Part shown: piece after piece, positions 1-32,487 of the stretch
Layout of the letters: each line of letters begins with the position of its first letter
Numbering within the stretch: position 1 is the stretch's first letter
From: Candidatus Galligastranaerophilus intestinavium
GTDB taxonomy: Bacteria > Cyanobacteriota > Vampirovibrionia > Gastranaerophilales > Gastranaerophilaceae
NCBI GenBank assembly: GCA_018716625.1
Contig: DVJQ01000065.1
Coordinates: 1-32,487, forward strand
Length of the DNA: 32,487 nucleotides
Reading direction: 5' to 3'
Position numbers and translations under genes: made by a program
The notes under the pieces: model-generated
Database searches by the model: none
Told to the model about the DNA's origin: nothing
What the model saw: the letters and a program-made list of their open reading frames with translations, nothing else

Positions 1-387
1 CATACCGTTTGTTATTGTAAGTTCTTGAGTTTTAGAGGTTTTAGGAGTTGCATTTGCTACTGTTAACTTTTTACCATATTCAATACTTGGCTGAGTTGCT
101 CCTGCTCCTCCGCCACCTGCGGAAACAAGTAGGGCGTTTATTTTATTGACGTTAGTGGGTACTTTGAAATTGCATTTTAGTGTATTTGTTGAGCCTGATA
201 TTTCAGAGCAATCGGAGTTTGATTTATCATAGATAAAAAGTCGCGAGTTGATTGTAGAGCCTGAATTTATAGTAATTGAACCGTCTTTAATTTTTTTTGT
301 AATGACAGGTGCAAACAAAGTCAGGATAAAAGATATCACAAGAATGCTGACAAGCAGCTCTGCAAGCGTGAATGCGTATTTTTTCAT
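1..387 (-). CDS. Prepilin-like protein with glycine-rich region (partial, runs off left edge)
   Basis: Only the first 129 codons are in the window. The start is ATG at 387, with AAGGAA placed just upstream. The N-terminus is a class III/type IV prepilin signal: a short basic leader (MKKYA), then FTLAELLVSILVISFILTLF, with Glu at mature position 5 and one hydrophobic helix. The residue before the predicted cleavage point is Ala, not the usual Gly. After residue about 40 comes a Thr/Ser-rich stretch and a VSAGGGGAGA segment typical of glycine-rich surface proteins. The family role is a pseudopilin or minor pilin exported to the inner membrane and cleaved by a prepilin peptidase; the specific role is unknown. 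It is divergent from the XRE regulator at 590. Confidence 0.85.
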   Translation of the reverse strand, partial: MKKYAFTLAELLVSILVISFILTLFAPVITKKIKDGSITINSGSTINSRLFIYDKSNSDCSEISGSTNTLKCNFKVPTNVNKINALLVSAGGGGAGATQPSIEYGKKLTVANATPKTSKTQELTITNGM

Positions 388-446
388 ATAAATTCCTTTT
401 GGATAATCACTCGTACTTATTCATATAATTTGTATGTAAAAAAACG

Positions 447-480
447 CGCAAAAAAGAAAGCAACAAATGCCCTTTTTGCG
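447..480 (-). other. Terminator-like hairpin upstream of prepilin gene
   Basis: CGCAAAAAAG (447-456) pairs with CTTTTTGCG (472-480) with one bulged A. On the minus strand the hairpin is followed by CG and a run of seven T. It lies 60 nt upstream of the prepilin ATG, so it would be an attenuator if the promoter is further upstream, or it may only stop antisense transcription from the XRE side. The promoter position is not certain. Confidence 0.35.
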
Positions 481-512
481 TAATTTGTGGTATATTTTAA
501 TTAAAACTACAC

Positions 513-543
513 TAAACTAATGTACCAATAGTACACTAGTTTA
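513..543. promoter_or_regulatory. Palindromic operator candidate between prepilin and XRE genes
   Basis: TAAACTAATGTAC (513-525), 5-nt spacer, GTACACTAGTTTA (531-543). The arms match at 12 of 13 positions. It sits 47 nt before the TTG start of the XRE regulator in a divergent intergenic region, the usual place for an autoregulatory site bound by a dimeric XRE repressor. Binding is inferred. Confidence 0.55.
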
Positions 544-589
544 AATTTTATGTCAAGTATTTTAAATTAAAAAACATAAGGGACTATTT

Positions 590-886
590 TTGGAAACTAT
601 TGGAGAGAAATTAAAGAGTATTCGAAAGTCAAAAGGAATGACGCAGGCTGAATTTGGGGAGAGTATCGGTTTTTCAAAACAGGCTGTATCGAATATTGAA
701 AATAACTTGTCGAATCCTTCCATTGATTTTATAAGTAAACTGATAATGTACCACAATGTAAATGCAAATTGGTTAATTGCAAGTGTTGGCGAGATGTTTA
801 ATTGTACTCAGAATCAATTAAAAAGTTTAAAAAGTGAAATAATGACAGAGGTTGAATTAATACTAAAAAAAAGAGGTATAAATTAA
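590..886 (+). CDS. XRE-family helix-turn-helix transcriptional regulator
   Basis: This is a 98-residue Cro/C1-type DNA-binding protein. The five-helix XRE domain covers about residues 4-66: IGEKLKSIRKSKGMTQ, then the recognition region GFSKQAVSNIENNLSNPS, then a region ending NANWLIAS. The C-terminal 30 residues form a probable amphipathic helix (SLKSEIMTEVELILKKR) that may dimerise. The start is TTG at 590, chosen because AAGG at 578-581 lies 8 nt upstream and the protein then begins exactly at the HTH domain. It probably represses itself and perhaps the divergent prepilin gene through the palindrome at 513-543. The size resembles a phage or mobile-element repressor, but no phage genes are nearby. 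Confidence 0.9.
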   Translation: METIGEKLKSIRKSKGMTQAEFGESIGFSKQAVSNIENNLSNPSIDFISKLIMYHNVNANWLIASVGEMFNCTQNQLKSLKSEIMTEVELILKKRGIN

Positions 887-898
887 TTTATACCTCTT
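871..898. terminator. Bidirectional terminator between convergent genes
   Basis: A perfect palindrome: AAGAGGTATAAATT (871-884) followed at once by its complement (885-898). It overlaps the XRE stop codon. On the minus strand it is followed by eight T, on the plus strand by a weaker T/A-rich tract, so it can end both the XRE mRNA and that of the Cys-rich gene at 919-1158. Confidence 0.75.
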
Positions 899-918
899 TA
901 TAATTTTAAATGTAGTTT

Positions 919-1158
919 TTACATTTCATCTGAAATGATTTGTTGCATTTCAATATCAGGTTTCCCCAGCACTCTCACTAACTCAAGCACAGATGCTTTC
1001 ATCTGGCATTTTTGCGAAGAATTATTGAAAAAGTCTGTATAAAAGCAGCCTTCACAATTACAACCTCTCTTATAGCATTCCATCGCTGTTGTTGTCCATC
1101 TTCTCACAGCAACTGCACGCCCAAAATCCCTACTTTTCAGCACGTTTAAATCCCCCAA
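919..1158 (-). CDS. Small Cys-rich conserved protein, putative metal binding
   Basis: About 79 residues with a compact Cys cluster: CYKRGCNCEGCFYTDFF and then KCQMKASVLELVRVLGKP. The CxxxxCxCxxC plus distal CxM pattern looks like a small zinc or iron-sulfur binding domain, and I recall similar short proteins in clostridia and gut Melainabacteria; no function is known to me. The furthest in-frame start is TTG at 1158, which has no Shine-Dalgarno; GTG at about 1107 is an alternative that would start just before the conserved RRWTT. A clear promoter lies at 1227-1254, and the transcript ends at the palindrome 871-898. Start uncertain, gene likely real. Confidence 0.65.
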   Translation of the reverse strand: MGDLNVLKSRDFGRAVAVRRWTTTAMECYKRGCNCEGCFYTDFFNNSSQKCQMKASVLELVRVLGKPDIEMQQIISDEM

Positions 1159-1190
1159 ATAATATCTGTCCGCTACAAACCTTGTACTAT

Positions 1191-1204
1191 AGCCTCAAAA
1201 GGCT
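1191..1204 (-). other. Small hairpin in 5' leader of the Cys-rich gene
   Basis: AGCC/GGCT arms around TCAAAA, located between the promoter at 1227-1254 and the start at 1158. It is a short 4-bp stem, so a regulatory role is only a possibility. Confidence 0.25.
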
Positions 1205-1226
1205 TGTCTTTATTGAATTTAATATT

Positions 1227-1254
1227 ATTATAACGCCTAAGAGCGTTTTATCAA
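1227..1254 (-). promoter_or_regulatory. Sigma-70-type promoter for the Cys-rich gene
   Basis: On the minus strand: TTGATA (1254-1249), 16 bp, TATAAT (1232-1227). The spacer holds an inverted repeat AACGC/GCGTT (1232-1247) that could be an operator. Transcription would start near 1220, giving a leader of about 60 nt. Confidence 0.7.
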
Positions 1255-1303
1255 GCGAATTTGGTGTAAATATTACGCTTTATTACAAAGTTGCAATGGC
1301 TTG

Positions 1304-1483
1304 CATGGTCTGTATTTAGGGGATTGCACCACCTTTATCTTCGCATGCTGACATGGTTTCCATGAATGAGTACATGCAAAATACATGTGCTGGGCATGAT
1401 TTCATGATTTTAAGTGTAAAAAATATTATTAAGAAGTGTAAACATTTGACTTTTTTGAAAAAAAACCATGCTAATTTGGCATG
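1304..1483. other. Gene-poor stretch with ten CATG tetranucleotides and a possible 29-codon ORF
   Basis: This is most of the content of the 404-nt gap between 1158 and 1563. CATG occurs at 1304, 1344, 1352, 1361, 1373, 1384, 1395, 1403, 1467 and 1480, far above chance for AT-rich DNA. On the minus strand 1405-1316 reads MKSCPAHVFCMYSFMETMSA... (29 residues, three Cys) to TAA, but there is no Shine-Dalgarno and no clear -10 at leaderless distance, so I do not call it a gene. It may instead be a small RNA or a binding-site cluster. Confidence 0.4.
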
Positions 1484-1484
1484 G
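1458..1484 (-). terminator. Rho-independent terminator (minus strand)
   Basis: On the minus strand CCATGC, 7-nt loop, GCATGG (1484-1466) followed by eight T (1465-1458). It acts as a second, tandem terminator behind the CopG gene. Confidence 0.7.
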
Positions 1485-1500
1485 ATTTAAAAATTTAATC

Positions 1501-1533
1501 AAAAAAAGCGGACTTAATACTGTCCGCTTTTTT
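1501..1533. terminator. Bidirectional terminator downstream of CopG gene
   Basis: GCGGAC (1508-1513), loop of 8 nt, GTCCGC (1522-1527), flanked by A7 on the left and T6 on the right. The flanks extend the stem and give a T-run on both strands. Confidence 0.85.
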
Positions 1534-1562
1534 GTAATTCTCCTCCAAAAATCCGTAGCCTT

Positions 1563-1751
1563 TTAATCCAGTAGGGCTTCAAGTATTGCTGCATTTTTGT
1601 TTGCAAATGAATTTTCCCTAAGTTTTGTGCGTTGGATGTAAGTTCTCAATGCCTCTCTGATAAGTTCGCTGCGAGAACGATTTTCTGTGTCTGCAACTTG
1701 GTCGATTTCGTCTAAAAACTTTTCAGGCATTGAAATAAGAACTCTTGCCAT
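1563..1751 (-). CDS. Ribbon-helix-helix (CopG/NikR-type) DNA-binding protein
   Basis: 62 residues. The N-terminal strand (ARVLISMPEKFLDEID) and the two helices (ENRSRSELIREALRTYIQ) match the RHH_1 fold: the beta-strand inserts in the DNA major groove as a dimer, and the SRSELIREAL helix start is diagnostic. The last 15 residues are a short tail. AAGGAG lies 6 nt before the ATG. No toxin gene follows within the terminators at 1458-1533, so it looks like a free-standing regulator and not an obvious antitoxin. It is probably autoregulated through the ATATATC-like repeats upstream. Confidence 0.9.
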   Translation of the reverse strand: MARVLISMPEKFLDEIDQVADTENRSRSELIREALRTYIQRTKLRENSFANKNAAILEALLD

Positions 1752-1819
1752 TTTTTTCTCCTTAATTATCTTTTCTCTTTTGTGGATTTACCGTTTTGTG
1801 CTCTGTACTTATATAAAAA

Positions 1820-1879
1820 ATATATCTCTTTAAAAATTGACTAAAAAGGATATATTTTTTATATTTTTTGTAATATATC
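1820..1879. repeat. Three ATATATC/GATATAT sites upstream of CopG gene
   Basis: ATATATC at 1820-1826, GATATAT at 1849-1855 and ATATATC at 1873-1879, in alternating orientation and spaced by 24-29 bp. RHH proteins typically bind such short repeated sites in their own promoters. The region is very AT-rich, so chance occurrence is possible. Confidence 0.35.
1837..1865 (+). promoter_or_regulatory. Promoter-like sequence pointing antisense into dxr
   Basis: TTGACT (1837-1842), 17 bp, TATATT (1860-1865) on the plus strand. It would start transcription near 1872, antisense to the 3' end of dxr. It overlaps the candidate RHH sites. Confidence 0.35.
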
Positions 1880-1902
1880 TTAATATAAATCCGTTAAAAG
1901 CT

Positions 1903-3030
1903 TTATTTTGCGTATCTTTTTCTTGTTTCTAAATCCAGTTCAAGTATTTCATCGATTGTTAAGTTTTTTATAGTGTTGTGTTCCAAAAGTGCTTTTTCTA
2001 CAGTTTTTTCTATGTCTAAAAAGTGTATTTTGCCCTCTAAAAAGTTATTTACCGCAACTTCATTTGCTGCATTTAGCACCACAAGTGAGCTTGTACCATC
2101 GAGCCCTGCCTCATATGCCATTTTTAAACAACGGAATTTATCTAAGTCAGGTTTTTCAAAAGTCATTGTTTGTCCAAAAAGGCTAAAACCGTCTGTTTTA
2201 ATGCCTTTGTGTCTTTTTGGATATGTAAGGGCGTATTGTATCGGTATATGCATAGACGGAAAGCCTACTTGCGCGAGCATAGAGCCGTCTATGAACTCTA
2301 CAAAAGAATGCACAAGGCTTTGCGGGTGTATTACAACTTTAATGTCTTTGTAGTCCATATTAAACAAATAGTGAGCCTCTATGACTTCCAAGCCTTTGTT
2401 CATAAGGGTTGCGCTGTCTATTGTTATTTTTCTGCCCATATGCCACCTTGGGTGTTTTAGGGCTTCAAGGGCGTTTGATTTTCCCATTTCTTCGCGGGTT
2501 TTGTTTAAAAAAGGTCCGCCCGAGGCTGTAATTATAAGCTTGTAAGGGTCATTATTTTTATCTGAAAGGCATTGCAAAATTGCAGAGTGTTCAGAGTCAA
2601 CAGGCAAAATTTTAACATTGTTTTCTTTAGCCTTTTTCATAACAATTTCACCTGCCATAACAAGAGTTTCCTTGTTGGCAAGCGCTATGTTGATTTTATT
2701 TTCTATTGCCCTAAGAGTTGGTTTTAGACCAATTTTACCTGAAGTTGCAACAAGAATAATGTCGTTTTGGGTGTCGGAGCAAAGCTCCATAAGCCCGTCT
2801 AATCCCCAAAGGACTTCTACTTGGGGAAATTTTGATTTTACAAGTTGGACATCTTCTTGTTTTTGTATACAAACACGCTTTGGGCGGTATTTTTCAATTT
2901 GTGCGCACAGGAGCCTAACGTTTTTTCCTGCGGCAAGGGCTAAAACTTCGTATTCATCAAGATAGTCAAGCACTTCAAGAGCTTGAGTACCTATTGAGCC
3001 TGTTGAACCTAACAAAGTAATCTTTTTCAT
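1903..3030 (-). CDS. dxr: 1-deoxy-D-xylulose 5-phosphate reductoisomerase
   Basis: 375 residues, the normal family length. It catalyses the NADPH-dependent conversion of DXP to 2-C-methylerythritol 4-phosphate, the committed step of the MEP isoprenoid pathway, in the cytoplasm. Visible motifs are the Rossmann GSTGSIG (8-14), NKETLV (about 119-124), the metal-binding PVDSEHSAI (about 143-151), SGGPF, and the catalytic flexible loop and following helix HPRWHMGRKITIDSATLMNK. The C-terminal helical domain is complete. The start at 3030 begins MKKITLLGSTG, right at the Rossmann strand. There is no Shine-Dalgarno; a TATAAT ends 6 nt before the ATG, so the mRNA is probably leaderless. Confidence 0.98.
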   Translation of the reverse strand: MKKITLLGSTGSIGTQALEVLDYLDEYEVLALAAGKNVRLLCAQIEKYRPKRVCIQKQEDVQLVKSKFPQVEVLWGLDGLMELCSDTQNDIILVATSGKIGLKPTLRAIENKINIALANKETLVMAGEIVMKKAKENNVKILPVDSEHSAILQCLSDKNNDPYKLIITASGGPFLNKTREEMGKSNALEALKHPRWHMGRKITIDSATLMNKGLEVIEAHYLFNMDYKDIKVVIHPQSLVHSFVEFIDGSMLAQVGFPSMHIPIQYALTYPKRHKGIKTDGFSLFGQTMTFEKPDLDKFRCLKMAYEAGLDGTSSLVVLNAANEVAVNNFLEGKIHFLDIEKTVEKALLEHNTIKNLTIDEILELDLETRKRYAK

Positions 3031-3036
3031 AAGGCT

Positions 3037-3065
3037 ATTATATTAAAAATGTTTTATTAAAACAA
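3037..3065 (-). promoter_or_regulatory. dxr promoter, leaderless spacing
   Basis: TTGTTT (3065-3060), 17 bp, TATAAT (3042-3037) on the minus strand, then 6 nt to the dxr ATG (3030). The predicted +1 falls on or next to the A of ATG. Confidence 0.65.
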
Positions 3066-3068
3066 ATT

Positions 3069-4139
3069 TTAGACGGATAAAATTTCTTCCAAAGTTTCAT
3101 CTGTTGCCTCAATCCAACCTCTGTTTGTAAGTTTGTAGCCTATTTCCATATTTTTTGTTAAAGAATTATATTCAATTGCAACCGCGTATGGTGCATTATA
3201 TCTCATAACAATTACTTCGTCTGATTTTGTTATGCCTTGAGATTTTATTGAATTTTTTTTATGTAAAACAGGCAGACCGTCTTTGTATGATATGATATCG
3301 CTTGTTTTGGAATATTTTGGGGACGGTTGTTTAAAGTCTTTTTTGTAGGTGGTCGCTCTGCCTTCATCAAGCCAGAGTTCTTTATTTATTGTTTTTGAGC
3401 CGTCGGGATTTTCTTGGTAGCCTTCAGTGTATTTTCCTGATTCTTCATCTATAAATAAAATCTCTAAATCTTTTTTTACTGTTCCGTCTGCTCTTTGCTC
3501 GTATCCTTCGAGATATTGACTGATTTTGTTGTTTATAAATCTTGAAACAATTGAGTATTTTTTTGTTCCGTCGGGTTTATGTTCAGAGCCTTCAATGTAG
3601 TTTTTAACAGTGCCGTTGTCATGGTAATATATTTCTCTGCTGAATCTTATTGAGTCGTTGGGTAAAACATCTATGCCTTCTTGGTATAGTATTGGTTTGC
3701 CGTCAACAAACTTGGTTCTTGAGTGCAATCTGCCGTTTTTGGAAAATTCAAACATAGTTGCAAAGTTGTCTTTTTGCACTGTGATTTTTTTTATTACTTC
3801 ACCCTCAGGCGCAGTTTCATCTCCTGCTTCATAGAGTTCTTTTAATTCGTTATATATTTCAAGTGCCTCCTGTACATTTGGTTTTGAATTTTGACTTACC
3901 GTTTGTAACATTCCGCTTGCTTTTGTTATAAAGGCGTTTGCTTTTCTGTTTGCACTTTTACAGTCCCTTATGGCACAAGAAAGCTCCTGTGGCATTAATA
4001 CTTTTTGCAGGGTGCAAATTGCATTTGTCCTTGTGTTATTTAACGGGTTAGTGTTTTTTGGAGTTACATTTTTAGGTTTTTTGTCAGTATTTTTAAAATT
4101 TAAGTTGTTGTTAATTGTTCTAATCGGCAATATGCGCAT
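3069..4139 (-). CDS. Repeat-containing conserved protein, paralog of the protein at 21889-22875
   Basis: 356 residues, no recognised family. The N-terminus (MRILPIRTINNNLNFKN) fits a short leader pattern also seen in the protein at 21889. Residues about 1-45 are polar and low-complexity, 45-95 helical. From about 100 onward there are MORN-like units of 30-35 residues ending in EG and containing DGT: NGTVKNYIEGSEHKPDGTK, YLEGYEQRADGTVK, YTEGYQENPDGSK. The segment LKELYEAGDETAPEGEVIKK aligns with LEEAFDKGSKKAQDGTLLRK of the paralog. The ATG lies 4 nt after the upstream gene's TGA and its AAGGAT signal lies inside that gene's end, so translation is probably coupled. Function unknown; repeats suggest a binding or surface role. 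Confidence 0.85.
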   Translation of the reverse strand: MRILPIRTINNNLNFKNTDKKPKNVTPKNTNPLNNTRTNAICTLQKVLMPQELSCAIRDCKSANRKANAFITKASGMLQTVSQNSKPNVQEALEIYNELKELYEAGDETAPEGEVIKKITVQKDNFATMFEFSKNGRLHSRTKFVDGKPILYQEGIDVLPNDSIRFSREIYYHDNGTVKNYIEGSEHKPDGTKKYSIVSRFINNKISQYLEGYEQRADGTVKKDLEILFIDEESGKYTEGYQENPDGSKTINKELWLDEGRATTYKKDFKQPSPKYSKTSDIISYKDGLPVLHKKNSIKSQGITKSDEVIVMRYNAPYAVAIEYNSLTKNMEIGYKLTNRGWIEATDETLEEILSV

Positions 4140-4143
4140 ATTT

Positions 4144-4950
4144 TCATCCTTGTCTTAATTTATCTGCAATATCATCAAAATATTTTACGCTTTCAAAAAG
4201 TTCGTCTTTGTCAAAAATTTCAAAAGTAATTTGCGGACTCAGCTGCATTTCATTTAGTGTTTTTATAATCGGTTCAATATCAAGCGAACCTTTAAGCAGT
4301 GAACTGTGCGAGTCCTCGTCTTTGTAGTTGTTGTGAAAATGCATATGATGAAGCATTATTCCGTAGTTTTTAATCCATTCGGATATGGGATAATCAGAGT
4401 GCAGGTTGCAGTGTCCTATATCAATTGTAGCTTTTAAATTTGGTGAATTAATTGTGGCAACAATGCTTCTTATAAGTTCCCAATCAGGTTCATGGACATT
4501 TTCAATCGTTGCAATTATTCCTTCTTTTTCAAAATAAGGGATAAACTCGTGGAAAAATTCAATATTGCTTCTAAAGTAGAGTTGTCTGTATTCTTTGTGT
4601 TTGAGCAAATTATTAAAACAAGTGTGGAAAACAACCGTTTTTGCATTAAATTCACATGCAAGCTCTAAGCTTTGGTAGTATCTTTTCTCCGACACTTCGC
4701 GGATTAAAGGGTCTTTTGCGGCAACGTTCAAGTTTGAGAAAAATCCATGCAAAGTTACTTCTCCCTCAAAATCTCTAAGGGCTGCTTTATACTCTTTTTT
4801 TGTTACGTCAAATAAATCCTCAATATCTTTTAGTCTGCCAAAACGACTTATTTCTATACCGCAATTAAGCTCAGAGGCTATTTCAAGCGCTCCTTTAAAG
4901 TTGTGATAGTCTACAGTTGAAGATATAAATTTTTTAAATTGATTTTTCAT
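4144..4950 (-). CDS. TIM-barrel sugar-phosphate isomerase/AP endonuclease family 2 protein
   Basis: 268 residues matching the AP_endonuc_2 (xylose isomerase-like) fold in the cytoplasm. Metal-ligand positions are visible along the barrel strands: HGFFSN, VVFHTCFNN, ATIENVHEP (Glu), ATIDIGHCNL (Asp and His), LHHMHFHNNY (His cluster) and TFEIFD (Glu). These would bind two or three divalent ions. Substrate cannot be told from sequence: it may be a sugar epimerase/isomerase or an endonuclease IV relative, though it is not a classical Nfo. The ATG at 4950 has a TATAAT ending 8 nt upstream and no Shine-Dalgarno, so it is possibly leaderless. The repeat protein at 3069-4139 follows in the same operon. 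Confidence 0.85.
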   Translation of the reverse strand: MKNQFKKFISSTVDYHNFKGALEIASELNCGIEISRFGRLKDIEDLFDVTKKEYKAALRDFEGEVTLHGFFSNLNVAAKDPLIREVSEKRYYQSLELACEFNAKTVVFHTCFNNLLKHKEYRQLYFRSNIEFFHEFIPYFEKEGIIATIENVHEPDWELIRSIVATINSPNLKATIDIGHCNLHSDYPISEWIKNYGIMLHHMHFHNNYKDEDSHSSLLKGSLDIEPIIKTLNEMQLSPQITFEIFDKDELFESVKYFDDIADKLRQG

Positions 4951-4958
4951 GTAATAAA

Positions 4959-4966
4959 ATTATAAT
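4959..4966. promoter_or_regulatory. Symmetric -10 core for a divergent pair
   Basis: ATTATAAT holds TATAAT on both strands: 4964-4959 for the minus gene (8 nt before its ATG at 4950) and 4961-4966 for the plus gene (14 nt before its ATG at 4981). The whole intergenic gap is only 30 nt. Confidence 0.55.
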
Positions 4967-4980
4967 TAAAAAATAGAATT

Positions 4981-5211
4981 ATGTATATAATTGAACTTAT
5001 TGCAAAATTAAGCACAAAAATTAAAAATCGGGATTTTAAGTTTTTAAAAAAACAAAATTCCCAGCAAAATGAAGTTGTTGAAGAACAAAGCTGTGAGCAT
5101 ATTTTTGTTCCCATTGATTCTACAAAAAGAATTCTTGCCTGTACAAAGTGTGGGTTTATGGTACGGGTTGATCCAAATAAAATTAAAAAACAAAATCCTT
5201 TTGAACAATAA
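4981..5211 (+). CDS. Small conserved protein with zinc-ribbon-like Cys motif
   Basis: 76 residues. The first 30 are Lys-rich with a hydrophobic start (MYIIELIAKLSTKI). The second half contains CEHIFVPIDSTKRILACTKC, a C-x-H ... CxxC arrangement like a treble-clef or zinc-ribbon knuckle, followed by GFMVRVDPN. It could bind zinc, but no function is known to me. No Shine-Dalgarno precedes the ATG; the -10 at 4961-4966 would give a very short leader. It could be cotranscribed with the flagellar operon 78 nt downstream, although that operon has its own TATAAT-like box near 5268. Confidence 0.7.
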   Translation: MYIIELIAKLSTKIKNRDFKFLKKQNSQQNEVVEEQSCEHIFVPIDSTKRILACTKCGFMVRVDPNKIKKQNPFEQ

Positions 5212-5288
5212 CAAAATTTAACAAATTGCCCGCGTTTATACTAAAATATATAATTATTTCGGATAAGTATAATTTAATAAGGTAAAAA

Positions 5289-6617
5289 TTGAGCGCACAA
5301 GGGGGTTTAGATAACATCTTTGATGAAAAAAAATGCGGTCAAATTTCAAGTGTTACAATGGAATTTGACGGTGAATTTTTGCCTAAAATTATTGAAGCGA
5401 CTCAAAATTTTTGGGAAGAAGAATTTGAATTTCGTGTTTTTGATGTAAACAATAACGAAAGAGTAAAAGAAGATTTATATTTGGAATACGACTCGTTTTT
5501 TATCAGTCAGGTGCCTTCAAAACACACTCCGCCCGTCACCATAAGACTTTCCGACGAGTTTATAAGGCTTATTTTGCACAATACATTTGGTTCAGACTTG
5601 CCCCTGTTTGAACTCAGCGACTTATCCGAACTTGAAATAAGAATACTAAACGGTTATTGCGATTTTATATACAAATCTTTTGCAAAATTGTTAACAGATG
5701 AGGACGAGCTAAATAAATTTGAACTTAAAAATAAAGAGGTTTACAATTTTGTAATTATAATTAAAAATAAAGACGAAAAAATTTCAAAAATTGTAATTAC
5801 ACTGCCCTCCTCAAGAATCAAAAGAAAAGAAATTCAAAAAGAGCAAAATTACAGTGATGATGAGTTTAAAAACATAAATGCATATGTTGATATCGAAGCG
5901 GGAAGTTCAAAAATCACGCTTAATGATTTGAAAAATATCTCACAAGGCGACATAATGCTGCTTGAGGACAGTTTTGTAAATAAAATGAAAATCATAACCG
6001 GAGAAAAAATAAGGGAATTTAAAATTAACCCTGACCCTGAACTTATGATTGAAATTGATGAAGATGAGCATGATATTGAGGGAGAGGAGAATACAAATAC
6101 AAATATGTGGGATGATATTCAAATAGAAGTTAATGCCCGTTTTAAAAAAATTAAAATGACTCTGGGCGAACTTAAACATATATCAAAAGGGCTTGTAATA
6201 GACCTTGGTTCTGTTTTTCATAATGAAATTTCGCTCCTTGTTGAAGAAAAAACCGTTGCAAAAGGCGAATTGGTAATTATAAATGACAAATACGCCGTTA
6301 AAATAAATGAAATAATAAGCGATATGCCAAAACAACCTCAAACTGAGCCAAAACAGCAACCTCAAGCACAAAATGCTCAACAGGAGGTGCAAAAACCTCA
6401 AGCGCAAAAAGCTCAAGGAGCTTCGCAAGCTCAGCCAAAACAACAAACACAAGCACAAAAACCTAAGGCTCAAAGACCTCAAGGAGCAGCTGCAGCACAA
6501 AGACCTCAGGCAACTGCACAAAGGCCGCAAGCTGCCGCACAAAGACCTCAGGCTGCAGCCAAAAAAGATGAGGTAGAGGAAGATTTTGATTATTCGGATT
6601 TTGAAGAAGATAAGTAA
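5289..6617 (+). CDS. Flagellar motor switch/SctQ-like protein with two SpoA (FliN-type) domains
   Basis: 442 residues. The N-terminal part (1-190) resembles the middle region of FliM/SctQ. Two SpoA domains follow: about 196-256 (AYVDIEAGSSKITLNDLKNI ...) and about 275-345 (IQIEVNARFKKIKMTLGELK ...), joined by an acidic linker (EIDEDEHDIEGEE). The tail (about 350-425) is low-complexity QRPQAAAQ repeats and ends acidic. FliM and FliN have one SpoA each; tandem SpoA in one chain is typical of injectisome SctQ. It should form the cytoplasmic C-ring or sorting platform below the export gate. The start is TTG at 5289 with AAGG at 5279-5282. It is the first gene of the fliO-P-Q-R operon. Whether it serves a flagellum or another export system is open. 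Confidence 0.85.
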   Translation: MSAQGGLDNIFDEKKCGQISSVTMEFDGEFLPKIIEATQNFWEEEFEFRVFDVNNNERVKEDLYLEYDSFFISQVPSKHTPPVTIRLSDEFIRLILHNTFGSDLPLFELSDLSELEIRILNGYCDFIYKSFAKLLTDEDELNKFELKNKEVYNFVIIIKNKDEKISKIVITLPSSRIKRKEIQKEQNYSDDEFKNINAYVDIEAGSSKITLNDLKNISQGDIMLLEDSFVNKMKIITGEKIREFKINPDPELMIEIDEDEHDIEGEENTNTNMWDDIQIEVNARFKKIKMTLGELKHISKGLVIDLGSVFHNEISLLVEEKTVAKGELVIINDKYAVKINEIISDMPKQPQTEPKQQPQAQNAQQEVQKPQAQKAQGASQAQPKQQTQAQKPKAQRPQGAAAAQRPQATAQRPQAAAQRPQAAAKKDEVEEDFDYSDFEEDK

Positions 6618-6628
6618 AAAGGAAAAAA

Positions 6629-7054
6629 ATGACAACACATATTGTAGCTTTTGTTTTTTACACACTTGCAATGCTTGGCGTTATGTTTATAGCGTTTAGC
6701 GTATATAAAAACGTGGTTTTGGGGCAAAATTCACATTCAACAAAATTAAAAATTGAAGATATGCTAAGGCTTAATCAAAGAAAATCTTTATACGTAATAA
6801 ATTATCAAGGTGAAAGATTTTTAATAGCCGGTGATAGTGACTCTACCACTCTTATTTCAAAACTTAACACCCAAGAAAAACAAAACAATAGTCAACAAAA
6901 TGTAGTGCAAATTCAAAAAGAGCAGCAATCACCTGCACAAGAAAGTTTTGAAACTCTTGAGGATAAACTTATTGAGCTAAAAAAACTTCATGGCTCAAAA
7001 AACGTTATGAGAACGATATTAAAAGAAATAAATTCAAACAAGGAAAGATACTAA
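6629..7054 (+). CDS. fliO: FliO-like flagellar export-gate assembly protein
   Basis: 141 residues. An N-terminal transmembrane helix (about 5-27) is followed by the FliO core: IEDMLRLNQRKSLYVINYQG, then ERFLIAGDSDSTTLISKL, matching the family's 'rrsl-lV--g-r-lLlG----it-L--L' pattern. After residue 85 there is a Gln-rich linker and a helical C-terminus. FliO is a chaperone that stabilises FliP oligomers during assembly of the FliPQR gate in the inner membrane; it has no injectisome counterpart, which argues for a flagellar origin. AAGGAA precedes the ATG; fliP starts 1 nt after its stop. Confidence 0.75.
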   Translation: MTTHIVAFVFYTLAMLGVMFIAFSVYKNVVLGQNSHSTKLKIEDMLRLNQRKSLYVINYQGERFLIAGDSDSTTLISKLNTQEKQNNSQQNVVQIQKEQQSPAQESFETLEDKLIELKKLHGSKNVMRTILKEINSNKERY

Positions 7055-7055
7055 A

Positions 7056-7694
7056 ATGGATGTACTTTTAAAAGACATAAATCCTGTTATACAGCTGCTT
7101 ATTGTGATGACTCTGTTCTCACTTTTGCCTTTTGTATTTTGCTGTATGACCTCTTTTTTAAGGTTTACAATTGTCTTTTCAATGTTAAAAACAGCCTTGG
7201 GTACTCAAAGTGTACCTCCTGCCATTGTTTTAATAGGTTTATCAATGATTTTAACATTTTATTCCATGTCGCCTGTTTTTGATCAGATGATAAAAGCCGG
7301 AGAGCCTGCTTATAAAAGTGGGAATATCGTGGAGTGTATTGCTCAGGGGTCAAAACCTCTCAAAGAATTTATGCTCAAACAAACACGCCAAAGTGATTTA
7401 GCGTTTTTTGTCGAAAAAACACGAAAAGAGCCGCCAAATACTCCTGATGAGCTTACCATGTGGGAAGTTGCGCCCGCTTATATCATAAGCGAGCTGAAAA
7501 CAGCCTTTGAAATAGGTTTTATAATTTTTGTACCTTTCATTGTGCTTGACCTTGTTGTGGCAAATATTTTACTTGCTTTAGGTATGTTTATGTTATCACC
7601 GACGATTATTTCTCTGCCGTTTAAGCTTTTAATATTTATTGCCGTTGACGGTTGGAGTTTAATTGTAAAAGGACTTGTGGAGAGCTTTAACTGA
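7056..7694 (+). CDS. fliP: Flagellar/type III export gate protein FliP
   Basis: 212 residues. Core subunit of the FliP5Q4R1 export gate in the inner membrane. Signature segments are MTSFLRFTIVFSMLKTALGT and SVPPAIVLIGLSMILTFYSM near the N-terminus, and VPFIVLDLVVANILLALGMF then SPTIISLPFKLLIFIAVDGW near the C-terminus. Four transmembrane segments and a central hydrophilic loop (about 78-145) are visible. It lacks the cleavable signal peptide of many flagellar FliPs and in length is closer to injectisome SctR. AAGGAAAG precedes the ATG. Its TGA overlaps the fliQ ATG. Confidence 0.96.
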   Translation: MDVLLKDINPVIQLLIVMTLFSLLPFVFCCMTSFLRFTIVFSMLKTALGTQSVPPAIVLIGLSMILTFYSMSPVFDQMIKAGEPAYKSGNIVECIAQGSKPLKEFMLKQTRQSDLAFFVEKTRKEPPNTPDELTMWEVAPAYIISELKTAFEIGFIIFVPFIVLDLVVANILLALGMFMLSPTIISLPFKLLIFIAVDGWSLIVKGLVESFN

Positions 7695-8185
7695 TGGAAA
7701 TAATGGTAGAATACCTTGCAAAAGGTTTTATGACAATGCTTATGATTTCGCTGCCCTGCGTACTTGTTGCAGCCTCAATAGGTCTTGTGGTAGGTATTTT
7801 GCAGGCAGTTACACAAGTACAGGAACAAACAATTGCCGCTGCGCCAAAAATTATTGCAGTATTTTTGACTATCATTATTCTTGGGATGTGGTATATTAAA
7901 TTATTGACGGAATTTGTTATAGAAGGCAGTGCAATTGCATTTAATGTATTGCCCCATAATGAAGAATACGTACTGGAATCTAACTATTACAAACACACAA
8001 GACCTTTTGCAAATGAGATGTATGATAAAGTTGATGGATCTCAGAAAGATTTGAAAGAAATTATGAAAAATCCGGGAAAACTCCCTTGGGTCGATAAAGC
8101 GGAAAAAAGCACATACGGCGCAGCAAAAAGGGGAGAAAACCCGACACCTAATTTTATAGAAAAGAAAAAAATAATGGGGAGGTAG
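7694..8185 (+). CDS. fliQ: Flagellar/type III export gate protein FliQ with C-terminal extension
   Basis: The first 90 residues are a normal FliQ: two transmembrane hairpin helices, with SLPCVLVAASIGLVVGILQA, then TQVQEQTIAAAPKIIAV. FliQ is usually about 90 residues; this one has 163. The extra 73 residues (from HNEEYVLESNYY) are hydrophilic, Lys/Glu-rich and end in KKKIMGR; I recognise no domain. The extension follows the second helix, so it would lie on the same side as the FliQ C-terminus. Start ATG at 7694 overlaps the fliP stop (TGATG); ATG at 7703 is an alternative. The reading frame is intact, so this is not a frameshift with a neighbour. Confidence 0.93.
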   Translation: MEIMVEYLAKGFMTMLMISLPCVLVAASIGLVVGILQAVTQVQEQTIAAAPKIIAVFLTIIILGMWYIKLLTEFVIEGSAIAFNVLPHNEEYVLESNYYKHTRPFANEMYDKVDGSQKDLKEIMKNPGKLPWVDKAEKSTYGAAKRGENPTPNFIEKKKIMGR

Positions 8186-8188
8186 ATT

Positions 8189-8572
8189 ATGAAAAAGACA
8201 CTTGCGATTTTAGGACTTATGTTATCCTTTGGCGCGGTTTGTGCTTATGAAATCGATGCCAACAGCATATTTCGCCAAGGTAACAGTGTAGGATTAAAGC
8301 CAAATTCAAGATATACAATTTCTTGTCCTTCAATTATCGAAAATGTTGAAAATGGTGAAAAAAGCAACATAAAATTTTTCTTTATGGATAACGAACCTTT
8401 TAAAACAGGCGACAGAGCTGCAAGTACTCTTGTGATAAGAACTTATGAGCCTTCAAATTCTTATTTTAAAGTCTTCACCCAAGACGGTAATACACAGGCG
8501 ATAAAATATAACGTAAATGAAAAATACAACAAAATGGGTGCAATTGTGGGCAACTGCAGAATTGAACCCTAA
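8189..8572 (+). CDS. Secreted protein of unknown function inside the export-gate operon
   Basis: 127 residues. A clear Sec signal peptide ends at residue 19 (MKKTLAILGLMLSFGAVCA, cleaved before YE). The mature 108 residues have no recognised domain; they contain two Cys (SCPS and GNCRIEP) that could form a disulfide and look beta-rich. GGGAGG lies just before the ATG, overlapping the fliQ stop, and the gene is followed 10 nt later by fliR. Its position suggests a periplasmic or outer-membrane partner of the export apparatus; this is inference from context only. Confidence 0.85.
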   Translation: MKKTLAILGLMLSFGAVCAYEIDANSIFRQGNSVGLKPNSRYTISCPSIIENVENGEKSNIKFFFMDNEPFKTGDRAASTLVIRTYEPSNSYFKVFTQDGNTQAIKYNVNEKYNKMGAIVGNCRIEP

Positions 8573-8582
8573 AAAATAACTT

Positions 8583-9362
8583 ATGGACTTATTTTTGGCA
8601 CAATTTGCAAAACTTTTTCCCGAGCTCAATCTTGCATTGGGCGCGGGTATTATGGTGTTTAGCAGACTCTTGGGGCTAATGCAATTTGCACCACCCTTTA
8701 ACAGAAAAGAAGTCCCCTCCCTTGTAAGGCTTTCAATGGCTCTTATTATAACAGTGATTGTCACTATGCTTATAAAACCCCAACCTATCCCTCCAAATAC
8801 TTCAATTATGATGGGAATACTTTTAAACTATGCTTTCGGGGCAATTTTGGGCTACATTGCAAACTGTATACTTGCTGCAATAAGTGCAGGCGGGGATATG
8901 ATAAATACTCAAATGGGACTTTCGTCTGCTATGGTTTTAGACCCGACAACCCGTTCGCAAACTTCTATTTTGGGCAATTATTTTACAATTTTAGGCTTGA
9001 TAATTTTTATAAGCGCAGGCGGAGCGTATTGGCTACTAAATGCTTTCATAAGGAGTTTTGATGTTTTTGGAATGTATCAGACAATCATTCCCTTGTCAAA
9101 AGTCATTAATATTGACTATCTGGTAGTTATTACCTCAAATGTACTTTATTTTGGCATGCAGCTTGCCGCTCCTGTTTTGCTTGCGACTTTGGGTCAGGAC
9201 ATAATCTTAGGTATAATTTCAAAAACAGCCCCGCAGGTAAACGTATTTCAGCTCAGCTTTTTGTTCAAGCCGGTTATGGGTGCGCTTATTTTAATTTGGA
9301 TTTTACCAATGCTAATAAACGTTATAACCGATTATATGACTTCTTATGCAAGTATTTTCTAA
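8583..9362 (+). CDS. fliR: Flagellar/type III export gate protein FliR
   Basis: 259 residues, normal length. Six to seven transmembrane segments; family positions are FSRLLGLMQFAPPFNRKEVP near the N-terminus, AGGDMINTQMGLSSAMVLDP in the middle, and LGQDIILGIISKTAPQVNVF near the C-terminus. It is the single FliR subunit that closes the FliP5Q4R1 gate. No Shine-Dalgarno precedes the ATG. flhB, which often follows or is fused to fliR, is not in the window: the next gene is convergent and only 5 nt away. Confidence 0.96.
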   Translation: MDLFLAQFAKLFPELNLALGAGIMVFSRLLGLMQFAPPFNRKEVPSLVRLSMALIITVIVTMLIKPQPIPPNTSIMMGILLNYAFGAILGYIANCILAAISAGGDMINTQMGLSSAMVLDPTTRSQTSILGNYFTILGLIIFISAGGAYWLLNAFIRSFDVFGMYQTIIPLSKVINIDYLVVITSNVLYFGMQLAAPVLLATLGQDIILGIISKTAPQVNVFQLSFLFKPVMGALILIWILPMLINVITDYMTSYASIF

Positions 9363-9367
9363 ATGTT

Positions 9368-10426
9368 TTATGAAACTACTTTGCTTAGTCCATGGGGCTT
9401 ATCAACGTTGCGATTTAAAATGAGCGCGATTTTTAGCGAAAGCATTTGTACAACAAATACAACACTTAAAATTCTTGTCAATAAATCTTCGCTGTAGGGA
9501 AATACTACTGCTATTTTTGAGCAGAATTTTTCCTGACAGTCGGTTATAACAACGCTTTTTGGACCGTAATCGTCATTTATTTTATCAAGAGTTTTTATTT
9601 CAAAATTGCAAAAGTTGCTTGTTATAATTTCAACAACCGTATCAATTTTATTTAAAATCGCGATGTGCCCATGTAAAAATTCGCCCATAGAACAAGAATT
9701 TGCGTCTATATAAGATGTTTCTTTTATTTTAAGAGCGCACTCGCGAGCAAGAGCGTAGTTTGCTCCCTGACCTATTACACTGAAAGCTTTGTATTTAGAT
9801 AAAAATTCTGCAGCTTTGTCGATGTTTAGTGTTAAATCTAAAACGCTCTCGATATTTTTTTGCACTTCGTCAATGTTTTTTAAGTATTGAGCAGTGTCTA
9901 AAAGTTTATTTTGAGCAATTTTCAGCGCACAAAGATAAAGGGCGCAAATGCTTGCGCTAAAAGATTTTGTTGCGGCAATAGAGTTTTCAACTTTTGCGTT
10001 AATGTTTATTTTATAGTCGCAAAGTTCCCACAGGGTAGAGTTTTCATTGTTAACTATTGCATAAGCCCTTGCTCCTGCCTCTTTTACTTTTCTTGCAGCA
10101 AGTGTTGTGTCATAGGTTTCGCCTGATTGGCTTATAAAAAAGTATAAAACAGTTTTATCCGGTGTTTTTTCGCTGCAAATAAATTCGCCCGAGAAAATTA
10201 CTTCTGTGTCTGTTTGTGCAATTTTTTCAAAGAAAGTTTTTGCGACAAGTCCGCAGTTGTAAGAGGAACCGCTTGCAATGATTTTAACCTGCCTTACAAT
10301 TAAAGGCATATCAAGCGTTACAGCATAGTTTTCAACATATTTTGAAATAAGTGAGCCAATAATACTTGATTGCTCGAGTATTTCCATTTCCATTTTTGTT
10401 TGTTTTGGTTTTTTTGAAAAAAACAT
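9368..10426 (-). CDS. SIS-domain protein, GlmS isomerase-like without glutaminase domain
   Basis: 352 residues with two sugar-isomerase (SIS) domains, about 45-180 and 210-340. Visible GlmS-like motifs: EMEILEQ at the start, ASGSSYNCG, ISQSGETYDT, ATKSFSASI, GQGANYALARECALKIKE, SMGEFLHGHIAIL (matching the catalytic GELKHGP region) and a C-terminal DKPHGLSKVV like DxPRxLAKSVT. The N-terminal glutamine amidotransferase domain of GlmS is absent, so it probably acts as an isomerase/deaminase on an amino-sugar phosphate or phosphorylated glycated amine (AgaS or FrlB type). Start ATG 10426 has AGGT upstream. Not an assigned glmS. Confidence 0.85.
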   Translation of the reverse strand: MFFSKKPKQTKMEMEILEQSSIIGSLISKYVENYAVTLDMPLIVRQVKIIASGSSYNCGLVAKTFFEKIAQTDTEVIFSGEFICSEKTPDKTVLYFFISQSGETYDTTLAARKVKEAGARAYAIVNNENSTLWELCDYKININAKVENSIAATKSFSASICALYLCALKIAQNKLLDTAQYLKNIDEVQKNIESVLDLTLNIDKAAEFLSKYKAFSVIGQGANYALARECALKIKETSYIDANSCSMGEFLHGHIAILNKIDTVVEIITSNFCNFEIKTLDKINDDYGPKSVVITDCQEKFCSKIAVVFPYSEDLLTRILSVVFVVQMLSLKIALILNRNVDKPHGLSKVVS

Positions 10427-10457
10427 AATATACCTGCAAATTATTTTCTTAATTCAT

Positions 10458-10465
10458 ATTATAAT
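10458..10465. promoter_or_regulatory. Symmetric -10 core for SIS gene and hemW
   Basis: ATTATAAT inside ATATTATAATAT. The plus TATAAT (10460-10465) ends 6 nt before the hemW ATG, a leaderless arrangement. The minus TATAAT (10463-10458) leaves a leader of about 26 nt with a Shine-Dalgarno for the SIS gene. No good -35 is seen on the plus side. Confidence 0.5.
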
Positions 10466-10471
10466 ATTAAT

Positions 10472-11551
10472 ATGCCCAAAAGTGTTTATATTCATATACC
10501 CTTTTGTATTAAAAAATGTGCTTACTGTTCTTTCTTGTCGGGTATAAGCCCAATGTTTAAGGCTGATTATACAGATAGCCTAGTTAAAGAGATTAAAAAA
10601 TTTTATGAGGGGACTTTTTTAAATACAATTTATTTTGGAGGGGGAACGCCTTCTCTTTTAGAGCCATTAGAGGTTAAAAAGATACTTGATTGTTTTAATT
10701 TCAATAAAGATTGCGAAATTACTCTTGAGATGAATCCAAAAACTGCAAATTTAGAGAAATTAAAAGCTTTTTTCGATATCGGTATAAACAGAATAAGCCT
10801 TGGCGTGCAGTCTTTTGACGACAATATTTTAAAAATTGCAGGCAGAATACACAATTCCAATGAAGCGCTTAAAAGTATTGAGGATATTAAAAATGCGGGT
10901 TTTAAAAATTTTAGCATTGATTTAATGTATGGTTTACCGCACCAAACTCTAAAAATTTGGCAAAATACTTTAGAGCAAGCAAAAAAACTCGCCCCGCCGC
11001 ACATTTCGCTGTACGGATTAAAAATCGAGCAGGGCAGTGATTTTTATTCTAATCCGCCAAAAAACTTGCCTGACAATGACACTCAGGCCGATATGTACGA
11101 GATGGCACTTGAGGTTTTTAATGACTATTGTCACTATGAATTTTCAAATTTTGCAAAAGCTAAAGATTTTTTTTCGCGTCATAACCTAAACTACTGGAAT
11201 GTTGAACCATATTGGGGTTTTGGTGTCGCGGCCGCAGGTTTTACAGGAAACAAGCGCTACGAAAATGAAAATGATTTTGAAAAATATTTAAAAAATCCGA
11301 CATCAGACAAAAATTTTTACAAAACAAATTTGCTTGAGGAGCATATATTTTTGGGTTTTAGAAAATCAGAAGGTATAAACAAAAAAGAAATCAGTGAAAA
11401 ATTTTCAATTGATTTTGATGAAAAATATGCAAATCAGCTTGATAAATTTATTTCAAACGGTCTTATTCAAAAAACTTTACATGGTTACAAATTGACAAAA
11501 ACCGGCGTAATGCTTTCTAATTTGGTGCTTTGCGAATTTTTGGACGATTAG
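10472..11551 (+). CDS. hemW: Radical SAM protein HemW (heme chaperone)
   Basis: 359 residues. The 4Fe-4S/SAM motif is C12-x3-C16-x2-C19 in IHIPFCIKKCAYCSF, followed by GGGTPSLL, EMNPKT, RISLGVQSF and DLMYGLPHQT, all typical of the HemN/HemW family. The HemW-specific HNxxYW is present (HNLNYWNVEPYWGFGVAAAGF region), and the CxxxCxxC is followed by Phe and not the fourth Cys of true HemN oxidases, so heme trafficking fits better than coproporphyrinogen oxidation. The ATG is 6 nt from a TATAAT and lacks a Shine-Dalgarno. Confidence 0.93.
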   Translation: MPKSVYIHIPFCIKKCAYCSFLSGISPMFKADYTDSLVKEIKKFYEGTFLNTIYFGGGTPSLLEPLEVKKILDCFNFNKDCEITLEMNPKTANLEKLKAFFDIGINRISLGVQSFDDNILKIAGRIHNSNEALKSIEDIKNAGFKNFSIDLMYGLPHQTLKIWQNTLEQAKKLAPPHISLYGLKIEQGSDFYSNPPKNLPDNDTQADMYEMALEVFNDYCHYEFSNFAKAKDFFSRHNLNYWNVEPYWGFGVAAAGFTGNKRYENENDFEKYLKNPTSDKNFYKTNLLEEHIFLGFRKSEGINKKEISEKFSIDFDEKYANQLDKFISNGLIQKTLHGYKLTKTGVMLSNLVLCEFLDD

Positions 11552-11568
11552 TATTAATCTTTTGAAAG

Positions 11569-11597
11569 TTGCCAAAGAGCAAAAATGAGTCTAAGAT
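11569..11597 (+). promoter_or_regulatory. Promoter with leaderless spacing for the 11604 gene
   Basis: TTGCCA (11569-11574), 17 bp, TAAGAT (11592-11597), then 6 nt to ATG at 11604. This is among the clearest -35/-10/ATG leaderless arrangements in the window. Confidence 0.65.
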
Positions 11598-11603
11598 TAG
11601 ATT

Positions 11604-11948
11604 ATGACAAATTTCACCAAAAAACGTTGGTACGACAGCGAACCTTGGACAGCTGAGGTGCTTGAGGTATTGCAAACTCTTACAATTCGCTCGCACTATG
11701 AAATTGCGCGCGAAGTAATTAAAGTAATTGATGTTATTAGGGCAAATAACCGCGAGCGCGATGAGATACCCCTGAGCCTCGGTTTAGACAGAGTTCTGGG
11801 GCTGTATAAAGAGCAAAATAAAAGAAGATGGTATGATAACTCCATGCCTTTATCGAGAATTTTTAAAACCGCGTCTTGCTTGCCTGATGAAGATTTTCAA
11901 AATATTATGCAGGGAATTTCCCTGAGTTTAAGGAATGAAATACAATGA
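11604..11948 (+). CDS. Hypothetical protein with duplicated (K/R)RWYD motif
   Basis: 114 residues, mostly helical, not recognised. KKRWYDSEPWTAEVLEVLQ near the N-terminus and KRRWYDNSMPLSRIFKTAS in the second half look like a short internal duplication. No Cys cluster, signal peptide or membrane segment. Its last codons overlap the next gene by ATGA (11945-11948), so the two proteins are likely translated together and may interact. The start at 11604 is supported by the promoter 6 nt upstream. Confidence 0.75.
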   Translation: MTNFTKKRWYDSEPWTAEVLEVLQTLTIRSHYEIAREVIKVIDVIRANNRERDEIPLSLGLDRVLGLYKEQNKRRWYDNSMPLSRIFKTASCLPDEDFQNIMQGISLSLRNEIQ

Positions 11949-12259
11949 ATGAACAAGAACAGATTATTGCAGATATGCAACAAGTTGTAGAGCAAATGTT
12001 TAAAGATGATGTTGAGGAAAATCCTGACTCGTTGAATGAATATTTTGACTGCAGTGCTTGCGGCAAAAATGCGCCTCTGGCTGGCTCTGTTCAATATGGC
12101 AAATACAGACTTTGTAATTCTTGCGTTCTGCTTGCAGAAACAGGTTTTGCTCTTAAAAAATTTAACAATATCCAAGCACTGATTGATGCTATGGAAGATA
12201 AGCGCCTTGAGGAGCTTTGTGACTTTATCAAAAAAGACGAGGCAAAGGGAAACAACTAA
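11945..12259 (+). CDS. Small zinc-ribbon-like protein coupled to the preceding gene
   Basis: 104 residues. Acidic N-terminal helix (about 1-32), then FDCSACGKNAPLAGSV and YRLCNSCVLLAE, a CxxC-x(19)-CxxC pattern typical of a zinc ribbon, then a helical C-terminus (DAMEDKRLEELCDFIKKDE). Function unknown; possible protein-protein or nucleic-acid binding. Its ATG overlaps the preceding TGA by 4 nt. Its stop is shared tail-to-tail with kdsA (CTAA at 12256-12259). Confidence 0.8.
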   Translation: MNEQEQIIADMQQVVEQMFKDDVEENPDSLNEYFDCSACGKNAPLAGSVQYGKYRLCNSCVLLAETGFALKKFNNIQALIDAMEDKRLEELCDFIKKDEAKGNN

Positions 12260-13074
12260 AGTGTCTTTGTTAGATCAAAAAGTTTTTTCAAGTCGGAAAA
12301 TAATTCATAAGCGTCATCAAGTGCAATCATATTATCCCCGTCGCACTTAGCACAGCTTGGGCATGGGTGAATTTCAAAAAATAAAGCCCTTGCGCCTGCC
12401 GCAATAGCGCTTTTTGCAAGTAAGGGAACAAATTTCCTTTCACCGCCCGAGCTTTCCCCGCGTCCCCCAGGTAATTGAACGCTGTGAGTAGCGTCAAACA
12501 CAACAGGATAGCCCATTTCCTGAATAATTTGAATTGAGCGCATATCGACAACTAAATTGTTATAACCAAAACTTGTGCCGCGCTCTGTTATTAAAATTTT
12601 ATCGTTGTTGCTGTCTAAAACTTTCTTTGCAAGCGAGTCCATCTGATAAGGGGATAAAAACTGTCCTTTTTTGATATTTACAACTTTTCCCGTTTCAGCC
12701 GCAGCAACAAGCATATCGGTCTGTCTGCACAAAAAAGCGGGTATCTGCAAAACATCAGCCACGCGTGCAACCTCTTGCGCTTGATAAGGCTCATGAAAAT
12801 CAGTCACAACAGGCACATTGAACTTTTGTTTTACTTCATTTAACATATCCAAGCCCGCTTTAAGCCCGGGGCCTCTGTAGGAGTTGATTGACGAGCGGTT
12901 TGCCTTATCGAAACTTGCTTTAAAAATGTAGTTAATATCAAGCTTATTACATATTTCTTTTAATTTTTGTGCACACAAAAAAAGCATGTCAGAATTTTCT
13001 ATTACGCAGGGACCTGCAAAAATAGTAAGCTTATTGCCGCCGATTTCAAAATTGTTAAGTTGTACTGTTTTCAT
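12256..13074 (-). CDS. kdsA: 3-deoxy-8-phosphooctulonate synthase (KDO-8-phosphate synthase)
   Basis: 272 residues, normal length. Condenses phosphoenolpyruvate and arabinose 5-phosphate to KDO-8-P for lipopolysaccharide inner core, so the host is expected to be diderm. Motifs: FAGPCVIENSD, FKASFDKANRSS, SYRGPGL, VTDFHEPYQ, DATHSVQLPGG and FFEIHPCPSCAKCDGDNM. The Cys in AGPC (Asn in the E. coli metal-independent type), with the His, Glu and Asp in later motifs, indicates the metal-dependent class. The unusual CPSCAKCDGD adds two extra Cys near the active-site Asp. A TATAAT ends 7 nt before the ATG and no Shine-Dalgarno is present. Confidence 0.97.
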   Translation of the reverse strand: MKTVQLNNFEIGGNKLTIFAGPCVIENSDMLFLCAQKLKEICNKLDINYIFKASFDKANRSSINSYRGPGLKAGLDMLNEVKQKFNVPVVTDFHEPYQAQEVARVADVLQIPAFLCRQTDMLVAAAETGKVVNIKKGQFLSPYQMDSLAKKVLDSNNDKILITERGTSFGYNNLVVDMRSIQIIQEMGYPVVFDATHSVQLPGGRGESSGGERKFVPLLAKSAIAAGARALFFEIHPCPSCAKCDGDNMIALDDAYELFSDLKKLFDLTKTL

Positions 13075-13081
13075 AAATTTT

Positions 13082-13091
13082 ATTATATAAT
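13082..13091. promoter_or_regulatory. Symmetric -10 core for kdsA and recA
   Basis: ATTATATAAT contains TATAAT on both strands: 13087-13082 for kdsA (7 nt before its ATG) and 13086-13091 for recA (leader of about 28 nt with AGAGGA). No obvious LexA box is visible in the 50-nt gap. Confidence 0.55.
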
Positions 13092-13124
13092 ATTCATAAA
13101 GATTAGGGAATAGAGGATTTTTAA

Positions 13125-14192
13125 ATGGCTGAAACTAAAGAAAAAGAACTCGATGAGATAAAGGCAGGCAAAGATAAAGCCTTAAAACTCGCTTTAGATA
13201 AGATTGAAAAAGATTTTGGCAAGGGTTCTATAATGCGTCTTGGCGACAAGTCTACGCTTAATGTGGAATACATCCCTACAGGGGCGCTGGCGCTTGATAT
13301 AGCACTTGGCATTGGCGGTGTTCCAAAAGGCAGAGTTATAGAAATTTACGGGCCTGAGTCAAGCGGTAAAACAACTTTAGCTCAGCACATTGTCGCAGAA
13401 TCCCAAAAAAGAGGAGGCATTGCAGCATTCATCGACGCAGAACATGCTCTTGATCCTGAATATGCGAGAAATTTAGGCGTAAATGTGGATGAGCTTTTAA
13501 TTTCTCAGCCTGATACGGGTGAGCAGGCGCTTGAAATTACAGAGGAGCTTGTGCGCTCGGGTGCAATAGATGTTATTGTCATCGACTCAGTTGCAGCACT
13601 TGTGCCTAAGGCTGAAATTGAAAAAGCGATGGATGAGCAGCAAATGGGTCTGCAAGCTCGTTTGATGTCAAAGGCTTTAAGGAAATTAACCGGTATTGTG
13701 GGCAAAACAAATACAACGGTTATTTTTATTAACCAATTAAGGCAAAAAATCGGCATTATGTTTGGTAATCCGGAAACAACAACAGGCGGAAATGCCCTTA
13801 AATACTATGCTTCTGTTAGACTTGACATAAGAAGGATAGACTCTGTTAAAAACAAAGACGGTGAGGACATCGGTAACAGAGTAAAAGTAAAAGTCGTTAA
13901 AAACAAAGTTGCTCCGCCCTTTAGAATTGCCGAATTTGACATAATTTACGGCAAGGGAATTTGTGCCATAGGCAATATTCTGGATGTTGCGGTTAATATG
14001 GATATAGTTAAAAAAGCCGGTGCTTGGTTTAGCTATAACGATGAAAAACTGGGTCAGGGCAGAGATAAATCAAAAGAATTTTTGGAAGCAAATCCTGATA
14101 TTTTAGCAGAAATTGAAACCAAAGTAAGAGAAAAACTTGCAGCGGCAAAAAAAGCTAACCAAAAGACAGAAGAAGAAAATAAGGAAGAATAA
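13125..14192 (+). CDS. recA: Recombinase RecA
   Basis: 355 residues. ATP-dependent strand exchange and SOS co-protease. Walker [10 protein letters not shown] (about 75-83), the catalytic Glu region ([10 protein letters not shown]), Walker [18 protein letters not shown], loop L1 ([19 protein letters not shown]), L2 region [20 protein letters not shown] and [17 protein letters not shown] are all intact. The C-terminal tail is Lys/Glu-rich. AGAGGA lies upstream of the ATG at 13125. The TAA overlaps the next gene's ATG (TAATG), so it is cotranscribed and coupled with rfbA. Confidence 0.99.
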
Positions 14193-15088
14193 TGAAGGGC
14201 ATAATTCTTGCAGGCGGCGCAGGCTCAAGACTCTACCCCGCGTCACTGCCTATATCGAAAATTTTACTGCCGGTTTATGACAAACCGATGATATACTATC
14301 CCATAACAACACTGCTTTTAGCAGGAATCAGGGATATTTTAATCATCACAAATGCCCTTGATATCCAAAATTTTGAAAAAGTTTTGGGTACAGGTGAGCA
14401 AATCGGTGTTAAATTTTCCTATAGGGTGCAAGATGTGCCAAGAGGCATTGCAGACAGCTTTTTAATTGCCGAGGATTTTATAAACAATGAGCCTTGCGCG
14501 CTTATTTTGGGCGATAACATTTTCCATGGGTTCGGATTTTCCTCCATGTTAAAAAAGGTCGGTCAAAAAACGCAAGGCGCAACGGTTTTTGGCTATGCGG
14601 TAAATGACCCGCATCGTTTTGGTGTAGTTGAATTTGATGACAACAACAGGGCATTATCAATTGAAGAAAAACCGCAAAACCCGCGCTCTAACTATGCTGT
14701 AACAGGGTTATATTTTTACGACAAGAACGTTGTTGAATATGCAAAAACACTAAAACCATCTCAAAGAGGTGAATTAGAGATTACTGATTTGAATAATATT
14801 TACCTGAAAAACAGACAGCTTGATGTTGAAATATTGGGCAGGGGTTTTGCTTGGCTTGATACCGGTACTTTTGAAAGTCTTTTGCAAGCAGGAAACTTTA
14901 TCAAATCAATGGAAGTTAATACAGGCATGAAAATAGCCTGCATTGAAGAAGTCGCCTGGCGGATGGGGTACATTAGCACGCAGGATTTATCGAGCCTCGC
15001 GAAAAAATACAATAACGGCTATGGCGAGTACATAGAAAAAATTATTAAAACAAATACAAATAAATTAGATCGCAATGCAGTTGTTTAA
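14192..15088 (+). CDS. rfbA: Glucose-1-phosphate thymidylyltransferase (RmlA/RfbA type)
   Basis: 298 residues. Nucleotidyltransferase making dTDP-glucose for dTDP-rhamnose or related surface sugars. Motifs: [18 protein letters not shown], the lysine in SKILLPVYDKPMIYYP, VQDVPRGIADSF, LILGDNIFHGFGF, IEEKPQNPRSNYAVTGLYFY and WLDTGTFESL. The size fits RmlA well. Start ATG 14192 overlaps the recA stop, with GGAAGAA just upstream. The rest of a rhamnose pathway (rmlB, C, D) is not nearby. Its 3' end overlaps a convergent small gene by 24 nt. Confidence 0.94.
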   Translation: MKGIILAGGAGSRLYPASLPISKILLPVYDKPMIYYPITTLLLAGIRDILIITNALDIQNFEKVLGTGEQIGVKFSYRVQDVPRGIADSFLIAEDFINNEPCALILGDNIFHGFGFSSMLKKVGQKTQGATVFGYAVNDPHRFGVVEFDDNNRALSIEEKPQNPRSNYAVTGLYFYDKNVVEYAKTLKPSQRGELEITDLNNIYLKNRQLDVEILGRGFAWLDTGTFESLLQAGNFIKSMEVNTGMKIACIEEVAWRMGYISTQDLSSLAKKYNNGYGEYIEKIIKTNTNKLDRNAVV

Positions 15089-15373
15089 ATAATTTATTGT
15101 CTGTACTTTAATTTCATACAGATACCTTATGAAATTTAGAAAACATACGCTTTTTGATGATAGTGTAAGACTTATTTCAAAACCGTCAGAACAAAAAGGC
15201 TCATAGTCGTAAACCACGTAGTTGTTGTATTTCGAGCGCCACTCCTTTTTTTCTATTTTGCAGTGGTATTCTAAAGCTAAATCTTCCAGCCACTCGAGGT
15301 AGTCTTTGTTAACATCCCTAAATTCCATAAATACACATTCATCATTTTGTAAACATCTTTTTTCGATTAGCAT
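15065..15373 (-). CDS. Hypothetical protein, 102 residues
   Basis: Not recognised. The gene has an excellent AAGGGAG 7 nt before its ATG at 15373, which supports it being real despite its small size. The sequence is mixed: DVNKDYLEWLEDLALEYHC is helical, then a Tyr/Phe/Ser-rich part, no signal peptide and no membrane segment. Its 3' end overlaps the convergent rfbA by 24 nt. Upstream (15374-15490) lies a non-coding stretch with an inverted repeat. Confidence 0.7.
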   Translation of the reverse strand: MLIEKRCLQNDECVFMEFRDVNKDYLEWLEDLALEYHCKIEKKEWRSKYNNYVVYDYEPFCSDGFEISLTLSSKSVCFLNFIRYLYEIKVQTINYLNNCIAI

Positions 15374-15415
15374 TGAACACTCCCTTATAAATAATTGTCC
15401 TTTCCTCTTTTTTAT

Positions 15416-15476
15416 AAGTCTAGCTGTTTTAATATCTAAAAAAAATAACCGAAGGGGTAATTTAAGGACTAGACTT
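15416..15476. repeat. Inverted repeat AAGTCTAG ... CTAGACTT
   Basis: AAGTCTAG at 15416-15423 and CTAGACTT at 15469-15476 enclose 45 nt containing an A8 tract and AACCGAAGGGG. It lies in the gap between the genes at 15065-15373 and 15496-15882, on a minus-strand transcript that could cross both. It may be a processing or regulatory stem, or paired binding sites. Confidence 0.4.
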
Positions 15477-15495
15477 TTTAGCGGATAAAAAGTAA

Positions 15496-15882
15496 TTATT
15501 TTGTAAGGTTATCTAATGCTAATTTAAAAAATCCTTTTACAAGAGAGTACGAAAAAAGTTTTTTCAAAAATTGAAACTTGCCAAGCCCTCTGAATTTTTT
15601 GAAGGTTTTAAACAATACTACAATATTTATAATATCCAAACCTACAAGCAAAATGCGCTTGATATTATATTTTTTAATTTTTACAATAATTGCTGCAACT
15701 TTGTTAAATTTTACAATAAGTTTTCTAAAATCATGCATGCCTATTTTTACTACCTTGCCTAAAAGCACTATTTCAGAATTTATTTGAATAACTTTTTTGT
15801 TAAACTCTGAAATTTTGAGTCCAATCTGCAATGCGACAATGATTTCAAGTATAATTGTAAAGATGTATATATATTGCTCCAT
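15496..15882 (-). CDS. Small membrane protein, 128 residues, unknown function
   Basis: The start is placed at ATG 15882 (MEQYIYIFTIIL ...): a TATAAT ends 6 nt upstream, whereas longer starts would run into the promoter and into murT. Residues about 4-22 form an N-terminal transmembrane helix. A cationic amphipathic middle (about 25-80: HDFRKLIVKFNKVAAIIVKI) follows, then a second hydrophobic segment (LLVGLDIINIVVLFKTF). Basic overall. The family is not known to me. Divergent from murT through a shared -10 core. Confidence 0.7.
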   Translation of the reverse strand: MEQYIYIFTIILEIIVALQIGLKISEFNKKVIQINSEIVLLGKVVKIGMHDFRKLIVKFNKVAAIIVKIKKYNIKRILLVGLDIINIVVLFKTFKKFRGLGKFQFLKKLFSYSLVKGFFKLALDNLTK

Positions 15883-15888
15883 TTGTGT

Positions 15889-15896
15889 ATTATAAT
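15889..15896. promoter_or_regulatory. Symmetric -10 core for the 15882 gene and murT
   Basis: ATTATAAT: minus TATAAT (15894-15889) ends 6 nt before ATG 15882, a leaderless arrangement; plus TATAAT (15891-15896) gives murT a leader of about 40 nt. Confidence 0.55.
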
Positions 15897-15942
15897 TGAA
15901 CTGTAGTAAAAATTCCATACACACAGCGGGCGATTTTAAAAT

Positions 15943-17331
15943 ATGAACTTTAAACAAGCACTTGACTATACAAATAAATTTTATAGACTTTTGAGAAAAA
16001 TGAATACTCAGGGCACATCATTGCCGGGGAAGTATTTAAGGAAATTTTATCCGAATTTTTTAAAGGAATCGCAAAATTATGTGACTTCTTACAAATTTGC
16101 AATAACGGGTACTAACGGAAAAACCACAACAGCAGGACTTTTGGCTCAAATTTTAAAAGAAGCTCAAAAAAGCGTTATACATAACGAACTGGGCGCAAAC
16201 ATGCCAAACGGTATTGCAACTGCTATTGCGCTTGGGTTATACAATAATTTTAAAGAAAAAGGCGAGGAGTCAAGCGTAGACAACCTTGTAATAGAGTCTG
16301 ACGAGGCTTATTTAAGGGAAGTTTTTGAAAACATTATATTTGATTATCTTTTAGTTACAAATCTTTTTCGCGATCAACTTGACAGATATGGCGAGCTTGA
16401 TATAACAAAAAAGAAAATTCAAGAAGGTATCAGAATAAATCCTGACTTAAAAATTATTCTAAATGCAGATGACCCGGGGCTTTATGAAATTGAAAAAAAT
16501 ATAAAAAATGACATGCTTTTGCCAAAAAAGAAAAGAAAAGTTTTGTATTTTGGCTTTGAGGATGTTGAGTTTTGTGATTTTGATGCACAATCAAACAGTC
16601 CCTCTGAGGTAATTTACTGTCCTGTATGCAAAAAACCGCTTAAATATACAAAAAGATTTTACTCTCAGCTTGGACTTTGGAGTTGTGCTTGTCGTACAAA
16701 AAGACCAAGACCTGATGTTTGTGCCAACGTTAAAGTGTTTAAAAATTATTCTATACTTAATGTCCGCTACGAGGGCAAAAGTATTATGTATAAATTAAAT
16801 CTTTCGGGTTTATATAATGCCTACAATGCTCTTGGTGCAATTGCATGTGCTTATATGGCGCAAATTGACAGAAAAATAATTGCTGCCGCACTTGATAATT
16901 ACAAGCCTGTTTTTGGAAGGTCGCAAAGAGAAGTTATACAAGGGAAAGAGCTGAAAGTTCACCTTATAAAAAATCCGACAGGTGCATGCGAGGTTTTAAG
17001 GAGCTTAAAAAATTCAAAAAATACAAAATTAATGATTGCAATAAATGACAAATATGCAGATGGCAGAGATGTTTCTTGGCTTTGGGATGTTGATTTTGAA
17101 ATATTGCAAAAGTTTGATAATAAAATATATGTTACAGGTACGCGAGCTGACGATATGGCACTAAGGCTTAAATATGCAGGTGTGAACTTGAGTCATCTTG
17201 TTATTGAAAATGACATTAAAAAGACTTTTAACTTTGCGCTAAAATCTGTTGAACCTGATGAGAAGCTTGTTATTTTGCCGACATATACAGCTTTGCTAAA
17301 ACTGGATAAAATTATTAAAAGCAAGCTCTAA
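15943..17331 (+). CDS. murT: Mur ligase MurT (lipid II isoglutaminyl synthase, large subunit)
   Basis: 462 residues. MurT with GatD amidates the alpha-carboxyl of Glu in lipid II. Motifs: TGTNGKTTTAGLLAQIL (ATP binding, about 53-70), HNELGANMPNG, ESDEAYLREVF, TNLFRDQLDRYGELD and LNADDPGL; a MurT-specific zinc-ribbon insert, CPVC (about 226) and CAC in SQLGLWSCACRTKRPRPDV; and the C-terminal DUF1727 (NPTGACEVLRSL, AINDKYADGRDVSWLWDVDF). These rule out MurC-F and FolC. gatD normally sits directly beside murT but is absent here. The stop is shared tail-to-tail with the FlhA-like gene (CTAA at 17328-17331). Confidence 0.93.
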   Translation: MNFKQALDYTNKFYRLLRKMNTQGTSLPGKYLRKFYPNFLKESQNYVTSYKFAITGTNGKTTTAGLLAQILKEAQKSVIHNELGANMPNGIATAIALGLYNNFKEKGEESSVDNLVIESDEAYLREVFENIIFDYLLVTNLFRDQLDRYGELDITKKKIQEGIRINPDLKIILNADDPGLYEIEKNIKNDMLLPKKKRKVLYFGFEDVEFCDFDAQSNSPSEVIYCPVCKKPLKYTKRFYSQLGLWSCACRTKRPRPDVCANVKVFKNYSILNVRYEGKSIMYKLNLSGLYNAYNALGAIACAYMAQIDRKIIAAALDNYKPVFGRSQREVIQGKELKVHLIKNPTGACEVLRSLKNSKNTKLMIAINDKYADGRDVSWLWDVDFEILQKFDNKIYVTGTRADDMALRLKYAGVNLSHLVIENDIKKTFNFALKSVEPDEKLVILPTYTALLKLDKIIKSKL

Positions 17332-18779
17332 ATTTGTCCTAAAATTTTCAGTTCAAATTCGCTTGAAATTTCTTCAGGACAAATTACTGTAATATCGGTG
17401 TAGATTTGCGATATTAAAACAAACAAAAGTTGCCTGTAGTGTTGTGGTGCAACAAGTACTACTTTTTGTTCATTTGAGAATATGTTTTTTAATTCTTTTT
17501 TAAATTTAGAAAACTTTGTGCCGTCTATTTTTACAACTCCGTCAGATTCTTCATAAGATTCATTTTGCAGCATTTGTATAATTTCTTCAGATACTTCATA
17601 TCCAAAAATTTGTTTATCTTCATTGGCACAGCTCCAACTAATTTGGTGGCAAAGTGCCGTTCTGAGCTTTTCCAACAAATCGGTTTTTGTTGAATCATCC
17701 GAGAAGTCGTTTATTTTTTCAAAAATAAACACAACGTCTTTTACGCTTACTCTTTCGCGAATTAAGCTGCAAAAAATGTATTTTAACTCAGAAACAGAGA
17801 TAAAATCACCCAATATTGAATCAATTAAAAATGAATTATGTTCAGATACAAGTTCTATATAGCGGTTCATGTCATTGTAGCTGAAAATCTCGTTTACATG
17901 AGTTATGGCATAATGTTTAAGATATTCTACAACGTATTCGCAAGGTGTTATTCCTTTTGCCCAAAAGTCCTTGCAGGCATTTTCCTCTATCCAAACAACT
18001 TTTCTGTTTGTAAGCGGGTCTTTTGTTTTTATTGAATTTTTCGGGTATTTTTCAAGATTTAATTCATCTTCAAAAAACATTACATGTCCTAAATAAGCCT
18101 TAGAGCTTGCAACAGGAACTGCATGTATTGATATTGTAAAAGCATTTTCTTCAAGCTCGGGATTTTCAACAAATTGAACTTTTGGGATAATATAGCCAAG
18201 CTCCGAAGTGAGTTCCTGACGAGCTTTTATTGTTTGAGCAAGCAGGTTTTGTTCACTTTGCCCGTTGTTTAAAAGATAAAGCTCCTCGCTTAAATTAATT
18301 GAAAGACGTTCTACCCCAAGGTTTTGAACCATTTTAGAAGGTGAGAGCAAACTTTTGAGTTGTTTTTTTAAATTGTTGAGTTTATCGATTTCTTTTGAAA
18401 TTTCTTCATTTAAAAATTCGCGCTCATCATCCTTTGCACTCTCTAAAAATTTCTTTATTTCTTCAATTTTTGCGCGCCTTTCGCGAATTTTCTTTTGAAT
18501 ATTTAAACACAATTCATAAGGCTGCTCTTTCGAATAGAGCATTTTTTCCATCTGAGTTTTAAAACCTAAAATGTCTTCAAACTCTGCCTCGTCATAGAAA
18601 TTTTCGACTTCTCTAACGAAAATGCAATTATAGACAAGCTTAGAGCCGTTATCAGCCTCGTAGATAGAATATAAATCCCAGCCTTCTTTTGTCATGGAAT
18701 TAAGAGTATTTTCTAATAGCGTGACTTCGTCACAAGGGCAAACTTTTATGGTAAATTCCTGACGCGTAGGTTTAAACAT
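17328..18779 (-). CDS. Soluble fusion protein: DUF4177-like domain, coiled coil, FlhA cytoplasmic domain
   Basis: 483 residues, no transmembrane segment. Residues 1-60 (ENTLNSMTKEGWDLYSIYE, then LVYNCIFVRE) resemble the DUF4177 fold. About 92-150 is a charged coiled coil (KKIRERRAKIEEIKKFLES ...). From about 150 to the end it matches the whole FlhA C-domain: ARQELTSELGYIIPKVQFVE, a degenerate VEVARG strand (AVPVASSKAYLG), RKVVWIEENACKDFWAKG, PCEYVVEYLKHYAITHVNEI, SVSELKYIFCSLIRERVSVK, LRTALCHQI, and the terminal KVVLVAPQHYRQLLFVLISQ with VICPEEI in place of VLSYNEI. FlhA normally has about 330 N-terminal residues with eight membrane helices; they are absent here and no broken frame explains it. 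A likely role is binding export chaperone-substrate complexes; this is inference. Confidence 0.8.
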   Translation of the reverse strand: MFKPTRQEFTIKVCPCDEVTLLENTLNSMTKEGWDLYSIYEADNGSKLVYNCIFVREVENFYDEAEFEDILGFKTQMEKMLYSKEQPYELCLNIQKKIRERRAKIEEIKKFLESAKDDEREFLNEEISKEIDKLNNLKKQLKSLLSPSKMVQNLGVERLSINLSEELYLLNNGQSEQNLLAQTIKARQELTSELGYIIPKVQFVENPELEENAFTISIHAVPVASSKAYLGHVMFFEDELNLEKYPKNSIKTKDPLTNRKVVWIEENACKDFWAKGITPCEYVVEYLKHYAITHVNEIFSYNDMNRYIELVSEHNSFLIDSILGDFISVSELKYIFCSLIRERVSVKDVVFIFEKINDFSDDSTKTDLLEKLRTALCHQISWSCANEDKQIFGYEVSEEIIQMLQNESYEESDGVVKIDGTKFSKFKKELKNIFSNEQKVVLVAPQHYRQLLFVLISQIYTDITVICPEEISSEFELKILGQI

Positions 18780-18785
18780 ATACTT

Positions 18786-18794
18786 ATTTTAACA
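18786..18794 (-). promoter_or_regulatory. Extended -10 with leaderless spacing before the FlhA-like gene
   Basis: TGTTAAAAT on the minus strand (18794-18786) ends 6 nt before ATG 18779. It lies in the 21-nt gap after the 18801 gene, so the FlhA-like gene may have its own leaderless promoter inside the operon. No Shine-Dalgarno is present. Confidence 0.4.
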
Positions 18795-18800
18795 CAAAAA

Positions 18801-19136
18801 TTAAGCTTTTTGTTTATTGTCAGCTTTATTTTTTGATATTCTGTTTACAACAAAGTCAACCGCGCCACCTGCTACAAATCCTGCCATAGCACATATTAGC
18901 GCGGAAAACGTGGCAAATGAGGCTTTTCTTATGCTTTTATAATATTTTGAATGATTTTTTACAGCATCTTGAGTTGATTTAGTTAGCTTTTTAAGAAACT
19001 CGTCAGAGCGCATTGTTTTTCTGGCAGAGTATATGCCGTATGCTCCTGCTGCACTTGCAAGTGTTATTCTTCCTACTCTTGAAACTGTGTATTTGTTTCC
19101 CTTTGGCGTTGTCGCCTGAGTGCTTATAACTCTCAT
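18801..19136 (-). CDS. Small membrane protein of unknown function
   Basis: 111 residues. The first hydrophobic stretch is about 25-40 (ITLASAAGAYGIYSARK) and the second, stronger one is about 70-95 (ASFATFSALICAMAGFVAGG). The rest is basic and the C-terminus is Lys-rich (RISKNKADNKQKA). The N-terminus MRVISTQATTPKGN resembles short leaders seen on lineage-specific proteins. AAAAGGAAG lies before the ATG and a TATAAT-like box lies further upstream. It precedes the FlhA-like gene by 21 nt in the same direction, so a membrane anchor for that soluble protein is an attractive but untested idea. Confidence 0.7.
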   Translation of the reverse strand: MRVISTQATTPKGNKYTVSRVGRITLASAAGAYGIYSARKTMRSDEFLKKLTKSTQDAVKNHSKYYKSIRKASFATFSALICAMAGFVAGGAVDFVVNRISKNKADNKQKA

Positions 19137-19270
19137 ATTCTTCCTTTTATTCTCTAAATATATTATAAAATACTTTTTTATTGAAAATCGGCATGTATAT
19201 TATTCTTATATAAATATTGTAATAATATTTAATAGTGGAAAAATCACACTTATTTGTGTTATTATTTTAT

Positions 19271-19528
19271 AGCCACGCTTCACGGGGTGTTGCAAGCCCT
19301 CGACCGAAAGCTTATGTCGGGTGCAAAGCCTGCTATGAGGCATAGCGAATGTAAATTGAAAGTCGAAATATTGTTGATAACCTAGATGTTTGCGGCGATT
19401 ATGCAGCGAACCGTGTCAGGATGGAAACATAGCAGCACTAAGTTGACGTTAACGGGTGTGAGCATTTAGGGGGTAGATGTTTTGTATCGTAGGTTTATAT
19501 TTTCTGTGACGATAGGCAGGGCGTGGCT
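19271..19528 (+). ncRNA. ffs: Long (Alu-domain type) signal recognition particle RNA
   Basis: The helix-8 core is clear at 19413-19438: GUG/CAC closing pairs, the symmetric UCAGG/AGCAG internal loop, AUG/CAU and a GAAA tetraloop, the binding site for Ffh. The ends pair over 8 bp: AGCCACGC (19271-19278) with GCGTGGCT (19521-19528). About 258 nt is far longer than the 110-nt 4.5S type; the 5' third holds a G-rich Alu-like fold with hairpins, including GCTATG-AGG-CATAGC (19332-19346). This matches the bacterial large SRP RNA class. A TATTAT at 19260-19265 is a plausible -10. The T-rich stretch after 19527 lies over the end of the convergent gene. It fills the 393-nt gap between coding genes. Confidence 0.9.
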
Positions 19529-19529
19529 T

Positions 19530-21365
19530 TTATCTTTTGTTTTCTTCTTCGCACTGTTTTGAAAATACGCAAGTTTTTAAGACGTCTGTGTATTTTTTAT
19601 CTAAATGTGCCCAATCAAAAAGCACTATGCCTTGAAGGTTTTGGTTTCTTATTATATGAATTTGTTTCAATAAATCTTCGCTCTCGCCTTCCATAAAACC
19701 AACAAATAATCCCGGGTAGATTTTTGTCTTGGACGACGTTTTTCTTTTCATTTCTTCCAACATGGAATTTGCAAGGTTGTAGTCTGCAGTTAAAATCAGG
19801 GGTGTTAAGGCATCTACATAGCCGTAAGAACTCCACCTTTGCCAGTTTTGTTGTTTTGTTTCAAGACTTGATTTGTAATCAGGGAAAACAACTGTGCTAA
19901 GCATAACTCCGCGGTCTTTTATTGCGTCTTTAACGCTTGCAACATATCTTGAAATTCTCTCTTGCCTGTAGTTGTCCCATTTGTTCCACATAGCGGCATT
20001 TGAGTTTATTTTTATCGGGTCAACACCGTATATTTTTTTGAATTCTTCTCTTGCATATGGTGTATAACCCCAGTTTGAAGCTTCATAGTTCGATGATGAA
20101 GATTTAGCACTCAGGGGGTACCTTACATAATCAAGATTTACACCGTCTATGTCGTATTTTGCACAAATCTCAAGGATTAATTTAACTAAAAAGTCTACAA
20201 CTTCAGGATTTGCAGGGTCGATAAAATATCCGCGATGTTCGCTCATATGCGCAACAGGCTGATTTGATTCGCTGTTTGCTTTGTTTCTGTTGCCCCAAGC
20301 AGGTTTTATTGCAAGAATATTATAAGCATCCTCCTGCGGGAGATTGTTGCCTATATAAAATGATTCAAACCAAATATGCAGTTTCATATTACGTTTGTGC
20401 GCGCCGCGAATCCAAGCAGAAAGCGGGTCGTAGCCTCTAAAATTTTTGTTTTGACCTTCAAATCCGTAACTTTTCATAACTTCTGAGGGGAAAATAGTTT
20501 TGCCATGGAAGTATGTTTCTAAAAATATAGTATTTATGCCCAACTGAGCCATCTCGTCCAATGTATGCTCAACTTCCGATTCGCTTTTTTGAACAGGGCG
20601 AACCCATACACCTTTAAGCTCGTCTTTCAAGTATGGCAGAGTGTAGCTTAGTGCAATTTGAGAAGATGTAATGGAATTTTTTGCGCTTTGAAGCGCTGAA
20701 TTGGAATTTGATGAACAAGAGCGTTTAAGCTCTTTTTTTGCTTTTTTTAAATATTCTTTAACTTTTTTATCATCACGATTTTTATACTGTTTTTTTGTTT
20801 TTTCAAGTATTTGCTCTACTTCATTAATTTTTACTTTTGCGTAATATCTGTAGCTGCTTATTGTTGTAAAGGAATGTAGTATACAGTTTTTTTCATCAAT
20901 TCTTACTTTTGTACCGACCTTTAAATTTTCGCCAATCCACTTGCTTGCACTGCCATGCCCGCTTATAACAAAACCGTCATGCGGGATTATGGAGTCCGCA
21001 CCTGTTAAGCGCACAACAGTGTCCCCTACAACAACCGCCTCTTTGCCGAATTCATTTGTAAGAGTTCTTCTTCCGTATTCTCTTTTATAAATTACAAGCT
21101 GGTTGGGACCGCGATTTCCTGGGAAAGATATGCCAAGTTTGTTTACGCGATTGCTTGGATAAATTGCATCAATTTTTCTTGATGATTTGGATATTATTCT
21201 GTCTTTTTTTGAAAGTTTTCCGTATTCAACGCCTGATTCGCTTTCACTGTCAAGTTTTAGCGTATTTGTATCTGAAATCTCAAGAAGCGCATCTTTTTTT
21301 GCGGCATACGCAGGTATGTTTAAAAGTAACACTAAAAATAATACTATCGCAAAAATTTTTTTCAT
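19530..21365 (-). CDS. Secreted GHL10 (DUF187) family glycoside hydrolase-like protein
   Basis: 611 residues. A signal peptide of about 21 residues ends PAYA. Residues about 25-170 form an N-terminal domain with a GFVISGHGSASKWIGE motif like that found before phosphodiester-glycosidase and GHL domains. Residues 170-235 are Lys-rich helices. From about 248 comes the GHL10 TIM barrel: ELKGVWVRPV, LGINTIFLETYFHGKTIFPS, WIRGAHKRNMKLHIWFESF, HRGYFIDPANPEV, DIDGVNLDYVRYP (probable catalytic Asp) and LQGIVLFDWAH near the end. Relatives such as DigH cleave denuded peptidoglycan glycans, so a cell-wall role is likely. The promoter TTGCAC-17-TAGAAT ends 9 nt before the ATG. Confidence 0.88.
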   Translation of the reverse strand: MKKIFAIVLFLVLLLNIPAYAAKKDALLEISDTNTLKLDSESESGVEYGKLSKKDRIISKSSRKIDAIYPSNRVNKLGISFPGNRGPNQLVIYKREYGRRTLTNEFGKEAVVVGDTVVRLTGADSIIPHDGFVISGHGSASKWIGENLKVGTKVRIDEKNCILHSFTTISSYRYYAKVKINEVEQILEKTKKQYKNRDDKKVKEYLKKAKKELKRSCSSNSNSALQSAKNSITSSQIALSYTLPYLKDELKGVWVRPVQKSESEVEHTLDEMAQLGINTIFLETYFHGKTIFPSEVMKSYGFEGQNKNFRGYDPLSAWIRGAHKRNMKLHIWFESFYIGNNLPQEDAYNILAIKPAWGNRNKANSESNQPVAHMSEHRGYFIDPANPEVVDFLVKLILEICAKYDIDGVNLDYVRYPLSAKSSSSNYEASNWGYTPYAREEFKKIYGVDPIKINSNAAMWNKWDNYRQERISRYVASVKDAIKDRGVMLSTVVFPDYKSSLETKQQNWQRWSSYGYVDALTPLILTADYNLANSMLEEMKRKTSSKTKIYPGLFVGFMEGESEDLLKQIHIIRNQNLQGIVLFDWAHLDKKYTDVLKTCVFSKQCEEENKR

Positions 21366-21374
21366 TTCTTTTTA

Positions 21375-21403
21375 ATTCTACACAAAAATTTTACATAGTG
21401 CAA
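21375..21403 (-). promoter_or_regulatory. Promoter of the GHL10 gene
   Basis: TTGCAC (21403-21398), 17 bp, TAGAAT (21380-21375) on the minus strand, 9 nt before ATG 21365; the leader would be only 2-3 nt. Its -35 half overlaps the divergent promoter at 21390-21418. Confidence 0.6.
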
Positions 21404-21418
21404 AAAATAATATATAAT
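21390..21418 (+). promoter_or_regulatory. Promoter of the 21444 gene
   Basis: TTTACA (21390-21395), 17 bp, TATAAT (21413-21418). Leader of about 20 nt containing AAAGGAG before ATG 21444. Overlaps the opposing GHL10 promoter back-to-back. Confidence 0.7.
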
Positions 21419-21443
21419 GGTTTACAAAAGGAGTTAAATAAAT

Positions 21444-21794
21444 ATGGCAAATGACAACAACGAAACCATGCCCGTAGAGGTTTGCATACTTACAAAAGAT
21501 CACGACATAAAAGGAACGGTTCACGTTTCAAAGTTAACCAAGGCAAACCGAGAATTAACAGAACTTTTAAATGATAAAGAAAGACGTTTCCTTGCTGTTA
21601 CAAATGCCGAAATTATGGGAAAAAACTCCTCTAATACCCCAAGAAGATACGACTTTTTAGAAATCCATATGGATGCAATTGTAATAATTCACCCTGCAGC
21701 TCAGGTACTTTTTAAAGAAACATCAAAGGCTCAGGAAGATATTGCAAGATTTAGAGAATTAAGAAATAAACTTTCACAAACAAAACCGTTTTAG
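21444..21794 (+). CDS. Conserved hypothetical protein, DUF6812-like
   Basis: 116 residues. VEVCILTKDHDIKGTVHVSK, then LTELLNDKERRFLAVTNAEI and YDFLEIHMDAIVIIHPA form a small beta-barrel pattern (strand, 'D-L-' turn, 'FLa-TnA-' strand, final hydrophobic strand) that resembles DUF6812-type proteins. The last 25 residues are a charged helix. Cytoplasmic; function unknown. It has a strong Shine-Dalgarno (AAAGGAG) and its own promoter. Confidence 0.8.
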   Translation: MANDNNETMPVEVCILTKDHDIKGTVHVSKLTKANRELTELLNDKERRFLAVTNAEIMGKNSSNTPRRYDFLEIHMDAIVIIHPAAQVLFKETSKAQEDIARFRELRNKLSQTKPF

Positions 21795-21888
21795 TGAGCT
21801 TTTAGTTTAAAAATATTTGCGCAAAACTTTTCTTTTTTAGGTTTTGTACTTCTGCCAAAAGAAATATAAACCCATAGAGAGGAATGCT

Positions 21889-22875
21889 ATGCAAATATCA
21901 CAAGTTAGACCTTATAGCACCCAAAATATAGTGTTTGGTGCTTCATCACCTATAAATAAAATAAGTGCAAAAGTAAATGGTGCAGATACAAGAGTAGTTT
22001 CAAAATCTGAAGGTACAAACAGTATTAACGGATTGTTTTCAAGCGCAATTTTTGTATTAAATAATTACGCCGTTGTCGATTTATTTGTAAAATCCTGTGC
22101 TATTGATGCAAATAGGTTTCATAGCGAGGCTTTAAAAAAATATCCCGAGCTTGAAGAAGCTTTTGACAAAGGTAGCAAAAAAGCACAAGACGGTACTTTG
22201 TTAAGAAAAGTGCAATATGGCAGGTTTGGTTATGCCAGTGTAAGAGATTATTCTTCAAACGGGGTTGAAAAGCGACGTATTAATATTTTAAATTGCCAAC
22301 CTATTGAGTGTTTTGAAGACCCGACATTAGGCAAAGACTTTGTGAAATGGGACAAATCCTACGGCTATAATAACGCAAAGCCCTATACTTATAAAGAAGG
22401 TTATGTAGAACATCTCGACGGTACAAGCAGTTTTGACAAGGCTTTTTATTTTGATGGAGGCAGTTGTAGTGTGGTTAGCACAGGCAGCAGAAATTTGCCT
22501 AACGGTGAAAAGTTGGAATATTGTGAAAATATAGTTTTTAGTGATGATAAACCGGCAAAATATGAAAAAATTTATTTCAGATCTTCAAGCAAACAAGTAC
22601 AGGAAAGAACAACTGTTATATATGAAAACGGACTGCCGAAAACGTTTTCAATGTCACAAAACGGTTTTGTAAGAGAAATAACCTTTGAAAACGGTTTGCC
22701 TGCAAAGTACACATCTAAACAAAATTCTCTTTATGGCTGTCGTGCAGAGCTATCATTATCTTTGCCTAATATGCCGCTTGAGAGTGCAATAAAAGAACTG
22801 GAAAAAGAGCAGGCTAAAATTGAAGACGGTTGTAAATTATACGGTCAAAACAGTTACTTTGATTTTTTGTTATAG
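21889..22875 (+). CDS. Repeat-containing conserved protein, paralog of the protein at 3069-4139
   Basis: 328 residues. The start is ATG 21889 (MQISQVRPYSTQNIVFGASS): AGAGAGGA lies 6 nt upstream, so an in-frame ATG 45 nt earlier is less likely. The N-terminus fits the M-x-I ... N-x-x-F leader pattern. Residues about 85-150 align with the paralog (YPELEEAFDKGSKKAQDGTL). From about 160 there are degenerate units: YTYKEGYVEHLDGTSS, GSRNLPNGEKLEYCEN, YENGLPKTFSMSQNG and FENGLPAKYTSKQNS, similar to bacterial toxin-immunity or MORN-like strands. No signal peptide, no membrane segment. Function unknown. Ends before the large palindromic terminator at 22892. Confidence 0.85.
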   Translation: MQISQVRPYSTQNIVFGASSPINKISAKVNGADTRVVSKSEGTNSINGLFSSAIFVLNNYAVVDLFVKSCAIDANRFHSEALKKYPELEEAFDKGSKKAQDGTLLRKVQYGRFGYASVRDYSSNGVEKRRINILNCQPIECFEDPTLGKDFVKWDKSYGYNNAKPYTYKEGYVEHLDGTSSFDKAFYFDGGSCSVVSTGSRNLPNGEKLEYCENIVFSDDKPAKYEKIYFRSSSKQVQERTTVIYENGLPKTFSMSQNGFVREITFENGLPAKYTSKQNSLYGCRAELSLSLPNMPLESAIKELEKEQAKIEDGCKLYGQNSYFDFLL

Positions 22876-22891
22876 TAAACACTTTATTTTG

Positions 22892-22922
22892 ATAAATGCC
22901 AAACTTAAAGTTTGGCATTTAT
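22892..22922. terminator. Bidirectional terminator between convergent genes
   Basis: Perfect 15-bp arms with a single central A: ATAAATGCCAAACTT at 22892-22906, then the complement at 22908-22922. T-rich on both flanks. It separates the repeat protein gene (+) and the histidine kinase gene (-), and ends 1 nt before the kinase stop codon. Confidence 0.85.
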
Positions 22923-22923
22923 T

Positions 22924-24960
22924 TTAATCAACATTTTTATCTCTTACTTCAAATGTTATTTCCCAGCCATCGTCCTGTGGTTCTGTTGTACTTTTATTTT
23001 CCGTATTTTTTTGTTCAGGTTCTTTTTTCCCAATAAACTCTGCATCTTGTTTTGCTTTTGTGTCATAGTCGTTTATTGTGGAAATTTTTGGCTCTACATA
23101 TACTTTTTCTTGCCCTTGTGCTTGTTCTTCTTTTTTAGCTGCAACTGTTGTTACAAGTTCTTTTTTATTTTGAGGTTCATTTTCATTGGTTGTCTTAGCG
23201 TCAAGCGGAAGCCAAAAACCAAAAGTCGAGCCTTCGCCTACTTTTGAGTGTACAAAAACTTTCCCGTTGTGGTGTTTTTCAATTGCTATTTTTACAAGGT
23301 GCAGTCCAAGTCCTGTACCTTTTATTGTATGGGTTGCATTTTCAATTCTGAAAAATCTGTCAAATATTTTTTCCTGATATTCAGGCGCTATACCCATACC
23401 CATATCTTCTACCGTTACTTCAAGGTATTTTGGGTCTTTTGCAATTTCTGCGCGGATTTTAACACGTGAATTATCCGGAGAATATTTAATTGCATTTGTT
23501 ATTAAATTTGAAAGTACGCGCTCTATACTTTGTTCATTAAAGGCAACTTCGGGCAAATCAGGCTCTTTTATAACGCTGAAAGTGATGTTTTTTTCATCTG
23601 CCAAGATTTTATGATTTTCAATTGAGCGCTCAATTACAGGCATGATACTTTGTTTGGTTTTTTCAAGTTCTACATCGTTTTGCAATTTTGAAAAGTCTAA
23701 AATGTCGTTAACCATTTTATTAAGGCGCATAACTTCCTGATTAATCGTGCCTATAAATTCTTTTTGTTCGTCGTAGTTAAAGTCTTTACCGTATTGATAG
23801 AGAGTATCGGCATAGCTGGTTAAAATTGTGACAGGTGTTCTTAATTCATGGGATACATTTGAAATAAAGTCGTTTTTAAGTTTATCGACCTCTGCCTCTT
23901 TTGTTATGTCAATAAGAATTATAATGTAGCCCATATAATCATGAACTTTTGAATACATAGGCGAAATTAATGTTTTTATAATTCTTTTGTCTACTTCAAT
24001 GTTAAATTCAAGAGGTTTTTTCTCCATCACATCAAGCGGGGTGTCTTTAAAAATGCTGATTTTTTCTCTAAAACATAATTCCCCGTTTGTATCACAATAA
24101 TTTTGAATAGATGTGCCAACCAAATCTGCAGGCATAACGGATAATATTTTTTGTGCGGCAGGGTTAATCATTGAAACTTTATCGTAATTATCACAAACAA
24201 CAACCCCGTTTGCAATACTCATAAGCACTGCTTCAAGCTTGTTGCGCTCAAGTGTTAATTGATCGACATTTTGTTCTTCATAGTTGTGGAGCCTTTTTGA
24301 CATGTCGTTAAATGCGCTAAAGAGTTCTTTTATTTCTCCCGAGGCTTGTTTATAATCGAGCACCGTACCGAATTTTCCGCTTGAAATTTCTTTTACGCCA
24401 TGGTGCAGGAGAGTTAATTCCCGCGTTATTAAAAAGGTATTTACTAAAATTACCGCAGTAAAGATTACCCAAACAAGAGTAAAGACAACAAGCATAGAGT
24501 TTTTTGTAGTACGGGCTACAATGCTTGCCATATCAGCACTCAGACCAATTTCAACCACTCCCACAATTCTGCCGAAAGAATCCGTCATAGGAGAGCTTAT
24601 GTTGATTTTGGTGTCTTGCGCTCGTCTGTTGTAGGCATCTGCTGTTGTGTAGATTATTTTGCCTTTTGAATCTTTAAAAGTTATAAAAGAAATATCTTCG
24701 TTGCTTGTAAGGATTGAGTTTGCATGAGTCCTTAAAAGGTTGTATTTATACTCTTGAGGAGCGTCTTTTGTAAGCTCATAGCTTTGTATAGCAAGTGTTT
24801 TGGTTAAAATTTGCCCAAAACTGCCGTAAGAGTCATATAATTTTTGTTGAATTTTGCTTATTGCAAAAACTGCCACCCCAACAATGAGAATTGTCGAAAT
24901 AAGCAACCCCGTAATTATTAATTTTTTCTGTGCAGTTAAATCAAATTTGATTTTTTTCAT
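22924..24960 (-). CDS. Membrane sensor histidine kinase (HAMP-PAS-HisKA-HATPase_c)
   Basis: 678 residues. TM1 about 12-33, extracytoplasmic sensor about 34-148, TM2 about 149-173, HAMP about 175-228, PAS about 240-345 (MSIANGVVVCDNYDKVSMIN), then HisKA with the phospho-His near 369 in FISNVSHELRTPV, and HATPase_c with N-box NLITNAIKYSPDN, G1 DMGMGIAPE, F-box and G2 GTGLGLHLVK. A C-terminal tail of about 95 residues is Lys/Glu/Gln-rich and low-complexity. The architecture resembles PhoR/VicK-type kinases. No response regulator gene is adjacent, so the partner is elsewhere. A TATAAT ends 9 nt upstream of ATG with GGTGAG in between. Confidence 0.95.
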   Translation of the reverse strand: MKKIKFDLTAQKKLIITGLLISTILIVGVAVFAISKIQQKLYDSYGSFGQILTKTLAIQSYELTKDAPQEYKYNLLRTHANSILTSNEDISFITFKDSKGKIIYTTADAYNRRAQDTKINISSPMTDSFGRIVGVVEIGLSADMASIVARTTKNSMLVVFTLVWVIFTAVILVNTFLITRELTLLHHGVKEISSGKFGTVLDYKQASGEIKELFSAFNDMSKRLHNYEEQNVDQLTLERNKLEAVLMSIANGVVVCDNYDKVSMINPAAQKILSVMPADLVGTSIQNYCDTNGELCFREKISIFKDTPLDVMEKKPLEFNIEVDKRIIKTLISPMYSKVHDYMGYIIILIDITKEAEVDKLKNDFISNVSHELRTPVTILTSYADTLYQYGKDFNYDEQKEFIGTINQEVMRLNKMVNDILDFSKLQNDVELEKTKQSIMPVIERSIENHKILADEKNITFSVIKEPDLPEVAFNEQSIERVLSNLITNAIKYSPDNSRVKIRAEIAKDPKYLEVTVEDMGMGIAPEYQEKIFDRFFRIENATHTIKGTGLGLHLVKIAIEKHHNGKVFVHSKVGEGSTFGFWLPLDAKTTNENEPQNKKELVTTVAAKKEEQAQGQEKVYVEPKISTINDYDTKAKQDAEFIGKKEPEQKNTENKSTTEPQDDGWEITFEVRDKNVD

Positions 24961-24969
24961 CTCACCGAC

Positions 24970-24998
24970 ATTATATCATAACAATGTTGTGTTATAAT
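24970..24998. promoter_or_regulatory. Divergent promoters of the kinase gene and smpB
   Basis: Minus TATAAT at 24975-24970 serves the kinase gene. Plus extended -10 TGTTATAAT (24990-24998) ends 6 nt before the smpB ATG at 25005, a leaderless arrangement with no Shine-Dalgarno. Confidence 0.55.
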
Positions 24999-25004
24999 CC
25001 TTTT

Positions 25005-25451
25005 ATGCAGAAAAAAATTGTTTCAACAAATAAAAAAGCATATCATGATTTTTTGATTTTTGATAAATTCACCGCAGGGCTTGTTTTGACGGGGACTGAG
25101 ATAAAATCAATCAGAAAAGGTTCAATAAATTTAAAAGACAGTTTTGTAAAAATTGAAGACGGTGAGGCATTTTTGTACAACGCCCACATTAGCGCTTACG
25201 AGCAGGGAAATCGCTTTAACCATGAAGAAAAGCGTGTGAGAAAACTGCTTTTAAATAAAAAAGAAATTTTAAAAATGTTGGGAAAAATAAAACAGGAAAA
25301 TTACACCGTTGTTCCCCTTGAACTGTTCTTTTGCGGCAGATGGGCAAAGCTTGAAATAGCGCTTGCAAAAGGTAAAAAGCTCTATGACAAAAGAGAAGCC
25401 TTAAAGAAAAAGGATATTGAAAGAAATATTGCGAAAAATATTAACCGCTAG
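25005..25451 (+). CDS. smpB: SsrA-binding protein SmpB
   Basis: 148 residues. Binds tmRNA for trans-translation. The start is set at ATG 25005 (MQKKIVSTNKKAYHDF), which matches the family N-terminus; an upstream in-frame ATG at 24984 would run through the TATAAT. Motifs: NKKAYHDFLI, GLVLTGTEIKSIRKGSINLK, DSFVKIEDGEAFLYNAHISA, YEQGNRFNHEEKRVRKLLL and a C-terminal KGKKLYDKREALKKKD helix. The convergent prepilin gene ends only 3 nt after its stop. Confidence 0.97.
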   Translation: MQKKIVSTNKKAYHDFLIFDKFTAGLVLTGTEIKSIRKGSINLKDSFVKIEDGEAFLYNAHISAYEQGNRFNHEEKRVRKLLLNKKEILKMLGKIKQENYTVVPLELFFCGRWAKLEIALAKGKKLYDKREALKKKDIERNIAKNINR

Positions 25452-25454
25452 AAT

Positions 25455-26057
25455 CTAGGGTGTAGTATTTTCTGAGTTTGGAAATGCTACATTTGCAACA
25501 TTATCTACGTAAGGAAGTACAACTCCTGCACCTGTTTTTGAGTTAAATCCTACATAAAATATATCGCTGAGTTCAACTTTATTCCATGACATAGAGTCAA
25601 AAAGATCGTCCTCGTCGTCGTAGTCTGCTCTTTCCCAATCAGATTGTGCTGCACTAAGTTTTGTAGGGGAAGCGTTATTATTAACATCAACATAATATTC
25701 GTTTACGTTTATTATGTGATATGCAAAGCCGTCGTTTGTTATTAAAATTGTATGACCGTCCGAACCTGTGTCCGTTTTTACAATGTTTAATGTTTTCTCG
25801 AGTGTATTATAAAATTTTTCTTTTTGAGCGTCGCTAGAGTCTGTATAATCTTGAATAGACAGACCGTATTGCAAACTGAGAGTTTGTATTGCAGCTGACA
25901 GTTCCGAGAAAGCTTTTTTGCCGGCTGTTTTATACTCATGTTGTCTGAATTTTGCTATAACCACAGGAATGGTAAGTGCTGCAACTATACCGATTATTGC
26001 AAGTGTAACTAACACTTCTGCAAGTGTAAAAGCTCTTTTGGAATTAACCTTTTTCAT
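25455..26057 (-). CDS. Type IV prepilin-like protein
   Basis: 200 residues. The leader MKKVNSKRA is followed by FTLAEVLVTLAIIGIVAALT, a class III signal with Glu at mature position 5 and Ala (not Gly) at -1. The helix continues into KFRQHEYKTAGKKAFSELSA, then a mixed globular part with Asp-rich turns (DYDDEDDLFDSM). It ends VDNVANVAFPNSENTTP. It is probably a pseudopilin or minor pilin. AAAAGGATAG precedes the ATG and a near-consensus promoter lies at 26085-26113. Confidence 0.93.
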   Translation of the reverse strand: MKKVNSKRAFTLAEVLVTLAIIGIVAALTIPVVIAKFRQHEYKTAGKKAFSELSAAIQTLSLQYGLSIQDYTDSSDAQKEKFYNTLEKTLNIVKTDTGSDGHTILITNDGFAYHIINVNEYYVDVNNNASPTKLSAAQSDWERADYDDEDDLFDSMSWNKVELSDIFYVGFNSKTGAGVVLPYVDNVANVAFPNSENTTP

Positions 26058-26084
26058 ATTCTATCCTTTTCGTATAATAAGTCA

Positions 26085-26113
26085 AGTATATACTATTTTT
26101 TATTTTAGGTCAA
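26085..26113 (-). promoter_or_regulatory. Promoter of the prepilin gene
   Basis: TTGACC (26113-26108), 17 bp, TATACT (26090-26085) on the minus strand; leader of about 25 nt with Shine-Dalgarno. The -35 lies against and the -10 just beyond the stop codon (26107-26105) of the upstream 45-residue gene. Confidence 0.7.
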
Positions 26114-26242
26114 TTTTTTAAATGTATCTTTTGGACGAGCAGAGTTTGATTCTACAATTTCGTAGTACTCATTCTTGTTAAAATCAATACCCCACTTTTT
26201 TGTATTTAATTTTATTTTCTTCTTTTTCTTTTCTTTATTCAT
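26105..26242 (-). CDS. Small basic protein, 45 residues, coupled to the large gene upstream
   Basis: Starts at ATG 26242, which overlaps the TAA of the preceding gene (TAATG), and ends TAA at 26105. It encodes MNKEKKKKKIKLNTKKWGID, then FNKNEYYEIVESNSARPKDT and FKKLT. The N-terminus is strongly basic, the rest mixed; no known family. The 1-nt stop/start overlap and position between two same-strand genes support a real, translationally coupled gene. Possible roles (nucleic-acid binding, regulator of the neighbour) are guesses. Confidence 0.6.
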   Translation of the reverse strand: MNKEKKKKKIKLNTKKWGIDFNKNEYYEIVESNSARPKDTFKKLT

Positions 26243-28056
26243 TACATTTCAAGTTCTAAACGCATAGAAGTATTTGTTACTTTTATAAGTAGTTTAAATT
26301 TATCAATTTTAACAATGAAAAATGTTTTATCAATCTGTTTTTCCGAAATTCTATATTTTATATCGTAGTTTGAAATAAATTCCCTAAATTGATAGAGTAA
26401 AAATACATCATCATGGATGTAGCCAAAAAGGGCTTTTACGCCTCGGGTTTCTATTATCATAAAACCGCGCATTGGAGCTATTTCAACAGATGAAATAACT
26501 TGAGGTTCTTCGTATTGTTCATCTTCCTTTACAGGCTCGGGTGCTTTTTGCTGTTCGTTTTGTTCCATTAAGTCTTTAAATTCATCTTTAAATGCTTGCG
26601 CCTCTTGCTCGGCTTTGTTTGATAATTCTTCTTCCAGTCCTGTTTTATATGTTTCGTTTATTTCCTTTGTAAGATTTTCAATACTTGATTTTTTTTCATT
26701 TTCAGATGGTTGCTCGCAGTTCATGGTCTTTGATGTTCCTTTTTTCTTACTTTTACTTATGGCAATAAGCAAAATAATTCCTATTAGTGCTATTGCAAGT
26801 GTTATAAAAAGAGTAAAATTGTCACAAATTACATAATAATATGGTTTAAAAAATGAAAGTTTATTTTTTATAATTTTAGTATATGATTTTTGGTTTATTT
26901 TTTCTGAAATTTCAGGTATTTTTTCTATGTCCTGTGGGTTTACGATATCTTGCGTGACAACATTTTCAGTGTTTATATCTTGCGGAGCCTTATTGATATC
27001 GGACTCCGTTTGTGACTTTTTTTCTTCACTACTGCCTTGCCCTTGTTTTCTATAGTACGCTTGAGCTGCTTCTTGTGAAACTTGAAGGTTGTTAGAGTTA
27101 GTTTTAGAGGTTTCTTGTGTATTTTGTTGCGCCTCTTGTTGTGCTTTCAGTTGAGCTTGTCTTTGCGCCTCTTGCTGCGCTTTTAGTTGCGCTTGACGTT
27201 GCGCCTCAGCTTTTTGTGCAGCCTCACGAGCCTGTTGAGCCTTAATTTGAGCTTGACGTTGCGCCTCTTGCTGTGCTTTCAGTTGAGCTTGTCTTTGCGC
27301 CTCAGCTTTTTGTGCAGCCTCACGAGCTTGCTGCGCTTTTAGTTGCGCTTGTCTTTGCGCTTCCTGCTGCGCTTTCAACTGTGCCTCTTTTTGTGCTTGA
27401 GCGCGTGCCTGTGCCTGTCTTTGTGCCTCTTGCTGAGCCTTTAGTTGCGCTTGACGTTGTGCCTCTTGCTGTGCTTTCAGTTGAGCTTGTCTTTGAGCCT
27501 CAGCTTTTTGTGCAGCCTCACGAGCTTGCTGCGCTTTCAGTTGAGCTTGTCTTTGCGCTTCCTGCTGCGCCTTAATTTGCGCTTGACGTTGTGCTTGTTC
27601 ATTTGATGTTTGGTTTTTATTAAAAGCACTGTCAAGCTTTGCAAGGTCTTTTGCATTAATGCTTGGTGCTACTGATTTTGTTGAGCTGTTTAGTTGTGTT
27701 TTAATGTTCAACGGTTTTGATGTATAAATGCTGATTTTTGTGTAACCGTTGTTTAAGTCTTGTCCGGCATAGGGGAAAAGTTTAACCTCTGTGCTTTTTA
27801 TGTCACCAAAAGGTGCAACAGAGCCCACCGAGTGGAAAGTTTCGGGTAATAGAATGTAATAGCTTGTATTTGTCTTTTTAATTACTTTGATAGGTTCGCC
27901 GTAAGGTTTTTGTGTAAATAGTCTGATATTGTAGCTGTCATTGCCTGTTTTAACATAATCAACTTTTAAAAGACTGTTTTTAAAGTCGCTTTCAATTGCA
28001 AAAGCGCACAAGTTCAGTGTTACTATCCCCAATAATATTAAAAGAAATTTTTTCAT
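26242..28056 (-). CDS. Membrane protein: AMIN-like domain, QAQ-rich periplasmic arm, one TM, cytoplasmic domain
   Basis: 604 residues. A signal peptide (about 1-20, ends CAFA) is followed by an AMIN-like beta domain (about 24-128: SYNIRLFTQKPYGEPIKVIK). Residues 150-330 are Ala/Gln/Arg-rich repeats (QAQLKAQQEAQRQ; three copies of AREAAQKAEAQRQAQLKAQQ), an expected long helix or coiled coil. After a linker comes one transmembrane helix (about 411-434), then an acidic coil and a conserved-looking C-terminal domain (about 510-604, ending TSMRLELEM). The order (periplasmic head, arm, TM, cytoplasmic domain) recalls FimV-like pilus-assembly proteins. The adjacent prepilin supports but does not prove this. 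AAAGGG lies upstream. Confidence 0.8.
   Translation of the reverse strand: MKKFLLILLGIVTLNLCAFAIESDFKNSLLKVDYVKTGNDSYNIRLFTQKPYGEPIKVIKKTNTSYYILLPETFHSVGSVAPFGDIKSTEVKLFPYAGQDLNNGYTKISIYTSKPLNIKTQLNSSTKSVAPSINAKDLAKLDSAFNKNQTSNEQAQRQAQIKAQQEAQRQAQLKAQQAREAAQKAEAQRQAQLKAQQEAQRQAQLKAQQEAQRQAQARAQAQKEAQLKAQQEAQRQAQLKAQQAREAAQKAEAQRQAQLKAQQEAQRQAQIKAQQAREAAQKAEAQRQAQLKAQQEAQRQAQLKAQQEAQQNTQETSKTNSNNLQVSQEAAQAYYRKQGQGSSEEKKSQTESDINKAPQDINTENVVTQDIVNPQDIEKIPEISEKINQKSYTKIIKNKLSFFKPYYYVICDNFTLFITLAIALIGIILLIAISKSKKKGTSKTMNCEQPSENEKKSSIENLTKEINETYKTGLEEELSNKAEQEAQAFKDEFKDLMEQNEQQKAPEPVKEDEQYEEPQVISSVEIAPMRGFMIIETRGVKALFGYIHDDVFLLYQFREFISNYDIKYRISEKQIDKTFFIVKIDKFKLLIKVTNTSMRLELEM
27116..27594 (-). repeat. 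Low-complexity coding repeat (QAQ/AREAAQKAE units)
   Basis: Tandem degenerate DNA repeats encode the Ala/Gln-rich arm of the 26242-28056 protein. The three larger units carry near-identical DNA (the stretches around 27200, 27300 and 27500), so unequal recombination could change arm length. Confidence 0.8.
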
Positions 28057-28109
28057 CCAATTAACCCTTTTGCTGCCATGTTGCAGGTGTTATTAAAATT
28101 CAATTTTAT

Positions 28110-28117
28110 ATTATAAT
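28110..28117. promoter_or_regulatory. Symmetric -10 core for the AMIN-like gene and era
   Basis: ATTATAAT inside the perfect palindrome ATATTATAATAT. Plus TATAAT (28112-28117) serves era, minus TATAAT (28115-28110) serves the 28056 gene. Both leaders are about 45-50 nt and both genes have Shine-Dalgarno sequences. Confidence 0.5.
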
Positions 28118-28174
28118 ATTTTTGATGTTGTAATTATACAATGAATAAATTTTTGTGGCAAAGAAAGGTGTACA

Positions 28175-29074
28175 ATGGAAGAAAATAAAGTTGGTTTTGT
28201 TGCAATTATTGCGCGTCCGAATGTAGGCAAATCAACCCTTTTAAACAGGCTTATAGGTCAAAAAATTGCAATTACAACACCTGTTGCCCAAACGACAAGA
28301 AAAAACATAAAAGGAATTTATTCGGATAATGATTCGCAAATTATTTTCATTGATACCCCGGGGATTCACAAACCTCTAAACAAGCTTGGAGAGGCGCTAT
28401 CGGAGCAGTCAAAAAGTGTTTTGGGCGATGTTGATTTAATCTTGTTTCTTGTTGATGCCAAAGATGAAGCAGGCAGAGGGGATAAATGGATTGTTGAGAA
28501 TTATTTAAAAGATGTAAAGACACCTGTTTTGCTTGTGTTAAATAAAGTTGACCTGATAAAAGACCTTGCAAAGCGAGAACTTAATACTTACAGTTACAAG
28601 TCACTGTTTGAAAAGCCCTTGGATACTGTAAAAGTCAGTGCAAAAACAGGCAGAAATATTGATGATTTGATTGAAAAAATAAAAAGTTATTTGCCTTTTG
28701 GTCAAAAATTGTATGATGAAGATGAAGTGACCGATCAAAATATGCGTGAAATTACCTCAGAAATCATAAGAGAGAAAATAATTTTTGCAACAAAAGACGA
28801 AATTCCGCACAGTGTGGCTGTTTTAATTGAAAATTATACAGAGGAAGAAAACATAGACAAAATCAGTGCACAAATTATTGTTTCAAATGAAAGCCAAAAA
28901 AAGATTTTAATAGGCAAAGGCGGCTCTATGATTAAAAAAATCGGTACAAATGCAAGAGTTGAGCTGGAGAAAATCACAGAAAAAAAAGTTTTCCTTGAAC
29001 TTTTTGTAAAGGTTGTAAAAAACTGGCAAAAAGACGACAATTTTATTAAATCCTTAGGGCTAGAAGTCAAGTAA
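28175..29074 (+). CDS. era: GTPase Era
   Basis: 299 residues, normal length. Ribosome-assembly GTPase acting on 16S rRNA. G1 ARPNVGKST (Ala where Gly is usual), G2 TTRKNIKG, G3 DTPGIHKP, G4 NKVD and G5 VSAKTG; the KH domain carries SQKKILIGKGGSMIKKIGTN near the C-terminus. AAAGGTG lies before ATG 28175. No clear hairpin terminator follows; a T8 run comes immediately after the stop. Confidence 0.97.
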   Translation: MEENKVGFVAIIARPNVGKSTLLNRLIGQKIAITTPVAQTTRKNIKGIYSDNDSQIIFIDTPGIHKPLNKLGEALSEQSKSVLGDVDLILFLVDAKDEAGRGDKWIVENYLKDVKTPVLLVLNKVDLIKDLAKRELNTYSYKSLFEKPLDTVKVSAKTGRNIDDLIEKIKSYLPFGQKLYDEDEVTDQNMREITSEIIREKIIFATKDEIPHSVAVLIENYTEEENIDKISAQIIVSNESQKKILIGKGGSMIKKIGTNARVELEKITEKKVFLELFVKVVKNWQKDDNFIKSLGLEVK

Positions 29075-29138
29075 TTTTTTTTCAGGCAATTTTTTTGAGC
29101 AAAAATACTTTATTAATATATAAAAGGTATATATCATC

Positions 29139-29303
29139 ATGGAAAAAGACAAACTTACATTTATTGAAGAAAAAAAACTTGAAAAAGAGCTTGAAAAGAA
29201 AGAATCTTTTACCCCTTCAAATGCCGCAAGCGACCCTATAAAAGAGCGTTTTGCAAAGTATCGTCTTGACAAAAAACAAATTAAGCCTGATGATTTAATT
29301 TAG
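29139..29303 (+). CDS. Small charged protein, 54 residues, upstream of the 29305 gene
   Basis: ATG 29139 to TAG 29303. Reads MEKDKLTFIEEKKLEKELEK then KESFTPSNAASDPIKERFAK and YRLDKKQIKPDDLI: a charged helix followed by a more conserved-looking DPIKERFAKYRLD segment. AAAAGG precedes the start (about 11 nt away). It ends 1 nt before the next ATG, so the two genes are almost certainly cotranscribed, and codon use matches its neighbours. No function known. Confidence 0.65.
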   Translation: MEKDKLTFIEEKKLEKELEKKESFTPSNAASDPIKERFAKYRLDKKQIKPDDLI

Positions 29304-29304
29304 T

Positions 29305-29802
29305 ATGCAATATATTAAAAACAGCGTGTTTTTGTACCTTACGCCCCGCCAGCGTTCGCAGTTGGTGAGCTTTTTAAGGTCTTTTGTAAAAAAACATCAA
29401 AAGTTGAGCGAAAATGAACTTACGGATAAATTCATTGAGGAGGAAAACTACTACAGTGAGGTTGGTTCGCCTCATTTTGAATTTGCGCTTGAAAATTTTT
29501 CAAACGAGGAATTTTTGCGTGATTTGAAAAAATTCTTTTCTTATATTTTTTGGGAACTCGAGCAAAAAGAGGCGCAAAAACCGCTTATTGAGCGCCAAAA
29601 GGCTATTCAAAAAGAGGCAAGGAAACGCGCAAACGATTATAAAATGTCAAAATTAAAACCTACAAAAAAACAATTGTGGTACTATGAAAAAGTCTGCAAA
29701 GCGCACAATGTAGCCCAAAAACCTCTCGAGGGTGCAACGAGGCTTGATTTAAGAAATTGGATTATGGATATAATTGAGCCTGAGGAAGAAAGTGATGATT
29801 AG
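29305..29802 (+). CDS. Conserved hypothetical protein, mostly helical
   Basis: 165 residues. TPRQRSQLVSFLRSFVKKHQ, a helical middle (FLRDLKKFFSYIFWELEQKE), a Lys-rich linker, then KPTKKQLWYYEKVCKAHNVA with RLDLRNWIMDIIE at the C-terminus. The last part is reminiscent of DUF3072-type 'Q-xYL--L' helical hairpins but I am not certain. No signal peptide or Cys cluster. The ATG at 29305 has no Shine-Dalgarno and depends on coupling with the preceding 54-residue gene. It overlaps prmC by 8 nt. Confidence 0.8.
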   Translation: MQYIKNSVFLYLTPRQRSQLVSFLRSFVKKHQKLSENELTDKFIEEENYYSEVGSPHFEFALENFSNEEFLRDLKKFFSYIFWELEQKEAQKPLIERQKAIQKEARKRANDYKMSKLKPTKKQLWYYEKVCKAHNVAQKPLEGATRLDLRNWIMDIIEPEEESDD

Positions 29803-30619
29803 TGAAATTGTTAAGATTTTAAAAGATGCAAATATCGACGAGCCTCAAGCCAAAGCAAAAATTATTCTTCGTGAGCTTGCAAACCTGAGCGCCGAGGACA
29901 TTTTTTTAGGGAAAGAAATAAAAAATAAGGCTGAAGTGCTTGATTTTGCTGAAAAATTAGCCAAAACAGGGGCGCCTTTGCAACACCTTTTGGGCTATTG
30001 GTATTTTATGGGCGAGAAATTTATTGTAACCCCTGATACTCTTATCCCGCGCGAAGAAACAGAATTTTTGGTTAAATGCGCGCTGGATAAAGCGGGCAAA
30101 ATTAAAAAAGAAACTGTACAAATACTGGATATTGGTACAGGCAGCGGCTGTATAGCTTGTATGATAGCAAAAAATGCTCCGCAGACTGAGGTTTTGGGGG
30201 TTGATATATCCCTAAATGCGCTTCAGGTGGCGCTTGAGAACGTACAAAAGCTTGATTTGATTAAAAAAGTTGTTTTTCGAAAGTCGGATATTTTCTCTGC
30301 TCTAAGAGAGGGCGAAAAGTTTGACATAATTGTGTCTAACCCGCCGTATATAAGTGAGGATGATTATAATAATTTAGATAAGGTTGTAAAAGACTTTGAG
30401 CCAAAAAGCGCGCTTTTGGCGGGTGAGAGCGGACTTGAGTTTTATAAAAAAATAATCCGCGGCGCAAAAAAATATTTGAACAAGGGCGGATATTTGATTT
30501 TTGAATGCGGGCATAATCAGGCAGATGAAATTTGTAAGCTGTTTGAAAAACATAATTTTACCCTAAGCGACATAATTTGCGATATGGCAGGTATTAAGCG
30601 AGTTGTGTGTGCAAATTAG
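29795..30619 (+). CDS. prmC: Peptide chain release factor N5-glutamine methyltransferase
   Basis: 274 residues. Methylates the Gln of the GGQ motif in RF1/RF2. The helical N-terminal domain carries APLQHLLGYWYFMGEKFIVT and IPREETEFLV; the SAM-binding motif I is LDIGTGSGCIACMIA and the catalytic NPPY is in IVSNPPYISEDD. Start ATG 29795 is chosen over an upstream in-frame ATG at 29774 because GAGGAAG lies just ahead. It overlaps the end of the preceding gene, and its TAG overlaps the convergent gene's stop by 4 nt (TTAG). Confidence 0.96.
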   Translation: MISEIVKILKDANIDEPQAKAKIILRELANLSAEDIFLGKEIKNKAEVLDFAEKLAKTGAPLQHLLGYWYFMGEKFIVTPDTLIPREETEFLVKCALDKAGKIKKETVQILDIGTGSGCIACMIAKNAPQTEVLGVDISLNALQVALENVQKLDLIKKVVFRKSDIFSALREGEKFDIIVSNPPYISEDDYNNLDKVVKDFEPKSALLAGESGLEFYKKIIRGAKKYLNKGGYLIFECGHNQADEICKLFEKHNFTLSDIICDMAGIKRVVCAN

Positions 30620-31614
30620 TTTAGTATATATTTGTTTATAAGGTTTCCGAGATATACACTTCTTTTGTCGGCACCATTTTTATTTAAATGGCTTTCGCCG
30701 TCCAAAAAATCCTCTTTTTCCATAAACGAGTCCTCGGCTTTGCCGATAAAATTAATATTGTTATCAATAAATAAGTTTTTATAGTTTTCATAATACTCTT
30801 TTGCTTCTTGGCTTCCCCTGTCTTTATAAGGGAAAATCATCGGGTATGTCACATATACCTCTATATCGTTGTCTTTGCACCATTTTACAAAATTAATGAA
30901 ATTTTTTGACAACTTTAGTTTTTTGTATTTTTTAAAATAAAAATTCTCTATTTTATTTATATCTTCAGTCTTTTGTGCATTATGAACTATAACATCACCT
31001 TTTGCATTCCAATATTTATGGTCATACATTTTATCCCACTTATTTTGCGGTATTCTGTTTTCCAATTTTTCAATCTGTTCATTCTTCTTTTTGACACTGA
31101 AACTTTTAGGCATATTTGTAAGGAAATAATTAATGTATTTTAACTTGGTCATAAAATCAAAACTGCGATACGCATCTTTGTCATTTGCTATTACATAGTT
31201 AGCTTTTAAGTCGCTTAATGAATTATATTCAATACATGTACCAAATTCTGCAGGAACAACTACTATATTACCTTTTTTTAAATTTTTTTGCGCCCAGATG
31301 AAAAGGTAATCCGTAAGCCCCGCGTGTGTCCCAAGATTTATTATATTTTTCCCCGTAATATTTTCGATTATATAAGAATTGGTACCGAATAATACACTGC
31401 TGCCGGCGATTAGTACTATTGTATTTTCGCCTTTGTTCAGTTTTGCACTTATTTTTTCTTTTTTCCTTAGCCATACAAAAATTGCAAGTTCATCCTGCTT
31501 ATAATAAAGTCCATCAACATTTTTTATGCAATAATCGCCAATAATAAATAAAAAACTCGTGAGAATTGCAGTAAGTAAGATTGTTGTTAAAAAAAAGATT
31601 TTATATTTTTTCAT
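30616..31614 (-). CDS. Membrane-anchored SGNH-hydrolase-like (DHHW/AlgX-type) protein
   Basis: 332 residues. An N-terminal membrane anchor (about 5-27) is followed by an extracytoplasmic domain. The IAGSSVLFGTNS segment (Ser near 71) fits SGNH block I, and DGESHLNKNGA near 308 fits the block V Asp-x-x-His. Residues between are Lys/Asn-rich. AGGAAAA precedes the ATG, 9 nt after the stop of the MBOAT gene. Together the two genes resemble the AlgI/AlgX (or DltB/DltD) pairing that O-acylates a surface or exopolysaccharide: MBOAT moves the acyl group across the membrane and the SGNH protein transfers it. Confidence 0.8.
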   Translation of the reverse strand: MKKYKIFFLTTILLTAILTSFLFIIGDYCIKNVDGLYYKQDELAIFVWLRKKEKISAKLNKGENTIVLIAGSSVLFGTNSYIIENITGKNIINLGTHAGLTDYLFIWAQKNLKKGNIVVVPAEFGTCIEYNSLSDLKANYVIANDKDAYRSFDFMTKLKYINYFLTNMPKSFSVKKKNEQIEKLENRIPQNKWDKMYDHKYWNAKGDVIVHNAQKTEDINKIENFYFKKYKKLKLSKNFINFVKWCKDNDIEVYVTYPMIFPYKDRGSQEAKEYYENYKNLFIDNNINFIGKAEDSFMEKEDFLDGESHLNKNGADKRSVYLGNLINKYILN

Positions 31615-31623
31615 TTTATTTTC

Positions 31624-32487
31624 CTAAAAGTTAAAGTATAGAAATGGTGAAGTATATGACGAATCACACAAAATTACAAGCGTAACTGACAGAATAACGG
31701 CACAAGATAGTACATAGAGAATATTAGGCTTTAGCGTCTTTGCATCGGGTCTAATTTTTCCTATAAATATTATAAACGTTAAAATTATAAGTAAAATTGC
31801 ACTCAACAAGCTCCAGTCATGGAAAAAGCCGTCATTTACATCAAAATATATTAAAAATTTGTTGATTTTTGGAATATAAAAACCGTTTAGTCCAAACATT
31901 GCCTTCAAAATGTCTGTTGCACTGCTCATATTCGGGGCTCTGAAAAATACCCAGGCAATATTTATAAATCCAAAAGTTATAATCCAGCTTAAAAAGTTCG
32001 GCAGGATAATTTTAGTGTTTTTCCACAGTCTGTTTATACAAAGGGCTAAACCGTGTATTATTCCCCATATTATAAACATCCAGCTTGCGCCGTGCCATAA
32101 GCCGCATATGCTGAAAACAATCATAATATTCAAATATGTGCGCCACTGTGTTTTATTTCTGCTGCCGCCCAGCGGAAAATACAGGTAATCTCTGAGAAAA
32201 CATGAAAGCGTTATATGCCATTTGCGCCAAAATTCCTGAATTGATGTTGATGAGTACGGATTATTAAAGTTATCGGGCAGTTTTATGTTAAACATTTTTC
32301 CAAGCCCGACAGCCATGTCACTATATCCCGAAAAGTCGTAATAAATTTGAAACGTGTAACTCAGCGCTACCAGCCAGCCTTCAACACATGTGAGGATTTG
32401 CGGGTTTGAGTAGCCTGCATTTACTAACTTAGAGAGCGAGTCTGCAATTACAATTTTTTTGAATAATCCTACACAAAAAAGATAAAG
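31624..32487 (-). CDS. MBOAT (AlgI-type) membrane O-acyltransferase (partial, runs off right edge)
   Basis: The last 287 codons are present; the 5' end is outside the window. The frame is open to the edge and reads GLFKKIVIADSLSKLVNAGY, then YTFQIYYDFSGYSDMAVGLG, IQEFWRKWHITLSCFLRDYL, YFPLGGSRN and CGLWHGASWMFIIWGIIHGL. The last motif contains the invariant MBOAT His. At least six membrane helices are visible in this part. An internal ATG at 32316 is not the start because the conserved motifs lie upstream of it. Likely substrate is a cell-surface polysaccharide. Confidence 0.95.
   Translation of the reverse strand, partial: LYLFCVGLFKKIVIADSLSKLVNAGYSNPQILTCVEGWLVALSYTFQIYYDFSGYSDMAVGLGKMFNIKLPDNFNNPYSSTSIQEFWRKWHITLSCFLRDYLYFPLGGSRNKTQWRTYLNIMIVFSICGLWHGASWMFIIWGIIHGLALCINRLWKNTKIILPNFLSWIITFGFINIAWVFFRAPNMSSATDILKAMFGLNGFYIPKINKFLIYFDVNDGFFHDWSLLSAILLIILTFIIFIGKIRPDAKTLKPNILYVLSCAVILSVTLVILCDSSYTSPFLYFNF

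Follow-up and report, generated by a model that had tools for sequence, protein, structure and literature searches.

A soluble paralogue of the FlhA cytoplasmic domain conserved across the Gastranaerophilales and its possible place in a flagellar-type export apparatus

The window analysed here is the whole of a 32,487-nucleotide stretch, contig DVJQ01000065.1 (assembly GCA_018716625.1) of Candidatus Galligastranaerophilus intestinavium. Near its middle lies the gene for a soluble FlhA cytoplasmic-domain protein, termed sFlhAC, whose parts and hydrophobic neighbour are as follows.

17328..18779, minus strand: sFlhAC gene, 483 residues, ATG start
17331..18341, minus strand: FlhA_C domain, D1 to D4, residues 147-483 (Foldseek, PDB profile search)
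18348..18521, minus strand: helical hairpin, residues 87-144, which replaces the FlhA linker (AlphaFold2; conserved)
18603..18767, minus strand: N-terminal beta-alpha-beta-beta domain, DUF4177-like, residues 5-59 (AlphaFold2, pLDDT about 80-95)
18801..19136, minus strand: 111-residue hydrophobic protein, 21 bp upstream of sFlhAC (no Pfam match)

The open reading frame reported in a first-pass annotation is real and encodes, as stated there, a protein of 483 residues that lacks transmembrane helices (the highest 19-residue hydropathy is 1.45); the frame lies on the minus strand, and the plus strand across the same positions carries many stop codons. Residues 133-475 match positions 321-656 of the 657-position Pfam FHIPEP model (PF00771, E=3.7e-46), which is the C-terminal half of the model only, and the match to NCBIfam TIGR01398 FlhA (E=1.7e-45) falls far under the full-length cut-off. 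The best PDB sequence match is B. subtilis FlhA_C (3mix, E=2.6e-22; E=5e-42 with the family profile). An AlphaFold2 model was built with 44 family members (mean pLDDT 80.5), and in a Foldseek comparison with the PDB its best match is FlhA_C entry 6ch1 (E=1.9e-21; TM-score normalized by target length, 0.80), closely followed by SctV_C entries. The FlhA_C domain originally recognized by eye is thus supported by structure prediction and by significant matches in both types of search. A frameshift that would have separated the gene from an FlhA membrane domain is excluded, since the protein lacks a transmembrane helix and tblastn with the two full-length FlhAs of the genome (FlhA1 and FlhA2, see below) yields no hit to the FlhA membrane part anywhere in the window.

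Ahead of FlhA_C, a DUF4177-like domain and a coiled coil had been described. For the former, a beta-alpha-beta-beta unit is predicted and 12 of 23 family members match DUF4177 (PF13783) at E up to 1 (best 0.0034); the window protein itself is unmatched, and a PDB fold search with the domain gives no significant match (best E=0.03). The label "DUF4177-like" is therefore kept as plausible. The supposed coiled coil is instead predicted to be a hairpin of two helices (residues 87-114 and 117-144), in which P87, K97, I98, K109, R120, L123, N124, L137 and L141 are invariant. A role for this hairpin as a FliJ mimic was considered and dropped, as no homology is detectable (hhalign probability 0.3%).

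The surroundings of the gene are variable. In most genera sFlhAC lies outside flagellar operons, and no partner gene is conserved throughout the order (95 loci); its neighbours differ by clade and include ClpP-like, PSP1/RicT-like and other genes (names assigned by eye). The 111-residue hydrophobic protein, which had been suggested as a membrane anchor, adjoins sFlhAC in 10 of the 95 loci only and is ruled out as a conserved anchor. In genomes G040 and G045, sFlhAC is found directly upstream of fliJ-fliK-flgD-flgE, with the FlhA2 operon about 15 kb away, and in G023 and the window the distance to fliN-O-P-Q-R is 5-8 kb. At its 3' end in the window, the gene overlaps a convergent Mur-ligase-like gene (15943-17331) by 4 bp (17328-17331). 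Elsewhere in the window, a 604-residue protein (26242-28056) carries long Ala/Gln-rich tandem repeats (KAQQEAQRQAQL), and an open reading frame on the strand opposite to it (27273-27575) is probably spurious. The proteins encoded at 3069-4139 and 21844-22875 resemble each other in their "FKN/FGA"-type N-terminal motifs and DGT-rich repeats and are possibly paralogues of a lineage-specific family.

To define the spread of sFlhAC, related genomes were compared, nearly all of which are MAGs, in which an absence is weaker than a presence. Of 57 relatives in the Gastranaerophilales, an order of non-photosynthetic bacteria related to the cyanobacteria, 54 have the protein, and all seven families sampled are represented. 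Identities across these families are mostly 35-45%, a conservation well past what chance would give. Among 289 genomes sampled from the class, all listed genomes of the order except G016 match sFlhAC strongly. The other families have full-length FlhAs only, except for an FlhA_C piece in G085 and broken pieces where contigs end. The named matches are Candidatus Gastranaerophilales MAGs (class Melainabacteria/Vampirovibrionia), with one record labelled Heliobacteriaceae. The dN/dS ratio is 0.036 to the nearest relative, 0.036-0.08 to the nearest relatives as a group and 0.036-0.11 overall, and no stops interrupt the gene; by these measures, sFlhAC is under purifying selection and is no pseudogene. 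It is carried by 42 of 43 flagellin-positive and 12 of 14 flagellin-negative genomes, a distribution that shows, at the level of gene content, that its retention is independent of flagellin. No earlier description of sFlhAC was found in the open-licence literature.

The genome of the window contains three FHIPEP genes: sFlhAC and two full-length FlhAs, which were returned by the genome search proposed with the first-pass annotation. The FlhA1 gene (contig C71) adjoins flhB, fliR, fliQ and fliP, and the FlhA2 gene (contig C22) comes after SLT-fliE-fliF, a protein in the fliG position and fliH. Across the 57 genomes of the order, FlhA1 is found in 41 of 43 flagellin-positive and 0 of 14 flagellin-negative genomes (Fisher p=1.6e-11), and identical counts against flagellin are obtained for the FliG motor domain (FliG_C). 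FlhA2, with an intact cytoplasmic domain, is found in 53 of the 57, the four genomes without it being 75-88% complete. All 14 flagellin-less relatives keep FlhA2, and in none of them is flagellin (PF00669) or the FliG motor domain (PF01706) present. FlhA2 is part of a flagellar-type set, here called system B, that comprises the rod, FliF/H/I/J/K, FliPQR, FlhA2 and FlhB2. In flagellin-less genomes, its genes encode FlgB/C/F-G, FliE, FliF, FliH, FlhA2, FliI, FliJ, FliK, an FlgE-like protein and FlhB2, and the gene order fliE-fliF-G'-fliH-flhA2 is kept without flagellin. Rod genes in the arrangement FlgF/G-F/G-B-C are seen in G020, G024 and G016; these genomes and G000 have FlgB and FlgC proteins belonging to system B, and FliE lies within the FlhA2 operon. 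The fliJ-fliK-flgE-like genes are found in G020 and G024 and the fliN-O-P-Q-R cluster in flagellin-less G023; flagellin-less G020 was read over about 1.2 Mb of 1.8 Mb, and absences there are partial. FlhB was found in all genomes searched for it. A single FliI is found in each of 17 genomes searched (flagellin-less or of the same genera) versus two in flagellated G000, G039 and G040. Loci of system B include G000:C22 (L034), G000:C13 (L224), L036-L037, L157, L218 and L313-L314. The protein in the fliG position (L037:12872-13831, L295:12232-13248) does not match FliG significantly (lowest E=0.09, to FliG_C) and is possibly FliG minus the torque domain. Judged by these comparisons, system B consists of paralogous genes of its own and is not what flagellar system A left over. 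The survival of system B even without flagellin or a motor gene suggests that it does something other than swimming.

The window itself holds a run of such genes at lower coordinates than sFlhAC.

5289..6617, plus strand: FliN/SctQ-like C-ring protein, system B (FliMN_C E=1.3e-20; start could be 5358)
6629..7054, plus strand: FliO, system B (Pfam FliO E=1e-7)
7056..7694, plus strand: FliP, system B gate (Pfam FliP E=4.5e-68)
7694..8185, plus strand: FliQ, system B gate (Bac_export_3 E=6e-21, residues 5-75 of 163)
8583..9362, plus strand: FliR, system B gate (Bac_export_1 E=3.2e-49)

The cluster of the FliN/SctQ-like gene is the same as that in G023. Past its Pfam domain, FliQ continues for about 85 further residues at the C terminus, and a 127-residue protein with a signal-peptide-like start (8189-8572) is encoded between fliQ and fliR. 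Because flagellin-less genomes keep system B, including fliN-O-P-Q-R in G023, the FliPQR of the window are assigned to it. Since sFlhAC and these FliPQR both belong to the set kept by flagellin-less relatives, the two are placed in the same apparatus, in agreement with the link to the gate 8 kb away drawn in the first-pass annotation. Two genomes, G016 (98% complete) and G017 (93%), keep FlhA2 and other system B genes without sFlhAC, from which it follows that sFlhAC is non-essential to system B and that its role would be modulatory.

In a maximum-likelihood tree of FlhA_C, sFlhAC forms a single clade (SH-aLRT 100) that joins FlhA2 and a group of fusion proteins from G027 and G253 (SH-aLRT 92), apart from FlhA1 and Salmonella FlhA. 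The branch is long (2.2 changes per site) and the composition uneven, so its exact joint is uncertain. The tree nonetheless shows sFlhAC to be, by its placement, a soluble paralogue of the FlhA2 cytoplasmic domain with a single origin near FlhA2, its nearest relative. The fold, the D1-D4 order, the D3 motif, R391 and D456 are common to sFlhAC, FlhA_C and the SctV_C of injectisomes. In contrast to FlhA, sFlhAC has the DUF4177-like domain and hairpin where the membrane part would be. In FlhA, the chaperone dimple is formed by D456/F459/T490 (Salmonella numbering; PMC8166844), Gly368 of the GYXLI motif drives the open-close motion (PMC9431611), and the ring is stabilized by binding of the linker to D1 and D3 of the adjacent subunit (PMC8166844). 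These sites were counted over 100 sFlhAC and 29 FlhA2 sequences. R391 (100/100) and D456 (99/100) are kept in sFlhAC, whereas the hinge Gly368 is replaced by Ser in 98/100, F459 by Thr or Ser in 96/100 and T490 mostly by charged or polar residues (R/E/K/N). Unlike sFlhAC, FlhA2, which is 17-37% identical to it by domain, keeps the membrane part, the hinge Gly (29/29) and the dimple (Y/F 29/29, T 25/29). Mean identity within sFlhAC is highest in D3 (64%) and lowest in D4 (37%), for the D1-D4 limits adopted here. As read from these alignments, the counts show that sFlhAC has lost the chaperone-binding dimple and the Gly368 hinge and has retained D1 and D3.

Additional detached FlhA_C proteins were found in several genera, in unrelated neighbourhoods, by whole-genome searches covering this class. 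A 593-residue protein (L228:9042-10823 in G027; L278:383-2164 in G253) has two hydrophobic segments followed by FlhA_C, and its N-terminal part resembles, by eye, the fliG-position protein of system B; it is a second detached FlhA_C, apparently anchored in the membrane. G273 and G242 carry detached FlhA_C proteins of about 420 residues with hydrophobic N-termini. Smaller versions of 210-335 residues (L260-L272, L276) are scattered singly in several genera, with several in G216; their matches cover model positions 300-404 and 453-552, which correspond to D1 and D3 without D2 and D4, and some have a hydrophobic N-terminus. In G085, from another family of the class, a 289-residue FlhA_C-like piece (L210:6998-7867) lies directly downstream of full-length FlhA2 and could be an independent duplication. 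Weak FlhA_C pieces in G059 and G060 were discarded as detached domains, as their position at the ends of contigs marks them as probable fragments of broken genes.

The reading preferred here, with a probability of about 0.5, is that sFlhAC serves the FlhA2 ring of system B as an accessory subunit, either by joining it or by capping it. It is favoured because the best-kept domains, D1 and D3, carry the ring contacts of FlhA, whereas the lost features serve chaperone docking and the open-close motion; a role in subunit contact is preferred mainly because D1 and D3 are repeatedly retained in detached FlhA_C proteins. In this proposal, sFlhAC would insert into, stack under or cap the FlhA2_C nonamer, with its N-terminal domain and hairpin exposed to the cytoplasm. 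From there, it would act in recruiting or gating not filament-type chaperones but FliHIJ, early (rod-type) cargo or cargo specific to system B. The co-occurrence of sFlhAC with system B is weakly informative here because almost every genome of the order has system B. The first-pass annotation had instead suggested a decoy, a regulator or a substitute docking platform. A chaperone platform, a decoy or an FlhA substitute is unlikely. As a substitute, sFlhAC would take the place of the FlhA_C ring beneath the window's FliPQR gate, and it does have all four FlhA_C domains; this idea is nevertheless very improbable, given that full-length FlhA2 for this apparatus is present in the genome, as it is in all but four, incomplete, genomes of the order, that sFlhAC is without the dimple and hinge Gly, and that the presumed anchor is not conserved. 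Acting as a soluble negative regulator, sFlhAC would be largely free in the cell, assemble through D1/D3 into dimers or a ring of its own, and keep FlhA2_C, FliJ or substrates away from the gate by titration, until released by a signal that its N-terminal domain senses. Its solubility, the missing anchor, the additional N-terminal domain, the lost hinge and the tolerated loss of the gene in some lineages fit such a regulator, which is judged a minor prospect; a decoy for chaperones in particular is unlikely because the pocket is gone in 96 of 100 orthologues.

The long branch also allows for neofunctionalization away from the gate, with no role in type III export. In keeping with this view are the mostly solitary genes, the new N-terminal domain and the unrelated neighbourhoods of the other detached FlhA_C proteins. 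It is judged an equally minor prospect, as the best-conserved region, D3, is common to FlhA2, sFlhAC is kept with few losses wherever system B is, and it adjoins fliJ-fliK-flgD-flgE in one family. A different history has been drawn for the flagellar genes of this group: the partial sets were taken as flagella being lost (PMC4040986), and MEL.A1, without filament and rings, was taken as a case of genome reduction (PMC3787301). If that history held for sFlhAC, it would be a remnant of a decaying flagellum, which is hardly credible; such an origin is contradicted by purifying selection on a gene without stops that is fixed over seven families, and the retained genes are not what system A would have left behind. 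The "MEL-COG" list of PMC3787301 (Di Rienzi 2013) contains 13 shared flagellar genes, two flhA entries among them, and these match system B. The second entry is probably sFlhAC; a membrane-less FlhA is not mentioned in the sections of that paper drawn on here.

Like system B, the non-flagellar T3SSs and the Myxococcales variant (PMC3459982) have a flagellum-related export apparatus, and system B can be without flagellin and motor genes. In contrast to non-flagellar T3SSs, which are without FlgB, FlgC, FliE and FlgE/F/G-like proteins (PMC3459982), system B has all of these. It differs from a motility flagellum in that flagellin and the FliG motor domain are absent in the 14 relatives noted above. 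A tentative further proposal is an independent exaptation of the flagellum, in which a non-motile, filament-less, rod-type secretion organelle found throughout the order would have a gate with a second, soluble FlhA_C ring made of sFlhAC and, in some genera, exchangeable detached FlhA_C modules (D1+D3 minis and transmembrane-anchored fusions) for gating or docking.

The usual view of FlhA_C is of a fixed lower ring belonging to one membrane protein. In the Gastranaerophilales, the domain has been freed, fixed across the order and diversified, which provides natural separation-of-function material with the ring domains kept and the chaperone pocket removed. The results indicate that, in many gut members of the order, the "incomplete flagella" constitute a dedicated second export apparatus. 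If true, this would alter views of secretion and host contact in these little-studied gut bacteria.

Follow-up and report, generated by a model that had tools for sequence, protein, structure and literature searches.

A large SRP RNA with a divergent Alu domain in Gastranaerophilaceae

The SRP RNA gene and its surroundings

The window, that is, the whole stretch of 32,487 nucleotides analysed here (contig DVJQ01000065.1 of Candidatus Galligastranaerophilus intestinavium), contains on its forward strand an SRP RNA gene (ffs / scr) of the large form, about 258 nt long, at positions 19271-19528. SRP RNA binds Ffh through helix H8 and serves co-translational targeting. The Rfam model of the bacterial large SRP RNA (RF01854, Bacteria_large_SRP), when run alone against the genome, gives a single match, at 19273-19526 on the forward strand. 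It covers the model from end to end (positions 1-256 of 256), with a score of 61.1 bits and an E-value of 7.4e-9. Membership of this family was taken to mean passing the gathering cut-off over the full model length, and the locus does so at 61.1 against 60. The S domain with the Ffh-binding core of H8 (GUCAGG ... AGCAGC) was found at 19379-19475 (+), the interval matched by the small SRP model (RF00169, Bacteria_small_SRP; 47.3 bits), and the latter match represents the core of the S domain within the long RNA. The locus is a real bacterial large SRP RNA, correctly placed, ordinary for its family and a member of RF01854.

In a default Rfam scan, run on the window and on a stretch of 311 bases, clan competition removes matches ranked lower within a clan, so that RF00169 alone is reported, at 19379-19475. 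The initial annotation had proposed to compare the two models and had taken a match to the small one alone as the outcome that would speak against the long form. The plain scan produces this outcome wrongly, through clan competition; in the comparison itself the large model matches over its full length and the small model matches the core. The small-SRP label was given in this way to two of six scanned loci of the window's family or of the canonical long form, namely the window and its nearest relative L032. In L032 Rfam reports the small model at 451-547, though the large model matches at full length; L003, L010, L016 and L031 are labelled large by the same scan. Thus annotation pipelines may mislabel large SRP RNA genes as small.

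Control genomes set the weight of missing matches. RF01854 detected SRP RNA in 6 of 14 of them, and the genome of Bacillus subtilis, the textbook carrier of a long SRP RNA, was not among the six, as neither RF01854 nor RF00169 had any match in it. Therefore absence of matches to these models elsewhere is weak evidence.

A probable extended -10 element (TG, one base, TATTAT) is situated at 19257-19265 (+), within a promoter scan hit at 19236-19265 that has TG ahead of the second hexamer. The scan relied on the consensus only and found three sites against 1.4 expected in shuffled sequences, and thus this prediction is rather weak; another of its matches is at 19374-19402. The upstream region is T-rich and then A/T-rich at the same place in 123 relatives, and a T-rich stretch directly following the RNA recurs in 124. 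A scan for terminator-like sites found none.

The adjacent gene (19530-21365) encodes a protein with a GHL10 domain. The kdsA gene for KDO-8-phosphate synthase (12256-13074, complementary strand; NF003543, 406 bits with an equivalog cut-off of 242) is consistent with a diderm host, as had been suggested, although this rests on one gene. The host had also been described as related to cyanobacteria, which agrees with its named relatives being Candidatus Gastranaerophilales. Profile searches of the same genome identified both protein partners of a functional SRP, Ffh (561 bits) and FtsY (318 bits), and two HU-family proteins.

The window also contains a row of genes similar to fliN/sctQ, fliO, fliP, fliQ and fliR, together with a gene of an FlhA-like protein (5289-9362, forward strand, and 17328-18779, complementary strand). 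The export genes are above the Pfam cut-offs, and FliP alone is above those of NCBIfam. The FlhA-like protein matches profile positions 321-656 of 657, the second half, while its first 132 residues match nothing, which suggests a predicted cytosolic FlhA domain lacking the membrane part. A SIS-domain protein (9368-10426, complementary strand) resembles the isomerase half of GlmS and lacks the glutaminase half; its score of 225 bits does not reach the cut-off (381).

Helices, covariation and the divergent Alu domain

In the minimum free energy fold of 19271-19533 the ends are closed by an 8-bp stem, 19271-19278 with 19521-19528. The length, the ends and the terminal pairing given by the initial annotation fit this structure, the ends being structural rather than transcript-mapped. 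The fold has an energy of -84.5 kcal/mol and a z-score of -2.42, and one of 200 dinucleotide shuffles folds equally well. Such a value for a single sequence is too modest to decide against chance folding, and therefore covariation was used; it is the covariation in 124 homologues that counters chance folding.

The alignment comprises 124 of the 128 genomes of the family Gastranaerophilaceae (f1) with an RF01854 match. Left out were G271 and G156, with full-length but weaker matches, and G168 and G082, for which match coordinates were lacking (in G082 the small-SRP match begins at contig base 1); thus the alignment favours well-scoring sequences. The helices of the Alu domain were defined manually, with the Rfam model and the fold of the window as guides, and this choice may likewise give them an advantage in the slide control. 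For the Alu end, 25 pairs were counted (H1, H2, H3, H4 and the outer part of H5), which are standard in 98.4% of cases (n=124). Two-sided changes were observed in 16 of these 25 pairs, with a mean of 10.5 in shuffled alignments, and in 216 pair-by-sequence cells, with a shuffled mean of 41.3; neither value was reached in any of 500 shuffles. One of the five measures, the number of further pair types, shows no clear excess (33 vs 30.8 in shuffles, 69 of 500 as high). When the 3' partners were moved by one to three columns, pairing fell to only 40-51%.

The covariation is distributed over the whole structure. H1 (5' strand 19271-19278, 3' strand 19521-19528, both on the forward strand) joins the two ends of the RNA; it is paired in 95.3% of cases, and seven of its eight pairs have two-sided changes, with exchanges between GC and AU, UA and CG, CG and UA among relatives. 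The 5' strand of H2 (19279-19283, +) pairs with 19321-19325 in 100% of the sequences, and here two of the four counted pairs have two-sided changes, in one and three sequences respectively. The H3 hairpin (19284-19300, +; stem 19284-19287 / 19297-19300, loop L3 19288-19296) is paired in 99.5%. The H4 hairpin (19304-19320, +; stem 19304-19307 / 19317-19320, loop L4 19308-19316) is paired in 100%, with two-sided changes in three of four pairs, one of which was seen as CG, GC, UA and AU. Thus the 5' part of the Alu domain, H2 to H4, is present and paired at 99.5-100%. The H5 arm leads to the S domain (19330-19519, +); its outer stem, 19330-19333 / 19516-19519, is paired in 100% with GC/AU and UA/CG changes, and its inner segments in 82-98%. 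The S domain and H5 covary likewise, although the inner pairs were predicted by RNAalifold from this very alignment, which biases their paired percentages upward. The first proposal, a long form that includes an Alu domain, is borne out both by the full-length RF01854 match and by the covarying H1-H4.

The architecture agrees with RF01854 in the full-length 1-256 match, in H1, H2, H3, H4 and H5 and in the S domain. The differences, which the initial annotation had not mentioned, are all in the Alu domain. After H3, uGUA is conserved in the consensus of RF01854, and UGUA or UGUGA (the UGU motif) is found at this place in canonical long forms. The window has the linker UCGA (19300-19303, +; U19300 also closes H3), and all 124 sequences of the family have U[CU]GA (UCGA in 68, UUGA in 56), the UGU between H3 and H4 being found in none. 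This lowers the case for a canonical Alu domain, but not that for membership of RF01854, as the score and the helices are in place. The loop of H4 is three to four nucleotides shorter in the three members of the family that were aligned to the RF01854 model.

The third difference concerns the contact between the two loops, where a reduced pseudoknot of two putative tertiary pairs is possible at 19292-19311 (+): G19292-C19311 and C19293-G19310. The site is homologous to the 5-bp AGCGG:CCGCU contact of canonical forms, whose five continuous pairs were not found in the family. In 29 of the 124 sequences (type A) the candidate contact has 4 bp, and its end pair is complementary in every case, being A-U in 15, G-U in 8 and U-A in 6. 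In 94 sequences, including the window (type B), the number of pairs is mostly two (82 sequences), less often three (11) and once four; a single sequence, L099, belongs to neither type. An AAGC:GCUU pairing that can be drawn by eye in the window was rejected, since it is no homologue of the canonical contact. The window has two pairs instead of five. Its score is near the RF01854 cut-off.

The canonical long SRP RNAs found in other families of the phylum (L002-L009; families f4, f6, f10) have the same architecture at 264-273 nt, and match the full model with 138-174 bits against 61.1 in the window. Read by eye, they carry UGU in seven of eight cases (UAU in L009) and AGCGG:CCGCU loops in seven of eight, whereas Gastranaerophilaceae have neither. 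The scRNA (6S SRP RNA) of B. subtilis, as described in excerpts of PMC8137916 and PMC8881573, is alike in having an Alu domain without SRP9/14, H1 and the Ffh partner. Excerpts of PMC8137916 further describe the pseudoknot of bacterial and archaeal Alu domains as five continuous pairs and that of human as three, the UGU as conserved and H1 as the substitute for SRP9/14. Compared by description, the five pairs of B. subtilis correspond to only two to four here. Judged by its sequence, the Alu domain of the Gastranaerophilaceae SRP RNA is a divergent variant of the known large form; H1 is retained and the rest of the domain pared down.

Distribution and history in the phylum

The survey covered 292 genomes of the phylum. 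Here f2 is the sister family of Gastranaerophilaceae, f3 belongs to the other order of their class, and f4, f6 and f10 are outside the class; the labels 'oxygenic', 'non-photosynthetic' and 'Vampirovibrio-like' were assigned in this analysis, for example by tree position. RF01854 matches in 128 of 130 Gastranaerophilaceae genomes, in 114 above the cut-off and in 14 below, and every one of the 126 matches with positions listed spans the model from 1 to 256. Of the two genomes in which it found nothing, G176 has a match to the small model that lies 149 bases from the end of a contig, and G069 has no match at all. The small model was found in 285 of the 292 genomes.

Outside the family the picture is mixed. 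None of four f2 genomes is above the RF01854 cut-off, although in G292 a match of 39 bits extends across 1-256 within 175 nt. Neither is any of the 11 genomes of the f3 order; seven of them match at all, with only the core covered. In ten cyanobacterial-type genomes with positions shown, the core alone (about 109-211) is matched. The S-domain core is common to the window and to the SRP RNAs of f2, f3 and cyanobacteria, but in those of their loci that were read by eye, H1-H4 were not seen, unlike in the window. Loci L057-L060, which have no core by the search pattern, were left unclassified in this reading. On the other hand, the canonical long form is present at full model length in the eight genomes of f4, f6 and f10. 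Six more genomes outside the class (G026, G021, G044, G041, G032, G001) exceed the cut-off by matches that are short or partial (96-230 nt), and thus a basal long form is not a uniform trait there.

The initial annotation had expected the short form in relatives of cyanobacteria and had considered the long one an oddity. The expectation holds for the sister family, for the other order of the class and for the cyanobacterial genomes with positions shown. The oddity does not survive comparison with closer and more distant relatives, given the 128 of 130 genomes of the family and the eight canonical forms in three other families. Likewise, a survey of the class Vampirovibrionia, which it had recommended, finds RF01854 matches in all but two genomes of the family and none above the cut-off in f2 or in the f3 order.

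The Ffh tree was built from 29 proteins of the phylum, taken from 30 of the 292 genomes (G240 gave none), and was rooted with E. coli on a long branch. Families f4, f6, f10, f13, f14, f17 and f20 are outside a clade (96/93) that unites the oxygenic-type genomes with (f3,(f2,f1)), and f2 is joined to f1 (100/99). The S-domain tree (44 sequences, 98 columns, 13 of the 124 sequences of the family, bootstrap not settled) keeps f1, f2 and f3 on the same side of one branch (98/96), but f2 goes with f3 there (89/100), contrary to the Ffh tree. Neither tree includes Firmicutes. The position of the f1 S domain argues against replacement of the whole gene in this family. Taken together, the two trees lean towards an inherited long form with repeated loss. 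Most likely, the long form was inherited from an ancestor within the phylum, kept in Gastranaerophilaceae and lost in the cyanobacterial line, in f3 and in f2. Synteny was considered as a test of vertical descent and proved uninformative, since the neighbours differ among genera of the family and among families.

Locus L056 (genome G021, family f13) looks intermediate, with a long hairpin arm and the 5' helices of the Alu domain (H2-H4) apparently gone.

In genome G240, which belongs to the same class as the window (family f3; e.g. locus L237) and is rated 96% complete, Ffh was not found and FtsY gave nothing above a 27-bit match, while both were found in 14 of 14 control genomes. SRP RNA is absent from it by RF01854 and RF00169, models that miss some control genomes. 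The gene adjacent to ftsY in G236 also occurs in G240, inside a 156-kb contig, with a thioredoxin-like gene (our own reading) at the place of ftsY, whereas the neighbour of ffh has only a match of 31% identity. It is possible that the whole SRP pathway has been lost, or that contigs are missing.

Candidate function and alternative explanations

The preferred reading, to which we assign a probability of roughly four in five, is that of an inherited large SRP RNA retained in Gastranaerophilaceae, with a pared-down Alu domain whose end slows elongation as in B. subtilis. H1 closes the ends of the RNA, H2-H4 form the 5' Alu domain and H5 the long arm, and the S domain would bind Ffh via H8. Together with Ffh and FtsY, the RNA would bring ribosomes synthesizing membrane proteins to the membrane. 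Most likely, by analogy with B. subtilis, the Alu end reaches the factor-binding site of the ribosome and slows elongation until docking. In B. subtilis, elongation arrest is described as 'dock-and-block' in excerpts of PMC8137916, and those of PMC4359368 cite ribosome profiling in support of slowing; the pause reported there falls 45-65 codons past the first membrane segment. Transcription, the ribosome contact, the slowing and any binding of HU are steps that we infer. What is observed is a full-length structure maintained through compensatory changes, a single match to RF01854 in the genome, and the presence of the genes of Ffh, FtsY and two HU proteins. Conserved compensating helices indicate that the Alu end is in use. 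The 5' Alu domain is pared down in the family, by replacement of UGU with U[CU]GA, shortening of the H4 loop and reduction of the putative pseudoknot from five pairs to four or two. With UGU lost and the pseudoknot weak, docking may differ from that in B. subtilis, or may no longer occur in that way.

The simplest alternative is that only a small SRP RNA of about 97 nt (19379-19475) is made and that its flanks are incidental. The label given by Rfam under clan competition and the promoter-like match at 19374-19402 would fit it. However, the Alu helices covary strongly outside this interval, the full-length match to RF01854 is above the cut-off, and the conserved flank composition is located at the ends of the long form. 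Covariation beyond the core is the main reason for rejecting an S domain alone, without H1-H4, and this alternative seems to us extremely improbable. It is also doubtful, although a good deal easier to imagine, that the long form is a vestige whose Alu domain no longer arrests elongation and remains as a protective structural end-cap. The UGU missing from all sequences, the mostly 2-bp pseudoknot of the 94 in type B and the lack of the domain in f2 and f3 are what one would expect of such a remnant. But H2-H4 are almost invariably paired and have compensatory changes, the end pair of the type A pseudoknot covaries, and for an end-cap H1 alone would suffice.

The remaining alternative concerns the origin of the RNA: the long form may have disappeared from Gastranaerophilaceae as it did from their relatives and have come back by horizontal transfer, for example from gut Firmicutes, with which Gastranaerophilaceae share the gut habitat. 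Equal-weight parsimony on the Ffh topology prefers one loss and one regain (two steps) to three losses. However, such a history requires that a foreign Alu domain was joined to the native S domain, or that the donor is absent from the sampling. The grouping of the S domain with those of f2 and f3 speaks against it, as do two departures from the Rfam consensus, the deletion in the loop and the linker U[CU]GA, and we consider it quite improbable. The inherited long form thus remains the preferred explanation.

Tentatively, one may go further and ask whether Gastranaerophilaceae represent a distinct bacterial class of Alu domains, UGU-less, with a minimal pseudoknot, maintained by selection and adapted to altered docking on the ribosome or to another partner. 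Close relatives would then have lost the domain and one genome of the neighbouring order perhaps the whole SRP, forming a natural series of SRP simplification. This is conceivable, but we would not bet on it.

Primary surveys include Regalia 2002 and Rosenblad 2009, besides a nomenclature paper. The Alu domain is typical of Gram-positive bacteria and typically lacking in Gram-negative ones, according to excerpts of PMC4359368 (citing Regalia 2002), and the short form is called probably ancestral in an excerpt of PMC1586193. The long form is canonical in deeply branching families of the phylum, persists in altered form in Gastranaerophilaceae and is lacking in the groups around them, which suggests instead that the short SRP RNA of cyanobacteria is derived. 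The expected range of the long SRP RNA shifts accordingly, and sister lineages with and without the Alu domain become available. Gastranaerophilaceae and their sister families may serve as a testbed for the idea, put forward in PMC4359368, that other pauses compensate for an absent Alu domain. In the open-access library searched we found no paper linking Gastranaerophilales with the signal recognition particle, although earlier reports are possible; excerpts of PMC7203096, a paper retrieved for Melainabacteria and SRP, contain none of the RNA terms looked for.

In L003, L006, L008 and L056 (families f6, f10, f13) the next gene after that of the SRP RNA, in the same orientation, is DnaJ/CbpA-like (our own reading, by eye); the neighbourhood of the first three differs in this from that of the window.
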